Shown in pieces: positions 1 through 64,000 of a DNA stretch of 64,000 nucleotides (position 1 is its first letter; each line of letters opens with the position of its first letter). Under the pieces are notes generated by a model. That model saw nothing but the letters and a program-made list of their open reading frames with translations, was not told the DNA's origin and searched no databases. Location: contig NZ_CP089979.1 in assembly GCF_021389935.1 (NCBI RefSeq), positions 2,709,001 to 2,773,000 on the forward strand, given 5' to 3'. The DNA is from Fulvivirga ligni. Lineage in GTDB: Bacteria; Bacteroidota; Bacteroidia; Cytophagales; Cyclobacteriaceae. Both the position numbers and the translations under genes were made by a program.

Positions 1-46
1 CATTTAATTAGTTTAGTTATAGTCTAAAAGATTGTTAGTTATAGAA

Positions 47-925
47 ATGGATTGTAAAATCATTTACATAGTAGGAGATGGACGTTCGGGGTCAACTTTA
101 TTGGAAAACGTTCTTCGAAATCAAAATAATACAATAAATGTTGGTGAATGTTTTAGATTTTGGGAGCGATACTATAGGAATGAAACAATTTGTGGGTGTA
201 ATAAATTGATAGGTAATTGTGAATTGTGGACAGGGGTAGATGCAAATTTAAGAAATACCTTTGGTGATGATTATGATAGTAAAAAAGTTGAACAATCTAT
301 TAAGAAATTTACGACATATAAATATCAAAAGCATTTTAATGAATTTGAAGTGTCAGAACAGTTAAAAGATTTAATTATTACATTTTATTCAAGCATAGCG
401 CACATCTCTGGAGCTAATATTATAATAGATAGTTCTAAGTCTCCAGGGTGGGCTATTTTATTAAGTAGATTCATACCAGAGAACGTTTTGTTTATACATT
501 TAGAACGAGAATTAGCATCAGTTGCTGACAGCTGGAAGAAGAAGGTAGTTCTGCCTGAATATGTATTGTCTCAAAGGTATATGCCAGTGAAATCAGACCT
601 TAATATTATCAGAACATGGACAAGAGTGAAGGTTATGGGGCGTCGTTTAAAAGAAACAAACAACTATATTTTCCTGAGATATGAGGATTTGGTAAATAAT
701 TTTGAGGCTGTAATTAATCATGTTCAATTGAAATATGGATTAGAAATATTTTCAGAATTAAAATGGCGTGGAAGCCATTCAATTGCGGGTAATCCGGTTC
801 GTGATCAAATGCTGGGAAAGGATATAATTATTACCGACAAGAAAAGTAAACTGGAGCGACTGAATAAGAAACAAGTTATGCTTTTTAGACTTTGGGAGTG
901 GGGGTGTAATCTGTTTTTGAGGTAA
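47..925 (+). CDS. Sulfotransferase family protein
   Basis: Probable cytoplasmic PAPS-dependent sulfotransferase that sulfates a glycan or a precursor of the surface polysaccharide. The N-terminal strand-loop GDGRSGSTLL (residues 10-19) is the 5'-phosphosulfate-binding loop of the family, and a later DSSKSPGW segment fits the 3'-phosphate region. The length of 292 residues is normal. I chose the ATG at 47, which puts the P-loop-like motif at the usual distance from the N terminus; an in-frame TTG at 32 would add five residues. The next gene starts 1 base after the stop, so they are co-transcribed. The acceptor cannot be deduced. The family call is firm and the role inferred from context. Confidence 0.8.
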   Translation: MDCKIIYIVGDGRSGSTLLENVLRNQNNTINVGECFRFWERYYRNETICGCNKLIGNCELWTGVDANLRNTFGDDYDSKKVEQSIKKFTTYKYQKHFNEFEVSEQLKDLIITFYSSIAHISGANIIIDSSKSPGWAILLSRFIPENVLFIHLERELASVADSWKKKVVLPEYVLSQRYMPVKSDLNIIRTWTRVKVMGRRLKETNNYIFLRYEDLVNNFEAVINHVQLKYGLEIFSELKWRGSHSIAGNPVRDQMLGKDIIITDKKSKLERLNKKQVMLFRLWEWGCNLFLR

Positions 926-926
926 C

Positions 927-1832
927 ATGAAATTAGCTGCTTTTGTAATTACGTATAATCGACCTGATATCATTGGTAATACTATAAAATTGATCAATGA
1001 ACAAACTTTAAAACCTGATTTAGTATTAGTTGTAGATAATAGTGAATCAAATGATACTGAAAAAAACATTCGTTGCTTAGAATATAATAATATTGAATAC
1101 TTAAGAACAGGTTATAATGCAGGGCCTGCAGGAGCAGCAAAATTGGCCTTAAGAGTTTTGGCTGATAAGGGGTATGATTGGGTTTATTGGGGTGATGATG
1201 ATGATCCTCCAAGGAGTAAGAAAGTTTTTAGACGCTTGATTGATTTGATCGAAGATGCGCCTAATAAAGTTGAGGTTGGTGCAATAGGCTCAGTTGGAGG
1301 TTTTTTTAATCAATATACTGCAAGAGTTAGTAACATACGCAACGATCAGATTAACGCGAAAGGATTAACTGAAGTGGATCAGATACCAGGCGGACATAAT
1401 TTTCTTATTAATACGAGGGTTACAAAGGCTGCAATTGAACCAACAGAAAAGTTGTTTTTTGGATTTGAGGAATTGGATTTTTGCTTAAAAATAAAAAAAG
1501 CAGGCTTTAAACTCTATATAGATGGTGAAACTGTACTTAAGAATAGAATTTTGGCAGGGAATACTGCTGAGAATTATAAATGGAAATCTACATCCTTTGG
1601 AGATTCATCGAAACTGAAAAGAAATTATTATAGCATCAGAAACATGAGTTTTATTCTTTATACTAATGGATATTATCTCGGGTGCTTATATTTTTTTAAT
1701 AAAAATTTGGCGAAAGCAATGGTTGGCTTTCTTCATGGACCTAAATATGGGGTGGCAAATTTTAAAATTTTTTTTAAAGGAACTCTAGATTTTCTTTTAG
1801 GAAAATATGGGAAGCGGGATGTTGAAAGATAA
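927..1832 (+). CDS. Glycosyltransferase family 2 protein
   Basis: GT-A fold inverting glycosyltransferase that adds one sugar from a nucleotide-sugar donor during polysaccharide assembly on the cytoplasmic side of the inner membrane. The N terminus AAFVITYNRPDII and VVDNSESNDT form the nucleotide-binding half. The metal-binding acidic cluster is an unusually long run, D90-D93 followed by PP. A later FFGFEELDFCLK segment fits the catalytic-base region of rhamnosyl- or galactofuranosyl-transferase-like GT2 enzymes. It sits 1 base after the sulfotransferase stop and 33 bases before the aldolase. Donor and acceptor are unknown. Confidence 0.85.
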   Translation: MKLAAFVITYNRPDIIGNTIKLINEQTLKPDLVLVVDNSESNDTEKNIRCLEYNNIEYLRTGYNAGPAGAAKLALRVLADKGYDWVYWGDDDDPPRSKKVFRRLIDLIEDAPNKVEVGAIGSVGGFFNQYTARVSNIRNDQINAKGLTEVDQIPGGHNFLINTRVTKAAIEPTEKLFFGFEELDFCLKIKKAGFKLYIDGETVLKNRILAGNTAENYKWKSTSFGDSSKLKRNYYSIRNMSFILYTNGYYLGCLYFFNKNLAKAMVGFLHGPKYGVANFKIFFKGTLDFLLGKYGKRDVER

Positions 1833-1865
1833 AATTTAAAATATAATTTTCATACTAGAATTAAG

Positions 1866-3419
1866 ATGAAGAAAGAATTTAAAATACTAGACTGCACATT
1901 ACGTGACGGAGGATATTACACAAACTGGGATTTCAAGTCAGATTTGGTTGAGAATTATTTTAGAGCTATGGATAAATTACCCATCGATTATCTTGAGGTT
2001 GGGTATCGTAGTCGGAAATTAAACAACTATTTAGGACAATACTTTTATTGTCCTGAATATGTACTTGAAAATGCCAGGAGGTTTACTAATAAAAAGCTCG
2101 CTGTTATACTGAATCAGAAAGATTTTCCGCTAGAGGATGTAAGGAATATATTAGTTCCGGTAAAGGATTACCTTGATCTTATAAGAGTAGCTGTTAGTCC
2201 AGATAGTTTTGGTGAAGCTCTTAAGCTCGCAATTGAATTGAAGAATCATGATTTTAAGGTTGCATTCAATGTCATGTACATGTCATCCTGGACAGACAAG
2301 GGGGACTTTATTAATGAGTTATCCCAGACCTCCGGCTTGGTAGATTATTTCTATATGGTGGACTCTTTCGGTGGAGTATATCCAGAAGATGTCAAGCAAA
2401 TTATTAAAATGGTAAAGGATCAAACCGATGTGCCTTTGGGTTTTCATGGACATAACAACCTAGAGCTTGGTCTGATTAATACTTTAACGGCTATAGATGA
2501 AGGCGTAGATATTGTAGATGCCACAATTACAGGTATGGGCCGTGGTGCAGGAAATCTAAAGACAGAGTTGCTACTTACAGCTTTAAATGCCAGGCAGGAC
2601 TTGAACGTAGACTTTAATGCCTTAACTTCCGTGGTTGATCAATTTGAAAAACTTCAGTCGGAACATAATTGGGGTACAAATTTGCCTTACATGGTTTCTG
2701 GAGCCAACTCCTTGCCTCAAAAAGACGTGATGGAGTGGGTTACTAGAAGATTTTTTTCATTTAATAGTATTATAAGGGCTCTTCAAAACCGTAAAAAAGG
2801 AGAACAGGATAATGAGAAGTTAGATGTTTTTCAAGTAAAAGAGAAATATGAAAACGTTCTTATTGTTGGTGGAGGGCCCAATGCGGCCGACCATGCCGAG
2901 GCTATTGAACAATGGATAAAGCAAAATAATTCTATTGCAATTATTCATGCCAGTTCTAAAAATGCCAAGCATTATGAAAATCTTGTAGATGTACCGCAGT
3001 ATTTCTGTCTTGTAGGAAGTGAGGGGCATCGTCTTGAGAACGTTTTTAAGCAAATGACCGATTTTAAGGGAGAGTGTGTTTTACCTCCTTTCCCGAGAGA
3101 AATGGGAACTTATATTCCAACAGCTCTGGAAGGTAGGTCTAAAGAACTAAAAGAAGTCACATTCACTAAAGTGATGAAGGATACTCATACTGTACTGGCA
3201 CTGCAAACGGCCATAGATCTAGGAGCAGAACACGTTTATTTCGTAGGTTACGATGGATATATGGAAGGAAATATATCTCAGCAAGAGAAAGGTCTTTCAG
3301 AAGAAAACGAGCTTATTTTTCAAGATTTTAAGGCTTACACAGGTAACGATTTAGTATCTCTTACACCTACTAATTATAAGAAGCTTAATGTACAATCGGT
3401 TTATGGAGAGTTAGTTTAA
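1866..3419 (+). CDS. DRE-TIM aldolase with C-terminal Rossmann-like domain
   Basis: Two-domain enzyme. Residues 5-290 are an HMG-CoA-lyase/4-hydroxy-2-oxovalerate-aldolase-type TIM barrel: LDCTLRDGGYYTNWDF holds the metal Asp9 and catalytic Arg13, and GFHGHNNL (His194, His196) completes the divalent-metal site. Residues about 325-517 begin with NVLIVGGGPNAADHAEA and resemble a nucleotide-binding domain of the MptE/DUF115 type. Members of this superfamily make or break C-C bonds to pyruvate or acyl-CoA. Its stop overlaps the start of a CMP-sugar transferase by one base (TAATG), followed by a HAD phosphatase, so I infer it builds a 2-keto sugar acid that is then activated with CMP. The substrate is unknown. 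Confidence 0.75.
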   Translation: MKKEFKILDCTLRDGGYYTNWDFKSDLVENYFRAMDKLPIDYLEVGYRSRKLNNYLGQYFYCPEYVLENARRFTNKKLAVILNQKDFPLEDVRNILVPVKDYLDLIRVAVSPDSFGEALKLAIELKNHDFKVAFNVMYMSSWTDKGDFINELSQTSGLVDYFYMVDSFGGVYPEDVKQIIKMVKDQTDVPLGFHGHNNLELGLINTLTAIDEGVDIVDATITGMGRGAGNLKTELLLTALNARQDLNVDFNALTSVVDQFEKLQSEHNWGTNLPYMVSGANSLPQKDVMEWVTRRFFSFNSIIRALQNRKKGEQDNEKLDVFQVKEKYENVLIVGGGPNAADHAEAIEQWIKQNNSIAIIHASSKNAKHYENLVDVPQYFCLVGSEGHRLENVFKQMTDFKGECVLPPFPREMGTYIPTALEGRSKELKEVTFTKVMKDTHTVLALQTAIDLGAEHVYFVGYDGYMEGNISQQEKGLSEENELIFQDFKAYTGNDLVSLTPTNYKKLNVQSVYGELV

Positions 3420-4114
3420 TGAAGGTTTCATTTTTTCTTCCTATAAGAACTGGTAGTCAGAGGGTTTTAAATAAAAACATGAGACCATTTGCTGGATTTC
3501 AATCTGGCATATTAGAACTCAAACTTAGGCAGTTATTAAAAAGTTCTAAAATCGATGAAGTATTACTGTCTACCAATGATATGCAAGCTTTGGCCTTGGC
3601 TAATGAGCTTGATCCGAATCAAGAAAAGATTAAGACAGTGAAGAGGCCTAATGAGCTATGTTTGGACACTACTTCTCTAACAGACCTCATTAAATACGTT
3701 CCCACTGTAGTAAAACATGATGTTATACTTTGGGGCCATGCCACTACACCTTTGGCAGGTGCAAAGATTTATGATCAGGCGGTGTTAAAGTATGTAGAGG
3801 CGCTGAGAAACGGTTTTGATTCCTTAATATCCGGATGTGCATTTAAGAATTTTTTATTCGATAGAGATACTAATAAATTAATAACAGAGCAGCAATTCGG
3901 ATTGAAGTGGCCAAGAACGCAAGATTTACCAGATTTGTTCGAGGTAAATCATGTTATTTTTATGGCTCATAGGAATATCTACTTAAAGCAACAGGACAGG
4001 GTGGGGGGCAATCCCTATTTCTATGAAATGGATAAGTTGACATCTACTGATATTGACTGGGAAGAAGATTTTAAAATAGCGGAAGCACTTTATGAAAGAT
4101 TTGGAAAGCTATAA
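3419..4114 (+). CDS. Cytidylyltransferase, CMP-sialate/CMP-Kdo synthetase family
   Basis: Activates a 2-keto sugar acid with CTP to give a CMP-sugar, the donor for the GT29-like enzyme two genes on. The N terminus LPIRTGSQRVLNKNMRPF (residues 7-24) is a divergent form of the family's nucleotide loop (usual form PARGGSKGIPRKN), followed by LLSTNDMQALALA and a VKRPNELCLD segment where NeuA proteins have RP..LA.D. At 231 residues it has the size of NeuA/KdsB. It is translationally coupled to the aldolase by a one-base overlap and overlaps the HAD gene by 23 bases. The actual sugar acid (sialate, legionaminate, Kdo or something new) is not readable; no NeuB homologue is in the window. Confidence 0.8.
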   Translation: MKVSFFLPIRTGSQRVLNKNMRPFAGFQSGILELKLRQLLKSSKIDEVLLSTNDMQALALANELDPNQEKIKTVKRPNELCLDTTSLTDLIKYVPTVVKHDVILWGHATTPLAGAKIYDQAVLKYVEALRNGFDSLISGCAFKNFLFDRDTNKLITEQQFGLKWPRTQDLPDLFEVNHVIFMAHRNIYLKQQDRVGGNPYFYEMDKLTSTDIDWEEDFKIAEALYERFGKL

Positions 4115-4715
4115 GGTTATATTCTGGGATTTTGATGGGGTGATTTTAGACTCCATGTCTGTAAGAGATCAGGGATTCATTGAAGTGTTAAAGGAATATC
4201 CGGATAATCAGGTAGATAAGCTGTTGGAATTCCATAGAGCTAATGGTGGCCTGTCACGTTATGTTAAATTTAGATACTTCTTTGAGAATATATTAGGGGA
4301 GAGTATAAGTGAGAGTGAAGTAAATGGATTAGCTCAACAGTTTTCTGTGATAATGAAATCTATTTTGTCTAATCCTGAATTATTAATCAAAGATAGCGTT
4401 CAATTTATTGCTGATAATTACTCTAACTATTCAATGCATATTGTTTCTGGTTCTGATGGTGAAGAGTTAAGATATCTTTGCGAACAACTTAAAATAGATC
4501 ATTATTTTCTAACCATCGAAGGCTCACCTACAGCTAAAATTGAGTTGGTGAAAAATATATTAGAAACCTATATGTATGAAAAGAATGATTGTGTTTTAAT
4601 AGGTGATTCTAAAAATGACTATGATGCAGCCAAAATGAATACAATAGACTTTGCTGGTTATAATAATGAAGAACTTCGCTTATTACATTCTAGCTATATT
4701 GAAAAATTTCGATAA
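4092..4715 (+). CDS. HAD-superfamily phosphatase
   Basis: Haloacid-dehalogenase-type hydrolase with the nucleophile motif WDFDGVILD (Asp13, Asp15), a cap region of about 90 residues, a VSGSDGEE motif II and GDSKNDYDAA as the Mg-binding motif IV. At 207 residues it resembles beta-phosphoglucomutase/Gph-like enzymes (C1 cap) rather than cap-less KdsC. Its start lies inside the end of the cytidylyltransferase, and its stop is followed directly by the next ATG, so expression is coupled. Within this cassette the likely job is to remove the phosphate from a sugar-acid phosphate made by the aldolase before CMP activation; this is inferred from order only. Confidence 0.8.
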   Translation: MKDLESYKVIFWDFDGVILDSMSVRDQGFIEVLKEYPDNQVDKLLEFHRANGGLSRYVKFRYFFENILGESISESEVNGLAQQFSVIMKSILSNPELLIKDSVQFIADNYSNYSMHIVSGSDGEELRYLCEQLKIDHYFLTIEGSPTAKIELVKNILETYMYEKNDCVLIGDSKNDYDAAKMNTIDFAGYNNEELRLLHSSYIEKFR

Positions 4716-5507
4716 ATGAGATATTTAAAAGCATTATTTGGCTTGTGGATAATGCCATTTAGAATTCGTTTTTTTAATCCAAAAAAAATTTTTTTAAATA
4801 AACGTGTGGCAGTAGTAGGTCCTGCTGATTCAACTCATGATGATGAAAATGGAGATATTATCGATAGTTATGATGTTGTAATAAGAATGAATAAGGCTTT
4901 GGTGACTTGGAACCCTAAGAATCAAAAATATTTGGGTACTAGAACTGATGTATTATTTCATAATTTTTATGAAAATATGAATTCAGGTGGAGGAGGGCCA
5001 TTGGACTGGGAGATTTTTAAAGGACACGGAGTGAAATATCTTATTCAGCCCCGCTTTGATAAAGAGGGGTGGCGATTGATGTTTAACTATTTTAAAAAGT
5101 ACTTAAATACTAAAAATTCTATATATCTATTTTCTCATAAGAACTATAGTAATATAGTGGGGCAATTTGATAAGTATCATCCCACCAGAGGCTTCTATGC
5201 TCTGAGTGCTGCGCTTGAATCGAATTGCAAGGAAGTGTTTATAACAGGGTTTACGTTTTTCAAAACACCATATGCAGAAGGTTATAGAGATAACATTCGT
5301 GATATGAAGGAGAATGAAAAACATATTCAAAATCAGGGTTTACATAATGTTGATTTAGAATATAATAATTTTTTGAAGCTACTTCAGAATACACCCATTA
5401 AGAATGTTAAAGTGGATAAAAAATTATATGCAATAATTAAAAGTGACTCTAAAGAGTTAGCGGATAAAGTTCAGATAATAAATGCATTAAACTTAAGGAA
5501 TGGTTAA
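4716..5507 (+). CDS. Glycosyltransferase family 29 (sialyltransferase-like)
   Basis: Resembles GT29 sialyltransferases, which use CMP-sialic acid. KRVAVVGPADS (residues 29-39) and IDSYDVVIRMN (49-59) match the first half of the large sialyl motif, where eukaryotic and bacterial GT29 enzymes read VVGN(G/S) and IDxxDxVIRxN. Later, HPTRGFYALSAALES and CKEVFITGFTFF correspond to the small-motif region. The length of 263 residues suits a bacterial GT29. It begins directly after the HAD stop and overlaps the next gene by 8 bases. The match to a CMP-sugar-using family right behind a CMP-sugar synthetase strengthens both calls. The exact linkage is unknown. Confidence 0.75.
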   Translation: MRYLKALFGLWIMPFRIRFFNPKKIFLNKRVAVVGPADSTHDDENGDIIDSYDVVIRMNKALVTWNPKNQKYLGTRTDVLFHNFYENMNSGGGGPLDWEIFKGHGVKYLIQPRFDKEGWRLMFNYFKKYLNTKNSIYLFSHKNYSNIVGQFDKYHPTRGFYALSAALESNCKEVFITGFTFFKTPYAEGYRDNIRDMKENEKHIQNQGLHNVDLEYNNFLKLLQNTPIKNVKVDKKLYAIIKSDSKELADKVQIINALNLRNG

Positions 5508-6540
5508 GAGTAATATTTACATAGATACTATTAAGGAGCAACAAAAACTTTTATTTGATTGTCTTAAAATGATTTTAAAACAGGGAGATAAGGTAGCCCT
5601 ACTAGACTTTCCAAATCATAATAACGTAGGCGATAATGCTATTTGGTTAGGAGAGAAGGCCGCGTTGAAGAAAATTGGGGTGGAAGTGGTGTATGAGTGT
5701 GATATTTATGGCTTTTCCGAACTGGCGTTGCGTAAGCATCTTGGTAATGATGGAATTGTATTACTTCATGGAGGTGGTAATTTGGGTAGTGTATGGCCTG
5801 AGCACCAGAGATTTAGGGAGCGCATCATTCAGTCCTTGCAAGATATGACAGTGGTACAGTTGCCGCAAAGTGTATTTTTTGATAATGATGATGAGTTAAG
5901 AGCTTTTGGAAATATCGCGGGAGAACATCAAAATCTACATATTCTTGTTCGTGATAAGGTCAGCTTTAAAATGTTAGATGATCTTAACCTAAATGTACAA
6001 CTATGCCCTGATATGGCTTTTGCCATAGGAGCCATACCTTCAGAAGGTAATCCTAAGGTTGACGTAGTATGGCTATCACGGTCCGATCATGAGTCTGCAG
6101 GCTATGACATAAATGATGCAAATTTTAAGATAGAAAAGTTAGATTGGCTTCAAGGTGAGCCTGGCAGGTACTATTCTAAATTCAGTCCGAAAATAACGGT
6201 TAGAATTAGAAGACTAGTACAGCGAATTTTCCGTCAATCTTCATTTGTCCGTAATCATTGTTGGAAAATGAATACTACCTTCTTTGATGCCTTGGCACAA
6301 CGAAGATTAAACCGGGGGGTGCGTATTCTGAGTAGGGGTAAAATAGTTGCTACTGACAGACTTCATGGGCATATAATCTCAACACTAATAGGGAAACCCC
6401 AGATTTTATTTGATAATCACTATAAAAAGATTGGTAATTATAGAGATTGTTTTGAGCCTGCACATGAAGCGATATTTTACGATTTAGACAATAAATCAAA
6501 TATCGAAGAGAATATATCCAAAGCTTTGGACTTTTCTTAA
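5500..6540 (+). CDS. Polysaccharide pyruvyl transferase family protein
   Basis: WcaK/CsaB-type enzyme that transfers pyruvate from PEP to a sugar as a ketal, or a structurally related GT-B transferase. Diagnostic segments are DFPNHNNVGDNAIWLGE near residue 38, IVLLHGGGNLGSVWP, TVVQLPQSVFF and the C-terminal VATDRLHGHIISTLIGKP. The length of 346 residues is typical. The ATG at 5500 lies 8 bases before the end of the GT29 gene and is preceded by AAGGA, one of the few reasonable Shine-Dalgarno-like sites here. It would give the polymer acidic pyruvate groups. Some family members have other functions, so the substrate is left open. Confidence 0.85.
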   Translation: MVKSNIYIDTIKEQQKLLFDCLKMILKQGDKVALLDFPNHNNVGDNAIWLGEKAALKKIGVEVVYECDIYGFSELALRKHLGNDGIVLLHGGGNLGSVWPEHQRFRERIIQSLQDMTVVQLPQSVFFDNDDELRAFGNIAGEHQNLHILVRDKVSFKMLDDLNLNVQLCPDMAFAIGAIPSEGNPKVDVVWLSRSDHESAGYDINDANFKIEKLDWLQGEPGRYYSKFSPKITVRIRRLVQRIFRQSSFVRNHCWKMNTTFFDALAQRRLNRGVRILSRGKIVATDRLHGHIISTLIGKPQILFDNHYKKIGNYRDCFEPAHEAIFYDLDNKSNIEENISKALDFS

Positions 6541-6549
6541 TAGCTAACC

Positions 6550-7770
6550 ATGATTAAGAGTAAAATATCAATCCCACTATTTGTTCCTGATTTTAATCGC
6601 TTAAGAGCTGATGCCGTTTGGGTGACCATTGCAAATTGGGCCGAAGGATTCGAGGAAAGGTATGGGAATGCTGAAGTAATATCAGGAGAAACGTCATATT
6701 CTTCTGAACAGATTAGAAGTAGATGTTTTATTTCAAAGAATGAGAATAAGCAAAAGATTAGTCCTCTACGCAAGACTTACATAGCTAAGCTCCTGGAAAT
6801 TTTAATAAAAGACATAAGGTGGTTTAGGGAGGATAGGAAGGAGCTAAATGTGGCAATTGATAAATTTCAAAATGCCCCATTTTTTTGGCAGCACCATGAT
6901 CTTTTTCAAACGAGAGGTTTACAAATGGCAAAAAAGATGGGGGTCCCCTCGGTTCTGTTTGTAGACGCCCCTTATGTATGGGAGTCTAAGAAATGGGGGG
7001 TACATAGATTTGGATGGGAATGGTTTGCAAAGCGCAGGGGAGATGCTGATCCGTGTAAGCAGGCTGATTTAGTTCTGGCAGTTAGTGATGAAGTAAAGCA
7101 GGCAATTTTAGATTTAGGGGTGGATGAAAAAAAAGTAATGGTAACACCATGCACAGTTTCCGCCAAAAGGTTTGATAGTGTCAAAGGAAATGAAGTTCGT
7201 CATTCTTTAGGTATAGAGGATGATTTTGTAATAGGATGGGTGGGCAGTTTTAGAAAATTCCATTCTCTTGATCTATTAGTTGAAGCTTTTAAGGATGTCG
7301 TAAACCATCTGCCACACGCAAAGCTATTGCTGGTTGGTGATGGCCCTGAGAGGATTCCAATCCAAGAGATGGTAAATCAAATGGGAATGGGTGATAAGGT
7401 AATTTTTACTGGTAACATTCCTCATAAGGATATTAATACCTTCATCAGCAGTTTTGATATAGCAATTTTACCCTCCAAGTCTACTGCTGGTTTTCATTAT
7501 TCTCCCTTAAAACTCAGAGAATTTTTTGCTGCGGGTGTGCCTGTTATTGCATCTGCTGTTGGGGATGTGAAGAAAGTAATTACGGAAAGCGAAGGTGGGT
7601 GGCTTGTTTCACCGGGCTCTAAGGATTCTATATCAGAAATGATCTTAAAAATGGAATCGAATAGAGAGGCTGTTAACGATGCAAGTATAAAAGCCAGAAA
7701 TTACTCCGTAAATGAGATGGGAATTTTAAAGCAAATTGATATGATTGAGTCATATTTTGCTAAGGGTTGA
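6550..7770 (+). CDS. Glycosyltransferase family 4 protein
   Basis: GT-B retaining glycosyltransferase of 406 residues. The C-terminal half contains the GT1/GT4 donor-site signatures: FVIGWVGSFRKFHSLDLLVEAF, a LLLVGDGPER strand-turn, KVIFTGNIPHKDI, and the ExxxxxE-like stretch around FHYSPLKLREFFAAGVPVIAS. The N-terminal half carries WQHHDLFQTRGLQMA and is the acceptor domain. It follows the pyruvyltransferase by 9 bases. A gap of 57 bases to the next GT4 keeps it in the same operon. It probably extends the repeat unit on undecaprenyl diphosphate; donor unknown. Confidence 0.85.
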   Translation: MIKSKISIPLFVPDFNRLRADAVWVTIANWAEGFEERYGNAEVISGETSYSSEQIRSRCFISKNENKQKISPLRKTYIAKLLEILIKDIRWFREDRKELNVAIDKFQNAPFFWQHHDLFQTRGLQMAKKMGVPSVLFVDAPYVWESKKWGVHRFGWEWFAKRRGDADPCKQADLVLAVSDEVKQAILDLGVDEKKVMVTPCTVSAKRFDSVKGNEVRHSLGIEDDFVIGWVGSFRKFHSLDLLVEAFKDVVNHLPHAKLLLVGDGPERIPIQEMVNQMGMGDKVIFTGNIPHKDINTFISSFDIAILPSKSTAGFHYSPLKLREFFAAGVPVIASAVGDVKKVITESEGGWLVSPGSKDSISEMILKMESNREAVNDASIKARNYSVNEMGILKQIDMIESYFAKG

Positions 7771-7827
7771 TTATATAAGGAGTGGTTCGATCTTTTAAGG
7801 ATGTATTTTAACTAAGTGACTTGAGCA

Positions 7828-8904
7828 TTGAAAATTCTTCAAATCATACAAAAGCCTCAGCTGCGAGGGGCTGAGATATTTGCATCGCAGTTATCAGTAG
7901 AACTTGAAAAATCCGGGCATCAGGTAGATGTCTTATACCTTTTTGATATGCCAGAAATGGCTTTGGAATATCCATTGAATTATTTTGGACTTAAAGCTAG
8001 CTTTAGAAAGCGCTTTACAGATTTTAAAGCTTATCGAAAGTTGGCCAGAATTGTAAAAGAGGGTGAGTATGACATTGTCCAGGCAAATGCCGGGGATACA
8101 TTGAAGTACGCCGCCTTATCAAGGTTAATATATGGATGGAAAAATAAGTTGGTATTTAGGAATGCCAATAAAATGGGTGATTTTATAAAATCTTCTGCTC
8201 ATAAAAAGCTAAATCAATTTTTCTTAAGGCAAGTAGATCATTTTATATCTGTCTCTGAGAATTGCAGACTTGATTTAATAGAATTATACAGACCCGCTGT
8301 ATCATCATCCACCACAATAACTATAGGTACCTATTTATTTGATGATATCGAGGCTATTCCAAAATATGCTGATAAGGTATGGATCAATGTAGGAAGTTTT
8401 GTTCCAGAAAAGAATCAATCTTTTTTGATTGATGTATTTGCTGAGTATGTAAAACAAAATGAGGACGCTCAACTATGGTTAGTTGGAGATGGAAAATTGA
8501 GGAAGCAACTGGAGGCAAAGGTGAGTGATTTAAACTTAACTCATTCTGTTAAATTTTTGGGTTTTCGTAAAGACGTTATATCCCTTATTAAGGCAGCAGA
8601 TGTTATGGTAATGCCCTCAAAAATAGAAGGACTCCCTGGGGTGATTCTGGAAGCGATGTCATGCAAGATTCCGGTAATAGCATCAAATGTTGGAGGTATT
8701 CCAGAAGTAATCATAAATGGTGAAACTGGTTTTGTAATAGAGGGATTTGAAGTTGACAAATATTTATATGCCGTAAATGAACTGGACCAGCTAAATATTT
8801 ATCAATACATACAAGCCAATCAAAGAAAGGCTATAGAAGCTGAATTTTTGATGAAAACGGTTTCTTGTGGTTTTGAGGATGTTTACCAAAAGGTGATTGC
8901 CTGA
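7828..8904 (+). CDS. Glycosyltransferase family 4 protein
   Basis: GT-B retaining glycosyltransferase, 358 residues. The N terminus MKILQIIQKPQLRGAEIFAS is the classical GT4 opening with the RGAE acceptor-side motif. WINVGSFVPEKNQ, LWLVGDGKLR, VKFLGFRKDV and MPSKIEGLPGVILEAMSCK carry the donor-site residues. The start is a TTG at 7828: it gives exactly the expected N terminus and no ATG lies nearby. After it comes a 450-base gap, so this gene may end one transcription unit of the locus. Confidence 0.85.
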   Translation: MKILQIIQKPQLRGAEIFASQLSVELEKSGHQVDVLYLFDMPEMALEYPLNYFGLKASFRKRFTDFKAYRKLARIVKEGEYDIVQANAGDTLKYAALSRLIYGWKNKLVFRNANKMGDFIKSSAHKKLNQFFLRQVDHFISVSENCRLDLIELYRPAVSSSTTITIGTYLFDDIEAIPKYADKVWINVGSFVPEKNQSFLIDVFAEYVKQNEDAQLWLVGDGKLRKQLEAKVSDLNLTHSVKFLGFRKDVISLIKAADVMVMPSKIEGLPGVILEAMSCKIPVIASNVGGIPEVIINGETGFVIEGFEVDKYLYAVNELDQLNIYQYIQANQRKAIEAEFLMKTVSCGFEDVYQKVIA

Positions 8905-9354
8905 TAGTTGTGTTAATTTACAACTTGGATATTACTTAAGATATAATGATAATTTTTGATGAAAATTTGGTTAACCCAAAATTAACGTTAGTAAGACTTC
9001 CTTTTCTAACATGAGATTTGAAATTAGTAAGCATTCTATATTAGTACATGGATATTGTTTCTGAATAAACGAGCTATCAATGAATATTGAGAGTATTGCT
9101 TATTACTGGGAATAATATTTTATTAGATACTTAATTTTAAAACATAATTGATTAGTAATTTCACTTACTGATCGATCTTACCAAATTTATTGATAAGAGT
9201 TAGATGATAAGCGAAATAATCTAAATCCTGTTATTGTAAAACATCAATTTATGCTGGAGTGTTTAAAACTTTTAATCGAATAAACTCTAGATATAAGATT
9301 TGGCAGAGGTCAAGTGTAATATTTTACATTTAGATATAATAAAAATTTTAGATA
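8905..9354. other. Gene-free AT-rich spacer
   Basis: These 450 bases separate the GT4 gene from the DUF1796 gene. They are strongly AT-rich, with stops in all frames and no recognisable tRNA, riboswitch, insertion sequence or strong hairpin followed by a T tract. It is a likely place for a promoter for the following gene, but I could not pick one with confidence. Confidence 0.5.
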
Positions 9355-10143
9355 ATGATAAATCAGTTCTTAAGAAGAACAATACGCAAGTTTTCTAAGA
9401 GACGAAGTATATTGAATTCAGAGATTATATTAGACGCCGTTGAAATAAGTAATACAATAAACCATTGGTTGTCGGATTCTAGTTACGTAAAGGTTTCTAT
9501 GGGAGAGAATTGTAATAGCTCTTGGTATTTAAAAGAAACGGGAAATAAAGAGGCATCCTATCCCTATGATTGGATATTTTCAAGTGGAGATATTATTAGC
9601 CATACAATAAGGGATGAATTTAAATCTTTCCTCAATAAAGATATGATGTTCAATGTAAATAGAAATAAAGCAGGTCATTCATTATATCATTCATTGCTCT
9701 TTAACCATAGAAATCCTTTAAAATCAAATGAAGACTACCAATATTATGTTCGAGCATCTGACAGGTTTCTTAAACTTTTAAAAAATAACGGAAATAATAT
9801 CTTATTTGTTTGTACAGTTATTCAGGAAACGAATAAAAGACCTGGTTGGACGAAGGGATTTGATAGAAGCTTTAAAGTTCCAATTAATCAAAATCTGGAT
9901 TCATTCACAGAAATGATTCAATATATAAAAAGTATTAATGAAAATGTAAAATTTATTTTTATTAATCAACTAACAGAGGATAATTATAAATTAGAAATAA
10001 AGTCAATAAATTCCGTCTCCCTATGGCTGGACTTTTGTTCTGAAGGTGAAAACTCTGGAGTAAAATACTTAAATCGCCTAGATGATACCATAATGAAAAT
10101 TATATATAAGGGGATGTGTCAGAAAGCTTCCTACAATAATTAA
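9355..10143 (+). CDS. DUF1796 family putative papain-like cysteine peptidase
   Basis: The N-terminal part, MGENCNSSWYLKETG then SYPYDWIFSSGDII (about residues 37-70), matches the hallmark of DUF1796, a family predicted to have a papain-like fold, where a Cys in a SLGxNC-like motif is followed by a PFDW motif. A later GHSLYHSLLFNHRNP provides candidate His residues. There is no signal peptide, so it should act in the cytoplasm. The length of 262 residues is ordinary. Such proteins recur in glycosyltransferase loci but have no proven activity. It stands alone between two long spacers, with higher AT content than the enzyme genes around it, which suggests a mobile cargo gene. Confidence 0.7.
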   Translation: MINQFLRRTIRKFSKRRSILNSEIILDAVEISNTINHWLSDSSYVKVSMGENCNSSWYLKETGNKEASYPYDWIFSSGDIISHTIRDEFKSFLNKDMMFNVNRNKAGHSLYHSLLFNHRNPLKSNEDYQYYVRASDRFLKLLKNNGNNILFVCTVIQETNKRPGWTKGFDRSFKVPINQNLDSFTEMIQYIKSINENVKFIFINQLTEDNYKLEIKSINSVSLWLDFCSEGENSGVKYLNRLDDTIMKIIYKGMCQKASYNN

Positions 10144-10619
10144 TCTGTCATATTTAATTACTTAAGGGCACTAACATTTTTCTGCCATTACCAACAATTC
10201 AAAGGATCATTTTTGAAGTAAAAAATAATCAAAGGCAAGGAGTTAATTATCGAAAATGATTTTTAACCACTAAATTGAATGGTGACAAATTTAACATTCC
10301 TCTTAATTTCTTTAAGAAGTTTTTTTTGGAGGAATTCAGCAGCTTTTTGATAAGCTTTCAAGGAAGGCGTGCAGCAAGTACTTCACGGAGAAATAGAGGA
10401 ACACTCAGTATGTGCCAAATATCAAAAGAAGGATAAGTAAAACACTCGAAACGAGCCTTGCGTTTCCAATCAGTTCGGTCTGAAAACCTTCATTTAAAGT
10501 ACTTGTAATCATAAACAGTTAAGTGTAATATTGTCTTTGGCCTTATGTTATTTTCTTTAATTATTACTTTTCATATCTAGAACTCTTTACGAAGTAAGCT
10601 TTGAAAGCTAGTAGACTTT
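10144..10619. other. Intergenic region with a possible decayed element
   Basis: There is no intact gene in these 476 bases. About 10320-10500 is clearly less AT-rich than both sides. On the minus strand it gives two overlapping open stretches of roughly 35-40 codons ending near 10345-10360, without a start codon and without recognised similarity. This could be the remains of a transposase or a dispersed repeat. The flanks are plain AT-rich sequence. Confidence 0.35.
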
Positions 10620-12068
10620 ATGTTATTTAACTCTATTGATTTTGCGATTTTTCTGCCCATTGTATTTATCCTTTATTGGTTTGTCTTAAGTAAACAAATC
10701 AAAGTCCAGAACCTTTTGATTTTAGTCGCAAGTTATGTCTTTTATGGTTGGTGGGATTGGCGGTTTCTATCATTAATAGCGTTTAGTACGCTTGTAGACT
10801 TTATAATTGGAGTAAGTTTGAAGCGTGAACAAAGCGTTTTTAAAAGAAAGGCGTTGCTTTGGACTAGTATTTCTATCAACCTGGGTTTCCTCGCTTTTTT
10901 TAAATATTATAATTTTTTTATCAATAGTTTCGTTGACGCCTTTTCATTGTTTGGGTCTCAGTTTGAATTAAGCTCTTTAAATATAATTCTGCCTGTTGGT
11001 ATAAGCTTTTATACTTTTCAAACATTAAGCTATTCTATAGATGTCTATAAAAGAAAATTGGAACCAACTAAGGATTTTATTGCCTTTGGCGCCTTTGTTA
11101 GTTTCTTCCCTCAATTAGTTGCAGGCCCCATTGAAAGAGCATCACATTTACTTCCTCAATTTTATAATCGAAGAAAGTTTGATTACGGAAAATCAATTGA
11201 TGGCTTGCGTCAAATGCTATGGGGACTATTTAAAAAAATAGTAATTGCCGATAATTGTGCTGAATTTGCTAATCAAATTTTCGATAATTACGACCATCTT
11301 ACAGGAAGTACTTTGATTCTAGGAGCCATTTTTTTTACTTTTCAGATATATGGTGATTTCTCAGGGTACTCTGATATTGCCATTGGCGTTTCTCGATTAT
11401 TTGGTTTTGATCTAATGCAAAACTTTAATTATCCCTATTTTTCCAGAGACATGGCCGAATTCTGGAGAAGATGGCATATTTCATTATCCACTTGGTTTAG
11501 AGATTATCTTTATATTCCTTTGGGTGGAAGTAGAGGAGGTAAATGGATGCAGATACGTAATACCTTTATCATCTTCATTGTAAGTGGTTTTTGGCACGGT
11601 GCTAATTGGACCTTTATAGTTTGGGGTTTTTTGAATGCATGTTATTTCCTTCCGCTCTTATTGTTCAATAGAAATAGGCAAAACATTGGGGATATTGCAG
11701 TAGAAAGAATTTTTCCATCCTATAAAGATATCATTTCAATTTTCATCACCTTCTCACTGTCTGTATTTGCGTGGATTTTTTTCAGATCAGAAAGCTTATC
11801 ACACGCCCTACATTATATTTCGGGAATTATGTCACCATCAGTATTTTTATTTCCAAAATTTAACAATATGGGGCATGCCCTTGAAACATTCATTCTTATA
11901 CTCATTTTTATATTAATCGAATGGAATGGTAGAGGTCAAAAATATGCTATTGCTACACTGGGCTTCTCTTGGAGGAGATCATTACGGTTAGCACTCTATT
12001 ACACATTGGTAATCGCTATATTTTGGTATGGGGGTAATGAGCAGGAATTTATTTATTTTCAGTTTTAA
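10620..12068 (+). CDS. MBOAT family O-acyltransferase (AlgI-like)
   Basis: Integral inner-membrane acyltransferase that passes acyl (usually acetyl) groups across the membrane for polysaccharide O-acylation. The N terminus FAIFLPIVFILYWF begins a series of about ten membrane helices. Family marks are FFPQLVAGPIERASHLLPQF, DMAEFWRRWHISLSTWFRDY (invariant first His of AlgI/DltB) and WHGANWTFIVWG (second His). The length of 482 residues is standard. The next gene, 5 bases on, encodes a GDSH/DHLN protein, so together they look like an AlgI/AlgJ or PatA/PatB pair. Confidence 0.92.
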   Translation: MLFNSIDFAIFLPIVFILYWFVLSKQIKVQNLLILVASYVFYGWWDWRFLSLIAFSTLVDFIIGVSLKREQSVFKRKALLWTSISINLGFLAFFKYYNFFINSFVDAFSLFGSQFELSSLNIILPVGISFYTFQTLSYSIDVYKRKLEPTKDFIAFGAFVSFFPQLVAGPIERASHLLPQFYNRRKFDYGKSIDGLRQMLWGLFKKIVIADNCAEFANQIFDNYDHLTGSTLILGAIFFTFQIYGDFSGYSDIAIGVSRLFGFDLMQNFNYPYFSRDMAEFWRRWHISLSTWFRDYLYIPLGGSRGGKWMQIRNTFIIFIVSGFWHGANWTFIVWGFLNACYFLPLLLFNRNRQNIGDIAVERIFPSYKDIISIFITFSLSVFAWIFFRSESLSHALHYISGIMSPSVFLFPKFNNMGHALETFILILIFILIEWNGRGQKYAIATLGFSWRRSLRLALYYTLVIAIFWYGGNEQEFIYFQF

Positions 12069-12073
12069 TTAGT

Positions 12074-12943
12074 ATGAAATATTTCATCAAGAAACTAGGT
12101 TTTTTTTGCTTTGCAGTGGGTTTGTTTTTTACAATAAATAGTACGATTAATTTATTCTTTATCAAGAATAATGCCCCGTTGTTGAAGGGAGCTGACATAT
12201 TAATTGTTGGGGATTCACATACTGAAAGAAGCCTTAACCCTGACTTATTTGCTAGTGCTGAAAATATTTCCCAACCTGCCGAACCGTACGTTCTAACATA
12301 TTGGAAATTAAAATCAATTTTTAAAACATATAAGCCCGATACATTAGTTTTAGGCTTTAGTCATCATAATATTTCTTCATTTAATGATAGGAAGTTTTCT
12401 GATAAGACTTGGGCGATGGAAATGTTTAGGCGCAGTTATTCAATTGAGCATTTCGAGGACATAGACCACACTATAAAAGTGGATTATGATATGTACTATA
12501 GCACGTTATTTCATCAGATTGGATTTTACCCTAAAGCTCATCACGCCAATTATATTGGAAAATATGTTAATTCTAATAGAAGCAATATTAGTGATTGGAA
12601 TGATGCAGTAAATAGGCATTTTTATGAGAGTGAAGGGAAAAGTTATATGCCTTCTCTAACCATGATAAATTATTTAGATTCAATTGTTAATCTCACCATT
12701 AATAATAAAGTAACATTAATAATGGTTAGTAATCCGGTTGTAAATAATTATAGAGAAAGAATCCCTGATGAGATTGTTACAGTTTACAATGAGTTAAAAA
12801 ATAAATACAGGAAAAATTCTATAATAATAGATAAGAGTAATGTCAGCTACCCAGATTCACTTTTTTTAAATGCAGACCACTTGAATTCAAAGGGAGCCAA
12901 ACGATTTACTACGAGTTTAATTGCGGAGTTAAAAAAAATATAA
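12074..12943 (+). CDS. SGNH-like protein paired with MBOAT acyltransferase
   Basis: Probably the periplasmic partner that transfers the acyl group delivered by the upstream MBOAT protein onto the glycan. It has one N-terminal membrane anchor (about residues 5-30), then ILIVGDSHTERS with Ser48 in the position of the SGNH block-I nucleophile, a VLGFSHHNISS segment, and a C-terminal NADHLNSKGAK (Asp268, His269) like block V of AlgX/AlgJ/DUF1574-type proteins. The match is by motifs only; overall sequence is divergent. It is 5 bases behind the MBOAT gene and 52 bases ahead of a GT4. Confidence 0.65.
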   Translation: MKYFIKKLGFFCFAVGLFFTINSTINLFFIKNNAPLLKGADILIVGDSHTERSLNPDLFASAENISQPAEPYVLTYWKLKSIFKTYKPDTLVLGFSHHNISSFNDRKFSDKTWAMEMFRRSYSIEHFEDIDHTIKVDYDMYYSTLFHQIGFYPKAHHANYIGKYVNSNRSNISDWNDAVNRHFYESEGKSYMPSLTMINYLDSIVNLTINNKVTLIMVSNPVVNNYRERIPDEIVTVYNELKNKYRKNSIIIDKSNVSYPDSLFLNADHLNSKGAKRFTTSLIAELKKI

Positions 12944-12995
12944 ACTAAAGGTCATTGTCACGTGTTTCGCCAGAGGCTTTTATTATCTTCGAGCC

Positions 12996-14108
12996 ATGAA
13001 AATAAAGGTATTGCACGTTATTAAGTCTTTAGGAAGAGGAGGAGCAGAGATGCTTTTACCTGAAACACTGGCGTTGCACAATCAAAATAGTTTCGAGTTT
13101 CATTATATATATTTCTTGCCTTGGAAGGACCAGATGGTTAGTAGTCTACAAACTGTTGGGGGTAAAGTAACATGTTTTAATGCTTCAAATAATGTGAAGT
13201 TAATTCTTAAACAACGAGAGCTGATTGATTATATAAGGGATAATGACATTCAGCTTGTTCATGCACATTTACCATGGGCAGGATTTATTTCGCGAATAGT
13301 AAGTAAGCGGTGTGGCGTTCCGGTGATATATACTGAACATAATAAGCAGGAGCGATATCATAAAATAACATTTTCTTTAAACAAACTTACCTTTGGCTGG
13401 CAAAGAAAAGTGTTGGCCGTATCCTCAGATGTACAAACGTCAATATTGAAAAATATAGGTGATAAAACCCGTGTGGAGACAGTACTTAATGGAGTGAATA
13501 CCGATAAATTTACTCGTTTAAATTCAGTGCAACGGCTAGATTTCAGGCGCAAACAAAATATACCAGAAACTGCTACGGTGGTAGGAACAGTGGCTGTTTT
13601 TAGATTTCAGAAGAGGCTGAAAGAATGGTTACAGGTTTTTAGCGAGGCCAGCAAGCATAACCCTAATTTGTTTGGTGTGATTGTGGGCGATGGTCCTCTT
13701 AAAGAAGAGTTGATAACAGAGCGTGCGCGCTTAGGGCTACAGGAAAAGGTTTTAATGCCTGGTCTACAAACCAATACGCTTGATTGGTTTTCCATTATGG
13801 ATATATTTATGATGACCTCAATATTCGAGGGATTACCTATCGCATTGCTAGAGGCGATGAGTATGGAGTGTGCTATTCTTACCACTGATGCAGGAGGTAT
13901 AAAGGAGGTGATTAGTCATAATGACTCTGGTTTAATGGTGAGCATTGATGATTGGATGGATTTATCACAAACATTATCTAAAATAGAGTCAGAGCAAATT
14001 CAAACTTTGGGTAAGCAGGCAAGAAAAAGAGTAGTTGAAAACTTTAGTCTTACTAATATGGTAAATAGATTGGAAGAGATATATAAAGAGGAAGGCATTG
14101 GAAACTAA
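12996..14108 (+). CDS. Glycosyltransferase family 4 protein
   Basis: GT-B retaining transferase, 370 residues. The N terminus reads KVLHVIKSLGRGGAEMLLPE with the GGAE acceptor motif; then AHLPWAGFISRIV, VYTEHN-like VIYTEHNKQE, and the donor half with VGTVAVFRFQKRLKEW, GVIVGDGPLKEEL, VLMPGLQTNT and FEGLPIALLEAMSM. The ATG at 12996 directly precedes the expected first strand. Its last 11 bases overlap the GNAT gene, so the two are translated as a pair. It may attach the sugar that the GNAT modifies, but donor and acceptor are unknown. Confidence 0.87.
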   Translation: MKIKVLHVIKSLGRGGAEMLLPETLALHNQNSFEFHYIYFLPWKDQMVSSLQTVGGKVTCFNASNNVKLILKQRELIDYIRDNDIQLVHAHLPWAGFISRIVSKRCGVPVIYTEHNKQERYHKITFSLNKLTFGWQRKVLAVSSDVQTSILKNIGDKTRVETVLNGVNTDKFTRLNSVQRLDFRRKQNIPETATVVGTVAVFRFQKRLKEWLQVFSEASKHNPNLFGVIVGDGPLKEELITERARLGLQEKVLMPGLQTNTLDWFSIMDIFMMTSIFEGLPIALLEAMSMECAILTTDAGGIKEVISHNDSGLMVSIDDWMDLSQTLSKIESEQIQTLGKQARKRVVENFSLTNMVNRLEEIYKEEGIGN

Positions 14109-15039
14109 ATTAGCTGCTAAAGAAGATATACCTAAGATTGTTGATCTTCTTAAAATAAGTTTGGGAGAGTCTTTAATGCCTAAGTCAGTGGAGTATTGGA
14201 CATGGAAACATATTAACAATCCGTTTGGAGCATCTCCCGTACTCTTAGCTATGGAAAATAATCAGATAATAGGGGTGAGGGCCTTTATGACCTGGCAATG
14301 GAGGAAAGAGAATAAGGTTTACAAAGCTATTAGAGCGGTTGATACCGCTACTCATCCGGATCATCAAGGCAAAGGAATTTTTAAAAAATTGACTTTAGGG
14401 TTATTGGATGTATGCAAGGATCAGGGAGTTGATTTGGTTTTTAATACACCTAATGAGAAAAGTAAGCCAGGATATTTAAAAATGGGATGGGAAGAGGCCG
14501 GGAAAATGCCCGTTAAAATTGGATTCAAACGTCCCCTCTCTATGGTAGTAAATAAATTAAAAAGTAATAGTAATACAGAGTTTGTTCCCGTAGAGAATTC
14601 GGAATTTGATATATTGAAGTCTATAAAACGGTATTCGGCCGGATTTAAGTTACCGAGCTGTTGGAAGACAGATTATTCCCTGGAATATTTAAAGTGGCGA
14701 TATTCAGATATTCCAATAATTCAATACGGAGGAGTTGGCGATAGTAGTGCAATAGTGATATTCAGAATCAAAAAGAGCAGCTTGGGTAAAGAACTGAGAA
14801 TTTCAGATGCCTTTGGAGAAGAAGCGAGGATTAAAGGCCATATAAAGCAAATTTATAATAATTTTGAATTTGATTATATTTCCATAGATGGGTTTTCATC
14901 TCATTCACTTCCTTCTTTAATAAGTAAAAAGCTGAACAATGGACCGGAAGTGACGGTCCGCTCCGTAAATGCAGATGTAGAAGAATTTACTAATTTTAGA
15001 AATTGGTACCCTTCATTAGGAGATCTCGAGGTATTTTAA
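14098..15039 (+). CDS. GNAT family N-acetyltransferase
   Basis: Acetyl-CoA-dependent acyltransferase. AAKEDIPKIVDLLKIS is a typical GNAT first strand and helix. The acetyl-CoA pyrophosphate loop is HPDHQGKGIFKKL (Q/RxxGxG/A type), followed by VDLVFNTPNEKSKPGYLKMG as strand 5 and helix 4. About 130 extra C-terminal residues form a second, unrecognised domain; similar long forms occur in polysaccharide loci (FemAB/GNAT-like). The start is TTG at 14098, preceded by AGAGGAAGG, and overlaps the GT4 gene by 11 bases. It may acylate an amino sugar of the polymer. Confidence 0.8.
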   Translation: METKLAAKEDIPKIVDLLKISLGESLMPKSVEYWTWKHINNPFGASPVLLAMENNQIIGVRAFMTWQWRKENKVYKAIRAVDTATHPDHQGKGIFKKLTLGLLDVCKDQGVDLVFNTPNEKSKPGYLKMGWEEAGKMPVKIGFKRPLSMVVNKLKSNSNTEFVPVENSEFDILKSIKRYSAGFKLPSCWKTDYSLEYLKWRYSDIPIIQYGGVGDSSAIVIFRIKKSSLGKELRISDAFGEEARIKGHIKQIYNNFEFDYISIDGFSSHSLPSLISKKLNNGPEVTVRSVNADVEEFTNFRNWYPSLGDLEVF

Positions 15040-15054
15040 ATAAATCATACAAAA

Positions 15055-16275
15055 TTGCTATACGGTCTTTTCATAGTTTTTATTTCTTATTTTTTGTCTC
15101 AATGGATTATTGACAAAATCATACCTGCTACTAAAGCTAATGCAAGAGATAGATTAGTACTTAATCGATTATTTTTCTACCATCTGCTGCTTTCCTTTGT
15201 TTATTATCTCTATGCTGTTTTTAACCCTTCAGATTCAAATAACTATTATTTTAAAGTTACTGAATATTATAGAGGGCCTAATTGGTCCGATTTCTATGGA
15301 ACTAGTACCACATTTATAGAATGGACAGGATATCCCTTTATTCATTATTTAGGTTTTTCCTATGAAGCAATGATGGCCTTATTTGCTTTCTTTGGATGGA
15401 TTGGATTTATTATTTTTTATAAATTTTTTAAGGAGCAAATTGGTTTTCGAAATGAATTGTTCGGATATGATTTAATTGTATTGATTTTTTTATTGCCAAA
15501 CCTACATTTTTGGTCAGGATCTTTCGGTAAAGGATCATTTATTTTTTTAGGAATCGCCCTTATATTTTATGGTATGAGTAAGCTGAATAGTAGATTTTTG
15601 TATTTATTTATCGGAGCAGTTCTAACCTATCATATCCGTCCCCATGTTATGTTTGTACTTCTGATATCAGCTATTATTGGATTTACTTTCAGTACCAAGG
15701 GTATTGGTTGGGGAGTTAAAATTTTGATGATAGCAGTTTCAATTGGCGCCTTTGCCTTTATTTATCAAGACGTATTAAATATGGTAGGTATAGAAGAAGG
15801 CGAAGAAATAACACAAGGTCTTGACCTAACTCACAGAGCTACTGAGCTTCAAAAAGCCACATCTGGAGTAGATATTACTAACTACAGCTTACCGCTACAG
15901 GTTTTTACGTTTTTATTTAGACCTCTTTTTGTAGACGCTCCAGGAATGTTAGGCCTCATCGTATCTTTCGAAAATGTATTTTTGCTTTATATAACCATAT
16001 TGTTCTTTGCCAGAGGTGGCCTTGGTTTTCTTATTAGAGGTGATTTTCTGGTGAAAACCGCCTTTTTAAGTTTTATCACGGTTTCAATAGCACTGGCTCA
16101 GATATCAGGTAATCTTGGTATCGCTATAAGGCAGAAGAGCCAGGTTATGATGCTTTTCTTATTCGTAATTATTAAACTCATGGATGAAAAGCAGATGAAG
16201 GAGTACAAGAGGAAATATGCTATATGGCATAGAAAACAAATGATTAAAAAACAGCAAGAGATTTTACAACAATGA
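15055..16275 (+). CDS. Wzy-like polysaccharide polymerase (multi-pass membrane protein)
   Basis: Integral membrane protein of 406 residues with about ten hydrophobic helices, a large soluble loop near residues 245-280 (MVGIEEGEEITQGLDL onward) and a basic C-terminal tail. Helix spacing, the big late loop and the position in the locus fit a Wzy/EpsG-like polymerase that joins repeat units on the periplasmic side. There is no catalytic signature to prove it, and O-antigen ligases look alike. The start is TTG at 15055, the only candidate ahead of the first helix. The stop overlaps the deacetylase start by 4 bases (ATGA). Confidence 0.6.
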   Translation: MLYGLFIVFISYFLSQWIIDKIIPATKANARDRLVLNRLFFYHLLLSFVYYLYAVFNPSDSNNYYFKVTEYYRGPNWSDFYGTSTTFIEWTGYPFIHYLGFSYEAMMALFAFFGWIGFIIFYKFFKEQIGFRNELFGYDLIVLIFLLPNLHFWSGSFGKGSFIFLGIALIFYGMSKLNSRFLYLFIGAVLTYHIRPHVMFVLLISAIIGFTFSTKGIGWGVKILMIAVSIGAFAFIYQDVLNMVGIEEGEEITQGLDLTHRATELQKATSGVDITNYSLPLQVFTFLFRPLFVDAPGMLGLIVSFENVFLLYITILFFARGGLGFLIRGDFLVKTAFLSFITVSIALAQISGNLGIAIRQKSQVMMLFLFVIIKLMDEKQMKEYKRKYAIWHRKQMIKKQQEILQQ

Positions 16276-17258
16276 CAGGAGGTTGCTTAGTCATATCTTT
16301 AGATTTTGAATTGCACTGGGGAGGCTCTGAAAAGTGGCCTTTGAATGATGGTTATAAAGCATATTTCCGTCGAACTAGAGAAAGTATACCTGTTGTATTG
16401 TCTATGTTTGAACAGGCTGGAATGAATGTTACCTGGGCAACTGTAGGATTTCTGATGCACGAAAATAAAGCTCAGTTGGTAGATTCACTACCATCAAATC
16501 AGCCAACTTATACTGATGGGCAGATTTCTGCTTATAACTATTTGCAAAATGAATGGGTAGGTGAAAATGAAAATGAGGATCCCTTTCATTTTGCACATTC
16601 GTTAGTAGAGTTAGTCAAAAATACCCACGGACAAGAACTGAGCACCCATTCATTCTCTCACTATTATTGTAATGAAAAGGGACAAACGGCAGATCAGTTT
16701 TATCATGATCTTTCAGCTGCCAAGAATGCTGCTCATAGATATGGAGTGTCTCCTAAATCTTTGGTTTTTCCTCGTAATCAATATAATGCAGAGTATCTGA
16801 AGGCCTGTAAAAAGGCAGGAATAGAAATTGTAAGGGTAAACCCGCTGGATTGGTGGTGGCAGATAGATAGCACACAGTCAGAGTCCAAATGGAAGCGTTT
16901 AAATAGGGGAGCTGATGCCTACTTTGCCATTGGTGGTAAAACTTCTTTTGCTGCGGATCAAATAAAGAAGGAGGAAGGTGTATGGTTGCTGCCGGCCAGT
17001 AGACTCTTAAGGCCTTATAACCCGAAAGAATTGTTTTTAAATAACCTGAAGATCAAAAAGATCAAGAAGGAAATGACCATAGCAGCCAGAAATAATGAGT
17101 ATTATCACTTATGGTGGCATCCTCATAATTTTGGTAATTATACTCAGGAAAATATCAATGGCTTGATAGAAATCGTGAACCACTTCAATGCATTGCATAA
17201 GGAGTATGGTATGCAGAGCAAAAGCATGGGACAGATAGCTTCAGATTTGAATCAATAA
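16272..17258 (+). CDS. Polysaccharide deacetylase family protein (NodB homology)
   Basis: CE4-like enzyme expected to remove N-acetyl groups from a glycan. LVISLDFELHWGG is motif 1 with the catalytic-base Asp, and ELSTHSFSHYYC is motif 2 with the metal ligands in HSxSH. FPRNQYNAEYLKACKKAGI corresponds to the motif-3 region, and WWHPHNFGN supplies the C-terminal His. At 328 residues it is longer than a bare NodB domain. No signal peptide is visible, so it may act on a cytoplasmic lipid-linked or soluble precursor, as in other O-antigen loci. It overlaps the polymerase gene by ATGA and is 1 base from the next gene. Confidence 0.87.
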   Translation: MTGGCLVISLDFELHWGGSEKWPLNDGYKAYFRRTRESIPVVLSMFEQAGMNVTWATVGFLMHENKAQLVDSLPSNQPTYTDGQISAYNYLQNEWVGENENEDPFHFAHSLVELVKNTHGQELSTHSFSHYYCNEKGQTADQFYHDLSAAKNAAHRYGVSPKSLVFPRNQYNAEYLKACKKAGIEIVRVNPLDWWWQIDSTQSESKWKRLNRGADAYFAIGGKTSFAADQIKKEEGVWLLPASRLLRPYNPKELFLNNLKIKKIKKEMTIAARNNEYYHLWWHPHNFGNYTQENINGLIEIVNHFNALHKEYGMQSKSMGQIASDLNQ

Positions 17259-17259
17259 A

Positions 17260-18408
17260 ATGTCATATAAACTACTCAGGATTACCACCGTACCTATCTC
17301 CCTCAATATTTTATTAAAAGGTCAGCTTAAGTTCATGACTAATAATGGCTTTGAGGTGATAACAACCAGTGCAGATGGGGCGGAAGTTGCTGAAATAAAA
17401 GAAAGAGAGGGTGTTAGCCATATAGTTATCCCTTTTACCAGAGCAATAACTCCATGGCAAGATTTGAAGTGCTTACGAATGTTGGTGAAACTAATTCGTC
17501 AACAAAAACCCGATATAATCCATAGTCACACCCCCAAAGCCGGCCTTTTAGGCATGATGGCAGCAAAGATATGTGGTGTAAAACATAGACTGCATACTGT
17601 AGCGGGGTTGCCGCTTATGGAGGCTGTAGGGATAAAACATCAGATTCTAAAACTTACTGAGTCTATGACCTACGCTTGTGCTTCCAGAGTCTATCCAAAC
17701 TCCTATAAGCTAAAGGAGTATATTTTGTCAAATCTGACAATAAAAGAGAGTAAGCTAAAAGTTTTAGGTAAAGGCAGTACCAATGGAATCGACTTATCCA
17801 TCTTCAATAAGTCAGAAGAAATAACAAAAAAGGGCATTGAATGGAGGTCTAAACTTAATATTCCTGATGAAGCTTTTGTGTTTTTATTTATAGGTAGAGT
17901 AGTAGGCGATAAAGGCATAAATGAAATGGTAAAAGCTTTTGTTCAAATGGAAGATGCTTCATCCTATATGGTGCTCGTAGGGCCATATGAAGAGTTAGAT
18001 CCTCTGACACCTGAAACATTTGACATGATTGAGAAGCATGCTAATATTATATCAACTGGTTTTCAAGCGGATGTTCGTCCATTTTTAGCTTTCACTGATG
18101 TTTTTGTATTCCCTAGTTATCGAGAGGGATTCCCTAATGTGGTACTTCAGGCGGCAGCTATGGAGGTAGCTACGATTGCTTCTAATATTAACGGCTGTAA
18201 TGAAATTATTGCAGATGGTGAATCCGGTGTACTCATTCCCACTAAGCAGGTGGAACCACTACGAAAGGCAATGAGCAAACTTAGAAAGGATAAACAACTG
18301 AGATCTAAAATGGCTGAGAAAGCCCTCACCAATGTGAGAAGTAATTATGATCAAAAGTTTGTTTGGAATTGTATAAAGGAAGAATATAATCAACTGCTGC
18401 ATGTATAA
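17260..18408 (+). CDS. Glycosyltransferase family 4 protein, PglA-like position
   Basis: GT-B retaining transferase, 382 residues. The N-terminal half includes [35 protein letters not shown] and [10 protein letters not shown], and the donor half has [39 protein letters not shown]. The PKAGLLG and GR.V.DKG forms are those of GT4 enzymes adjacent to PglC/WbaP-like transferases, such as PglA, which adds the second sugar to undecaprenyl-PP-bacillosamine. The stop lies 8 bases inside the downstream phosphoglycosyl transferase gene. The role as second-step transferase is inferred from that coupling. Confidence 0.85.
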
Positions 18409-19006
18409 GAATTTCATAAAGCGCATAGCAGACTTCGGAGTGTCATTTCTAGGATTTCTGGTTATACTTCCTGTGTTTTTGTTTGTAACAATTTTATTAG
18501 CAGTTGCTAATAAGGGCAGCGCCTTCTTTACGCAGCCCAGGCCAGGATACAAAGGAAGAATATTCAAAGTAATAAAGTTCAAAACCATGACAGACGAGCG
18601 AGATGAGCATGGAGAACTCTTACCTGATGAGAAAAGATTAACGAAAATCGGCAGTTTTGTTAGAAAAACGTCCTTAGATGAAATACCACAATTGCTCAAC
18701 GTAATAAAAGGAGATATGTCCTTTGTAGGGCCCCGACCACTGCTGGTAGAATATCTAGAATTATATAATGAAGAGCAGGCCAAAAGACATCATGTTCGCC
18801 CTGGAATTACTGGTTGGGCCCAGGTAAATGGTAGAAATGCGATAAGCTGGGAAGAAAAATTTAACTTTGATGTTTGGTATGTAAAACACCAATCTTTTTT
18901 ACTGGATATAAAAATTTTATTGCTCACCGTCAAAAAGGTTTTTATAGCTGATGGCATTAGTGCAGAGGGTGTTGCTACCATGCCTAAATTTAAAGGAACT
19001 AAATAA
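18401..19006 (+). CDS. Undecaprenyl-phosphate sugar phosphotransferase (PglC-like, small PGT)
   Basis: Monotopic phosphoglycosyl transferase that starts the glycan by moving a sugar 1-phosphate from UDP-sugar to undecaprenyl phosphate. One re-entrant hydrophobic segment (about residues 8-35) is followed by [20 protein letters not shown], the catalytic dyad Asp93-Glu94 in [19 protein letters not shown] and [14 protein letters not shown]. With 201 residues it is the minimal PglC-sized catalytic form, not the large WbaP type. It overlaps the GT4 gene by 8 bases, and its stop overlaps the following acetyltransferase start by one. Together with that gene it points to UDP-diNAc-bacillosamine or a related sugar as substrate. 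Confidence 0.93.
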
Positions 19007-19605
19007 TGTATCTATTCGGAGCTAGCGGCCATGCAAAGGTCATATTAGACATCCTTAAGCTAACTAATCAAACTGTTAAGGGGTTTTATGATGATGATCC
19101 TAATAAGAAAGAACTTTGGGGTATTCCTGTATTGGGTCATACGGATGACTTCGAGGCCAATTCAGGAGATAGCATCATTACGATTGGAAATAATAAAATT
19201 AGAAAGAAAGTAACGGAGCAGATATCGTCTTCATACGGCAAGGCTGTGCATCCCACTTCAGTGATTGCTGAAACCGTAAAAGTAGGACAAGGCACAGTGG
19301 TAATGGCAAATGTTACGGTAAATCCCGATACACAAATAGGAAGTCATGTTATCCTTAATACTTCCTCTTCCATAGATCACGACTGTATACTTGAAGATTT
19401 TGTTCATATAGCTCCTAACTCAACTCTTTGTGGCGGTATAAAAATTGGAGAGGGCACATTAATCGGAAGTGGATCGGTTGTTATCCCTAATATAACCGTG
19501 GGCAAATGGGTAACTATTGGAGCAGGATGTGTGGTGACAGAGGATATACCTGATTATGCTGTGGTGGTTGGGAATCCTGGAAAGATCATAAAATATAATC
19601 GATAG
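19006..19605 (+). CDS. PglD/NeuD-like sugar O/N-acetyltransferase (copy 1)
   Basis: Left-handed beta-helix acyltransferase with an N-terminal Rossmann-like nucleotide-sugar domain (YLFGASGHAKVILDIL, residues 2-17) and hexapeptide repeats from about residue 85 onward. SIDHDCILED holds the His expected to act as base in PglD. In the Pgl pathway this enzyme acetylates the 4-amino group of UDP-4-amino-sugar to yield UDP-diNAc-bacillosamine. Length 199 residues, as PglD. The start codon shares a base with the preceding stop. A similar gene follows 1 base later, so the two copies either use different sugars or one does O-acetylation. Confidence 0.82.
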   Translation: MYLFGASGHAKVILDILKLTNQTVKGFYDDDPNKKELWGIPVLGHTDDFEANSGDSIITIGNNKIRKKVTEQISSSYGKAVHPTSVIAETVKVGQGTVVMANVTVNPDTQIGSHVILNTSSSIDHDCILEDFVHIAPNSTLCGGIKIGEGTLIGSGSVVIPNITVGKWVTIGAGCVVTEDIPDYAVVVGNPGKIIKYNR

Positions 19606-19606
19606 T

Positions 19607-20221
19607 ATGAAGCCGATAGCTATATATGGAGCCGGAGGCTTAGGACGCGAAGTGCTCACTATCATTGAGGCCATCAATGAGCAAAAACCAACCTGGAAAT
19701 TTATAGGCTTTTTTGATGATGGGGTAGTGGGACATAATATATTAGGAGGCTTAGATGCATTGAATGAGTTTCAAGGTTCTTTATATTTAGTCATAGCGCT
19801 AGGGAGCACTGCCTTGAAAGAGAATTTGGTTCAAAAGATTGCCAATGACAATATTCAATATGCAACTTTGATCCACCCGAGAGCGACAATTTTGAGTAAA
19901 GCTGTAGTGATTGGAGAGGGAACAATCATAGGTGCTGGAGCTGTGCTTACAGTGGATATTGAAGTGGGCAAACATGTGCTAATCAATTTGAACGCAACTG
20001 TTGGGCACGACTGTAAACTGGGAGATTATTGCTCAGTAATGCCAGGAGTAAACATAGCAGGTGCCGTGGTGGTAGGAGCTAAGGTTCTGGTAGGTTCTGG
20101 GGCTAACATTCTGAATGGACTTCATATTGGAGAAAATGTTAAAATTGGTTCCGGAGCCGTAGTTACTAAAGATATAATTGATAATAATACCGTAATTGGT
20201 ATTCCAGCCAGACCCCTGTGA
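19607..20221 (+). CDS. PglD/NeuD-like sugar O/N-acetyltransferase (copy 2)
   Basis: Second acyltransferase of the same build: IAIYGAGGLGREVLTIIEA at the N terminus (nucleotide-sugar domain), hexapeptide left-handed helix from about residue 85, and NATVGHDCKLGDY with the catalytic-type His. It is clearly divergent from copy 1 rather than a recent duplicate. GAGGLGRE at the start is closer to NeuD-type proteins, which O-acetylate sialic-acid-like sugars, so one substrate could be the CMP-sugar acid made by the 1866-4715 cassette. It ends one base before the exosortase ATG. Confidence 0.82.
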   Translation: MKPIAIYGAGGLGREVLTIIEAINEQKPTWKFIGFFDDGVVGHNILGGLDALNEFQGSLYLVIALGSTALKENLVQKIANDNIQYATLIHPRATILSKAVVIGEGTIIGAGAVLTVDIEVGKHVLINLNATVGHDCKLGDYCSVMPGVNIAGAVVVGAKVLVGSGANILNGLHIGENVKIGSGAVVTKDIIDNNTVIGIPARPL

Positions 20222-20222
20222 T

Positions 20223-20762
20223 ATGATTTCAGAATTTAAACCCGCCATATTTTTTTTGGTGAAGTTTATAGCACTTTACCTCATACTTAATCTTCTATAT
20301 GGTCTTATTATAGACAGCTACACCCCTCAACCTGATCCTGTTACACGCATTGTTACTCGTCACGTTACAGCCATATTGAGTCTTTTTGAATCACATGTTG
20401 AAATTGTAGACAACTCAAATAATCCTTCTGTTTTTATTCACAATGATAATAGAAATGTTCTTTCTGTGTATGAAGGATGCAATGGCATTAATGTCGCTAT
20501 TGTATTTTGTGTTTTTTTATTATCCTATGGTCGACCAATTAAAAGAACGTTATGGTTTATTCCTTTGGGACTTATTATAATCTATCTAACCAATTTACTA
20601 AGAATAGCGCTCTTATATTGGGTAGCTGAAGAAATGCCTAAACTGATGTATTTTACACATAAGTATCTGTTCACAGCGTTTATTTATGTGGTTGTTTTTG
20701 CACTTTGGTATTTTTGGGTGACGAAGCTCTATAAAATCAAAAATGAAGATGCTGAAGAATAA
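20223..20762 (+). CDS. xrtF: Exosortase family protein, XrtF type
   Basis: Inner-membrane cysteine transpeptidase-like enzyme predicted to process proteins with a C-terminal sorting signal (motif, hydrophobic helix, basic tail). The exosortase triad is complete: Cys86 in VYEGCNGINV, Arg127 in LTNLLRIAL and His146 in MYFTHKYLF, each beside a membrane helix; four to five helices in 179 residues. I start it at the ATG at 20223, 1 base behind the acetyltransferase stop; a longer reading from TTG at 20196 would lie inside that gene. Assignment to XrtF rests on the gene right behind it, which resembles the XrtF-associated membrane protein. Confidence 0.82.
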   Translation: MISEFKPAIFFLVKFIALYLILNLLYGLIIDSYTPQPDPVTRIVTRHVTAILSLFESHVEIVDNSNNPSVFIHNDNRNVLSVYEGCNGINVAIVFCVFLLSYGRPIKRTLWFIPLGLIIIYLTNLLRIALLYWVAEEMPKLMYFTHKYLFTAFIYVVVFALWYFWVTKLYKIKNEDAEE

Positions 20763-21159
20763 GTCAATTCATTGGGGTGTTCTCATTATTGCAATTATAG
20801 GTCTTATGATCATGTATCTTGTGCAACGAAACATACAGGCCTTCTTTAATTCCCTCCTTTCAGATTCCTATTATGCCTTTGTAGCTGCCAGGATCTTCAG
20901 GTTTTTGATAAATGACCTTTTGATGATAGCCGTTATATACGCCTTATTTAAAAAAAGAAAGTATGTTGTCTTCGCATTTTATGTACAGCTAGCAGGCATT
21001 ATTTTCATTTTAACTCCTTATCTTATAATTAAGTCATATACTTCATACAATGGGCCATTACTTTCTTATCTTCACCGTTTGATTGTAAACCCTTTACTAA
21101 TGCTGCTCTTGATTCCGGCATTTTTATATCAGGAAAAGATCAACCAGTCAAAATCTTAA
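20743..21159 (+). CDS. Exosortase F system-associated membrane protein
   Basis: Small polytopic membrane protein (138 residues, four predicted helices) overlapping the exosortase gene by 20 bases. IFRFLINDLLMIAVIYALF in the middle and LHRLIVNPLLMLLLIPAFLYQ at the C terminus have the pattern I know from the proteins that accompany XrtF in Bacteroidota (a basic residue before each late helix and a PAF.YQ end). Function is unknown; it could help substrate recognition or form a complex with the exosortase. Identification relies on this remembered pattern and the gene pairing. Confidence 0.72.
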   Translation: MKMLKNKSIHWGVLIIAIIGLMIMYLVQRNIQAFFNSLLSDSYYAFVAARIFRFLINDLLMIAVIYALFKKRKYVVFAFYVQLAGIIFILTPYLIIKSYTSYNGPLLSYLHRLIVNPLLMLLLIPAFLYQEKINQSKS

Positions 21160-21180
21160 ATTTATAGTACATCGTATCTT

Positions 21181-22302
21181 ATGGAAAGAATCTATTTGTC
21201 TTCACCGCATATGGGAGGAGCTGAGCTCAAATATATACAGGAAGCTTTTGATACTAATTGGATTGCCCCGGTAGGCCCACATTTAACAGGTTTTGAAAAA
21301 GATCTTACAAGTTATGTCGGGGTGGACCATGCCGCAGCTTTAAGTTCAGGTACAGCAGCTATTCATTTAGCTTTAATAATTCTTGGGGTAGGAGCAGGAG
21401 ATGAGGTGATTTGCAGCTCATTTACTTTTGCCGGTAGCTGTAACCCAATAGTATATCAGGGAGCAACTCCAGTATTTGTTGATTCAGAAGCTGATACCTG
21501 GAATATGGATCCAGATCTTTTGAAAGAGGCGATAACAGATAGAATCAAGAAAGGTAAAAAGCCTAAGGCTATCATACTTGTACACTTGTATGGGATGCCA
21601 GCCAAGGTTGATGAAATCATGCAGATAGCCAGGGAATTTGAAATTGCTGTCATTGAAGATGCAGCAGAGGCATTGGGGTCAATGTATAAGGGTAAGAAGA
21701 TGGGGGCATTCGGAGACTTTGGAATTTTGTCATTTAACGGAAATAAAATAATTACTACATCAGGTGGTGGAGCGTTACTTTCTAATAACAAAGAAGCCAT
21801 AGAAAGAGCCAGGTTTCTGTCTACGCAAGCTAGAGACCAAGCGCCTCATTATGAGCATACTACCATTGGCTATAATTATAGGCTCAGTAATATTAGTGCG
21901 GGAATAGGCAGAGGACAGATGGAAATTCTGGATGATAGAGTGGCAGGCAAACGTAATATCTATGACAGATATAGGAAACAATTATCGCAGATTGATTGTA
22001 TTAAGTTCATAGATGAACCTAATGATACATTCTCAAATAGATGGCTCACTACAGTTTTAATACAAGAAAATAATAAAAAAATAAATAAAGATCATGTAAG
22101 GATTGCTCTTGAAAAAGAGAACATTGAATCCAGACCATTGTGGAAACCAATGCATATGCAGCCCGTGTTTAATGGTGTACCGTCCTATATATCAGGAGTT
22201 TCCGAAAGGTTGTTTCATGAAGGGCTTTGTCTCCCCTCTGGAACAAACATGTTAGAGGATGACCACACAAGGGTAATTGAATTGGTTTCTCACCTATTTT
22301 AG
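21181..22302 (+). CDS. DegT/DnrJ/EryC1/StrS aminotransferase (PglE-like)
   Basis: PLP-dependent sugar aminotransferase. SSGTAAIHLALIILGVGAGDEV is the cofactor phosphate cup, VIEDAAEALG carries Asp160 that pairs with the PLP nitrogen, and SFNGNKIITTSGGGALLSN has the Schiff-base Lys189. In the bacillosamine route it turns the UDP-4-keto-6-deoxy sugar made by the PglF-like enzyme (27144-29069) into the 4-amino sugar used by PglD-like enzymes. The length of 373 residues is typical. It lies 21 bases behind the XrtF pair, and the locus then changes to the T9SS protein. Confidence 0.88.
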   Translation: MERIYLSSPHMGGAELKYIQEAFDTNWIAPVGPHLTGFEKDLTSYVGVDHAAALSSGTAAIHLALIILGVGAGDEVICSSFTFAGSCNPIVYQGATPVFVDSEADTWNMDPDLLKEAITDRIKKGKKPKAIILVHLYGMPAKVDEIMQIAREFEIAVIEDAAEALGSMYKGKKMGAFGDFGILSFNGNKIITTSGGGALLSNNKEAIERARFLSTQARDQAPHYEHTTIGYNYRLSNISAGIGRGQMEILDDRVAGKRNIYDRYRKQLSQIDCIKFIDEPNDTFSNRWLTTVLIQENNKKINKDHVRIALEKENIESRPLWKPMHMQPVFNGVPSYISGVSERLFHEGLCLPSGTNMLEDDHTRVIELVSHLF

Positions 22303-22348
22303 GTTACAACATTCATATGTAATGTATTCATATGAATATTATTATAAT

Positions 22349-22356
22349 TATATTTG
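22349..22356 (+). promoter_or_regulatory. Possible -7 promoter element and upstream palindrome
   Basis: TATATTTG fits the Bacteroidota -7 consensus TAnnTTTG and lies 38 bases before the ATG of the large T9SS gene. No clear -33 TTG is found at the right distance. Just upstream, the 12-base palindrome ATTCATATGAAT (22326-22337) and a second ATTCATATG (22311-22319) could be an operator. Confidence 0.3.
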
Positions 22357-22393
22357 CACTAATAATTGGCTTTAGCTACTAAACTGAAGATAT

Positions 22394-25300
22394 ATGAAGT
22401 ATTTTTTACTCTTAACCCTTTCGATATTTCTTGTCACCGATATGTTCGGGCAGGCCACCGGAGATTTTAGAACATTTAGTTCAGGTAACTGGGATAATGT
22501 TAATGTCTGGGAAAGATTTGATGGAGCTGTTTGGGTCAACCCCGCTCCCTCTGCACCTACTAGTTCAGATGGAACCATAACTATACGTGCCAATCACTCG
22601 ATAGCAATAGCTTCAGGTTCAGTTTCGGCGGATCAAATAGTAATTGCGGCTAATAATGCTTCTATTCTTTCTGTAAGCGAGGGAGCGACTCTGATTTTAG
22701 ACAATGGCGCGGGTAGTGATCTAAACATACAAACGGGTGGTTTTGGAGGAAGTACGGCTGGAGAACTGCAGGTTTATGGTACATTGCAAATTTCTAATGG
22801 AGCTACTATTGCAAATGCTAATGCCACTCGCCTATTCGTTTATGGTACATATCAGCATAATTATCAAGATACTCCGGGTACTGTTTATTTAGCATCTTGG
22901 GCGGATGGATCTGTCTTAGAATTTTCAGGATATACAACTGTCGATGCGGCCCCGGATGGGTTGAATCAAAGCTTCTATGATTTTGTATGGAATTGTCCGA
23001 GTCAAAATTCCACTGATGGATTTATAGATTTTGATGGTGCCTTCGGTTCAACAACAATTCGAAATGACTTTATTCTGAGGAATACTAATGACATTTTTTT
23101 TGTTCTGACCCAAGGAACCGCGTATACGTTAGATATTGGTAATGATTTTGTGGTTGAAGGCAATTCGGTTTTAGCATTTAATGGTTTTTCAAGTGCAAGT
23201 AGTACTGTGAATGTTGCTGGAGACTTTTTATTTGGCTCAACCTCTAGTCAGCCTAGCTGGTTATCCATTGAAGGTGACCTTGATTTAAATATCTCAGGGG
23301 ATTTAAACATAAGTTCAGGAGAGTTTGATTTAAATGCAGGAAGTGGGACTTCAGACCTTAGTTTGGCAGGTAATTTAACGATAGCAGGGACATTGACATC
23401 TTCAGTAAGTCCTTCCACCTTTAACTTTGATGGCTTGAATCAAACAGTTTCTATTACAGGTTCATTTACAGGAGCAACAAATACAATTGTAAACAGTCAA
23501 TCCTTGGATCTTGGTACAAGCGTTTTGCGAGGTTCAGGTGACTTTACCGTTTCTGCAGGAAGTGAATTAAGAGTTGGTTCAACTGCAGCATCTGGAGCTA
23601 TTCAGTCGAATACAACTGCAGGTAATATAAGAGTGTCAGGAACAAGGACTTATAATTCTGGAGCAACTATTACATATAATGGGGCTGCATCGCAATTTAT
23701 TGGTACTGGGCACCCTACATCGTCCGGAGTTAACCTTACTATTGATAATAGCAATAATGTTACCTTAGCAGGTAACGTTACGGTAGGAGAACTTCTTACA
23801 TTGCAAAGTGGTAACCTTATTGTTGGTGCTCATACATTAACACTAGATGATGGTATAACTGGTTCTGGTAATATTACAGTAAGTGCTTCATCCAATATTG
23901 TTCTTAATGGTGCTGGTTCTACTGGTACTTTTCCATTCAATGATACTCCTACCTTAAATAGTTTTACTTTAAACAGAGCTGGAGGTGGTGTTACATTTAC
24001 ATCGGATGTTACTTTACAGGGAGCTTTAACAATAAATGCTGGTACTCTTAATTTTAATGATCAAGCATTGATTTTAAATGGTACATTAGTAATTGGTGAT
24101 GGAACTGGTTTTTTAGCTTCAAATAGCTCTTCAAATCTAACTATAGGAGGTAGTGGTGCTTTTGGTACTTTGACATTTGCTGCAGGCAATAATGAACTCA
24201 GCACTTTAACTGTACAAAGGCCAACAGGTGCATTAGCATTAAGTGGAAACTTAAATATAGCCACCACCTTCAGTCTGACCAATGGTTCTTTCGATAATGC
24301 CTCAGGTAACATTTTTATGGCTGATGGCGCAACTTTAATTAAAAATTCAGCAGCTACTTTTTCTGGGAATAATCCAGAAGTTAGTCCGGGTGAAACATAT
24401 AATGTAAGCTATACAGGCAGTGATCAGACCACGGGTGCAGAAATTCCTGCGGCTACTGAGACAGACGCATTGGGTGATTTAACGATCAATGCTGGAATCA
24501 TTTCTCTGGATCAGAATTTGCAAATCAATGGTGTCGTAACTTTGCAAGCAGGTACTTTTTCAATTTCAAACAATACAGTCACTGTAAAAAATAACTGGGT
24601 TAGGAATAATGGTTCTCTATCATCAGGTAGTAGCGGTCTAATAATCTTTGATGGTACTACTACAATTTCAGGAACTAATACAGCAACTTTTGGAAATATT
24701 CAGCTCACTAATGGATCAAGTCTTACTTTACCTAGTGGTACGTTAAACTTCTCTAGAAATGTACAGATAGATGCAGGATCAACCTTTAATTCCAATGGCG
24801 GAAGCGTGGTCCTTAACGGAGGTAATTATAATCAGTCTATCAGTGCAGCTGGAGCTGACTTCAATAATATTAGGGTAAGTAAGTCTAGTGGCGGTAACGT
24901 TATTTTAAGCAATCAGCTGGATCTTTTAGGAGCACTTACTTTTACTTCTCCTACTCAGGTTACTTCAAATGGTAACTTAACAGTTATCTCCTCATCGGAC
25001 GGTACTTCAGGGAATGGTAGAATAGGTACATTGATAGTAGGCGCTAGTTCAGCTAGTGTTACCGGTGATGTAGTGGTTCAAAGATATATGAGTGGTGAGG
25101 GACGTATTTGGAGATACATTGCTTCTCCAATTCAAGATGCAACGGTAGCGGATTGGCAAGATGATTTTCCGATTACAGGTGATTTTACAGGTCATTCTAC
25201 AATAGCGCAATGGCCAGCTTATACAGATATGAAAGAAACCAATGCGTCTCTTTATTATTATGACGAAACTGTGAGCAGTGCAGACGATCAAGAAGGTTGG

Positions 25301-26935
25301 ATAGCTTACCCAGCATCTGGCGGAAGCAATACGGCTCCAATTTTTGCTGGTCAAGGCTATATCGCTTTCAATAGGGTAGAAGATACTCCTACAGTAATTG
25401 ATGTCACTGGCCCTATAAATACTGGTGTTACACCATTTAATGTCAGTGTTACTTATACTAATACTGGGAATGCAGCAGCAGATGGGTGGAATTTAATTGG
25501 AAATCCTTTTCCATCTTCAATTAACTGGAATAGTACAGATATTGATAAAACAAATATTGACAATACAATTTATTTGAAAGATGCCAGTGGTCAGGTGTTC
25601 TATTGGAACGGTGAATCTGGAGATATTACAGATGGACTTATTGCCACAGGTCAGGCATTTTGGGTAAAAACAAATGGAGCCAGTCCTAGTATAACTATTT
25701 CTGAGAATGCCAAGGTAGGATCTACTGCTGAATTTTATAGAGAAAGTAATACCATAACCAATCAATTAATAGTTTCTTTATCTGACGGAAATATGACTGA
25801 CAAAACCTATCTCGTTGTTAGAACAGATGCTAAAGATGATTTTGATAGTAAGTACGACGCCTATAAAATGAATAATTCAGCCTATGGTAAGGAGCTTTTT
25901 GATCTATCATCCTTCAATAGTGATAGTGTTGATCTTGCCATGAATTACTTCCCTGAATTCGGTTGTACCAGAACAGTTGGGTTAAACATTAAAGATGTGA
26001 AGAATGGAAACTACACACTTGATGTAGATGGTTTGAATACCTTTGAAGGTGAAGTAACTATTCTGTTACACGATACCTATTTAGATGCCACGGTTGACGT
26101 TTCAATCCAAGATTCATATGTTTTTTCAGTTGATAAAAGTATTAAAGAGTCCTATGGTAAGGGTAGATTCTATTTGGAGTATGTTCAGGAGTACCTAAGC
26201 TCACAGCTTAATATTAATTATTCATCGGATATTTGTGTGGCGCAGGCTGCTAATGTGAAGTTAGAAAATCCTCAATCAGCAGCCAGTTACTATTTGATAT
26301 CAAATGGTGTGGTAATTTCTGATACGTTATCTAGTATTAATGAGTCTCCAATAAACTTTGTCATTTCAGCAGACCAATTATCAGAAAACTCAAATGACTA
26401 TACTATAAAGGCTCAAGCAGCCACTTGCTCTGCTACTTCCGAAGGTGAGAGTTTTAGCTTTAATGTTATTGATTTAAAGCCTACGATTACTGTTGAAGAG
26501 GATTATTTGAAATCTAATTATTCTGTGGGGAATCAATGGTATTTTAACGATCAACCAATAGAAGGGGCTTCAGGTGCCATTATTCAACTAGATCAGGCTG
26601 GTGTATATGAATTGAGGGTTTCTCAAAATGGGTGTGAGGCTTCATCCGCGGGTTTTGAATATTTGGTAACAGGAATAGATTTTGGTGATAATGGTCAATT
26701 TGTAGGATACCCTAACCCTTCATCAGAAACTATACAATTTAAGTTTAATGATGCTATTATTGGAAAAGAAGCGGTAGTTGAAATATATAGTCCAACTGGT
26801 CAGAGATTGAATGGTGATAAAATTATAGTTAATGAATCTTACAAATTAAATGTGGCTTCATGGCTTAATGGTGTATATTTGATTAAATTCAATGTAGAAG
26901 ACAAAGTATATACCCAAAGAATTTTAAAAAAATAA
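22394..26935 (+). CDS. Large T9SS-secreted repeat protein
   Basis: Surface or secreted protein of 1513 residues. A signal peptide (MKYFLLLTLSIFLVTDMFGQ) is followed by about 850 residues rich in Gly, Ser, Thr, Asn and short strands, with recurring units such as GNLTIAG/GTLTSS and SGDLNISSG that suggest a beta-helix. A middle region near VQRYMSGEGRIWRYIASPI is common in T9SS cargo of this phylum. The last about 75 residues (YPNPSSETIQFKF to the end in YTQRILKK) are a type-A T9SS sorting domain. Adhesin, sheath or glycan-binding role is likely. It has its own upstream region and is followed by the 63-residue gene. Glycosylation by the surrounding genes is possible but unproven. Confidence 0.85.
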   Translation: MKYFLLLTLSIFLVTDMFGQATGDFRTFSSGNWDNVNVWERFDGAVWVNPAPSAPTSSDGTITIRANHSIAIASGSVSADQIVIAANNASILSVSEGATLILDNGAGSDLNIQTGGFGGSTAGELQVYGTLQISNGATIANANATRLFVYGTYQHNYQDTPGTVYLASWADGSVLEFSGYTTVDAAPDGLNQSFYDFVWNCPSQNSTDGFIDFDGAFGSTTIRNDFILRNTNDIFFVLTQGTAYTLDIGNDFVVEGNSVLAFNGFSSASSTVNVAGDFLFGSTSSQPSWLSIEGDLDLNISGDLNISSGEFDLNAGSGTSDLSLAGNLTIAGTLTSSVSPSTFNFDGLNQTVSITGSFTGATNTIVNSQSLDLGTSVLRGSGDFTVSAGSELRVGSTAASGAIQSNTTAGNIRVSGTRTYNSGATITYNGAASQFIGTGHPTSSGVNLTIDNSNNVTLAGNVTVGELLTLQSGNLIVGAHTLTLDDGITGSGNITVSASSNIVLNGAGSTGTFPFNDTPTLNSFTLNRAGGGVTFTSDVTLQGALTINAGTLNFNDQALILNGTLVIGDGTGFLASNSSSNLTIGGSGAFGTLTFAAGNNELSTLTVQRPTGALALSGNLNIATTFSLTNGSFDNASGNIFMADGATLIKNSAATFSGNNPEVSPGETYNVSYTGSDQTTGAEIPAATETDALGDLTINAGIISLDQNLQINGVVTLQAGTFSISNNTVTVKNNWVRNNGSLSSGSSGLIIFDGTTTISGTNTATFGNIQLTNGSSLTLPSGTLNFSRNVQIDAGSTFNSNGGSVVLNGGNYNQSISAAGADFNNIRVSKSSGGNVILSNQLDLLGALTFTSPTQVTSNGNLTVISSSDGTSGNGRIGTLIVGASSASVTGDVVVQRYMSGEGRIWRYIASPIQDATVADWQDDFPITGDFTGHSTIAQWPAYTDMKETNASLYYYDETVSSADDQEGWIAYPASGGSNTAPIFAGQGYIAFNRVEDTPTVIDVTGPINTGVTPFNVSVTYTNTGNAAADGWNLIGNPFPSSINWNSTDIDKTNIDNTIYLKDASGQVFYWNGESGDITDGLIATGQAFWVKTNGASPSITISENAKVGSTAEFYRESNTITNQLIVSLSDGNMTDKTYLVVRTDAKDDFDSKYDAYKMNNSAYGKELFDLSSFNSDSVDLAMNYFPEFGCTRTVGLNIKDVKNGNYTLDVDGLNTFEGEVTILLHDTYLDATVDVSIQDSYVFSVDKSIKESYGKGRFYLEYVQEYLSSQLNINYSSDICVAQAANVKLENPQSAASYYLISNGVVISDTLSSINESPINFVISADQLSENSNDYTIKAQAATCSATSEGESFSFNVIDLKPTITVEEDYLKSNYSVGNQWYFNDQPIEGASGAIIQLDQAGVYELRVSQNGCEASSAGFEYLVTGIDFGDNGQFVGYPNPSSETIQFKFNDAIIGKEAVVEIYSPTGQRLNGDKIIVNESYKLNVASWLNGVYLIKFNVEDKVYTQRILKK

Positions 26936-26943
26936 TCAATATA

Positions 26944-27135
26944 GTGATTTTTGATTTTAAAAAAACCATATGTACAGCTGCGTTAATTGCTATTTCGGTG
27001 GCAGTATACGCGCAACCAGAACCCCCTGTTGATGATGTAGATAGAGTGCCTATCGGAGGAATTGAGATCCTTTTATTAGCTGGCGGTGCTTTTGGCTTGA
27101 AAAAGGTGCTTAACAATAAGAAGAAGTCTAAATAG
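26944..27135 (+). CDS. PID-CTERM-like short protein, candidate exosortase substrate
   Basis: Only 63 residues: a signal peptide ending at AVYAQ (residues 1-24), a short acidic/proline linker (PEPPVDDVDRV), then PIGGIEILLLAGGAFGLKKV and a Lys-rich tail ending NNKKKSK. Motif, short hydrophobic segment and basic tail are the three parts of an exosortase sorting signal. The proline-isoleucine-glycine motif resembles the PID-CTERM class of Bacteroidota, whose members are mostly this small, with Gly in place of Asp here. The start is GTG at 26944. It is 8 bases behind the T9SS gene and 8 bases ahead of the dehydratase, about 6 kb from xrtF. Confidence 0.65.
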   Translation: MIFDFKKTICTAALIAISVAVYAQPEPPVDDVDRVPIGGIEILLLAGGAFGLKKVLNNKKKSK

Positions 27136-27143
27136 GCTAAGAT

Positions 27144-29069
27144 GTGATAACTAAATTTTTAATACAACTACGAATACTTCCAAGATGGATTATTATCGTT
27201 TTGGACTTATTCGTAGTTGGTTTTTCAACCTATCTGGCGTATCTCCTGCGCTTTAATTTCGAACTTTCTGAGCTTTATAAATTTAATTATGGTCTGGGTA
27301 TTTTAATTAATACCAGTGCTTGTTTATTAGCTCTATTAGCCACTAAAAGTTATGCTGGCATAGTTCGCTACACCGGTTTGCATGATGGTGTTAGAGTGCT
27401 TTCAACATTGCTCATTACACATATTGCCACGGGATTGGTGAACTATGGCTTTAATTTATACAATGGCTATAATCTATTGCCATATTCGGTAATACTGATT
27501 TCACTCTTAGCCTCCTTTGTATTTCTATTTCAGTATCGTTTATTAATTAAAAACATTTTCTCATACTATAGAGGGCCCAAAAAAGGAGATAAGCTTAGGG
27601 TGGCTATATTCGGTGCCGGTCAATTAGGTATGATCACAAAACAGGTCCTTGATAATAGCGTTGAGCCTAATTTTAGGATCGTAGCGTTTATTGAAGATGA
27701 CGCTACAAAGGTTGGTAAGGTCATTAATGGTACAGAGATATACTATGGTGTGGATGACCTGGCTTCTTTAATAGAGGAGTTAGACATTAAAGAGCTGATC
27801 ATTGCGGCCTCACGCCTTTCTTTGGATAGGAAAAATGCAATCGTTGATGCATGTTTAAGTCAAAACGTAAGGGTAAGAACTATACCTGAGGTTGATGATT
27901 GGGTGAAGGGAGAACTCAGTGTAAACCAAATCAAGCAAGTTAACATAGAAGACCTTTTAGGTAGGGAATCTATTCAGTTGAATAATAAGCTCGTTTGGGA
28001 TCAGCTTAAGGGCAAGAAGGTATGTATCACAGGTGCGGCGGGTTCTATAGGAAGTGAATTGGTAAGACAGGTGATACAATATGATCCCGAATTGGTGATT
28101 CTTATAGATCAAGCTGAGTCGGCATTATATGAGGTAGAAAGGGAGATAGCTTCTTCCGAAAAAGATAGTAGATATAAGTTTTGCGTGGCTGATATCACTA
28201 ATAAGAAACGCATTAAGGAGATCTTTGAGATAGATCAACCGGATATACTTTTTCATGCGGCAGCTTATAAGCATGTACCTATGATGGAGCGCAACCCGGC
28301 TGAGGCGGTATTGTGCAATGTCATTGGGACTAGAAACCTCGCGAACCTGGCGATTGAGTATGGAACTGAGAAGTTTGTAATGATTTCTACAGATAAAGCT
28401 GTGAATCCTACTAATGTGATGGGGTGTTCTAAAAGAATTGCAGAGATTTATGTTAGAGCGCTCAATAATGAATTAAGAAAAGCTGAGAATAAAGCATCAA
28501 AGACCTCCTTTGTAACTACTCGTTTTGGTAACGTTCTGGGTTCTAACGGATCTGTAATCCCATTCTTTGAAAAGCAAATTAAGGAGGGTGGTCCGGTAAC
28601 AGTGACCCACCCCGATATTACAAGGTACTTTATGACCATTACAGAGGCTTGTCAGCTCGTTTTAGAAGCTGGGGCTATGGGTAATGGGGGTGAGATATTT
28701 ATTTTCGATATGGGGCAATCTATGAAGATTGTGGACCTTGCCAAGAAAATGATCAGACTCTCTGGTTTAGAATTAGATAAAGACATCGAAATAGTATTTA
28801 CAGGCTTGAGGCAAGGTGAGAAGCTGTATGAAGAGCTATTGGCCAGCAAAGAGAATACACAACCTACGCATCACCACAAGATCATGATTGCTAAGGTGCT
28901 TGAATACGACTATCAAGAGATTAGCCAAAGTGTAGACAAGCTACATGAACTGGCTAAGTTGGCTAAGAGTAATTTTGATATCGTAGGAGTGATGAAGTCG
29001 ATTGTGCCTGAGTTTAAAAGCAAAAGCTCAGAGTATGAGATACTTGATGATGTCCTTTCAGAAAGTTGA
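27144..29069 (+). CDS. Membrane-anchored nucleotide-sugar 4,6-dehydratase (PglF/CapD/WbpM family)
   Basis: Four N-terminal membrane helices (about 12-135), a CoA-binding-like Rossmann domain (VAIFGAGQLG, about 153-275) and a C-terminal extended SDR domain with TGAAGSIGSE (about 296-305), AAYKHVPMMERNP and ISTDKAVNPTNVMGCSKR; the classical YxxxK Tyr is replaced by Met, as in this family. It converts UDP-GlcNAc to the 4-keto-6-deoxy sugar, the first step toward bacillosamine-type sugars. 641 residues, full length. GTG start at 27144. Last gene of the polysaccharide locus. Confidence 0.93.
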   Translation: MITKFLIQLRILPRWIIIVLDLFVVGFSTYLAYLLRFNFELSELYKFNYGLGILINTSACLLALLATKSYAGIVRYTGLHDGVRVLSTLLITHIATGLVNYGFNLYNGYNLLPYSVILISLLASFVFLFQYRLLIKNIFSYYRGPKKGDKLRVAIFGAGQLGMITKQVLDNSVEPNFRIVAFIEDDATKVGKVINGTEIYYGVDDLASLIEELDIKELIIAASRLSLDRKNAIVDACLSQNVRVRTIPEVDDWVKGELSVNQIKQVNIEDLLGRESIQLNNKLVWDQLKGKKVCITGAAGSIGSELVRQVIQYDPELVILIDQAESALYEVEREIASSEKDSRYKFCVADITNKKRIKEIFEIDQPDILFHAAAYKHVPMMERNPAEAVLCNVIGTRNLANLAIEYGTEKFVMISTDKAVNPTNVMGCSKRIAEIYVRALNNELRKAENKASKTSFVTTRFGNVLGSNGSVIPFFEKQIKEGGPVTVTHPDITRYFMTITEACQLVLEAGAMGNGGEIFIFDMGQSMKIVDLAKKMIRLSGLELDKDIEIVFTGLRQGEKLYEELLASKENTQPTHHHKIMIAKVLEYDYQEISQSVDKLHELAKLAKSNFDIVGVMKSIVPEFKSKSSEYEILDDVLSES

Positions 29070-29177
29070 CCTGAACTAGGTCCTTTAATCAGAAAATGAG
29101 ATCTCTTTCATAAACTAGGTTCATTCCTAATTTACATTATCGTTGAGATATATCTTGGAAGCTTTAAATGTGTCAGA

Positions 29178-29198
29178 AATTACTTGTTACAAGTAATT
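29178..29198. repeat. Inverted repeat between convergent genes
   Basis: A 10-base arm (AATTACTTGT) is repeated in inverted form around a single central T. It lies between the ends of the convergent dehydratase and DUF6089 genes. It has no T tract on either side, so it could be a weak terminator or an operator-like palindrome. Confidence 0.4.
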
Positions 29199-29240
29199 AA
29201 GTATGATGCAATTAAGGAGATTGATACTGATAGAAATTAG

Positions 29241-30131
29241 TTACCTTCTCTTAGGTCTTCTAGATCTTCCACCACGCTTCATCTTATAAGTGTTAAAGAA
29301 CTGGGCTGGCAGATAGTATTCCACTTTAAAGCTCAGCATGAAATAGCCATCATTATCGTTAGGGTTACCTCTTATATGATCCGCTTCTAGTGCTGGAAGA
29401 GCTGGATCTAGCTCATTTCTTCTATCAGCCATTGCTCGAGCTAATTCAGAATCAAAAGAATTGTTATCCTTATACACAGTACTCACGTCATCTAAATAAT
29501 CAGTAAACGTCAATCTGTAGCCTCCTTCTATGCCAATGTTTACAAAAGGATTAACCTTATATTTTACACCACCACCAAATGGAATTACAAAGGCGAATCG
29601 ACTATATGATACACCTTCTGTTTGTAATGGCTGTAGTGCAGTGTAAGAGCCAGCATCAGCTAGTGGATCTCCATTCCAATCTGTTGAAGGTATTTCTCCT
29701 TTAGGGTTGAAATAAAGGCCTCCTATGCCTATAAAAGCATAAGGATTTATGGTGGGTCTTTGATAGAATCTATTTCCTTGTGGGAAGGCATGAATAATCC
29801 CTACCACGTTAAATTCAATATTATCAGACCTAAAAGATAGGTTTCTTCTGTTTTTTCCTGGAAAGTCAGAATCCTGATCATCTCCACCAATTCTAAAGTA
29901 GCTTAGTTCAGCACGACCAGAAATGTATGGATGAAAGAAGTATTGTACACCAAAGTTAAGGTTCAATTTAGGGTCTATGTAATCCCCATTATCTTTTAGA
30001 TCACCGAAATAGGTAGTGGTACCCGTTCCAAAGGATGCGATAATATCCCTGGAGTTTCTAAGTCTATAAAAACTTTGGGCCATGAGGCTTTCAGAAACTA
30101 GAAAAAGACAAAGCAGTAATACTATTCGCAT
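29241..30131 (-). CDS. DUF6089 family outer-membrane beta-barrel protein
   Basis: Signal peptide (MRIVLLLCLFLVSESLMAQ), then alternating amphipathic strands typical of a small outer-membrane barrel. SFGTGTTTYFGDLKDNGDY near the N terminus is the hallmark of DUF6089 proteins in Bacteroidota, followed by FFHPYISGRAELSYFRIGG. There are acidic loops around residues 210-255 and a very basic C terminus (KMKRGGRSRRPKRR). Length 296 residues is normal. Function is unknown; a general OmpA/porin-like structural role is plausible. It is monocistronic, facing the polysaccharide locus tail to tail. Confidence 0.82.
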   Translation of the reverse strand: MRIVLLLCLFLVSESLMAQSFYRLRNSRDIIASFGTGTTTYFGDLKDNGDYIDPKLNLNFGVQYFFHPYISGRAELSYFRIGGDDQDSDFPGKNRRNLSFRSDNIEFNVVGIIHAFPQGNRFYQRPTINPYAFIGIGGLYFNPKGEIPSTDWNGDPLADAGSYTALQPLQTEGVSYSRFAFVIPFGGGVKYKVNPFVNIGIEGGYRLTFTDYLDDVSTVYKDNNSFDSELARAMADRRNELDPALPALEADHIRGNPNDNDGYFMLSFKVEYYLPAQFFNTYKMKRGGRSRRPKRR

Positions 30132-30340
30132 AAAAATTGATTGATAATACTTTATGAACCTGAATTTAATGATAATGTTTATTTTTTAAAATAATGTCTT
30201 TAAAAAAACAACTTTCCGGTTCCTACACAATATTAACATTATTTGTTGAAATTGTTCGAATCAAACTTAAATAGTTAGTCCACAAAATGCATTTAGCGAT
30301 TTATGTAAATGAATTCTGGTTAATTATCACACCTTAGGAA

Positions 30341-30376
30341 TAAAAAAAGCTCTATAAATTCCTTTATAGAGCTTTT
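30341..30376 (-). terminator. Rho-independent terminator behind tRNA-Arg
   Basis: A perfect 14-base stem (30345-30358 with 30363-30376, arm AAAAGCTCTATAAA) closes a 4-base loop. Read on the minus strand it is followed by a run of seven T, beginning directly after the tRNA 3' end, so it ends the tRNA transcript. Confidence 0.85.
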
Positions 30377-30379
30377 CCG

Positions 30380-30453
30380 TGCGTCCGGAAGGATTCGAAC
30401 CCTCAACCCCCAGAGCCGAAATCTGGTATTCTATCCAGTTGAACTACGGACGC
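30380..30453 (-). tRNA. tRNA-Arg (anticodon TCG)
   Basis: On the minus strand a 7-base acceptor stem GCGTCCG/CGGACGC (30453-30447 with 30387-30381) is followed by discriminator A at 30380. The D arm has AGTTCAACTGGATAGA, the T arm GAGGGTTCGAATCCTTC with GTTCGAATC. The anticodon stem CCAGA/TCTGG encloses loop TTTCGGC, giving anticodon TCG, which reads CGA-type arginine codons. CCA is not encoded. Confidence 0.95.
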
Positions 30454-30467
30454 TGATTTTATGCTTT

Positions 30468-31679
30468 TTAAGATAAAACCTCTTTTACTTTAGATGCGGC
30501 ATCCTTCAGAAGAATAGCAGATGCTACTTTTAAGCCAGATTCTTCAATGATCTTAGCTCCTTCTTCAGCGTTAGTACCTTGTAGTCTTACGATGATTGGA
30601 ATATCGATAGTTCCAATTTTCTTGTAAGCTTCCACTACTCCGTTAGCAACACGGTCACATCTTACGATACCACCAAAAATGTTGATAAGGATAGCTTTTA
30701 CGTTAGGATCTTTAAGTATGATTCTGAATCCAGCTTCTACAGTTTCAGCGTTAGCACCTCCACCTACGTCAAGGAAGTTAGCAGGCTCACCACCAGATAA
30801 TTTGATGATATCCATAGTAGCCATAGCAAGTCCAGCTCCATTTACCATACAACCTACGTTACCATCTAATTTAACGTAGCTTAAGCCAGATTTTCCAGCT
30901 TCTACTTCAGCAGGATCTTCTTCAGTAATATCTCTTAATTCTGCAATATCTTTATGTCTGTAAAGAGCATTGTCATCCAGGTTAACCTTTGCATCAACAG
31001 CTAAGATTTTGTTGTCAGAAGTTTTAAGCACCGGGTTGATCTCGAACATAGAGGAATCAGTAGCTTCATAAGCTCTGTAAAGAGAGTAGATGAATTTAAC
31101 CATCTCTTTGAAAGCATTACCTTCTAAACCTAAAGCAAAGGCGATTTTTCTAGCCTGGAATCCTTGAAGACCAACAGAAGGATCGATCCATTCTTTAACG
31201 ATCTTTTCAGGAGTGTTCTCAGCCACTTCTTCAATGTCCATACCACCTTCTGTAGAGGCCATAATTACATTACAGCTCTTAGCTCTGTCTAAAAGGATAC
31301 TGATGTAGTATTCTTTAGGATCAGACTCTCCTGGATAGTATACATCTTCTGCAATAAGTACCTTGTTTACTTTCTTGCCTTCTTCACCAGTTTGGTGAGT
31401 AACAAGTGTACCGCCTAGTATATTCTTTACCTTTTCAGGTACTTCATCAAATGATTTAGCTAAAACTACTCCGTTAGAACCAGTTTCGTTAACTTTTCCT
31501 TTACCTCTACCACCTGCGTGTATTTGAGCTTTAACTACAAACCATTCGGTTCCGGTTTCAGCATTAAGTTCTTTTGCTGCTTCCTGTGCCTTAGCAGGAT
31601 TGTCTACAACAATTCCTCTTTGCACTCTAACACCGTAATTTTTTAGTATTTCTTTCGCTTGATATTCGTGGATATTCAT
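30468..31679 (-). CDS. sucC: Succinate--CoA ligase (ADP-forming) subunit beta
   Basis: ATP-grasp subunit of the TCA-cycle enzyme that interconverts succinyl-CoA and succinate with ATP formation in the cytoplasm. [20 protein letters not shown] is the standard N terminus, followed by [14 protein letters not shown] (nucleotide-binding), [24 protein letters not shown] (Mg binding) and [17 protein letters not shown]. 403 residues. I moved the start to the ATG at 31679; an upstream in-frame ATG would add 16 residues absent from the family and would overlap the promoter. sucD is not adjacent. A good promoter lies just upstream. Confidence 0.95.
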
Positions 31680-31696
31680 GCTCTCAAATTTTTGCA

Positions 31697-31727
31697 CGAA
31701 AGTAGGCGATTTGCCTTTATATTTCAA
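31697..31727 (-). promoter_or_regulatory. Promoter for sucC
   Basis: On the minus strand TTG (31727-31725) is followed after 20 bases by TACTTTCG (31704-31697). This matches the Bacteroidota pattern TTG-N17-23-TAnnTTTG with one mismatch, and the ATG of sucC follows 17 bases later. Confidence 0.55.
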
Positions 31728-31776
31728 GTAATCGATATTTTAATATCTCTAATCCTCAACATCTCTGTAAATTCAT

Positions 31777-31784
31777 TAAGTTTG
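31777..31784 (+). promoter_or_regulatory. Possible -7 element for the LolD-like gene
   Basis: TAAGTTTG fits TAnnTTTG exactly, 23 bases before the ATG at 31808. No matching -33 TTG is seen, so this stays tentative. Confidence 0.3.
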
Positions 31785-31807
31785 GGCCTTTATTAAACAG
31801 ATTAGAC

Positions 31808-32458
31808 ATGCTCAGAGCCACCGGTATTAAGAAGACATATGGAGATTTAATGGTCCTTAAGGATATCGATTTGCATGTACCCAAGAAGGAGGTAGTGTCT
31901 ATTGTAGGTGCCTCTGGAGCTGGTAAAAGCACATTGCTTCACATTTTGGGCACTTTGGATAAACCCGATGCTGGAAGGCTGGAGATAGGAGGGAGCACCG
32001 TTAATAATCTGAGTAGTAAAGAGAAGGCCGCTTTTAGAAATAAGAACATTGGCTTTATCTTCCAGTTTCATAATCTTCTGCCTGAGTTTACTGCTTTTGA
32101 GAACGCTTGTTTGCCTGGTTATATCGGTAACAGAAGCAAAGGAGAAGTGGCAAAAAAGGCCGACCATCTATTTGGAATTTTAGGTATATCTGCAAGGAAG
32201 GATCATAAGCCCTCTGAGCTCTCTGGTGGTGAACAGCAAAGGGTGGCTGTGGCCAGAGCATTAATCAACGATCCGGCGATTATTTTTGCAGATGAGCCTA
32301 GTGGTAATCTAGATTCTAAAAATGCTATGGAGCTACATAATCTCTTCTTTAAACTGAGAGATGAGCTATCACAAACATTCGTGATAGTAACTCATAATGA
32401 GGAGCTTGCCGGTATGGCAGATCGAAAACTTGAGATAAAAGACGGTAAGATTATTTAA
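31808..32458 (+). CDS. ABC transporter ATP-binding protein, LolD-like
   Basis: ATPase of an ABC transporter of the MacB/LolD (FtsE-like) group. Walker A is VGASGAGKSTLLH (residues 34-45), the signature LSGGEQQRVAVARAL, Walker B IIFADEPSGNLD and H-loop VTHNEE. The length of 216 residues and the SGNLDSKNA form match LolD, which drives release of lipoproteins from the inner membrane. No permease gene is adjacent, which is common for this gene in Bacteroidota. It could instead serve a MacB-type permease elsewhere. Confidence 0.85.
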   Translation: MLRATGIKKTYGDLMVLKDIDLHVPKKEVVSIVGASGAGKSTLLHILGTLDKPDAGRLEIGGSTVNNLSSKEKAAFRNKNIGFIFQFHNLLPEFTAFENACLPGYIGNRSKGEVAKKADHLFGILGISARKDHKPSELSGGEQQRVAVARALINDPAIIFADEPSGNLDSKNAMELHNLFFKLRDELSQTFVIVTHNEELAGMADRKLEIKDGKII

Positions 32459-32461
32459 GGC

Positions 32462-33781
32462 TTAATGAGCTAAAATCTCTTGCTCTACTTCTTCTACTTC
32501 TGCATAACCTTTTGTATTGATAGAAGTAATTTTCACTTTCTTAGTCTCATTCACCAAAACAGGATCATATTTTACTGATACACGCACATAATTGTCTGTA
32601 AAGCCATGCATCATGCCGTCTTCAATGTCTTCCTCGAAAAGAACGGTATCTACTCTTCCAATATTTTGCTCATAGAAGAATCTCTTCTTTTTCTCAGATA
32701 ACGACCTAAGCATTTTAGAACGCCTGTTTCTTTCTTTCATAGGTACTACCTCACCCATCTCAGCGGCCATGGTGTTGGCTCTTTCTGAGTAGGTAAATAC
32801 GTGTAAATATGAAATATCCAGATCATTTATGAAGTGATAGGTTTCCAGGAAATCTTCTTCAGTTTCTCCCGGGAAGCCCACGATAACATCCACACCAATA
32901 CAGCAATGAGGCATTAGCTCCTTTATCTTGCTTACTCTATCCTGATAAAGAGGGCTCAAATACCTTCTGCGCATCATTTTCAGAATCTTATCTGAGCCTG
33001 ACTGTAATGGAATATGAAAATGAGGAACAAAAGTGTTTGATTGAGCTACAAACTCTATAATCTCATTATGCAAGAGGTTGGGCTCAATAGATGATATTCT
33101 TAATCGTTCCAGTCCTTCAACTTTATCAAGTTCCTGGATAAGATCTAAAAATCTGTCTTCTCTTTGTCCATTTCTGATGCCGAAATCGCCTGTGTTCACA
33201 CCCGTAAGTACAATTTCTTTAACGCCAGAATTAACAATATCATGAGCTGATGCAAGGATATTCTCTATGGTGTCGCTTCTACTTTTGCCTCTTGCCAGAG
33301 GTATGGTGCAGAATGTGCATCCATAATCACAGCCATCCTGAACTTTTAAGAAAGTCCTGGTTCTGTCATTGATAGAATAAGCGTTGTTATAGGTGTTGGC
33401 TTCTTCAATTTCAGAGGCTAATACTTTTGGCTGCTCAGGTCTTACAAAATCGTCAAGCAATTCTATGAGTCTGAATTTCTCAGCAGCACCAAGCACGGCA
33501 TCTACACCAGGGATCTCTGAAATTTCTTTGGGCTTAAGTTGTGCATAGCAACCGATGATGGTTACATAAGCATTAGGAGAGATCTTGCGGGCTTCTCTCA
33601 CTATCTTTTTACACTTTTTGTCAGCATTTTCAGTAACAGAGCAGGTATTAATAATAAAAATGTCTGGGGTTTCTGTAAACTCCACCTTTTTATAGCCTTT
33701 CTCCTCAAACATCCTGGAAATAGAGGATGTCTCTGAAAAATTTAATTTGCAGCCCAGTGTGTAAAAAGCAACTTTTCTCAT
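32462..33781 (-). CDS. mtaB: tRNA t6A37 methylthiotransferase MtaB
   Basis: Radical-SAM methylthiotransferase that converts t6A37 to ms2t6A37 in tRNAs reading ANN codons. The N-terminal UPF0004 domain has the auxiliary [4Fe-4S] cysteines Cys11, Cys47 and Cys78 (TLGCKLN, NTCSVT, IIGCYAQ). The radical-SAM cluster is C151-x3-C155-x2-C158 in QDGCDYGCTFCTIP, and a TRAM-like RNA-binding end follows. CKLN rather than CQMN separates MtaB from MiaB. 439 residues. It ends 3 bases from the convergent LolD-like gene and follows the phospho-sugar mutase by about 50 bases, probably co-transcribed. Confidence 0.93.
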   Translation of the reverse strand: MRKVAFYTLGCKLNFSETSSISRMFEEKGYKKVEFTETPDIFIINTCSVTENADKKCKKIVREARKISPNAYVTIIGCYAQLKPKEISEIPGVDAVLGAAEKFRLIELLDDFVRPEQPKVLASEIEEANTYNNAYSINDRTRTFLKVQDGCDYGCTFCTIPLARGKSRSDTIENILASAHDIVNSGVKEIVLTGVNTGDFGIRNGQREDRFLDLIQELDKVEGLERLRISSIEPNLLHNEIIEFVAQSNTFVPHFHIPLQSGSDKILKMMRRRYLSPLYQDRVSKIKELMPHCCIGVDVIVGFPGETEEDFLETYHFINDLDISYLHVFTYSERANTMAAEMGEVVPMKERNRRSKMLRSLSEKKKRFFYEQNIGRVDTVLFEEDIEDGMMHGFTDNYVRVSVKYDPVLVNETKKVKITSINTKGYAEVEEVEQEILAH

Positions 33782-33832
33782 TGGGCTGCAAATATAAGCA
33801 GATTAGTTAATCTAAACTATAATCTGTAGCAA

Positions 33833-35555
33833 TTACAGACTCATTAGATCAGTTTCTATACTTTCAATTTGAGCGTTCAATTCAGATTCTACTTTAGCAA
33901 AATCTGCAGTATTAGCCAATGGCTTGTTCACGCTGATATAGAATTTGATTTTAGGCTCAGTTCCAGAAGGTCTGGCACTGATTTTTTGAGCCATCTTCTG
34001 TGAAGAACTGAAGTACGTTAGATTTTTCGTAATCTATGGTGGTTTTCTTCACCGCTACAAGATCATTTTCTACACTGTTTAGGTAATCAATTACCTTCAC
34101 CACTTTAGATTCTCCAAATGATTCTGGTGCGGTATCTCTGAAATTCTTCATCATTTGCTGAATCTCTTCTGCACCTTGTTTCCCTTTCTTGGTAAGCGAA
34201 ATAAGCTTTTCTTTATAGAAACCACACTCTTGATAGATTTCTATTAAAAGTTCGAAAACGGATTTGCCTTCTGATTTGGCATAAGCACACATCTCAGCGA
34301 TCATGGCACAGCTGGCTACAGCATCTTTATCGCGCACAGCTTCTCCTATGAGATATCCGTAACTTTCTTCCCCACCAGCAATGAAAGTTCTCTTGCCTTC
34401 ATTCTCTCTGATGATTGAGGCTATATATTTAAACCCAGTAAGTGTATCATAAGAATCTACGCTAAACCTTTCAGCTATCTTTTTGATAAGCTCAGTCGTT
34501 ACAATTGTTTTTACAATGTACTCGCCACCTTTGTATCTATTCAGCTCAGTCCATCTTTTTAGGATGTAATAGATTAATAAACTTCCTGTCTGGTTTCCAT
34601 TTAAAAGTTGAAATTCTCCCTGTAAGTTCTTCACAGCTATTCCAACACGGTCAGCATCAGGATCTGTGGCCATTACTAGGTCTGCATCGATTTCTCTTGC
34701 TTTCTCTAGTGCTATTTTAAGGGCCTCTGCTTCTTCAGGGTTTGGATATACTACTGTTGGGAAATTTCCATTTGGCTCTGATTGCTCTTGAACCACGTGA
34801 ACGTGCTCGAAACCAAACTGCTTCAAACACTCAGGAACCACCGTTACTCCAGTACCATGGATAGGAGAGTACACTATTTTAAGATTCTTCTGTTCTTGTA
34901 CAATCTCAGGAGATAATGAAAGCTCTTTGATCTCACCCAGATAAAGCTGATCTATCTCAGTGCCAATGCTGTGGATTAAATCCTCATTAGCATCAAATTT
35001 CACATCGTTGATAGAGCTGATGTTATTTACTTCGGTAATTACATTTTTGTCATGTGGGGCTACCATCTGTGCACCATCATTCCAGTATGCTTTGTACCCG
35101 TTATATTCTTTGGGATTGTGAGATGCTGTAAGCACTACTCCCGTATGGCAGTTAAGGTGTCTGATGGCAAACGAAAGTTCAGGAGTAGGTCTAAGCTCCT
35201 CAAAAAGAAACACTTCTATGCCATTTGCAGAGAAAACCGCAGCTGTAGTTTCTGCAAAAAAGCGGCTGTTATTTCTACTGTCATGAGCGATAGCTGCTTT
35301 AAGTTTTTCTCCAGGATAAGTTTTAAGTAAGTAGTTAGCTAAGCCTTGAGTAGCCATGCCTATGGTGTATTTGTTCATTCTGTTAGAACCCATACCCATA
35401 ATTCCTCTTAAACCTCCTGTGCCAAACTCAAGGTCACGATAAAAGGCTTCTGTTAGTGCACTTTCATCTTCTAATAAAGCTTGTATTTGCTGCTTAGACT
35501 CTGCGTCTATGTTGCTGTCAAGCCACTTTTGGGCTTTTTCTTTCACTTCGCTCAT
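33833..35555 (-). CDS. Phospho-sugar mutase (phosphoglucomutase/phosphomannomutase), frameshifted near the 3' end
   Basis: Alpha-D-phosphohexomutase that interconverts sugar 1- and 6-phosphates, a source of precursors for nucleotide sugars. The phosphoserine loop is VVLTASHNPKEYNG, the metal loop ATDPDADRVGIA and the sugar-binding loop GGEESYGYL. The uninterrupted frame stops at 33957, losing domain IV. In the next frame the missing end is intact from 33982 to 33833: ISARPSGTEPKIKFY (phosphate-binding loop) plus 34 residues. Removing one A from the A6 run (T6 on +, 33982-33987) restores a 573-residue protein. Start ATG at 35555 gives MSEVKEKAQKW; an upstream ATG would add 20 unrelated residues from a hairpin region. 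Confidence 0.85.
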
Positions 35556-35586
35556 GAATGTATAATCGTTAGTTTTGTGTTTCGAT

Positions 35587-35616
35587 AGTGAGAGCCACCT
35601 ATGCTGGAGGCTCACT
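35587..35616. repeat. Imperfect hairpin between hppD and the phospho-sugar mutase
   Basis: AGTGAGAGCCACC pairs imperfectly with GGAGGCTCACT around ATGCT, leaving a 2-base bulge. It has no T tract on the minus strand. It may be a small repeat (REP-like) or a processing or attenuation hairpin. Confidence 0.4.
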
Positions 35617-35661
35617 CTTAATGGTTTCGCTATTTAAAAACCGCTGGTCAAAATAAATGTT

Positions 35662-36756
35662 TTATAAATTGCCGCGCAACTCTTGCTCTCGTTCTATGGC
35701 TTCAAAAAGTGCTTTGAAGTTACCTTTTCCAAAAGACTTAGCACCCTTGCGCTGGATGATTTCATAAAATACTGTAGGTCTATCTTGTACAGGTTTTGTG
35801 AAAATCTGTAATAAATAACCTTCTTCATCTCTATCAACAAGTATGTTTAAGTCTTTCAAAGGCTGTAGATCTTCTTCTATTTCTCCCACACGCTCAAGAA
35901 GATCTTCATAATATACCTCTGGCACTACCAGAAATTCCACACCTCTTTTTCTAAGTTCTGATACGGTATGAATGATATCATCTGTGGCGATAGCGATGTG
36001 TTGAACACCAGCACCATTGTAGAAATCAATATATTCTTCTATCTGAGATTTTTTCTTTCCTTCCGCAGGCTCGTTAATAGGAAATTTGATGTATCCATTG
36101 CCGTTAGACACCACTTTAGACATTAGGGCACTGTACTCTGTGGAAATATCCTTGTCATCAAAGGTGATAAGTAATTTAAAGCCCATCACATCCTCATAGA
36201 ACTTAACCCACTTATTCATTTCTCCCCAGCCTACGTTACCTACGCAGTGGTCTACATATTTTAAGCCGATAGGTTTTACGTCAATAATACTTTCTTTAGC
36301 CTTAAAGCCAGGTAGGAAGGGGCCATTGTAATTTTTTCTTTCCACGAAAGTATGAATTGTTTCTCCATAAGTTTGGATGGAGGCCATCACCACTTCTCCA
36401 TTATCATCGGAGTAAGTTTTAGGTTCAGCTACAGCTACAGCACCTCTTTCGGTGGTTGCTTTGAATGAAGCGGCGGCATCATCCACCCATAGGGCTAAAA
36501 CCTTCACCCCATCGCCATGTTTTTTCACATGGTCTGATATTACAGAATCAGCCTGTAGAGAAGAAGTAAGTACAAATTTGATTTTATCTTGCTGTAAAAC
36601 ATAGCTTGCACGATCTCTAACTCCTGTTTCGGGACCTGCATAGGCTACTAGTTTAAAGCCAAAAGCATTTTGGTAGTATAGGGCAGACTGTTTAGCGTTT
36701 CCTACATAGAATTCAATATAATCGGTTCCATTAATAGGCAAAAAATCTTGTTCCAT
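35662..36756 (-). CDS. hppD: 4-Hydroxyphenylpyruvate dioxygenase
   Basis: Non-heme Fe(II) enzyme of tyrosine breakdown that turns 4-hydroxyphenylpyruvate into homogentisate. It has two vicinal-oxygen-chelate modules: residues about 8-135 (YIEFYVGNAKQSALYYQ) and about 160-340. The iron ligands are the His of YVDHCVGNV, the His of GVQHIAIAT and the Glu of VFYEIIQRKG; FTKPVQDRPTVF is the family end signature. 364 residues, full length. Homogentisate dioxygenase is not in the window. kynA and gcdH some 6-7 kb away also serve aromatic amino-acid breakdown, but are separate units. Confidence 0.95.
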   Translation of the reverse strand: MEQDFLPINGTDYIEFYVGNAKQSALYYQNAFGFKLVAYAGPETGVRDRASYVLQQDKIKFVLTSSLQADSVISDHVKKHGDGVKVLALWVDDAAASFKATTERGAVAVAEPKTYSDDNGEVVMASIQTYGETIHTFVERKNYNGPFLPGFKAKESIIDVKPIGLKYVDHCVGNVGWGEMNKWVKFYEDVMGFKLLITFDDKDISTEYSALMSKVVSNGNGYIKFPINEPAEGKKKSQIEEYIDFYNGAGVQHIAIATDDIIHTVSELRKRGVEFLVVPEVYYEDLLERVGEIEEDLQPLKDLNILVDRDEEGYLLQIFTKPVQDRPTVFYEIIQRKGAKSFGKGNFKALFEAIEREQELRGNL

Positions 36757-36855
36757 AGTTTAAATCGTTTATTCATTGGTCTCGTAGGTAAATTTACAGG
36801 AAGTGGCTCTTTTTAAAAATTATTTCTGCTACAGTTCAGATTTCAAATAATATTT

Positions 36856-36886
36856 TTGGAAGTTAAAATTAGACTATTGAGTTTTG
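36856..36886 (+). promoter_or_regulatory. Possible promoter for the 134-residue protein gene
   Basis: TTG (36856-36858) and GAGTTTTG (36879-36886) are separated by 20 bases, which fits the Bacteroidota promoter spacing with one mismatch in the -7 element. The ATG follows 22 bases later. Confidence 0.4.
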
Positions 36887-36908
36887 CAGAGCTTTTAAAA
36901 CATATGCA

Positions 36909-37313
36909 ATGGATATTAGTAAGTTAGATAACGACCTTATTGCGCTATTAGAAAAGAAGATAACGCTTAGTAGCTTAGATTATAATAACGAAAAGTACGA
37001 TGACCTGGAAGAGGAACTTCATGATATGGAGGATGGCTTCCTTGAGAAATATGGTGATTATCTGGAAGATGCATTCCATGAAGTGCATGATGAGTTTTGT
37101 CCGGATAGCGATGTGCTATTGCCTATCGCTTATTTACCTCAGGAAGTGCAGAAGAAAGATGATAGCTACGAGGTGGATTTTAAGCAAGGTGTATATGTAG
37201 AAGTTGATGACTACGCGGGTAACGAAACTAAATTAGTTTTACTACCAAAGCCTACAAGAATAGTTCTTCAAATCGATCCTCAGAATAGTGAGGTGGTTTG
37301 GACTGCAAAATAA
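36909..37313 (+). CDS. Conserved hypothetical acidic protein
   Basis: A 134-residue cytoplasmic protein that I do not recognise as a named family. It has no signal peptide or membrane segment. The first 70 residues are helical and very acidic (EEELHDMEDGFLEKYGDYLE), and the second half is strand-rich with a regular pattern (GVYVEVDDYAGNETKLVLLP). Base composition and codon use look native. It stands alone with its own promoter candidate and a strong terminator behind it, so it is probably a real, independently expressed gene. Confidence 0.7.
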   Translation: MDISKLDNDLIALLEKKITLSSLDYNNEKYDDLEEELHDMEDGFLEKYGDYLEDAFHEVHDEFCPDSDVLLPIAYLPQEVQKKDDSYEVDFKQGVYVEVDDYAGNETKLVLLPKPTRIVLQIDPQNSEVVWTAK

Positions 37314-37328
37314 ATGAATGAATAAAGA

Positions 37329-37388
37329 GAGAGGCTTTCTCAAAAGTAGAATTCAGATGAATTAAAATTACTTTTGAGAAAGCCTCTC
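37329..37388. terminator. Bidirectional terminator between the acidic-protein gene and trpS
   Basis: A perfect 20-base inverted repeat (37329-37348 with 37369-37388, arm beginning GAGAGGCTTTCTC) flanks a 20-base loop. T-rich sequence follows on the plus side (CTTTTATT) and AT-rich on the minus side. It serves two convergent genes. Confidence 0.75.
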
Positions 37389-37393
37389 TTTTA

Positions 37394-38362
37394 TTAGTAG
37401 CCTAATTTTTCTCGCACTCTTTGCAATACTTTGTGTGCTATTGCGCGTGCTTTTTCTTCTCCTTGCTTTAGCTTGGCGTCCAGCTCGGCAGGGTTCTCCA
37501 TGTAATGGTTAAATATCCTTCTAGGCTCTTCAAAAGCTTCTATGATCAGTTGAAGAAGCTCTTTCTTAGCGTGACCATAGCCATAGTTGCCACCTAAATA
37601 TTTAGCTCTTAACGCTTCAGTCTGCTCAGTAGAGGCTATGAGCTTATAAATGGCGAATACATTACAGGTATCAGGATCTTTGGGCTCTTCCAAAGGGGTG
37701 CTGTCTGTAACTATATTCATTACACTTTTCTTCAATTCCTTGTCTGCCAGGAAGATATCTATGGTGTTTCCATAGGACTTACTCATTTTTTGGCCGTCCG
37801 TACCAGGAATTGTCATTACAGACTCATCAATCTTAGCTTCTGGTAGTACAAAAGTTTCGCCATACTGATTGTTAAAAGAGCTGGCAATATCTCTGGTCAT
37901 TTCCAGGTGCTGTTTTTGGTCTTTACCTACTGGCACCTGCTCTGCATCATATAAAAGAATATCTGCAGCCATAAGCACTGGGTAGGTGAAAAGCCCTGCA
38001 TTTACATCTGCCAACTTGCTGGCCTTTTCTTTAAAAGAATGGGCATTAGCAAGCATAGGGTAGGGCGTATTGCAGTTTAAATACCAGGTAAGTTCACATA
38101 CTTCAGGTATGCGTGATTGTCTGTAAAATATATTTTTATCAGTATCAAAGCCGAAAGCAAGCCAGGCGGCAGCAGTGGCATTTACATTTTCTATTCTTTG
38201 CGCTGCATCTTTAATAGTGGTAAGCGAATGAAAGTCCGCTATAAAGAACAACGATTCATTATTTTCTATTTTAGAGAGTTCTATGGCCGGTTTTATGGCT
38301 CCCAGGATGTTTCCTAAGTGCGGCCTTCCACTGCTCTGAATACCAGTTAAAATTCTAGACAT
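37394..38362 (-). CDS. trpS: Tryptophan--tRNA ligase
   Basis: Class I aminoacyl-tRNA synthetase that charges tRNA-Trp in the cytoplasm. The N terminus ILTGIQSSGRPHLGNILGAI has the HIGH-type signature HLGN (residues 15-18), and GQKMSKSYGNTIDIF has the KMSKS loop. AEQVPVGKDQKQHLEMTRDIA is the tryptophan/anticodon-domain junction typical of TrpS. 322 residues, the usual size. Its stop lies behind the shared bidirectional terminator. Confidence 0.97.
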   Translation of the reverse strand: MSRILTGIQSSGRPHLGNILGAIKPAIELSKIENNESLFFIADFHSLTTIKDAAQRIENVNATAAAWLAFGFDTDKNIFYRQSRIPEVCELTWYLNCNTPYPMLANAHSFKEKASKLADVNAGLFTYPVLMAADILLYDAEQVPVGKDQKQHLEMTRDIASSFNNQYGETFVLPEAKIDESVMTIPGTDGQKMSKSYGNTIDIFLADKELKKSVMNIVTDSTPLEEPKDPDTCNVFAIYKLIASTEQTEALRAKYLGGNYGYGHAKKELLQLIIEAFEEPRRIFNHYMENPAELDAKLKQGEEKARAIAHKVLQRVREKLGY

Positions 38363-38565
38363 GGCACTATTAAATATTAATTTTTGGCAAATAAACGCAA
38401 AACCTTTTAAAAATGCCGAATTGTAAAGTTTTAGATTTAAATCCCATCAGTCAACAATGAATGGTTACGCTGGTGGTTTAAATGTTATTCACATGTTAAA
38501 GCATGATGTTTTGCTCGTATTGCAATAGCATTTTTGTTAATTTTACAAAAAACCAATACCTGATT

Positions 38566-39669
38566 ATGAGATCAAGAACTTTAATACTTTCTATAATTTG
38601 TTGGCTATCGTTCTATCTGGCTTCTGCACAGCAGGCTGAGGAAATGACATTTAGTGAAAAAACATTTGATTTTGGCACTGTAAAAGAAGAAGATGGACCC
38701 ATCATTCACCAGTTTAGCTTTATCAATAAAGGTATAGAGCCCTTAAAGATTGCTTCTGTGAAAGCGTCATGTGGATGTACTACACCAGACTGGACTAAAG
38801 AAGAGGTGAAGCCAGGAGAGACAGGATATATTCAAGCTCAATACAATCCTAAAAATCGCCCCGGTTCATTTAATAAGAGTTTAACAGTAAGCCTGGAAGG
38901 TTCTGAAACTCCAGTGAGACTTTACATTAGAGGAAATGTGGTTCCTACTCCTAAATCATTAGAAGATGAGCTCACAGCTGAGATGGGTGGTATTAGTGTG
39001 AAGTACAGATCTTTCAACATGGGAAAGGTTTTAACTTCTGAAGAACCAACTACCAAAGAGTTTGACGTATTCAATTCTTCTGACAAGGCTATTACATTTA
39101 GCGATAAGGTTGTAGGTCCTGATTATATTAAATTGGCTTTTGAACCTCAAACATTGAAGCCAAAGGAAAAAGGAGTAGTAAAAGTGATCTATGCTGCTCA
39201 GCTGAATAAAGAATTGGGCTTTAGTAGTGATAATGTTAAGTTCTACACTGACGAAGCTCTAGAGCCTGAGAAATCTATTTCTGTGTATGCTACAGTGCTT
39301 GAATATTTTCCTCCTATGTCTCAGGAAGAATTAGCTAAGGCTCCGAAGCTTAAAATAGAATCTCCTGTTTATGATTTCGGTAAACTAAAAGTAGATCAGG
39401 AAGCTTCAACTACTTTCACCATAAGTAATACTGGCCAGAGTGAATTAAAAATAAGACAGGCCAAGCCTAACTGCTCCTGTACTGGCGCTTCTGTTAAGAA
39501 AGAGACTTTGAAGCCAGGAGAAAGCACTGAGATTAAAGTGACCTTTGACTCTAAAGGAAGAAGAGGAAATCAGCAGAAATCAGTAACAATTTTTAGTAAT
39601 GACCCTACAGCTTCTGCTCAGCGTGTTACTATCAAGGCTTACATAGATTCTGAAGGCGAAAGCAAATAA
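38566..39669 (+). CDS. DUF1573 domain-containing secreted protein
   Basis: Exported protein with a signal peptide (MRSRTLILSIICWLSFYLASAQ) and Ig/MSP-like beta domains. Two DUF1573 modules are visible: the first with FDFGTVKEEDGPIIHQFSF and KASCGCTTPDW, the last with YDFGKLKVDQEASTTF and NCSCTGASV, and a degenerate module between them. The Cys pairs (CGC, CSC) are conserved in the family. Start at ATG 38566; an earlier in-frame ATG would place 21 unlikely residues ahead of a perfect signal peptide. Function is unknown; family members are periplasmic or surface-associated. Confidence 0.88.
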   Translation: MRSRTLILSIICWLSFYLASAQQAEEMTFSEKTFDFGTVKEEDGPIIHQFSFINKGIEPLKIASVKASCGCTTPDWTKEEVKPGETGYIQAQYNPKNRPGSFNKSLTVSLEGSETPVRLYIRGNVVPTPKSLEDELTAEMGGISVKYRSFNMGKVLTSEEPTTKEFDVFNSSDKAITFSDKVVGPDYIKLAFEPQTLKPKEKGVVKVIYAAQLNKELGFSSDNVKFYTDEALEPEKSISVYATVLEYFPPMSQEELAKAPKLKIESPVYDFGKLKVDQEASTTFTISNTGQSELKIRQAKPNCSCTGASVKKETLKPGESTEIKVTFDSKGRRGNQQKSVTIFSNDPTASAQRVTIKAYIDSEGESK

Positions 39670-39726
39670 GCCTTCAGATAAAAATTTCATAATCAGGTTT
39701 TAAAGTTTTTTCTCCAATTTTGAGGC

Positions 39727-40188
39727 ATGTATTCTAAGGAGCAGGTATCGAAATTAAAGGAGGAGTTCTGGACTACTTTTGGTCAATATATAGCGCCACA
39801 TCTTTCTGCTGAGGGTATGAAGATCAACTGGGTGAACTATAAAACAGGCATAAAAGAAGTCTATTTCAGAATGAAGGCCGATAAGAAAAAGGCATACATT
39901 GGAATAGAACTAGGGCATAAAGACGATGACATCAGGGAGCTGTTTTATGAGCAGTTTCTAGAGTTGAAGCTTATGCTCGAGGCATCTATGAATGAAGAAT
40001 GGATCTGGGAAAATAGCTTCTATGATGAAAATGGCCTTCAAATTAGCCGGATTTATATAGAAATAGAAGGTGTGAATATCTTCAATAAAGACACCTGGCC
40101 TGAGCTTATTTCATTTCTCAAACCAAGAATTATTGCCCTTGACGAATTTTGGTCAGATGGAAAATATGCTTTTGAAGCGCTGAAATAA
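39727..40188 (+). CDS. DUF4268 domain-containing protein
   Basis: A 153-residue cytoplasmic protein that matches the DUF4268 pattern: KLKEEFWTTFGQYI near the N terminus, NWVNYKTGIKEVYFRM, AYIGIELGHKDDDIRELFYEQF and the closing RIIALDEFWSD. The fold is predicted to resemble restriction-endonuclease-like or R.Pab1-type small domains, but no catalytic residues can be named. It is monocistronic. Function is unknown. Confidence 0.8.
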   Translation: MYSKEQVSKLKEEFWTTFGQYIAPHLSAEGMKINWVNYKTGIKEVYFRMKADKKKAYIGIELGHKDDDIRELFYEQFLELKLMLEASMNEEWIWENSFYDENGLQISRIYIEIEGVNIFNKDTWPELISFLKPRIIALDEFWSDGKYAFEALK

Positions 40189-40212
40189 GCAGCACTTCAA
40201 AAGCTGACAATT

Positions 40213-41970
40213 CTACTTCTTAGCAAAATAGGCCTTAATCTCACTTTTAATGTTCTTCCATTGACTTTCATCACCTTCCAGTGCTAAGATGGCTTCTTTA
40301 GCTTTGGATTTAGTAAAGCCATAAGCCTCTTCTAATGTGATTTTTGGTGGTAAGGTAAGCGCACCTGAGGTTACTATGGCATCAATAACAAATGGTTTGT
40401 CAGAGTTTTTGGCCTTTGCAATCGCCACAGGAATATCTTCGGCTTTTTCTACTCTCATGCCATCAGCGCCACAAGCTTTGGCGTAAGCTACAAAATCTGG
40501 ATTTTGAAGTTTTAGTGCTTCGTCAGCCCTGGCAAAACCTGCTTCTTCCATTTCCATCTTTACGAATCCCAGCTCACTATTATTAAACACTATCATTTTA
40601 ATGGGATAGTTATATCTAACAGCCGTTACAAGATCATGCATAGACATGCCGAAGGCGCCATCGCCTACTAAGCCCCATACTTCTCTGCCTGGGTAAGCAG
40701 CCTGTGCACCAAGGCATGATGGTAAACCTACTGCCATGGAGCCATGGTTGAAGCTTCCAATAATTCGGCGATCATTATCAAAAGTCATATATCTGACGCC
40801 CCACACCACGGATTCTCCGGTGTCCATAGAGAAAACGGCGTCAGTAGATGCTTGTTTGTTGAGTTCATGAGCGAAAAGGCTGGGTAGAAGAGGGGTTTTA
40901 TCATTCTCGAGGCTACTTTCTTTATCCATTTTTTCCAGCCATTTTTTGTGAGACTTTTGATGGCTTTCCATAAAGCTGGTATCGTCGTTAATCTTTGTTT
41001 TACTATTGATTCTGTGCACCGTGTCGGCAGCATCACCTACAATGCCATGAGATATAGATGTTCTGTTACCTAAATTTTCTGGCCTGATGTCTATTTGAAT
41101 AATTTCTTTATCATGTGGTAAGAAGTTGCTGTAAGGGAAGTCAGTGCCGATCATTAAAAGTACCTCGCAGTTAAGCACGGCGCTGTAGCCTGGGTGGTTT
41201 CCTATTAGCCCGGTAAGACCTACTACGTTAGGAATGTTGCTGTCAAAAACATCGGAGGCCTTCAGCGTATGCACAATGGGGGCCTTTAAACTGTTAGATA
41301 GTTGGAGAACTTCTTCTTTCGCGTCTCTGGCTCCGCAGCCCGCTAATATGGTGACCTTTTTCTTTCCACTAAGGAGTTCAGCGGCTTTTACAATATCTTC
41401 ATCAGGGCAAATAAGTTTGGACTTAGATCGGATAATAGGATGGTCAAAATAAGTAGCATCTATGGTTGCTGTGGTAAGGTCATGTGGAATTTCCAATCGT
41501 ACCACTGTTTTGTCCCACAGGGCTACTTGTAAAGCTTTGGTCACCAGACGTGGTGTTTGATCAGCGTTTCTGATAATGCCCTGAAAGCCACAGATATCAT
41601 CAAATATCTTCTTAAGGTCCGTTTCCTGAAAGTAATCTGTGCCGATATTGGCGCTGGGGACTTGTCCGGTAATGGCTAAAACGGGTACACGTGCCTTTTT
41701 TGCATTATAAAGACCATTGATCAGGTGTAAAGCACCAGGGCCTACGGTGCCGGCACATACGGCCAGATCTTCTGTGAGTTGAGCAGATCCATAGCAGGCA
41801 AAAGCGGCATTTTCTTCATGCCTTACTGATATCCAATCTATATCTTCATCTTTTTGTACAGCATCTGAGAATGCATTTAGTGCATCTCCAGTTACCGCCC
41901 AAATGCGTTTTACACCTACCTCTTTAAGTTTCTGTAATATATATTCTGCTACTGTGTTTTTCATATTCAT
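40213..41970 (-). CDS. Thiamine-pyrophosphate enzyme, pyruvate oxidase/PoxB-like
   Basis: TPP-dependent enzyme similar to pyruvate:quinone oxidoreductase PoxB. The N terminus KNTVAEYILQKLKEVGVKRIW then VTGDALNAFSDA closely follows E. coli PoxB, RHEENAAFAC holds the catalytic Glu of the TPP site, and GDGAFGMSMHDL with FNNSELG is the C-terminal TPP/Mg motif. 585 residues. It would decarboxylate pyruvate to acetate, or a related 2-keto acid. The lipid-binding C-terminal helix of PoxB is not obvious, so membrane coupling is unsure. Start ATG 41970 or, two codons later, 41964. Confidence 0.82.
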   Translation of the reverse strand: MNMKNTVAEYILQKLKEVGVKRIWAVTGDALNAFSDAVQKDEDIDWISVRHEENAAFACYGSAQLTEDLAVCAGTVGPGALHLINGLYNAKKARVPVLAITGQVPSANIGTDYFQETDLKKIFDDICGFQGIIRNADQTPRLVTKALQVALWDKTVVRLEIPHDLTTATIDATYFDHPIIRSKSKLICPDEDIVKAAELLSGKKKVTILAGCGARDAKEEVLQLSNSLKAPIVHTLKASDVFDSNIPNVVGLTGLIGNHPGYSAVLNCEVLLMIGTDFPYSNFLPHDKEIIQIDIRPENLGNRTSISHGIVGDAADTVHRINSKTKINDDTSFMESHQKSHKKWLEKMDKESSLENDKTPLLPSLFAHELNKQASTDAVFSMDTGESVVWGVRYMTFDNDRRIIGSFNHGSMAVGLPSCLGAQAAYPGREVWGLVGDGAFGMSMHDLVTAVRYNYPIKMIVFNNSELGFVKMEMEEAGFARADEALKLQNPDFVAYAKACGADGMRVEKAEDIPVAIAKAKNSDKPFVIDAIVTSGALTLPPKITLEEAYGFTKSKAKEAILALEGDESQWKNIKSEIKAYFAKK

Positions 41971-42049
41971 GATGTTTATATGAATACCAACAAGTAGCAG
42001 AATTATATGTTGAGCGGTGTCGCTTTTATATGGTTAAAAAATGTGAAAT

Positions 42050-43267
42050 TTAGCTAAAAGCCGGAATTCCAGTAATTTCTGCACCTAATATGAGTAGGTG
42101 GATGTCATGTGTACCTTCATAGGTTATAACAGACTCCAGGTTCATCATATGCCTCATCAAAGGATACTCCCCGGTTATTCCCATTCCACCATGTATTTGA
42201 CGAGCCTCTCTAGCTATGGTCAGCGCAGTGTGTACTGAGTTCCTCTTGGCCATGGAGATTTGTGCTGTGGTGGCTTTTCCTTCATCCATCATTTTACCTA
42301 GCTTCCAGTTAAGTAGTTGAGCTTTAGTGATTTCGGTAAGCATTTCAGATAGCTTTTTCTGAGTAAGCTGGAAAGAGGCTATAGGCTTGTTAAACTGAAT
42401 TCGTTCCGCTGCATATCTTCTGGCAGAGTCATAGCAATCCATAGCCGCGCCGATAGCTCCCCAGGCTATTCCATAACGGGCAGAATCTAAGCACATTAAT
42501 GGTGCTCCTAAGCCGCTTTTACCCGGGAGTAGATTCTCTTTAGGTACTTTTACATTATCAAACACTAGCTCACCTGTACAGCTGGCTCTTAAACTCCACT
42601 TTCCGTGGGTTTCTGGGGTGCTGAAGCCTTCCATTCCTCTTTCTACGATCAGTCCGTGAATTCGTCCTTCTTCATTTTTGGCCCAAACCACAGCTATATC
42701 CGCTTTTGGTGAATTAGAAATCCACATCTTCGCACCATTGAGTAGATAATGATCTCCCATGTCTTTGAAGTTTGTAAGCATGCCGCTGGGGTTAGATCCA
42801 TGGTCAGGCTCTGTAAGACCGAAGCAGCCCAGCCATTCGCCAGAGGCTAACTTGGGTAGATACTTCATCTTCTGCTCTTCCGAACCGAACTTATAAATCG
42901 GGTACATTACTAATGATCCTTGAACAGAAGCAGTAGAGCGCATACCTGAATCACCCCTTTCTATTTCCTGCATGATAAGACCATAAGATATATAGTCTAG
43001 GCCACCACCGCCGTACTGTTCAGGCACGGTTGGTCCGAAGGCGCCTATGTCTCCAAATTTCTTTACAATTTCATATGGAAAATGAGCATCCTGGCACCAC
43101 TGTTCTATATATGGAGTAATTTCTTTCTTTACAAAATCGCGAATAGATTCTCTTATAAGTTTATGCTCCTCTGTAAGCAAATCATCTATGTTATAGAAGT
43201 CTGGTGATTCAAAGAAATCGTTTGCAGCCTTCTTCACATTAGTAGTCTCATGAGATTGTGTTGACAT
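42050..43267 (-). CDS. gcdH: Acyl-CoA dehydrogenase, glutaryl-CoA dehydrogenase-like
   Basis: FAD-dependent acyl-CoA dehydrogenase, most like GcdH, which oxidises and decarboxylates glutaryl-CoA to crotonyl-CoA. CFGLTEPDHGSNPSGM is the substrate/FAD segment, MWISNSPKADIAVVWAK and KWSLRASCTGELVFDNVKVP follow, and the catalytic Glu is in ITYEGTHDIHLLILG, the GcdH form of the loop. 405 residues. A possible -7 element TAAATTTG lies on the minus strand at 43310-43303. It is divergent from kynA, which fits lysine/tryptophan breakdown through glutaryl-CoA. Confidence 0.88.
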   Translation of the reverse strand: MSTQSHETTNVKKAANDFFESPDFYNIDDLLTEEHKLIRESIRDFVKKEITPYIEQWCQDAHFPYEIVKKFGDIGAFGPTVPEQYGGGGLDYISYGLIMQEIERGDSGMRSTASVQGSLVMYPIYKFGSEEQKMKYLPKLASGEWLGCFGLTEPDHGSNPSGMLTNFKDMGDHYLLNGAKMWISNSPKADIAVVWAKNEEGRIHGLIVERGMEGFSTPETHGKWSLRASCTGELVFDNVKVPKENLLPGKSGLGAPLMCLDSARYGIAWGAIGAAMDCYDSARRYAAERIQFNKPIASFQLTQKKLSEMLTEITKAQLLNWKLGKMMDEGKATTAQISMAKRNSVHTALTIAREARQIHGGMGITGEYPLMRHMMNLESVITYEGTHDIHLLILGAEITGIPAFS

Positions 43268-43342
43268 ATAGATATTGATTTGGGTTATTCACTTTTAAGT
43301 ATCAAATTTACGCAACAATAGCCAATAATCTTAAGAACGAAA

Positions 43343-44311
43343 ATGGACAGGTCAGAAATAGATCCTAAAATTCTGGAGCAAATCAGAAAGCTGGAAGAAA
43401 AATATGAGGCGATGGGACAGGATTTATCCTCTTATCTGGATGGGCTATTGTACTCTGACTATCTTACTTATTGGGACTATATTCATTTAGATACTTTATT
43501 AAGTTTACAGAACCCAAAAACTGGTCTGCAAGATGAGATGACCTTCATTATTTATCATCAGCATACCGAATTGTTTTTTAAACTGGTGCTATGGGAGTTA
43601 GAGCAGATGACTTCTTCTGAAAATCTTACTGAGGAGTTTGCTATAGAAAAGCTGGATAGGGTGAATAGAATATTCAGGTTACTGTCAGATTCATTTGCCA
43701 TTATGATCAAAGGAATGGATAAGGAGCAGTTTCTGAAATTTAGAATGTCTTTACTACCTGCCAGTGGTTTTCAATCAGCACAGTATAGAATAATTGAGAT
43801 TACATCTACTTGCCTTTACAACCTGATAGATGTGCGCGACCGCGAAATGTTCAATAGTAACGAGCCCATTGAAGAGCTAATTAAGCATATTTATTGGAAG
43901 GAGGGTGCCACTGAGCTTTCATCAGGAAAGAAAACCCTCACCTTAAAAATGTTTGAAGAGAAGTATATGCATCTTTTCATTCATAGAGCTAAAAATTATC
44001 AAAGCAAAAACCTGAATCAGCTGTATCAAGACCATTTTTCTGGTACCGATAATAAGGAGTTAAAAGAAGCCTTTAGGGAGTTTGACTATCTGGCTAATGT
44101 TTCCTGGCCGTTGGCGCATTACAAATCAGCTGTAAAACATTTGCATAAAGCTCCTAGTGATATTGCAGCTACCGGAGGTACTAACTGGCAGAAGTATTTG
44201 CCTCCCAAATTCCAGAAAATTATGTTTTTCCCAGACCTATGGTCAGATAAAGAGAAGGAAGAGTGGGGAAAGAGGTGGCTCTTGGAGGAAGTATTTCAAA
44301 AATCTCATTAG
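43343..44311 (+). CDS. kynA: Tryptophan 2,3-dioxygenase family protein
   Basis: Heme enzyme that opens tryptophan to N-formylkynurenine. The family core is present: YSDYLTYWDYIHLDTLLSLQ, MTFIIYHQHTELFFKLVLWE with the substrate His, FRMSLLPASGFQSAQYR with the carboxylate-binding Arg, and a later YLANVSWPLAHYKSA that should hold the heme-ligand His. 322 residues. It belongs to the longer Bacteroidota branch that differs from human TDO, so substrate specificity is less certain. Divergent from gcdH; its stop is 11 bases before the next gene. Confidence 0.88.
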   Translation: MDRSEIDPKILEQIRKLEEKYEAMGQDLSSYLDGLLYSDYLTYWDYIHLDTLLSLQNPKTGLQDEMTFIIYHQHTELFFKLVLWELEQMTSSENLTEEFAIEKLDRVNRIFRLLSDSFAIMIKGMDKEQFLKFRMSLLPASGFQSAQYRIIEITSTCLYNLIDVRDREMFNSNEPIEELIKHIYWKEGATELSSGKKTLTLKMFEEKYMHLFIHRAKNYQSKNLNQLYQDHFSGTDNKELKEAFREFDYLANVSWPLAHYKSAVKHLHKAPSDIAATGGTNWQKYLPPKFQKIMFFPDLWSDKEKEEWGKRWLLEEVFQKSH

Positions 44312-44322
44312 TTTTGTAATAA

Positions 44323-46143
44323 ATGAGACTTGTCTTGAAAAAGTGCTACTGTAAAATATTGATTTTCTTCTTGTTATCATCCACTGCAGCTCATGCCCAA
44401 TATGTGCAGTATACCTATCACGATGATGATAAACACCAAATAAAAGAAATATATCATGTGAATGATACCATAACCAATACGTTGGAGGGGCGGTATCAAT
44501 CATATTATATCAATGGAAATATTGAATCTACTGGTCATTTCACCAATAATGAAACTTTTGGCGTCTGGGAATTTTACTATGAAGATGGTAAGGTAAAGAT
44601 GCGTGGTGATCTTCAGCAGGGCTCTAGTGATGGCTTTTGGGAATATTTTTTTGAAAGTGGATCTAAAAGTATGGAAGGAAGCATAATTGCCAAGAAACGT
44701 GAAGGACAATGGAAGATATTTTATGAAGGGGGTGATTTAAAAGAGGTAGGATCTTTCAATGAAGGCAGGAGAGAGGGGGACTGGGTCTACTTTTTTGAAG
44801 ATGGACGAATAAAAGGAGAGATTAATTATAACTACGGAAAAGGTAGGTTTACTGAATATTATCCTACCGGGGAAGTGAGGGCTGAAGGTCCGAAATCTGG
44901 GGCTGAGAATGTAGGTGTCTGGAAGTATTACTATAAGGATGGTACTTTGCAGGCCGAAGGTAAATATGAGACTGACCAGAAATCAGGTCTTTGGAAATAT
45001 TTTTATCATAACGGTGAGGTTTCAGCGGTGGGATCTTTTGAAAATGATAAACCCTCAGGCGACTGGAATTACTACTATGAGGATGGCACAGTGAGCTCTA
45101 AAGGTAGCTTCGCTGCGGGTAAAAAGGATGGTGAATGGCTGGTTTATTACCCTGATGGCACCCTGAAAGGCAAGAGTCAGTTTGATGAAGGATCAGGAAT
45201 GTATAGAGAGCTTTATAAAAGTGGCAACACCAAGCTGCAAGGCCGAATAGTGGATGGACAGTATGAAGGACATTGGAGTTATTATTATGAAACCGGTGAG
45301 CTTGAAGGGGAGTGTGACTATGTTGAAGGAAGAGGGATCTACCATGGTTATTATGCTGATGGATCGCTTCAAACTAAAGGCCCTATTCACAACGGTAAAA
45401 AAGTAGGCAAGTGGGATTTATATAAAAATGATGGTACCCTTACCGGATACTACAGACCTGTGTATGATGAGCGTGGGGTGAAGAAGGTGAAGGTAGAGAA
45501 GGTAAAGGAAACTAAGAAGTATGGTGTGGCAGAATATCGATTCAGAGGCCGCAAAAAGTCTCATTTCGAGCCTCGTCTAAATGAATTCAAAGGCATTATA
45601 GTCGGAACTAATCCACTGGAGATGTTCATAAATAGACTGCCGCTTGCGCTTGAATTTTACATGCAAGAAAGATTGGGCTATGAGTTTGAATTTGAAGGAA
45701 TCAGAGATCCGTTCTTCGGTGATGATGGTGATGTGCCTCTCAACGAAACCTACAAGAGAGGTTATAGCGCGGCCCTAAGACAAAAATTTTATAATCCTCA
45801 GCGATATGGTATGTGGTATTTTGGTCATGAAATCCGATTCACCAATATGAGTCATTACGTAAACCTGCCACATTCTACACAGCCAGAAAGCGTTGTGAGG
45901 GCCAGTGCTAAGGAGCAAAAGTATGAGTACTCCGGTGTGTTAGGCTACAGGCTGATGCAATCAAACTCAGACACAGGTTTCACTGCAGATGCTTTTGTGA
46001 GTCTGGGGGCAGGCTATAGAAGTTTCGATCAAAAGGGAACTGATGAGATGGCCTTTAGCGATCTCCATAGAGGTGATATCTCTTTTGCGTATAACTTTGG
46101 CCTTAACCTTGGCTATACCTTTCCGTTTAGAATCAGAAGATAA
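44323..46143 (+). CDS. YwqK/MORN-type repeat protein with C-terminal membrane-barrel-like domain
   Basis: Exported protein of 606 residues. After a signal peptide (ending in AAHAQ, about residue 26) come some fourteen repeats of about 23 residues of the form G.W.yYyedG.l...g.f..g (e.g. GDWNYYYEDGTVSSKGSF), residues about 55-385; such YwqK/MORN repeats form extended beta sheets. A basic linker (KKVKVEKVKETKKYG) leads to a C-terminal domain with aromatic-ended strands (LEFYMQERLGYEFEFEGI to LGYTFPFRIRR) that looks like an outer-membrane barrel. It probably sits in the outer membrane. Function unknown; downstream genes are close and may be co-transcribed. Confidence 0.75.
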   Translation: MRLVLKKCYCKILIFFLLSSTAAHAQYVQYTYHDDDKHQIKEIYHVNDTITNTLEGRYQSYYINGNIESTGHFTNNETFGVWEFYYEDGKVKMRGDLQQGSSDGFWEYFFESGSKSMEGSIIAKKREGQWKIFYEGGDLKEVGSFNEGRREGDWVYFFEDGRIKGEINYNYGKGRFTEYYPTGEVRAEGPKSGAENVGVWKYYYKDGTLQAEGKYETDQKSGLWKYFYHNGEVSAVGSFENDKPSGDWNYYYEDGTVSSKGSFAAGKKDGEWLVYYPDGTLKGKSQFDEGSGMYRELYKSGNTKLQGRIVDGQYEGHWSYYYETGELEGECDYVEGRGIYHGYYADGSLQTKGPIHNGKKVGKWDLYKNDGTLTGYYRPVYDERGVKKVKVEKVKETKKYGVAEYRFRGRKKSHFEPRLNEFKGIIVGTNPLEMFINRLPLALEFYMQERLGYEFEFEGIRDPFFGDDGDVPLNETYKRGYSAALRQKFYNPQRYGMWYFGHEIRFTNMSHYVNLPHSTQPESVVRASAKEQKYEYSGVLGYRLMQSNSDTGFTADAFVSLGAGYRSFDQKGTDEMAFSDLHRGDISFAYNFGLNLGYTFPFRIRR

Positions 46144-46170
46144 TTTTTTAAGGATAAATACCTTACTATT

Positions 46171-47757
46171 GTGAGAATAATAGAACTGAAGTTGCGTCCT
46201 GAGGACGCTTTTGATGAGGAGCGCTTTGAAGCGCAGGTGATTCGTAAAACTGGTGGAAATACTAATTTTAGAATTACCAAAAGATCCATTGATGCCAGGC
46301 AGAACCAGGTTTGGGTGCGTGTGCAGGTGGAAGTGTTTCAAAAAAATGAGCCTACACCTGATCTAATAAGTTATAGACGAGACTATGCTAATGTAAGTAA
46401 TCAACCTCAAGTGATTATAGTTGGGGCAGGTCCTGCTGGTCTCTTTGCAGCACTGAGACTTATTGAATATAATATCAAGCCCATAGTACTTGAGAGAGGA
46501 AAAGACGTAAAAGCCCGAAGAAGAGACCTTGCGGCAATAAATAAAGATCATACCGTAAATCCAGAGTCTAATTACTGCTTTGGAGAAGGTGGGGCAGGTA
46601 CTTATTCTGATGGCAAGCTATACACCCGATCAAAGAAAAGGGGAGACGTGCAGCGAGTGCTGGAAATCCTTGTTGCTCATGGTGCCCGTGAAGAAATTCT
46701 ATATGATGCTCACCCTCATATTGGTACCAACAAACTTCCTAAGATAGTTACAGAGCTAAGAGAGAGCATTATAGCCGCAGGTGGCGAGGTTCGCTTTGAT
46801 AGCAAGGTGACAGATTTTATCATTGAATCTGATGAGCTGAAGGGTGTGCAATTAGCTGATGGAGAGGTGATTAAGGCGGATTCAGTGATCCTGGCTACAG
46901 GGCATTCGGCTCGGGATATATTTGAGTTACTTCATAATAGAAAAATAGCTATAGAAGCCAAGCCTTTTGCTTTAGGCGTGAGGATAGAACACCCTCAGGA
47001 TCTAATAGATAGAATACAATATCATTGCGAAACGGATCGTGGTCCATATTTACCAGCCTCTTCCTATGCGCTGGTTAATCAGGTGGCTAGTCATACAGGT
47101 AAAAGAGGGGTTTTTTCATTCTGCATGTGCCCTGGTGGGTTTATAGTGCCTGCAGCTACTGCTCCAGGTGAGCTGGTGGTGAATGGTATGAGTCCTTCCA
47201 GAAGAGATTCTAAATACGCGAATTCAGGTATGGTAGTAGCCGTTGGTTTAGAAGATCTGAAAAATTACGCTCAGTACGGAGAATTGGCTGGCTTGTATTT
47301 TCAAAAAGAGGTGGAGCAAAGAGCTTGTGAAATGGCGGGAGGAGGACAAACTGCTCCAGCGCAGAGAATGGTTGATTTTGTGGAAGGAAAAGTATCGTCA
47401 AATCTAAATGATACATCTTACCAACCTGGCTTGGAGTCTATGGATATGACTACCGTGTTGCCTGAATTTGTATCGAAAAGTTTACAGAAGAGTTTTAGAG
47501 CCTTTGGTAAGAAAATGAAGGGCTATTATACCAATGAAGCCCAGATTATCGGAATAGAAAGTAGGACATCGTCACCAGTGAGAGTACCTCGTAACAAAGA
47601 GACTCTTGAGCATGTTTCTCTAAAAAGGTTATATCCATGTGGAGAGGGAGCCGGTTATGCCGGAGGTATTGTCTCGGCCGCTATGGATGGTGAGCGCTGT
47701 GCGGAAGCAGTGCTGAAAACCTATTTTAGAAAAGAGATAACAGGAACCGACAAATGA
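46171..47757 (+). CDS. NAD(P)/FAD-dependent oxidoreductase (COG2509-like)
   Basis: Flavoprotein of 528 residues. It has an N-terminal domain of about 80 residues with basic strands (RIIELKLRPEDAF), then the FAD-binding VIIVGAGPAGLFAALRL (about residues 88-104) with ERGKDVKARRRDL, CFGEGGAGTYSDGKLYTR and, near the end, YPCGEGAGYAGGIVSAAMDG. This is the COG2509 FAD-dependent dehydrogenase type. Substrate unknown. The start is GTG at 46171; the stop overlaps the following CoA-binding gene by ATGA, so the two are likely to work together. Confidence 0.85.
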   Translation: MRIIELKLRPEDAFDEERFEAQVIRKTGGNTNFRITKRSIDARQNQVWVRVQVEVFQKNEPTPDLISYRRDYANVSNQPQVIIVGAGPAGLFAALRLIEYNIKPIVLERGKDVKARRRDLAAINKDHTVNPESNYCFGEGGAGTYSDGKLYTRSKKRGDVQRVLEILVAHGAREEILYDAHPHIGTNKLPKIVTELRESIIAAGGEVRFDSKVTDFIIESDELKGVQLADGEVIKADSVILATGHSARDIFELLHNRKIAIEAKPFALGVRIEHPQDLIDRIQYHCETDRGPYLPASSYALVNQVASHTGKRGVFSFCMCPGGFIVPAATAPGELVVNGMSPSRRDSKYANSGMVVAVGLEDLKNYAQYGELAGLYFQKEVEQRACEMAGGGQTAPAQRMVDFVEGKVSSNLNDTSYQPGLESMDMTTVLPEFVSKSLQKSFRAFGKKMKGYYTNEAQIIGIESRTSSPVRVPRNKETLEHVSLKRLYPCGEGAGYAGGIVSAAMDGERCAEAVLKTYFRKEITGTDK

Positions 47758-48119
47758 AGAAGACAGTAATACTGGGAGCAACAACCAACTCATCTCGCTA
47801 CGCATATATTGCCGCGCAGCGATTAACCTCTCATGGCCATGAAATTGTACCTGTAGGTATAAAAACCGGAGAGGTCTTTGGTAAGGATATCCTCAACCTG
47901 CGTGAAAAGCCCGAAATAACTGATGTAGATACAGTAACTCTTTACATAGGTCCACAGAATCAGCCGGAATGGTATGATTACATCCTAAGTTTAAAGCCTA
48001 AAAGGATTATTTTTAATCCGGGAACTGAAAACCCTGAGTTGGAAAAGATGGCTCAGGAAAATGGCATTGAAGTGCAGTTAGGGTGTACTTTGGTGATGTT
48101 AAGCGTTGGCAATTATTAA
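47754..48119 (+). CDS. CoA-binding domain protein
   Basis: A 121-residue single-domain Rossmann protein of the CoA_binding_2/YccU group: VILGATTNSSRYAYIAAQRL, GHEIVPVGIKTGEVFGKDIL, VTLYIGPQNQPEWYDYI and IIFNPGTENPELEKMAQENGIE. It matches the CoA-binding half of succinyl-CoA-ligase-like proteins and binds CoA or a nucleotide in relatives. Coupled to the flavoprotein by a 4-base overlap. No enzymatic function can be read from it. Confidence 0.85.
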   Translation: MKKTVILGATTNSSRYAYIAAQRLTSHGHEIVPVGIKTGEVFGKDILNLREKPEITDVDTVTLYIGPQNQPEWYDYILSLKPKRIIFNPGTENPELEKMAQENGIEVQLGCTLVMLSVGNY

Positions 48120-48130
48120 TTACCAACGCT
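48102..48130. terminator. Hairpin between the CoA-binding gene and the sorbosone-dehydrogenase gene
   Basis: AGCGTTGG pairs with CCAACGCT around a 13-base AT-rich loop that includes the stop codon of the + gene, followed by CTAATGCTTTTTAATT. It is a weak two-way terminator for convergent genes. Confidence 0.45.
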
Positions 48131-48140
48131 CTAATGCTTT

Positions 48141-49430
48141 TTAATTAGCAGATACTTTCCAAACAGTTCCTCCGTCATCGTCAGCTACTAACAGGCTACC
48201 ATTTCTTGTAACGGCGACTCCTACAGGTCTTCCATAAACTTCATACTTATCCTGATTTGAAATAAATCCTGTCAAAAAGTCTTCAGGAGGTCCGGAAGGT
48301 TTTCCATTTTTGAATGGAATGAAAAGTACTCTGTAACCATTTAAAGTAGATCTATTCCAAGATCCATGCTGTCCTACAAAGGCGCCGTTCTTATACTTAG
48401 CAGGAAAAGATGCTTGATCATAAAAAGCTAGTCCTAAAGATGCAGTGTGAGCACCTACGGCTACGTCAGGGATAATGCTTTGTGCTACCATTTCAGGGGC
48501 TTTATCCGCCATTCTAGGATCTTTGTTTGTGCCAAAATACGCATATGGCCAGCCGTAGAAACCCCCTTGCTTTACACTTGTTACATAATCTGGCACTAAG
48601 TTGTCTCCTAATTCATCTCTTTCGTTTACAGCGGCCCAAAGTGTGTTAGTTGTGGGTTCAAATGCTATACCTACGGGATTTCTTAATCCTGAGGCATAAA
48701 CCTCTTCATTACTTCCGTCAGGATTGATGGTCAGTACATTAGCTCTTCTTTCTTCCTTCTCCATACCATGCTCGCCTACATTACTGGATGAACCAATAGA
48801 TATATAAATTTTAGAGCTATCTGGCCCAAGGATAATATTTCTGGTCCAGTGATGATTATAACCACCAGATGGAAGGTCTAATATTTTCTCAGGTTCAGCT
48901 GTGATTTTTTCCTGCCCCACTTCATAAGGAAAACGGACAATGGCATCTACATTAGCCACATAGAAATATCCATTCAAAATAAGCATACCAAATGGCTGAT
49001 TCAGATTTTCTATAAAAGCTTCTTTATAATCCGGGTTACCATCATTATCGGTGTCTTTTACCAAAGTAATTCTATTGGCACTTTTCTTTGCGTCGTCAGA
49101 TTCAACAATAAAAATGTCATCATTTGGGCCTATATAAATCCATCTAGGATGTTCTAGGTCTGCTGCAAATTTAGTGACGGTAAAGCCAGTAGGGGCCTGA
49201 GGTGTATTGCCTTCACTCCAACCTATTGCCTTGCCTTCATTATCGGCACTTTCTGTGGCATAGGGTCTAGGGAGCTTGGCGGTATCTATGTTAACACCAT
49301 ATCCCGCTAAAGAATCTTGTCGTAAATCAACACTATCCAAGCTATCCTCATCAGTGCTGCTCGGTTCTTTCGTTGAGGTGCAGGATATTGTGGCTAGGAT
49401 AATTAGAATTGTATAAATTAAATATTTCAT
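48141..49430 (-). CDS. Sorbosone/glucose dehydrogenase-like lipoprotein
   Basis: Predicted six-bladed beta-propeller of the PQQ-dependent sugar/sorbosone dehydrogenase family. The N terminus MKYLIYTILIILATISC is a lipoprotein signal with Cys17 as lipidation site and an acidic spacer behind it. Family marks are AADLEHPRWIYIGPNDDIF, GYNHHWTRNIILGPD, GLRNPVGIAFEP and GSWNRSTLNGYRVLFIPF. 429 residues. It would oxidise an unknown sugar in the periplasm or on the surface; whether it truly carries PQQ cannot be told. It faces away from the LRR gene's direction of transcription only by order; both are on the minus strand, 63 bases apart. Confidence 0.82.
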   Translation of the reverse strand: MKYLIYTILIILATISCTSTKEPSSTDEDSLDSVDLRQDSLAGYGVNIDTAKLPRPYATESADNEGKAIGWSEGNTPQAPTGFTVTKFAADLEHPRWIYIGPNDDIFIVESDDAKKSANRITLVKDTDNDGNPDYKEAFIENLNQPFGMLILNGYFYVANVDAIVRFPYEVGQEKITAEPEKILDLPSGGYNHHWTRNIILGPDSSKIYISIGSSSNVGEHGMEKEERRANVLTINPDGSNEEVYASGLRNPVGIAFEPTTNTLWAAVNERDELGDNLVPDYVTSVKQGGFYGWPYAYFGTNKDPRMADKAPEMVAQSIIPDVAVGAHTASLGLAFYDQASFPAKYKNGAFVGQHGSWNRSTLNGYRVLFIPFKNGKPSGPPEDFLTGFISNQDKYEVYGRPVGVAVTRNGSLLVADDDGGTVWKVSAN

Positions 49431-49493
49431 AAAAGCTGTAGTTGGTTTAGTGTTTAAACAGCGATTTATGAGAATTGTTAGTGTATTGGTTGA

Positions 49494-50777
49494 CTAAGGC
49501 CTCGTAATCATTTCAAAAGAATGCGGATTAACAATAGCTCCCATCTCAGTGAACTTGTTGATAGTCCGCTCTAAATGCTCGTTTTTCCTGGAGTTGAAGT
49601 CTAATGGATTTTCTTGAAAATAGAAGTTCATTAGAGGTAGTTCTGCAAGCTCTTTTGGGATAATAGTTATTTCATTGTTGGCTATATCCAAACTGTTGAG
49701 CTGAGGTAATGTCAGAATACAAGATGGAAACTCAGCGAAATAATTGTCATTAATTCTGAGAACTTCTAATGCCTGAAGGGAGGCAACTTCTACAGGAAGC
49801 GAGCTTAATCTATTATGATGAAGGTATAATCTCTTGAGGTCTCTTAGCTGTCCAATTTCCGCCGGCAGGCTATAAATCTGATTGTGAGAAAGATATAATA
49901 TCTTTAATTTCTGCAGTTTTTTAATATCGCTAGTTATAACTTCTATTTTATTGTAATACAGATCAATCTCTTCAAGCTCAGTGAGGTTATACAATTCTTT
50001 TGGTAAGGTCATGATGTTATTTTTATACAGCACCAAGCCTGTAAGATTTTCAAATTGATCAATATAAGTAGGGATAGTTTGAATGTTGTTTTCAGCCAGT
50101 TGTAACTGTTCTAAATGGTTGAATTGTAGCAAGCTGGAAGGTAGCTCCGTGAGATTGCATTTATTAAGCCTAAGCTGAGTAATGTGATCTAATTTGTGAT
50201 AGTAGCTTCCGTTTAATGATAATGGGTTGTCGCTGGCGTTTAAAGTTTTAAGCGCGTGATGCTTTGCCGCTCTTTGAGGAAGGTCTTTGAACTGATTTTG
50301 TTTTATCACTATTTCGTTCAATGAGTCTAATCTTTTGGCTCTCCAAGGTAATTTCACCAGATTATTCTCAGACAGATATAGGGTTTTAATAGTATTATTC
50401 TTCTTGAAAACAATCTTGTGTTCACTCAGTCCGTTATCAGTGAGGTTTAAAGATTCTAAATGTTGTAATTCATTGATTCTCTTATCTATTCTGTTAATGT
50501 TATTATGTGAAAGATCCAGCTTTTTTAAGTTTTTAAACTCATACACGAACTCAGGTATTTCGGTGAAATGAGAGTAACTTAAATCCAGATAGATCACAGA
50601 ATCTTTGTTGGGGTGAAGCTTGTAGTCATTGATTCTCACAACGGCCTTTTCCTCCATTCTTTTTGTTCTGAGTAGCCTTAGAGAATCTGAGGGTGACAAT
50701 GTTTGTGTTTGAGCCCAACTAACCAGATTACAAAACAAGTATATTGTAATTAATAATATTTTCATTGCACTTTTCAT
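49494..50777 (-). CDS. Secreted leucine-rich-repeat protein
   Basis: After a signal peptide (about MKILLITIYLFCNLVSWAQ) and a 35-residue lead, about fourteen LRRs of 23 residues follow with the bacterial/plant-like pattern L..L..L.L..N.L..LP (e.g. LEEIDLYYNKIEVITSDI, LKRLYLHHNRLSSLPVEV). They form a curved solenoid for protein binding. A cap-like end (PLDFNSRKNEHLERTINKF) closes the domain. No T9SS domain or LPXTG-like signal is present, so it is periplasmic or released. Start at 50777; an ATG four codons later (50765) would also serve. Confidence 0.85.
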   Translation of the reverse strand: MKSAMKILLITIYLFCNLVSWAQTQTLSPSDSLRLLRTKRMEEKAVVRINDYKLHPNKDSVIYLDLSYSHFTEIPEFVYEFKNLKKLDLSHNNINRIDKRINELQHLESLNLTDNGLSEHKIVFKKNNTIKTLYLSENNLVKLPWRAKRLDSLNEIVIKQNQFKDLPQRAAKHHALKTLNASDNPLSLNGSYYHKLDHITQLRLNKCNLTELPSSLLQFNHLEQLQLAENNIQTIPTYIDQFENLTGLVLYKNNIMTLPKELYNLTELEEIDLYYNKIEVITSDIKKLQKLKILYLSHNQIYSLPAEIGQLRDLKRLYLHHNRLSSLPVEVASLQALEVLRINDNYFAEFPSCILTLPQLNSLDIANNEITIIPKELAELPLMNFYFQENPLDFNSRKNEHLERTINKFTEMGAIVNPHSFEMITRP

Positions 50778-50941
50778 ATCTTCAAACTAAAAAATTAGTT
50801 GTTAATTAAACAAGCGAAAACGATAAAAAAAATCATTTAAAATTGTAGTTTTGAGGGACTTTTGGAGAATCTTACTGTCGTTTAAACGATGGTTGTTTCT
50901 TGAAAAAAGAAATTAAAAGTTTTCATTGTATTGAAAGCTGA

Positions 50942-52921
<1,980 letters not shown>

Positions 52922-52941
52922 AAATTGAAACAATAACCAAT

Positions 52942-52980
52942 CAAAAGGGGTTCAAGTGATTGGAGCCCTTTTGTTTTTTA
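52942..52980 (+). terminator. Rho-independent terminator of gyrB
   Basis: CAAAAGGG (52942-52949) pairs with CCCTTTTG (52966-52973) and is followed by TTTTTTAT. It sits 21 bases behind the gyrB stop. Confidence 0.75.
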
Positions 52981-52986
52981 TAGACT

Positions 52987-55176
52987 ATGGTAATTTCGGA
53001 AAAAGTAAAAAAGCAGATTGTTCAAAGTGATTATATCAGCCGTGATTTAAGCTGGATAAATTTTAATTATCGGGTTTTAGATCAGGCTAAGAATAATGAT
53101 AAAAGCATTATTGAGCGACTTAAGTTTTTGGCCATTACTGCTTCTAACCTGGATGAGTTTTTCACCATCAGGGTAGGAAGTTTGTATAACTACCTGGATT
53201 ACCATAAGCAAAGAATAGACTACTCTGGACTTCGTGAATTGCCTTTTAGAAAGGTTTTGCTGGCTAAGTCTAAAGAGTTTGCTGAACAACAGCAGCAGCT
53301 CTATCTAAATGAGCTTTTGCCCAAGTTTGAAGAGCAGGGATTTTCGATTGTTATGTACAAGCATCTTTCTCATGATGAGAAAGAAAGGGTAGTAAAATAC
53401 TTTGAAAGTACTATTTATCCTATGCTTACACCAATGGTGTATGATAGCTATCATACTTTTCCTATTCTAGGTGCATTAAGGTTCGTGCTTGGTGTAGTAA
53501 CCAAAAGCGCCGAAGACGGGGTAGATAATAAAAAGCTTAGCTTTATACAGGTGCCATATAACCTGCCAAGGTTTTATGAAATAGAAAAGGACGATAAGAT
53601 TTACTTCGTTCCTATAGAAGATATCATTCGTAACCACGCTGATTATCTGTTCAGAAATGTAAAGATTCAGTCAATCAACCTCTTTAGGATAACCAGAAAT
53701 GGTGATTTCACCCTGGAAGAGAGTGATGATATTGAAGCGAACTTTCTGGAAGAGTTGAAGCAAAAACTAAAGACCAGAAGAACGGGGCGTGTGGTGCGTT
53801 TAGAAGTATTCGGAAGGCCTGATACCTGGATGCTAAAGGTGTTAAAGGAGAGATGGGATATTGATGATGATAACATCTTTAGAATCAAAAAGAAGGGACT
53901 TATAGACTTCACTGGTTTATGGCAGATTGTAGGCCATAGCCATTTCAAGGATAAGCATAGCGAGATGCCACCTATGGTGCCACCGGTAAGTTATCCTGAA
54001 ATAAAAGAGGAAAATATTTTTGAGATACTGAAGGATAGAGACATTCTTCTGCATCATCCATATAACAGTATGGAGCCGGTGCTGGACTTGCTGGAGCAGG
54101 CTGCTGAAGACCCTGGAGTATTGGCTATCAAAATTACCATCTACAGGTTAGCAAAGGATAGTAGAGTGACGGCAGCGCTATTGAAAGCGGCAGAAAATGG
54201 AAAGCACATTTCTGTTCTTTTTGAGGTGAAGGCGCGTTTCGATGAAGAAAATAACCTAAGAGAGGCTCAAAAGCTGCAAAAGGCTGGGTGTTTCGTTATT
54301 TATGGTTTTAGTAGTTATAAAACTCATACCAAATTACTGCTCATAGTCAGAAAAGAAGGAGAGAAGGTGACCAGATATGCCCACCTTTCCAGCGGTAATT
54401 ATAATGAGAGCACCTCTAAGCTGTATACTGACTTAGGTTTGCTAACCACAAACGATGTGTTTACCCATGACGTATCAGAGTTCTTCAATGTAATTACAGG
54501 CCATAGTATGCCTGAGAAGTATAAAAACCTGATCACAGCACCAAGGGAAATGAAACCGCAGCTCTTGAGAATGATTAGAGCCGAGGCTGAAAATGCGAAG
54601 AAAGGTTTGCCTTCGGGTATTGTAATTAAAATCAACTCTCTACAGGATAATGATGCTATAGATGAACTGTATCTGGCATCTCAGGCGGGTGTGCCCATTA
54701 AGCTTATTGTGCGCGGAATGTGCTGCCTAAGACCAGGAAGAGCTGGTTTAAGTGAGAATATTCAGGTTATCAGTATCGTAGGCCATTATCTGGAGCACTC
54801 CAGAATCTATTACTTCCATAATGGTGGTGAGTCCAAGCTGTATGTAGGTAGTGCTGATATGATGGTTCGTAGTTTTGAACGTAGATTAGAATCACTTTTT
54901 GAAATTACGGATAGTCTTCTTAAGCGTCAGGTTATCAATATTTTACAGTATAACTTGAAGGATAATGTGAACAGCTACCTCATGAAGGAAGATGGTTCAT
55001 ACGTGCGTAAAGCATCTGGTGACGATCCAGAATTTAACATTCATAAGGAGTTCTACCACGTTCACAAGGAGAACCTACAGGATCTTGATCTTACCTTTGA
55101 TAAAGAAATTACTGTAGAGGAAGGTGAATTATTCGAAGATGTAGTAATAGAGGAAGATTTGGCCAAAGAGGAATGA
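52987..55176 (+). CDS. ppk1: Polyphosphate kinase 1
   Basis: Makes polyphosphate from ATP. The N-terminal domain begins SRDLSWINFNYRVLDQA and KFLAITASNLDEFFTIRVG; the head domain and two PLD-like catalytic domains follow. The autophosphorylated His is in FSSYKTHTKLLLI, beside ARYAHLSSGNYNE-type residues (TRYAHLSSGNYNESTSKLY) and IYYFHNGGESKLYVGSADMM in the last domain. 729 residues, full length. It ends at a stop that directly abuts the stop of the convergent exopolyphosphatase gene, an arrangement that pairs synthesis and breakdown. Confidence 0.95.
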   Translation: MVISEKVKKQIVQSDYISRDLSWINFNYRVLDQAKNNDKSIIERLKFLAITASNLDEFFTIRVGSLYNYLDYHKQRIDYSGLRELPFRKVLLAKSKEFAEQQQQLYLNELLPKFEEQGFSIVMYKHLSHDEKERVVKYFESTIYPMLTPMVYDSYHTFPILGALRFVLGVVTKSAEDGVDNKKLSFIQVPYNLPRFYEIEKDDKIYFVPIEDIIRNHADYLFRNVKIQSINLFRITRNGDFTLEESDDIEANFLEELKQKLKTRRTGRVVRLEVFGRPDTWMLKVLKERWDIDDDNIFRIKKKGLIDFTGLWQIVGHSHFKDKHSEMPPMVPPVSYPEIKEENIFEILKDRDILLHHPYNSMEPVLDLLEQAAEDPGVLAIKITIYRLAKDSRVTAALLKAAENGKHISVLFEVKARFDEENNLREAQKLQKAGCFVIYGFSSYKTHTKLLLIVRKEGEKVTRYAHLSSGNYNESTSKLYTDLGLLTTNDVFTHDVSEFFNVITGHSMPEKYKNLITAPREMKPQLLRMIRAEAENAKKGLPSGIVIKINSLQDNDAIDELYLASQAGVPIKLIVRGMCCLRPGRAGLSENIQVISIVGHYLEHSRIYYFHNGGESKLYVGSADMMVRSFERRLESLFEITDSLLKRQVINILQYNLKDNVNSYLMKEDGSYVRKASGDDPEFNIHKEFYHVHKENLQDLDLTFDKEITVEEGELFEDVVIEEDLAKEE

Positions 55177-56076
55177 TCAAATGAATTTGATCTTCTCTTT
55201 GGAGGTATTCCTTTCATAAAGATGCTGCATAATGCCATCTTTCAGACCTACATCAGGAACTATGATATTGCTAGCTTTGGCCCATTCCATTACAGAAACG
55301 TAGATTTCTGAAGCAGGTATAATTACATCTGCGCGGTCTGGGTTCAGCTGCAGGTCGTTAATCCTTTCCTCCATAGTCATGTTACGGATGTACTTCTGTA
55401 CTTCCTTTACTTTGGCTAATGACATCTTATCGCCGGGAGCTTTCTGGGCCAGATCAAAGATTTTATTGATGTTTCCACCTGTACCTACCGCAGTGATTGG
55501 AGCATTATTCTCAGCTACTTTTTCCTTTACCCATTTGCTCATGTTTTTCCAGATCACTGGCGAATCATGGTGCTCAAGACGTCTTACGGACCCAATTTTA
55601 AATGAACGAGACGCTATTTTATTTCCGCCTTTCAGTAAGTTTAGCTCCGTGCTTCCACCCCCAACATCTATGTGTAGATAATTTTTCTTCTTATCTAAAA
55701 ATGAGCTAATGGCATTGTTAATCAGTAATGCCTCTTTAGTGCCATCTATAATTTTGATCTTAAGGTCCATTTCTTCCAAAACCTCTTTAGCTATGTCAGT
55801 ACCGTTGGTGGCTTCTCTCATGGCACTAGTAGCACAGGCCATGTAATCATCCACCTCATATAGGTCTATAAGAAGTTTAAATGCTTTCATCAGCTTCTTA
55901 AACTTAGCTTTCTTGGCAGAGCTTATGGCGCCGGTACTAAATACATCCTGGCCAAGCCTGAGCGGAAAACGAACATACTCCATTTTCTTGAAGTGCAGCT
56001 GTCCCTTAGAGCTTATGGTGTTGGTTAATTGTAGTCTAATGGCGTTAGAGCCGATGTCAATAGCAGCTAGTTTCAA
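55177..56076 (-). CDS. ppx: Ppx/GppA family exopolyphosphatase
   Basis: ASKHA-fold phosphatase that degrades polyphosphate or pppGpp. LAAIDIGSNAIRLQL is phosphate-binding motif 1, ATSAMREATNG motif 2 with the catalytic-type Glu, and LHIDVGGGSTELNL motif 3, then AVGTGGNINKIF. At 299 residues it has only the two catalytic domains, without the HD domains of E. coli Ppx. Its stop and the ppk1 stop form a single TGATCA. Confidence 0.88.
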   Translation of the reverse strand: MKLAAIDIGSNAIRLQLTNTISSKGQLHFKKMEYVRFPLRLGQDVFSTGAISSAKKAKFKKLMKAFKLLIDLYEVDDYMACATSAMREATNGTDIAKEVLEEMDLKIKIIDGTKEALLINNAISSFLDKKKNYLHIDVGGGSTELNLLKGGNKIASRSFKIGSVRRLEHHDSPVIWKNMSKWVKEKVAENNAPITAVGTGGNINKIFDLAQKAPGDKMSLAKVKEVQKYIRNMTMEERINDLQLNPDRADVIIPASEIYVSVMEWAKASNIIVPDVGLKDGIMQHLYERNTSKEKIKFI

Positions 56077-56172
56077 CAGTATTTGGGTTTAATGAAAACA
56101 TTATAGAATTTAAAGTATAACTTTGAAACCTAAATTCTGCTTCTAAGTTAATTAAAAGTAAAAGTTTGTGTC

Positions 56173-57186
56173 ATGGATATAACAACATTATTAGGTAAAA
56201 AGATATTGATTTTGGACGGTGCCATGGGTACTATGATCCAGCGTCATACACTTACTGAAGAGGATTTTAAAGGTGATTACTTCAAAGGCCATGATTTTGA
56301 CCTTAAAGGAAATAATGATCTTCTGTCCATAACCAGACCTGACATCATTAAAGATATCCATAGACAATACTTTGCTGCAGGAGCAGACATAGCTGAAACT
56401 AATACCTTCAGTGGCACTACCATTGCTCAGGCAGATTATCATTTGGGAGAGGAGGCTGTATATCAGATTAACTACCAGTCGGCTAAAATAGCTAGAGAGG
56501 TAGCCGATGAATTTACAGCTAATGAACCTGATAAACCCAGGTTTGTGGCAGGATCAATAGGACCAACCAATAGAACTGCCTCTATTTCACCAGATGTAAA
56601 TAATCCTGGTTATAGAGCTATCACTTTTAAAGAGTTGTCTTCTGCTTATAAATTTCAAGCTAAGGCACTTTTAGATGGCAACGTAGATTTACTACTAGTA
56701 GAAACAGTATTCGATACACTTAACGCTAAAGCCGCCCTTTTCGGATTAGCGGAATTATTCGATGAATTAGGTAAATCCGTTCCTGTAATGGTTTCAGGTA
56801 CAATCACCGATGCCAGTGGAAGAACACTTTCCGGACAAACTACTCAGGCTTTCCTTATTTCTTTAGAGCATATGCCACTTTTAAGTGTGGGACTAAACTG
56901 TGCATTAGGAGCAAAAGATTTAAGACAATATTTACAGGTGCTCAGCAAAGAGTCTGATTTCTTCGTGAGCGCTCACCCTAACGCCGGCTTGCCTAATGAG
57001 TTTGGTGAATATGATCAAACCCCTGAAGATATGGCAGGTCAGATCGAAGAATTCATGAAAGAAGGGTTAATCAACATTATAGGTGGGTGCTGTGGTACTA
57101 CACCAGATCATATCAAAGCCATTGCAGACATGGCTGCTAAATATCAGCCTAGAAAGAAAAAAGAAGAATTGGAACCTGTTGAGTAA
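56173..57186 (+). CDS. Homocysteine S-methyltransferase (N-terminal half of split MetH)
   Basis: Corresponds to the homocysteine-binding module of cobalamin-dependent methionine synthase. [13 protein letters not shown] is its start, [19 protein letters not shown] follows, and the zinc-binding Cys residues are in [12 protein letters not shown] and [10 protein letters not shown]. At 337 residues it ends before the folate and cobalamin domains; in many Bacteroidota MetH is split in two genes that usually follow one another. Here the second half is absent from the window. No cobalamin or SAM riboswitch was seen in the 96-base leader. Confidence 0.9.
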
Positions 57187-57536
57187 TGGAAGGTAGAATT
57201 AGAGTATATCTAAATTACGCTGTTTTATCCTTTTTACCGATACTCATATTTAGAGGTGAGATTAGGGAACTTCAGTTAATATTCACTTTAATTTTCAATC
57301 TTTTTGTTTATAAAAAGATTCAAGGGACTAGTGAAAGAAGACTCATGATTCTGGTTCCAGCTATATCAGTTTCTGTTTTTTTATTCATTCTTCAAAGCCA
57401 ATATTTTCATTATATAGACGGTGGCTGTATCAAATGGGTCTCTGATTGGAGTGCTATGAATAGCTATGTGAGTATGATGGTAATCAGCTCTGTAGTAATT
57501 TGGGAGTTAGGTTTGAAAATGGAAAGGTGTTTTTAG
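57186..57536 (+). CDS. Hypothetical membrane protein
   Basis: A 116-residue protein with three to four hydrophobic segments (YAVLSFLPILIF, LIFTLIFNLFVY, LILVPAISVSVFLFIL-type, VSMMVISSVVIWEL) and no recognised family. The start overlaps the stop of the MetH-like gene by one base (TAATG), so it is translated with it. This is the place where the second half of metH would be expected. Codon use is AT-rich and it may be a recent local gene. Confidence 0.6.
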   Translation: MEGRIRVYLNYAVLSFLPILIFRGEIRELQLIFTLIFNLFVYKKIQGTSERRLMILVPAISVSVFLFILQSQYFHYIDGGCIKWVSDWSAMNSYVSMMVISSVVIWELGLKMERCF

Positions 57537-57694
57537 ACAGGTCTTTAATAATGAACTTGTTTATCCTAGCAAATGCCCCTGTTTGTGTCTTCACAAACAA
57601 GCTACTAATTTATAATTCAAATCCTATCATAAAAAATCTTTCATTGATTATGGAATAAACAGCTCTTTAGCATCTCATAATAAAACGATTATTT

Positions 57695-59590
57695 ATGAGA
57701 TATTTAGCTATACTTTTATTCTTTATTGCTCACCAGGTTGAATCCCAAGAGCTTCCTCAGCATGAACTTAAAACAACCATAACAGATGCTACGGTTTTTC
57801 TCCAAAATGCTCTGATAACACGAGCCGGTAAACTTGAAATTCCTCAAGGGAAATCGGTTATTAAAATTAAGGCACTTTCCCCTTACATTGATGAAAAAAG
57901 CGTTCAGGTGAAAGCAACCGGTTCCTTCACTATTCTATCGGTCAATCACAGTTTTAATTATCAACAAAAGCTATCAAAAGATGAGCAGGTAGAGGATATA
58001 ACCAATAGAATAAGCGATCTCGACCGGGAAATATCTAATCAACTGGCTCGGTTAGAGGTGTTGGCAGAAAAGCAAAGTGTGCTTAATGAGAATAAAGATC
58101 TGGGAGGAGGACACTCATCTGCTACGCTTACGGACTTGAAGCAAGCCATGGATTTTTATGATAGAGAGCTTACTGCCATCAAGAAGGAAGAACTTGATAT
58201 TAAACTCAAAATCAGGCAACTGACAGGTGAGAAGGAGAATTTAGAGAAAGAAATAGACTCAGAAACTGCTATGAAAGTAATGCCAACGGGAGAAATTATA
58301 ATAAAGACGGAGGCAGATTCTAAAACTATGGGTGATTTTAAAGTGACTTATATGGTAAAAAATGCCGGTTGGTACCCAAAATATGACATTAGAGTTAATA
58401 GTGTTGAAAAGCCTTTGGAGCTGAACTATAAAGCTGATATTTATCAGAATACTGGTGTGGATTGGAAGGATGTAAAATTGAAGCTTTCTAATGGAGACCC
58501 TAACCAAAGTGGAACTGCACCGCGCCTTAACCCGTGGTTTTTAAACTATCAGCGCTATACTTCTTTTAATGCAGCTTTATATGGGGCCAGGGCTTACGAT
58601 TCAGATGAAGTGATTCGTGAAGTTGAGGGACTTGTAATGGATGAGTCAGGTCAGCCACTACCAGGGGTAAATGTAATTGTGAAAGGAAGCACCATAGGTA
58701 CAGTAACTGATATCAATGGACATTATTCATTGGCTCTCCCTGGTTCTAATTCTATACTGATAGTTTCATTCATAGGTTTTAGTAGTAAAGAGGTGCCTGT
58801 TAACTCTTCAAAGCTAAATATTAGTCTCTCGGAAGATGATGCCGATCTTTCGGAGGTGGTAGTGACAGGATTTAATGGGACAGGATTAGAGGGGAGGGTT
58901 GCAGGACTTAAAGTTCGAGGATATGGTTCAGCTGCTAAAATAAATAAGTCTGAATATATTGGAACCTCCGTAGTTGAAAATCAAACCACAGTAGAGTTTA
59001 AGGTGGATGAACCTTACTCGATAAAGTCAAATAGTGATAAGCTTACAGTTGACCTTACCTCCTTTTATATAGAAACATTATTCGAATATTATGCTGCTCC
59101 CAAACTGGATAAGGATGCTTTTCTGGTAGCCAGAATTATTGATTGGGATCAATATAATCTGCTCGAAGGTGAAGCTAATCTGTATTTGGAGGATACCTAT
59201 GTGGGTAGATCAGTGCTCAATGCAAAATCATTAGGCGATACTTTAGACATTTCTTTAGGTAGGGATAAAAGTATAGTCATAGTTAGAGAAAAGGTGAAGA
59301 CTTTTGCTAAGAGGAAAATTATTGGAAGTAATAAGGTTGATACACGGGAATTTAAAATCACGGTAAGAAATAAGAAATCACAAACAATAAATCTGACACT
59401 TACGGATCAAATACCTGTATCAGTAAATAATGATATACAGGTGGAGCCTGTTAATGTCTCAAATGCTAAGTTAGATGAAATCACTGGCGAATTAACCTGG
59501 AAATTGGAACTGTCTCCACAGCAGCAAACAGAATTAACGATGAGTTACGAAGTAAAATCCAATAAATTTCAGAAGCTTGCTCTTGAGTAA
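57695..59590 (+). CDS. DUF4139 (MuiA-like) protein with inserted carboxypeptidase-regulatory/TonB-plug-like segment
   Basis: Exported protein of 631 residues. A signal peptide (MRYLAILLFFIAHQVES) is followed by a DUF4140 domain with TDATVFLQNALITRAG (about 28-120), a coiled coil (about 95-195) and DUF4139 (about 205 to the end, e.g. YMVKNAGWYPKYDIRVN and YYAAPKLDKDAFLVARI). Within DUF4139, residues about 308-400 are a carboxypeptidase-regulatory-like beta sandwich (GLVMDESGQPLPGVNVIVKG) that ends in LSEVVVTGFNGTGLEGRVAG, a TonB-box/plug-like sequence as in SusC. Relatives are called mucoidy inhibitor. It probably lies in the periplasm or on the outer membrane; role unknown. Confidence 0.82.
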   Translation: MRYLAILLFFIAHQVESQELPQHELKTTITDATVFLQNALITRAGKLEIPQGKSVIKIKALSPYIDEKSVQVKATGSFTILSVNHSFNYQQKLSKDEQVEDITNRISDLDREISNQLARLEVLAEKQSVLNENKDLGGGHSSATLTDLKQAMDFYDRELTAIKKEELDIKLKIRQLTGEKENLEKEIDSETAMKVMPTGEIIIKTEADSKTMGDFKVTYMVKNAGWYPKYDIRVNSVEKPLELNYKADIYQNTGVDWKDVKLKLSNGDPNQSGTAPRLNPWFLNYQRYTSFNAALYGARAYDSDEVIREVEGLVMDESGQPLPGVNVIVKGSTIGTVTDINGHYSLALPGSNSILIVSFIGFSSKEVPVNSSKLNISLSEDDADLSEVVVTGFNGTGLEGRVAGLKVRGYGSAAKINKSEYIGTSVVENQTTVEFKVDEPYSIKSNSDKLTVDLTSFYIETLFEYYAAPKLDKDAFLVARIIDWDQYNLLEGEANLYLEDTYVGRSVLNAKSLGDTLDISLGRDKSIVIVREKVKTFAKRKIIGSNKVDTREFKITVRNKKSQTINLTLTDQIPVSVNNDIQVEPVNVSNAKLDEITGELTWKLELSPQQQTELTMSYEVKSNKFQKLALE

Positions 59591-59609
59591 GTATCCAAAA
59601 GAAAAATAG

Positions 59610-59645
59610 AAAAGCCTTTCCTTCAATTAGGAAAGGCTTTTTGCA
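59610..59645 (+). terminator. Rho-independent terminator of the DUF4139 gene
   Basis: AAAAGCCTTTCCT (59610-59622) pairs with AGGAAAGGCTTTT (59629-59641), loop 6 bases, followed by a T-rich tail. It lies 20 bases behind the stop. Confidence 0.85.
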
Positions 59646-59821
59646 TTAACGGGTTCAAAGATCCCAATTCTATACCTGTGTACCATACTGTTTAGGATAT
59701 GATTTTTTATGCATAATGGATTATGTATCTAAGCATAGGTTTTGCAATTAATTGTATAAAGCTCACCCTACATGATTAAAACTGAGGCTTAATACTTTTA
59801 ATTAACTAAACCCAAAAAATC

Positions 59822-61741
59822 ATGAAAACGCTTAATTGGGCCTCTCAAACGTGGAGAGGTATGACACTCGCTGTCGCTTTTATCTTATCTTTTTGTTGTG
59901 CTACTATGGCTCAGCTGCCCACCGCCAACCAGGTGGCTGGTGAAATGACTATCGGCTGGAACCTCGGAAATTCCCTGGAGGTGCCTGGGTCGGAAACGGG
60001 CTGGGGTAATCCGCCGGCCACACAGCAACTGATTAATCAGGTGAAATCCGCTGGATTCAACGTACTTCGGCTTCCCTGTGCCTGGGACAGCTATGCTGAT
60101 CAATCTACGTTTCAGATCGATGCAAGCTGGCTAGCCAGGGTAAAAGAGGTAGTGGATTATGGTATCAGTAATGATATGTATGTTATCATTAACAGCCATT
60201 GGGATGGTGGCTGGTTAGAAGAGCACCCCCTTTACAGTTATCAGGATGCTGTCAATGAAAAGCAGGAGGCATACTGGACGCAAATAGCTGATTACTTTAA
60301 AAGCTATGATGAGCACTTGCTTTTTGCTGGTACTAACGAAGTGCGAGCAAACTACAGCACACCTACTTCAGAGAATATCGAGGTGCAAGAATCTTATAAT
60401 CAGACATTTGTTAACGCTGTCCGTGCTACTGGGGGAAATAACAGTACTCGTACCCTGATTGTACAGACCTATAATACTAACATTTGGTTTGGTCTGGATT
60501 ATTTTACATTGCCGCAAGACCCGACCTCTAACCGGCTGATGGTAGAGGTGCATCACTATGACCCATATGATTTTACTTTGAATCCTGATAACAATGCAGC
60601 CTGCACAGTGTGGGGGCAGCCTTGGGTAGGCGGAGACGTCTGTAGCTGGGGACAGGAAGATTATACTGAAGATCTTTTTGATAGAGTGGAGCAGGAGTGG
60701 GTAGTAAATAATGTGCCCGTGATCATTGGAGAGTTTGGGGTGGCAAAACGGACTGCGTTAAGTGGTACAGCACTCTCAGACCATCTGGCAGCCAGAGAGT
60801 ATTATCTCGAGTATATGACGGATGCCTCATCAAGAAATGGAATAGTGCCTATTTACTGGGATAATGGCTATAGTGGAGATATGGGGTTCGCTCTATTTGA
60901 TAGAAATTCTGCCGCCATTGTGGATCAAGGAGCATTAGATGCTTTACTAGAAGGTGTTGATGGTGGAGGTGGAGGAAATCCTGACATGACATATACAGTT
61001 AGCGTAAATACTGTAGGTCAAGGTGTTGTAAGCTTAAGTCCTTCAGGTGGTGTATATGAAGCTGGTACGTCTATTACTGTCTCGGCACAAGCTGCTAATG
61101 GGTGGTCATTTGATGCCTGGTCAGGGGCGCTTTCGGGTAGTTCTAATCCAACTATGCTCACTATCGATGGTGATATGTCAATCACGGCAAACTTCAGTGA
61201 AAATGATAATGGAGGCGGCTCAGGGTGTAGTTCTCCCATATCTATAAGTACTCCTTTTGCTCATGACGGTGCGGGGGATTACTGTTGGTTTACTACCGGA
61301 CCTATTTCTTACATCAATAGTTGGGCTTTAGATGAGCTCCTTATCAATGGAGTAGATTATACCAACACCTGGTCGAATAGCATGCCACCGGCAGTTGATG
61401 GTGGTTGGACTATACAGTATAGTGGTTCGTTTGGGTGGTCACACTTTGAGGCTGCTGCTCCTTCAAATTCAGGAAGGCAAGGGGAAAATGGGGATCAAGC
61501 GGCTGTTTCAATGATGTACCCAAATCCATTTCATCATCAGTTAAAGGTGCAGTTAAATGAGCCTGATCAAACCCTTTACCTGGTGGTGAGAGACATTAGT
61601 GGGCGATTTATAAGTAGATATGAGGTAGGCGGAGTAAAAGGGCAAATTGAGATTGGAGTAGACCTAAAACCTGGTCAGCATATTCTAGAAATCATTAAAA
61701 TGTCTGGTAAGAAGAGTTATAAAATTGTAAAAAGTAACTAA
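59822..61741 (+). CDS. Secreted GH5 endoglucanase with T9SS sorting domain
   Basis: Probable cellulase or related beta-glucanase. Signal peptide 1-31; GH5 catalytic domain about 35-380 with GWNLGNSLE, acid/base Glu173 in FAGTNEVR, VEVHHYDPY (244-246) and nucleophile Glu304 in VIIGEFGV. A Gly-rich linker, an InlB-like repeat (about 390-460: SLSPSGGVYEAGTSITV, WSGALSG), a second Gly/Ser linker, a carbohydrate-binding-like module (about 469-545, two Cys, many Trp) and a type-A T9SS domain (MYPNPFHHQLKV to the end) follow. 639 residues. The 5' half is visibly richer in G+C than the neighbours, which suggests transfer. Confidence 0.9.
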   Translation: MKTLNWASQTWRGMTLAVAFILSFCCATMAQLPTANQVAGEMTIGWNLGNSLEVPGSETGWGNPPATQQLINQVKSAGFNVLRLPCAWDSYADQSTFQIDASWLARVKEVVDYGISNDMYVIINSHWDGGWLEEHPLYSYQDAVNEKQEAYWTQIADYFKSYDEHLLFAGTNEVRANYSTPTSENIEVQESYNQTFVNAVRATGGNNSTRTLIVQTYNTNIWFGLDYFTLPQDPTSNRLMVEVHHYDPYDFTLNPDNNAACTVWGQPWVGGDVCSWGQEDYTEDLFDRVEQEWVVNNVPVIIGEFGVAKRTALSGTALSDHLAAREYYLEYMTDASSRNGIVPIYWDNGYSGDMGFALFDRNSAAIVDQGALDALLEGVDGGGGGNPDMTYTVSVNTVGQGVVSLSPSGGVYEAGTSITVSAQAANGWSFDAWSGALSGSSNPTMLTIDGDMSITANFSENDNGGGSGCSSPISISTPFAHDGAGDYCWFTTGPISYINSWALDELLINGVDYTNTWSNSMPPAVDGGWTIQYSGSFGWSHFEAAAPSNSGRQGENGDQAAVSMMYPNPFHHQLKVQLNEPDQTLYLVVRDISGRFISRYEVGGVKGQIEIGVDLKPGQHILEIIKMSGKKSYKIVKSN

Positions 61742-61999
61742 AATGATCTTTAGGGCTACTTTCAGAAAGTGGCCCTATTTTCCAAATTAGCCAGATATGG
61801 TAAATATTTAGCTGATCTAATGTTAATAAAATTGCTCTTCCACAATTAAACCGCTAGCTTAGTGGTTGGAAAGTCTTATCACCCATTCAACATACTTAGC
61901 CCATTCTATTGCATTTCCGGGCATTTCAAGTATTGGATTTTATTCATTCCAGATCGTCGGAAGATCCGATGGTTCATTTATTAAAATTAAACTTCATCT
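61742..61999. other. Spacer behind the GH5 gene
   Basis: About 258 bases without a supported gene. An open frame from 61866 that runs into the next gene in another frame lacks any protein-like signal. No terminator with a clear T tract was found. Confidence 0.4.
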
Positions 62000-62186
62000 A
62001 TGGGAAGATCACAGAATAGTTTTATCAAGAAGCAGAAAGAGAAAAAGAAAGAAATGAAAAAAAAAGGCAAAAATGGAAAAGAAGAAAGAGAGGCAAGAGA
62101 ATAACCTTAAAGGAGCCGAACTTTCAGAAATGATTGCCTATGTAGACGATTATGGAAATATTGTTGACTCACCACCGGAAGATTAA
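62000..62186 (+). CDS. Small basic protein of the MGRSQ type, frameshifted at an A9 run
   Basis: The uninterrupted frame (62000-62104) gives a 34-residue Lys-rich peptide starting MGRSQNSFIKKQKEKKK. With one A fewer in the run after the ATG at 62054 (nine A, 62057-62065), it continues to a 61-residue protein ending LSEMIAYVDDYGNIVDSPPE plus Asp. This form, basic helix then AYVD..GNI.D.PP, is a small conserved Bacteroidota protein often found next to cold-shock genes. The intact tail shows that the frame was under selection. Either a real frameshift, transcript slippage or a sequencing error. Confidence 0.65.
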
Positions 62187-62517
62187 CCTTCAGAAGGTTA
62201 GGGGAGGTGCAGTCATCATTTGTGCATCAAATTAGGATAAGAATTTAATTAGATCTAACTTCGTGGCATAGTTGAAGAGTAATAATCAATTGTTCAATTC
62301 CCACAGGTTTTAATAATGATCATTGCACCTCCTCTATTATTATTACCATTTTAAAAAGAATAACAATATTATCTAATACCAGAACTTAATTAACAAAGGG
62401 CATGTTCTCATGCTAAATTTTAGTGGCAGATGTCATTAAGTACTTTCGAAAAGATAGTTCTTGTAGCACCCCACCTCATAATAACCAGCTTGCAAAAGCT
62501 AAATAATCAATATCACA
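62187..62517. other. Gene-free region with long inverted repeat ahead of the desaturase
   Basis: No gene is visible in these 331 bases. Two near-complementary arms (62200-62220 and 62315-62335, 18 of 21 positions match; core GGAGGTGCA with TGCACCTCC) flank about 94 bases. A short hairpin AACCTTC/GAAGGTT (62185-62199) precedes the left arm. The remainder is AT-rich. It may be a long structured leader of the following gene or a small non-autonomous element. Confidence 0.45.
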
Positions 62518-62634
62518 ATTATCAAAAAGCCCAAATTCTCTAATACCTCCGGCCCAGGCTTCGCACAAACTTTACGTTCCAGGGTTCAAGATTATTTCAA
62601 AAGTAATGGAGTAAGTCAGTACGGTAATCACCGA

Positions 62635-63642
62635 ATGGTTTTGAAAAGCATTTTCATGCTTAGTCTGTTTTTTATTCCTTTATTGATTATCAATTTGGGA
62701 GTTATAAGCTCACCTTTAGTATTATTGGCTATGTACAGTCTGGCTGCTTTGGGTATGTCTGGCATTGGGATGGGCATAATGCATGATGCCTTACATGGTT
62801 CATATTCTAAAAATAGAAAGGTGAACAAATACATGGGCTATACCATGAACCTTATTGGTGCTAACGCTGATATATGGAAAATTCAGCATAACGTGCTGCA
62901 CCACACTTACACAAACATTGAAGATGCGGATGATGATATCAATGCACCTTTTTTTCTAAGGTTTTCTCCGCACGCTAAAAGATATAAAATTCATAGATTT
63001 CAGCATTTATACATTTGGTTTTTTTATGGCTTATCCACCTTATCTTGGGTAACGGTGAAAGACTTTTTAAGAATGTCAAGATACAGGAAAATGGGATTTT
63101 TTGGTTCTAAAAAAGAATATAGAACCATGGTGCTGAAGGTCATAGCCTGGAAAATACTTTATTATTCTTATGTGTTGGTAATACCTATGATTATGCTGCC
63201 ATTGGCACCGTGGTTGATCATTTTAGGTTTTTTGATCATGCATTTTATTACTGGAGTATTAATTACTACTGTTTTCCAGACAGCACATGTAATGCCTGGG
63301 GTTGATTTTCCGTTGCCTGATGAAAATGGTATAATAGGAAGTGACTGGTTTGTTCATCAAATGGCTACCACCAGCAATTTTTCTCCAAAGAGCAGATTTT
63401 TTTCATGGTTGATAGGTGGGTTAAACTATCAGATAGAGCATCATTTGCTGCCTAATATCAGCCACGTACATTATAAAAATATATCTAAAATAGTGGCAGA
63501 AACAGCTAAAGAGTATGGGATACCCTATAATACCCAAAAGACCTTTGTTGAAGCTGTCTGGGAGCACGTAAGAATGCTCAGACGCCTGGGGAAGGTAGAA
63601 ATGATTCCTATTAAAGCTACTCAAAATACTCCCTTAAGGTAA
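62635..63642 (+). CDS. Fatty-acid (acyl-CoA) desaturase
   Basis: Integral membrane di-iron desaturase that inserts a double bond in acyl chains and keeps membranes fluid. The three His boxes are IMHDALHG, IQHNVLHHTY and YQIEHHLLP, with the usual two pairs of membrane helices. The first standard start is ATG 62635, giving 335 residues. In frame upstream, without a stop back to 62503, lies IKKPKFSN...GFAQTLRSRVQDYF...GNH (62521-62634), the N-terminal part I expect in this family. No ATG, GTG or TTG lies in that stretch; ATT at 62518 is the best candidate start. Confidence 0.88.
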   Translation: MVLKSIFMLSLFFIPLLIINLGVISSPLVLLAMYSLAALGMSGIGMGIMHDALHGSYSKNRKVNKYMGYTMNLIGANADIWKIQHNVLHHTYTNIEDADDDINAPFFLRFSPHAKRYKIHRFQHLYIWFFYGLSTLSWVTVKDFLRMSRYRKMGFFGSKKEYRTMVLKVIAWKILYYSYVLVIPMIMLPLAPWLIILGFLIMHFITGVLITTVFQTAHVMPGVDFPLPDENGIIGSDWFVHQMATTSNFSPKSRFFSWLIGGLNYQIEHHLLPNISHVHYKNISKIVAETAKEYGIPYNTQKTFVEAVWEHVRMLRRLGKVEMIPIKATQNTPLR

Positions 63643-63694
63643 CATGTCAACCTTGAATTCCAATCCTAAGGTTGACTATTGACAAAAACATTAT

Positions 63695-64000
63695 ATGAAT
63701 AACATAAAAACAAAAAAGAAAAGAAGTGGTAGTAACCCTTCTTTTAACAAGTCCAATAGAGGTGGTTCGGGCAGAAGACAGCCCAGAAAAAAGGCCGTTT
63801 CTACTTTGGACCCTAACTTACTTATAAAAAAGGCCGTAAAAGTAGAGGAAGAGGAGTATGTGCCTACCCGAACTTTTGATGATATGCCTTTAGATGTGAA
63901 CCTTAAGGCAAATATTTTCGATAAAGGCTTTAGGTTTCCAACCAAAATACAAGACGAAACATTAGAGGCATTACTTGAAGGGACTGATCTTATTGGTGTG
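63695..64000 (+). CDS. DEAD-box RNA helicase (partial, cut by window end)
   Basis: The first 102 codons of an ATP-dependent RNA helicase. A basic Gly/Arg/Ser-rich tail (NNIKTKKKRSGSNPSF, RGGSGRRQPRKK) is followed by the Q motif: RTFDDMPLDVNLKANIFDKG and FPTKIQDETLEALLEGTDLIG, where Phe, Gln and the start of motif I's strand are in place. Walker A and DEAD lie beyond the window. The N-terminal basic extension is unusual, since such tails are mostly C-terminal. With the desaturase 52 bases upstream and the small basic protein, it suggests a cold-response group. Confidence 0.88.
   Translation, partial: MNNIKTKKKRSGSNPSFNKSNRGGSGRRQPRKKAVSTLDPNLLIKKAVKVEEEEYVPTRTFDDMPLDVNLKANIFDKGFRFPTKIQDETLEALLEGTDLIGV

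Follow-up and report, generated by a model that had tools for sequence, protein, structure and literature searches.

Four genes on the plus strand, encoding an aldolase, a CMP-sugar-acid synthetase, a phosphatase and a sialyltransferase-like enzyme (Table 1), run head to tail in the window, by which is meant the whole 64,000-nt stretch of DNA analysed. By the ORF calls, 1 nt, 23 nt and 0 nt are shared at the successive junctions, which bears out the cassette of overlapping or abutting genes described in an earlier note on this DNA. The names given there to the four enzymes are also correct per Pfam, all four matches exceeding their curated cut-offs (E-values 2.1e-24 for HMGL-like in the aldolase, 7e-11 for CTP_transf_3, 2.6e-13 for HAD_2 and 5.3e-16 for Glyco_transf_29). 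An ORF of the polysaccharide pyruvyl transferase family overlaps the GT29 ORF by 8 nt, and is part of the same polysaccharide cluster, outside the recurrent core dealt with below.

Table 1. Coordinates of the genes and aldolase domains, in window positions
Feature	Position	Strand	Length	Family, motif or basis
Aldolase ORF	1866-3419	+	517 aa	
Aldolase N-terminal (beta/alpha)8 domain, residues 1-305, DRE-TIM/DmpG-like	1866..2780	+		HMGL-like, 3dxi, 1nvm alignment
Aldolase C-terminal domain, residues 322-517	2829..3416	+		predicted sialyltransferase/Maf-like fold; GGGP and GYDGY motifs
CMP-sugar-acid synthetase, NeuA/PseF-like cytidylyltransferase	3419-4114	+	231 aa	CTP_transf_3
HAD subclass I phosphatase, proposed sugar-acid phosphate phosphatase	4092-4715	+	207 aa	HAD_2
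GT29 sialyltransferase-like glycosyltransferase	4716-5507	+	263 aa	PF00777 (Glyco_transf_29), HX4E motif (HNVDLE)
Polysaccharide pyruvyl transferase family	5500-6540	+		PF04230, 2.4e-28

The CMP synthetase is above the cut-off for CTP_transf_3 (PF02348; 42.8 bits versus 22.6) and matches PpNeuA (9t4z) at 7e-8, while none of the specific NeuA, PseF or KdsB models passes its cut-off with it, PseF giving 60.7 bits, below 205.7. Homologues of the phosphatase, 44-60% identical, adjoin all nine other full-length aldolase places in a same-phylum sample. The GT29 protein scores 59.2 bits with PF00777 (cut-off 23), and its HX4E motif, which we take to be a GT29 sialyltransferase motif, is present in eight of nine aligned homologues, the one lacking it being viral (L130); its best PDB match is weak (E 0.093).

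The two domains of the aldolase

The barrel is closely related to BVU_2661 (PDB 3dxi), a putative aldolase from Bacteroides vulgatus, both in sequence (E 1.5e-119) and by Foldseek (TMt 0.97). That protein is a member of the same family, but the PDB entry covers the N-terminal domain only whereas the window aldolase also has a C-terminal one; no paper on it was found by name in the open-access literature. With its HMGL-like barrel and RDG and HxH metal ligands the enzyme belongs to the DRE-TIM metallolyase superfamily. Of the metal site earlier given as Asp9, His194 and His196, the two histidines stand, but alignment with DmpG (1NVM) rules out Asp9 and gives instead Asp14, of the RDG motif, equivalent to DmpG Asp18, presumably the metal aspartate. 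Both aspartates are invariant in the 63 aligned relatives, all of which also keep Arg13, Ser167, His194 and His196; together with Asp14 these correspond to DmpG Arg17, Ser171, His200, His202 and Asp18, which we take to be its pyruvate-enolate residues. At the position of DmpG His21, presumably the catalytic base, 62 of the 63 have tyrosine (Tyr17) and one phenylalanine. The barrel, the RDG...HxH metal site and the Arg17/Ser171 equivalents are thus common to the window aldolase and the DmpG/BphI 4-hydroxy-2-oxovalerate aldolases, from which it differs in the tyrosine, in a differently folded C-terminal domain and in its score with the DmpG subfamily model TIGR03217 (92.3 bits, below the 286 cut-off). 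BphI itself favours the cleavage direction, according to a passage of PMC8560999.

The C-terminal domain was earlier called Rossmann-like. The two-domain architecture holds, but the fold is refined by the structure prediction that the earlier note had proposed as a check: in an AF2 model (pLDDT 95.3) it is most like those of Maf, MptE and CstII. Foldseek ranks Maf first (5mu5, E 1.4e-5), MptE second (8sd5, 5.9e-4), CstII third and fourth (1ro7, 1.1e-3) and ST8SiaIII eighth and ninth (9.3e-3), two matches being at E<=0.001 and CstII, at 0.0011, next; TM-scores by query length are modest (0.60, 0.53 and 0.46). Given these resemblances the whole protein looks like a putative sugar-acid synthase to which a CMP-sugar transferase-like domain is attached. 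A weighty competitor, held to be the less probable of the two, is that the domain is a nucleotide-binding regulatory or kinase domain, of the MptE pyrophosphokinase type, with transfer left to GT29 and other glycosyltransferases. MptE is the best match by sequence (8sd5, E 0.033) as well as the second by fold, and by sequence some unrelated chains match at least as well as CstII (0.12-0.45) and Maf (0.47) do. Also in its favor, the family consensus has no His downstream of GYDGY, the position at which CstII presumably has its base, His188. The MptE-like Pfam family PF01973 is reached at E<=0.01 by 26 of 63 aldolase family members, the window protein scoring 18.5 bits, below the gathering score of 34.6. 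Pointing instead to a transferase-like domain, five of the first nine Foldseek matches are Maf, CstII (two) and ST8SiaIII (two), Asp463 and Tyr465 align with CstII Asp154 and Tyr156, and the 37 viral fusion ORFs described below do without the domain, as a separable transfer step would allow. As to separate PF01973 genes, a search of the window genome gave no match; of two Bacillaceae genomes pertinent below, that of L111 matches strongly once, far away from the contig with the cassette, and that of L090 once at 30.6 bits, below cut-off.

Recurrence in bacteria and viruses

Loci were picked by the aldolase alone, the profile search of genome contigs covering 80 loci by best matches only. Of 92 cellular loci, L087 and L095, at contig ends with no complete aldolase ORF, were dropped from all tallies, leaving 90 places; L069 and L061, the same records as L037 and L044, are counted in the 90 and dropped from the 88-aldolase sets. 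L114, whose aldolase ORF is split (445 aa), was left out of the tree and of the HpcH/GT29 tally, which comprises 88 distinct aldolases (87 cellular plus viral L130); the comparison of NeuB with a second CMP enzyme uses 88 loci, cellular only. L080 is not in A2, a stop lying within its match range, and two Leisingera rows are in neither A2 nor A3.

Among the matches listed, HMM search gives 83 of the 90 cellular places a same-strand CMP synthetase no more than 5 kb away, and L039 and L123, added by Pfam, bring the number to 85; the chance of one that near is about 0.6% by the author's estimate (three PF02348 places in 6.52 Mb). The HMMs built here miss genes that Pfam finds, the synthetases just named and the HAD genes of L110 and L127 being examples. 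A HAD phosphatase is within 5 kb at 66 of 90 places, none being found at 24 among the matches listed. Recurrence of aldolase, CMP synthetase and HAD phosphatase together in several phyla rules out a one-off. Of the four-gene order that the earlier note had suggested searching for, therefore, the first two genes and mostly the third recur, but GT29 is present at only eight of 90 cellular places (window included) and in viral L130. GT29 is an optional member, the core being aldolase and CMP synthetase, mostly also with the phosphatase. At all eight cellular places the CMP gene is NeuA-type, and L130 has both CMP types; since GT29 needs just five changes on the tree, the pairing is only suggestive.

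The type of CMP partner is labile. Aldolases 85-91% identical sit beside KdsB-type, NeuA-type or HpcH plus NeuA-type partners, and CMP type needs 17 changes on a quick tree in which the viral branches are long and 43 of 130 inner branches are open, the starred branches forcing fewer (8-9 per label). The swaps indicate that the aldolase does not fix CMP type. HpcH, a second pyruvate-type aldolase, is within 5 kb of 11 of the 88 distinct aldolases, and in seven loci (L038, L039, L041, L054, L056, L107, L123) the order is aldolase, HpcH, CMP enzyme. Such an order would suit chain building in two steps, with the aldolase making an aldehyde or short keto acid, not the final acid, for HpcH to act on in series. 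That is improbable, there being no HpcH within 5 kb of the other 77 and no match across 59 viral loci; where HpcH is lacking, the second step would fall to another enzyme or to the same aldolase.

In 37 of those 59 viral loci (20 clusters at 95% identity) the aldolase barrel and a KdsB-type CMP synthetase are in one ORF, which ties the aldolase to the CMP enzyme; the synthetase half of L131 passes NCBIfam PRK13368 (265.6 versus a cut-off of 255). NeuB is also present in five of the 59. In one viral locus, L159, an RraA-like aldolase was considered as partner of an extra CMP gene, a candidate weakened because NeuB (140 bits) adjoins.

Possible sources of the sugar acid

The NeuB-like synthase that, as the earlier note recognized, would speak against an aldolase route if present at the locus is not in evidence: the 64,000-nt window has no PF03102 or PF00793 place. 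Elsewhere in the window genome PF03102 has two matches (36.7 and 22 bits), far from the window, and the same places score 245 and 144 bits with PF00793, so that these are DAHP-synthase-family genes and not NeuB. KdsA is a different matter. A KdsA gene scoring 389 bits (cut-off 314), together with a KdsC-type gene, precedes the aldolase by 7.8 kb, which puts the pair some 6 kb beyond the edge of the window, and the claimed absence of PEP-dependent synthases consequently holds for cassette and window only, not for the genome.

The acid that the CMP enzyme activates could, then, have another origin, as Kdo via the upstream KdsA/KdsC or as a NeuB product, with the aldolase only modifying or supplying something different. 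KdsA is above cut-off in 40 of 45 carrier genomes, NeuB occurs in 11 of the 92 cellular loci (10 distinct), some CMP partners (L043, L033) are KdsB-type above the curated cut-off, and the swapping of CMP type next to near-identical aldolases is also in keeping. Several observations make this unlikely. Apart from the viral fusions, there is in the window genome another strong CTP_transf_3 gene, at 1.88 Mb (202 bits), probably its KdsB. The flanks of the 92 cellular loci yielded no KdsA in a search seeded by one KdsA. Where NeuB does flank, a second CMP enzyme is usual (eight of 10 loci versus five of 78 without; Fisher p 8e-7). Two of the 45 carriers, L111 (Rossellomorea) and L090 (a Bacillus MAG), both Bacillaceae and both draft genomes, have neither KdsA nor NeuB at family strength, their scores being DAHP-synthase-like only, and the sole strong CTP_transf_3 gene of L111 is that of the cassette. 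PF03102 has no match in 17 of 40 carriers and a match somewhere in 23.

A far more remote reading gives the CMP enzyme a phosphonate to activate, in the manner of PntC pathways; nucleotidyl activation of phosphonates is common on cell surfaces according to the abstract of PMC6697681. It was rejected, since PEP mutase is not matched in the genomes of the window, L111, L090 and L050, in a search for which 0 of 14 control genomes were above cut-off and which so has no positive control; the L105 genome has three matches, far below cut-off.

The cassette thus seems to use a pyruvate-type aldolase in making acidic sugars for surface polysaccharides, and the replacement of a PEP-dependent synthase proposed earlier is supported by context, namely operons, viral fusions and the two carriers. 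Its product is probably a CMP-activated 2-keto (probably 3-deoxy) sugar acid made without NeuB or KdsA. Gene linkage, fusions, the conserved enolate site, folds and the two draft genomes lacking alternative synthases are what is observed; donor, acceptor, phosphorylation, step order, C-terminal transferase activity and product are put forward on that basis. In the metal-bound barrel pyruvate, or a related keto acid, would be turned into its enolate and added to an aldehyde that is probably an aldose phosphate; the HAD enzyme would remove the phosphate, the cytidylyltransferase would make the CMP-sugar acid, and a sialyltransferase-fold enzyme (the aldolase C-terminal domain, GT29 or both) would transfer it to the growing polysaccharide. 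Counted against the pathway are Tyr17 for His21, HpcH at 11/88, HAD not found at 24/90, NeuB in some loci, the cleavage preference of BphI, CMP-type swaps and the upstream KdsA.

The charge of bacterial surfaces, their sensitivity to phages and their recognition by hosts are set by acidic sugars, the known routes to which run via PEP-dependent NeuB or KdsA. An evenly balanced proposal is that, besides NeuB and KdsA, CMP-activated sugar acids have a third general route, through a metal-dependent pyruvate aldolase that bacteria and viruses can exchange and whose sialyltransferase-like domain would pass on the completed sugar. As aldolases can accept many aldehydes, it may give chain lengths or stereochemistries that PEP synthases do not, and products may include 3-deoxy-pentulosonic, hexulosonic or heptulosonic acids. 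If so, CMP-sugar-acid genes in genomes without NeuB and KdsA would be explained, new sugar acids would be predicted in Bacteroidota, marine Gammaproteobacteria, some Bacillaceae and viruses, and the fused enzyme would be usable for chemo-enzymatic synthesis; the viral fusions let one protein test the claim directly. No published description of the cassette was found among the open-access matches listed, most subscription journals being outside the search.

With Maf glycosyltransferase, CstII (GT42), ST8SiaIII (GT29) and MptE the C-terminal domain has its predicted fold in common, but here it is about 196 aa, fused to an aldolase, and its transferase role is putative. The parallels with NeuB/NeuA (sialate, legionaminate, pseudaminate) and KdsA/KdsC/KdsB (Kdo) are a phosphatase, a PF02348 CMP synthetase, a sialyltransferase-type glycosyltransferase and, as proposed, C-C bond formation to a 2-keto acid. 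Unlike them, the cassette has at its locus a DRE-TIM aldolase in place of a PEP-dependent synthase and a subclass I HAD in place of the KdsC type, and the proposed synthase is a fusion protein, its partner being a transferase-like domain or, on viral contigs, the CMP synthetase.

Linkage of the cassette genes in cellular genomes

The four ORFs of the cassette lie on the plus strand at the coordinates given, each, as the earlier note had it, overlapping or abutting the next, and the gene names are upheld by Pfam (HMGL-like aldolase, CTP_transf_3, HAD_2 and Glyco_transf_29). In the single-contig, 6.52 Mb genome from which the window (2709001-2773000) is taken, a sulfotransferase and a GT2 gene are 5′ of them, a pyruvyl transferase and two GT1-type glycosyltransferases (Pfam) are 3′, and the cassette is part of a polysaccharide cluster, other members of which are in the table. 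Searches of an open-access library turned up no description of the cassette among the entries listed.

Among 395 sampled genomes of the same phylum, its own included, full-length relatives of the aldolase at least 49% identical are present in nine genomes at ten places, the window included; an eleventh relative, in genome G323, is 27% identical, and its C-terminal domain was looked at as well. The nearest named relative among the matches listed, from Roseivirga pacifica, is 79% identical. In the Halomonas phylum, three of 398 genomes passed a threshold of E<=1e-30, namely the one that supplied the seed, G809, and G564, whose match is of barrel length. A wider scan of genome contigs yielded at least 80 aldolase loci, and its best 80, with the window, nine same-phylum places and two from Leisingera, make up 92 cellular loci, selected by the aldolase alone.

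The aldolase ORF was called in 90 of the 92 (the wider-scan part being among the matches listed), and at these 90 places, again among the matches listed, HMMs locate same-strand genes no more than 5 kb away for a CMP synthetase in 83 cases and for a HAD phosphatase in 64, to which Pfam adds CMP genes at L039 and L123 and HADs at L110 and L127, giving 85 and 66. By our reckoning from three PF02348 places in 6.52 Mb, chance would put such a gene within 5 kb in about 0.6% of cases. Among the same matches, the five places missing a CMP synthetase comprise two near contig ends (L058, L128) and three in Pelagibacteraceae (L094, L098, L099), and a GT29 gene adjoins the cassette at just eight (the window, L050-L053, L082, L083 and L108), as it does at viral locus L130; HX4E is retained in eight of these nine proteins. 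The cassette genes are linked, and what recurs of the proposed four-gene order is its aldolase and CMP synthetase, frequently its HAD and seldom its GT29. One genome (G112:C1) has two copies of the cassette about 20 kb apart (L038, L039), with aldolases 80% identical and differing middle genes.

Coordinates of the cassette and of other features discussed
Feature	Location	Remark
Aldolase	window 1866-3419, +	
CMP synthetase	window 3419-4114, +	
HAD phosphatase	window 4092-4715, +	
GT29	window 4716-5507, +	
DUF1796 protein	window 9355-10143	same polysaccharide cluster; 4.5e-10
MBOAT acyltransferase, then 289-aa protein	window 10620-12943	same polysaccharide cluster; 289-aa protein without Pfam match
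KdsC-type phosphatase	first in L046:10654-13842 (Fulvivirga ligni G000:C1, about 2701653-2704841)	162 bits, over YrbI subfamily cut-off, below KdsC equivalog
KdsA	in L046:10654-13842, upstream of window	389 bits, over cut-off
NDP-sugar epimerase-like SDR	after KdsA in L046:10654-13842	
Polysaccharide-export-like gene	after SDR in L046:10654-13842	77.6 bits, below cut-off
423-aa gene upstream of aldolase	L090:6264-7535 (Bacillus MAG)	
Aldolase, then LdpA-like iron-sulfur protein, HAD, HpcH, KdsB-type gene	L110:10624-13964; L127:10716-14427	
Aldolase-KdsB fusion, then protein with cupin and phosphoheptose-isomerase-like parts, PfkB-type kinase	L132:4682-7785	viral
Aldolase-KdsB fusion beside second CMP synthetase, RraA-like protein, NeuB	L159:8995-12890	viral
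NeuA-like gene, acetyltransferase, inositol-monophosphatase-family gene, NeuB-type gene	L196:10036-13747 (E. coli KE47)	capsule-like locus with ABC export genes

NeuB and KdsA in genomes with the cassette

The claim that a PEP-dependent synthase is absent stands for NeuB, none of family strength being found in the Fulvivirga ligni genome, and for KdsA within the window; outside it, 7.8 kb upstream of the aldolase, KdsA forms a pair with KdsC. A further CTP_transf_3 gene (202 bits), at 1.88 Mb, is presumably KdsB. KdsA is over cut-off in 40 of the 45 carrier genomes searched, and three of the five without it have a strong NeuB (L126, L117, L128); PF03102 has no match in 17 of 40 carrier genomes taken from the best 80 loci. 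With Rossellomorea aquimaris (L111) and a Bacillus MAG (L090), searches for KdsA and NeuB give only DAHP-synthase-like scores, the sole PF03102 match of the L111 genome being 32 bits and its only strong CTP_transf_3 that of the cassette. KdsA and NeuB of family strength are lacking in these two genomes, an absence that is not absolute since genome completeness is not given, and one PEP-dependent enzyme, DAHP synthase, is still present in both. The 423-aa gene of the Bacillus MAG seems, pairing by coordinates, to carry that genome's sub-cut-off MptE-like match (30.6 bits).

As to synthases being missing nearby, seeded HMMs found, among the matches listed, no KdsA in the flanks of the 92 cellular loci but NeuB in those of 11 (10 distinct). 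A second CMP synthetase is present at 8 of the 10 NeuB loci versus 5 of 78 without NeuB (p 8e-7; among the matches listed), which fits NeuB loci serving two distinct acids, with one activating enzyme for each. The same pattern is seen in viral L159, which shows two CMP-sugar-acid sets in one contig.

Changing partners and viral fusions

Four Halomonadaceae whose aldolases are 85-91% identical differ in what fills the gap between aldolase and HAD: a NeuA-type gene, a KdsB-type gene, or HpcH together with a NeuA-type gene. Of 88 distinct aldolases, 11 have an HpcH/HpaI aldolase no more than 5 kb away, which often separates the aldolase from the CMP gene (among the matches listed), and on a quick tree the CMP type requires 17 changes and HpcH 9. 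Since both swap beside similar aldolases, the aldolase is constant and its partners change; either it is acceptor-tolerant, with a varying supply of aldehyde, or it performs a step that several acids share. At 24 of 90 places, many of which belong to gut Bacteroidota, no HAD turned up (among the matches listed), and at L060 and L066 the gene after the CMP synthetase is instead one for a PfkB-type sugar kinase, the best models for that of L060 being KDG-kinase-like and far under cut-off. On plasmid pAge77 of Thalassovita gelatinovora (L197), a NeuA-like gene has a phosphoglycerate-dehydrogenase gene and three genes annotated as MptE-like in its vicinity, in a stretch where an aldolase is neither annotated nor matched.

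A different type of arrangement is the joining of barrel and KdsB-type synthetase in one ORF of about 540-590 residues, present in 37 of 59 viral loci (IMG/VR classification of contigs) and representing 20 clusters at 95% identity and 8 at 60%. In L131 the barrel occupies residues 1-302 (275 bits) and the synthetase 321-563 (322 bits), a part that also passes the curated PRK13368 cut-off; two genes downstream is an MptE-like match of 32.1 bits (cut-off 34.6). The fused form requires just two changes on a quick barrel tree. A phage-type DNA polymerase (825 bits) is present in L159. In L169, L170 and L172 a C-terminal-like domain is a separate gene (45, 51 and 33 bits respectively) near barrel and KdsB-type genes, and weaker GT29-like matches are elsewhere in five viral loci besides L130. 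The proteins following the L132 fusion are candidates for making a phosphorylated aldehyde.

The two domains of the aldolase

The C-terminal domain, earlier put forward for structure prediction, matches Maf, MptE, CstII and ST8SiaIII folds, as judged from a predicted model (AlphaFold2, residues 322-517, pLDDT 95.3). The first nine Foldseek matches include Maf (1.4e-5), MptE (5.9e-4), CstII (1.1e-3 and 2.6e-3) and, twice, human ST8SiaIII (9.3e-3), the remaining three being unrelated (best 5.5e-3); TM-scores of the first three are modest (0.60, 0.53, 0.46). Sequence E-values are weak, with unrelated chains interspersed (MptE 0.033, CstII 0.12-0.45, Maf 0.47), and the Pfam MptE-like match is under cut-off in the window aldolase and at E<=0.01 in 26 of 63 family members. 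In profile alignments GGGPS and GYDGY fall on GNGPS and GIDFY of CstII, and Tyr465 is therefore the counterpart of CstII Tyr156. Mean identity to the window aldolase across 62 relatives is 34% for this domain versus 46% for the barrel, so that it diverges faster. The aldolase is best read as a synthase with a sialyltransferase-like domain fused to it.

The barrel matches 3dxi, which covers the N-terminal domain of BVU_2661, at 1.5e-119 and, more distantly, DmpG (1nvm), which serves as the model for BphI, a class II pyruvate aldolase (PMC3962088). Aligned with Arg17, Asp18, Ser171, His200 and His202 of DmpG are Arg13, Asp14, Ser167, His194 and His196, each of which is kept in 63 of 63 relatives. 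DmpG Asp18 pairing with Asp14, the metal ligand by this alignment is not the Asp9 of the earlier note. DmpG His21 is replaced by Tyr17 (Tyr in 62 of 63). In DmpG the five aligned residues serve the metal-bound 2-keto acid enolate and His21 the acceptor side. The cassette is best read as a route to CMP-activated 2-keto sugar acids that relies on an aldolase and uses no PEP-dependent synthase, the chemistry of which we infer. Invariance of the enolate residues, together with the change of His21 to Tyr17, argues that the aldolase keeps the machinery for a metal-bound 2-keto acid enolate and differs from DmpG on the acceptor side.
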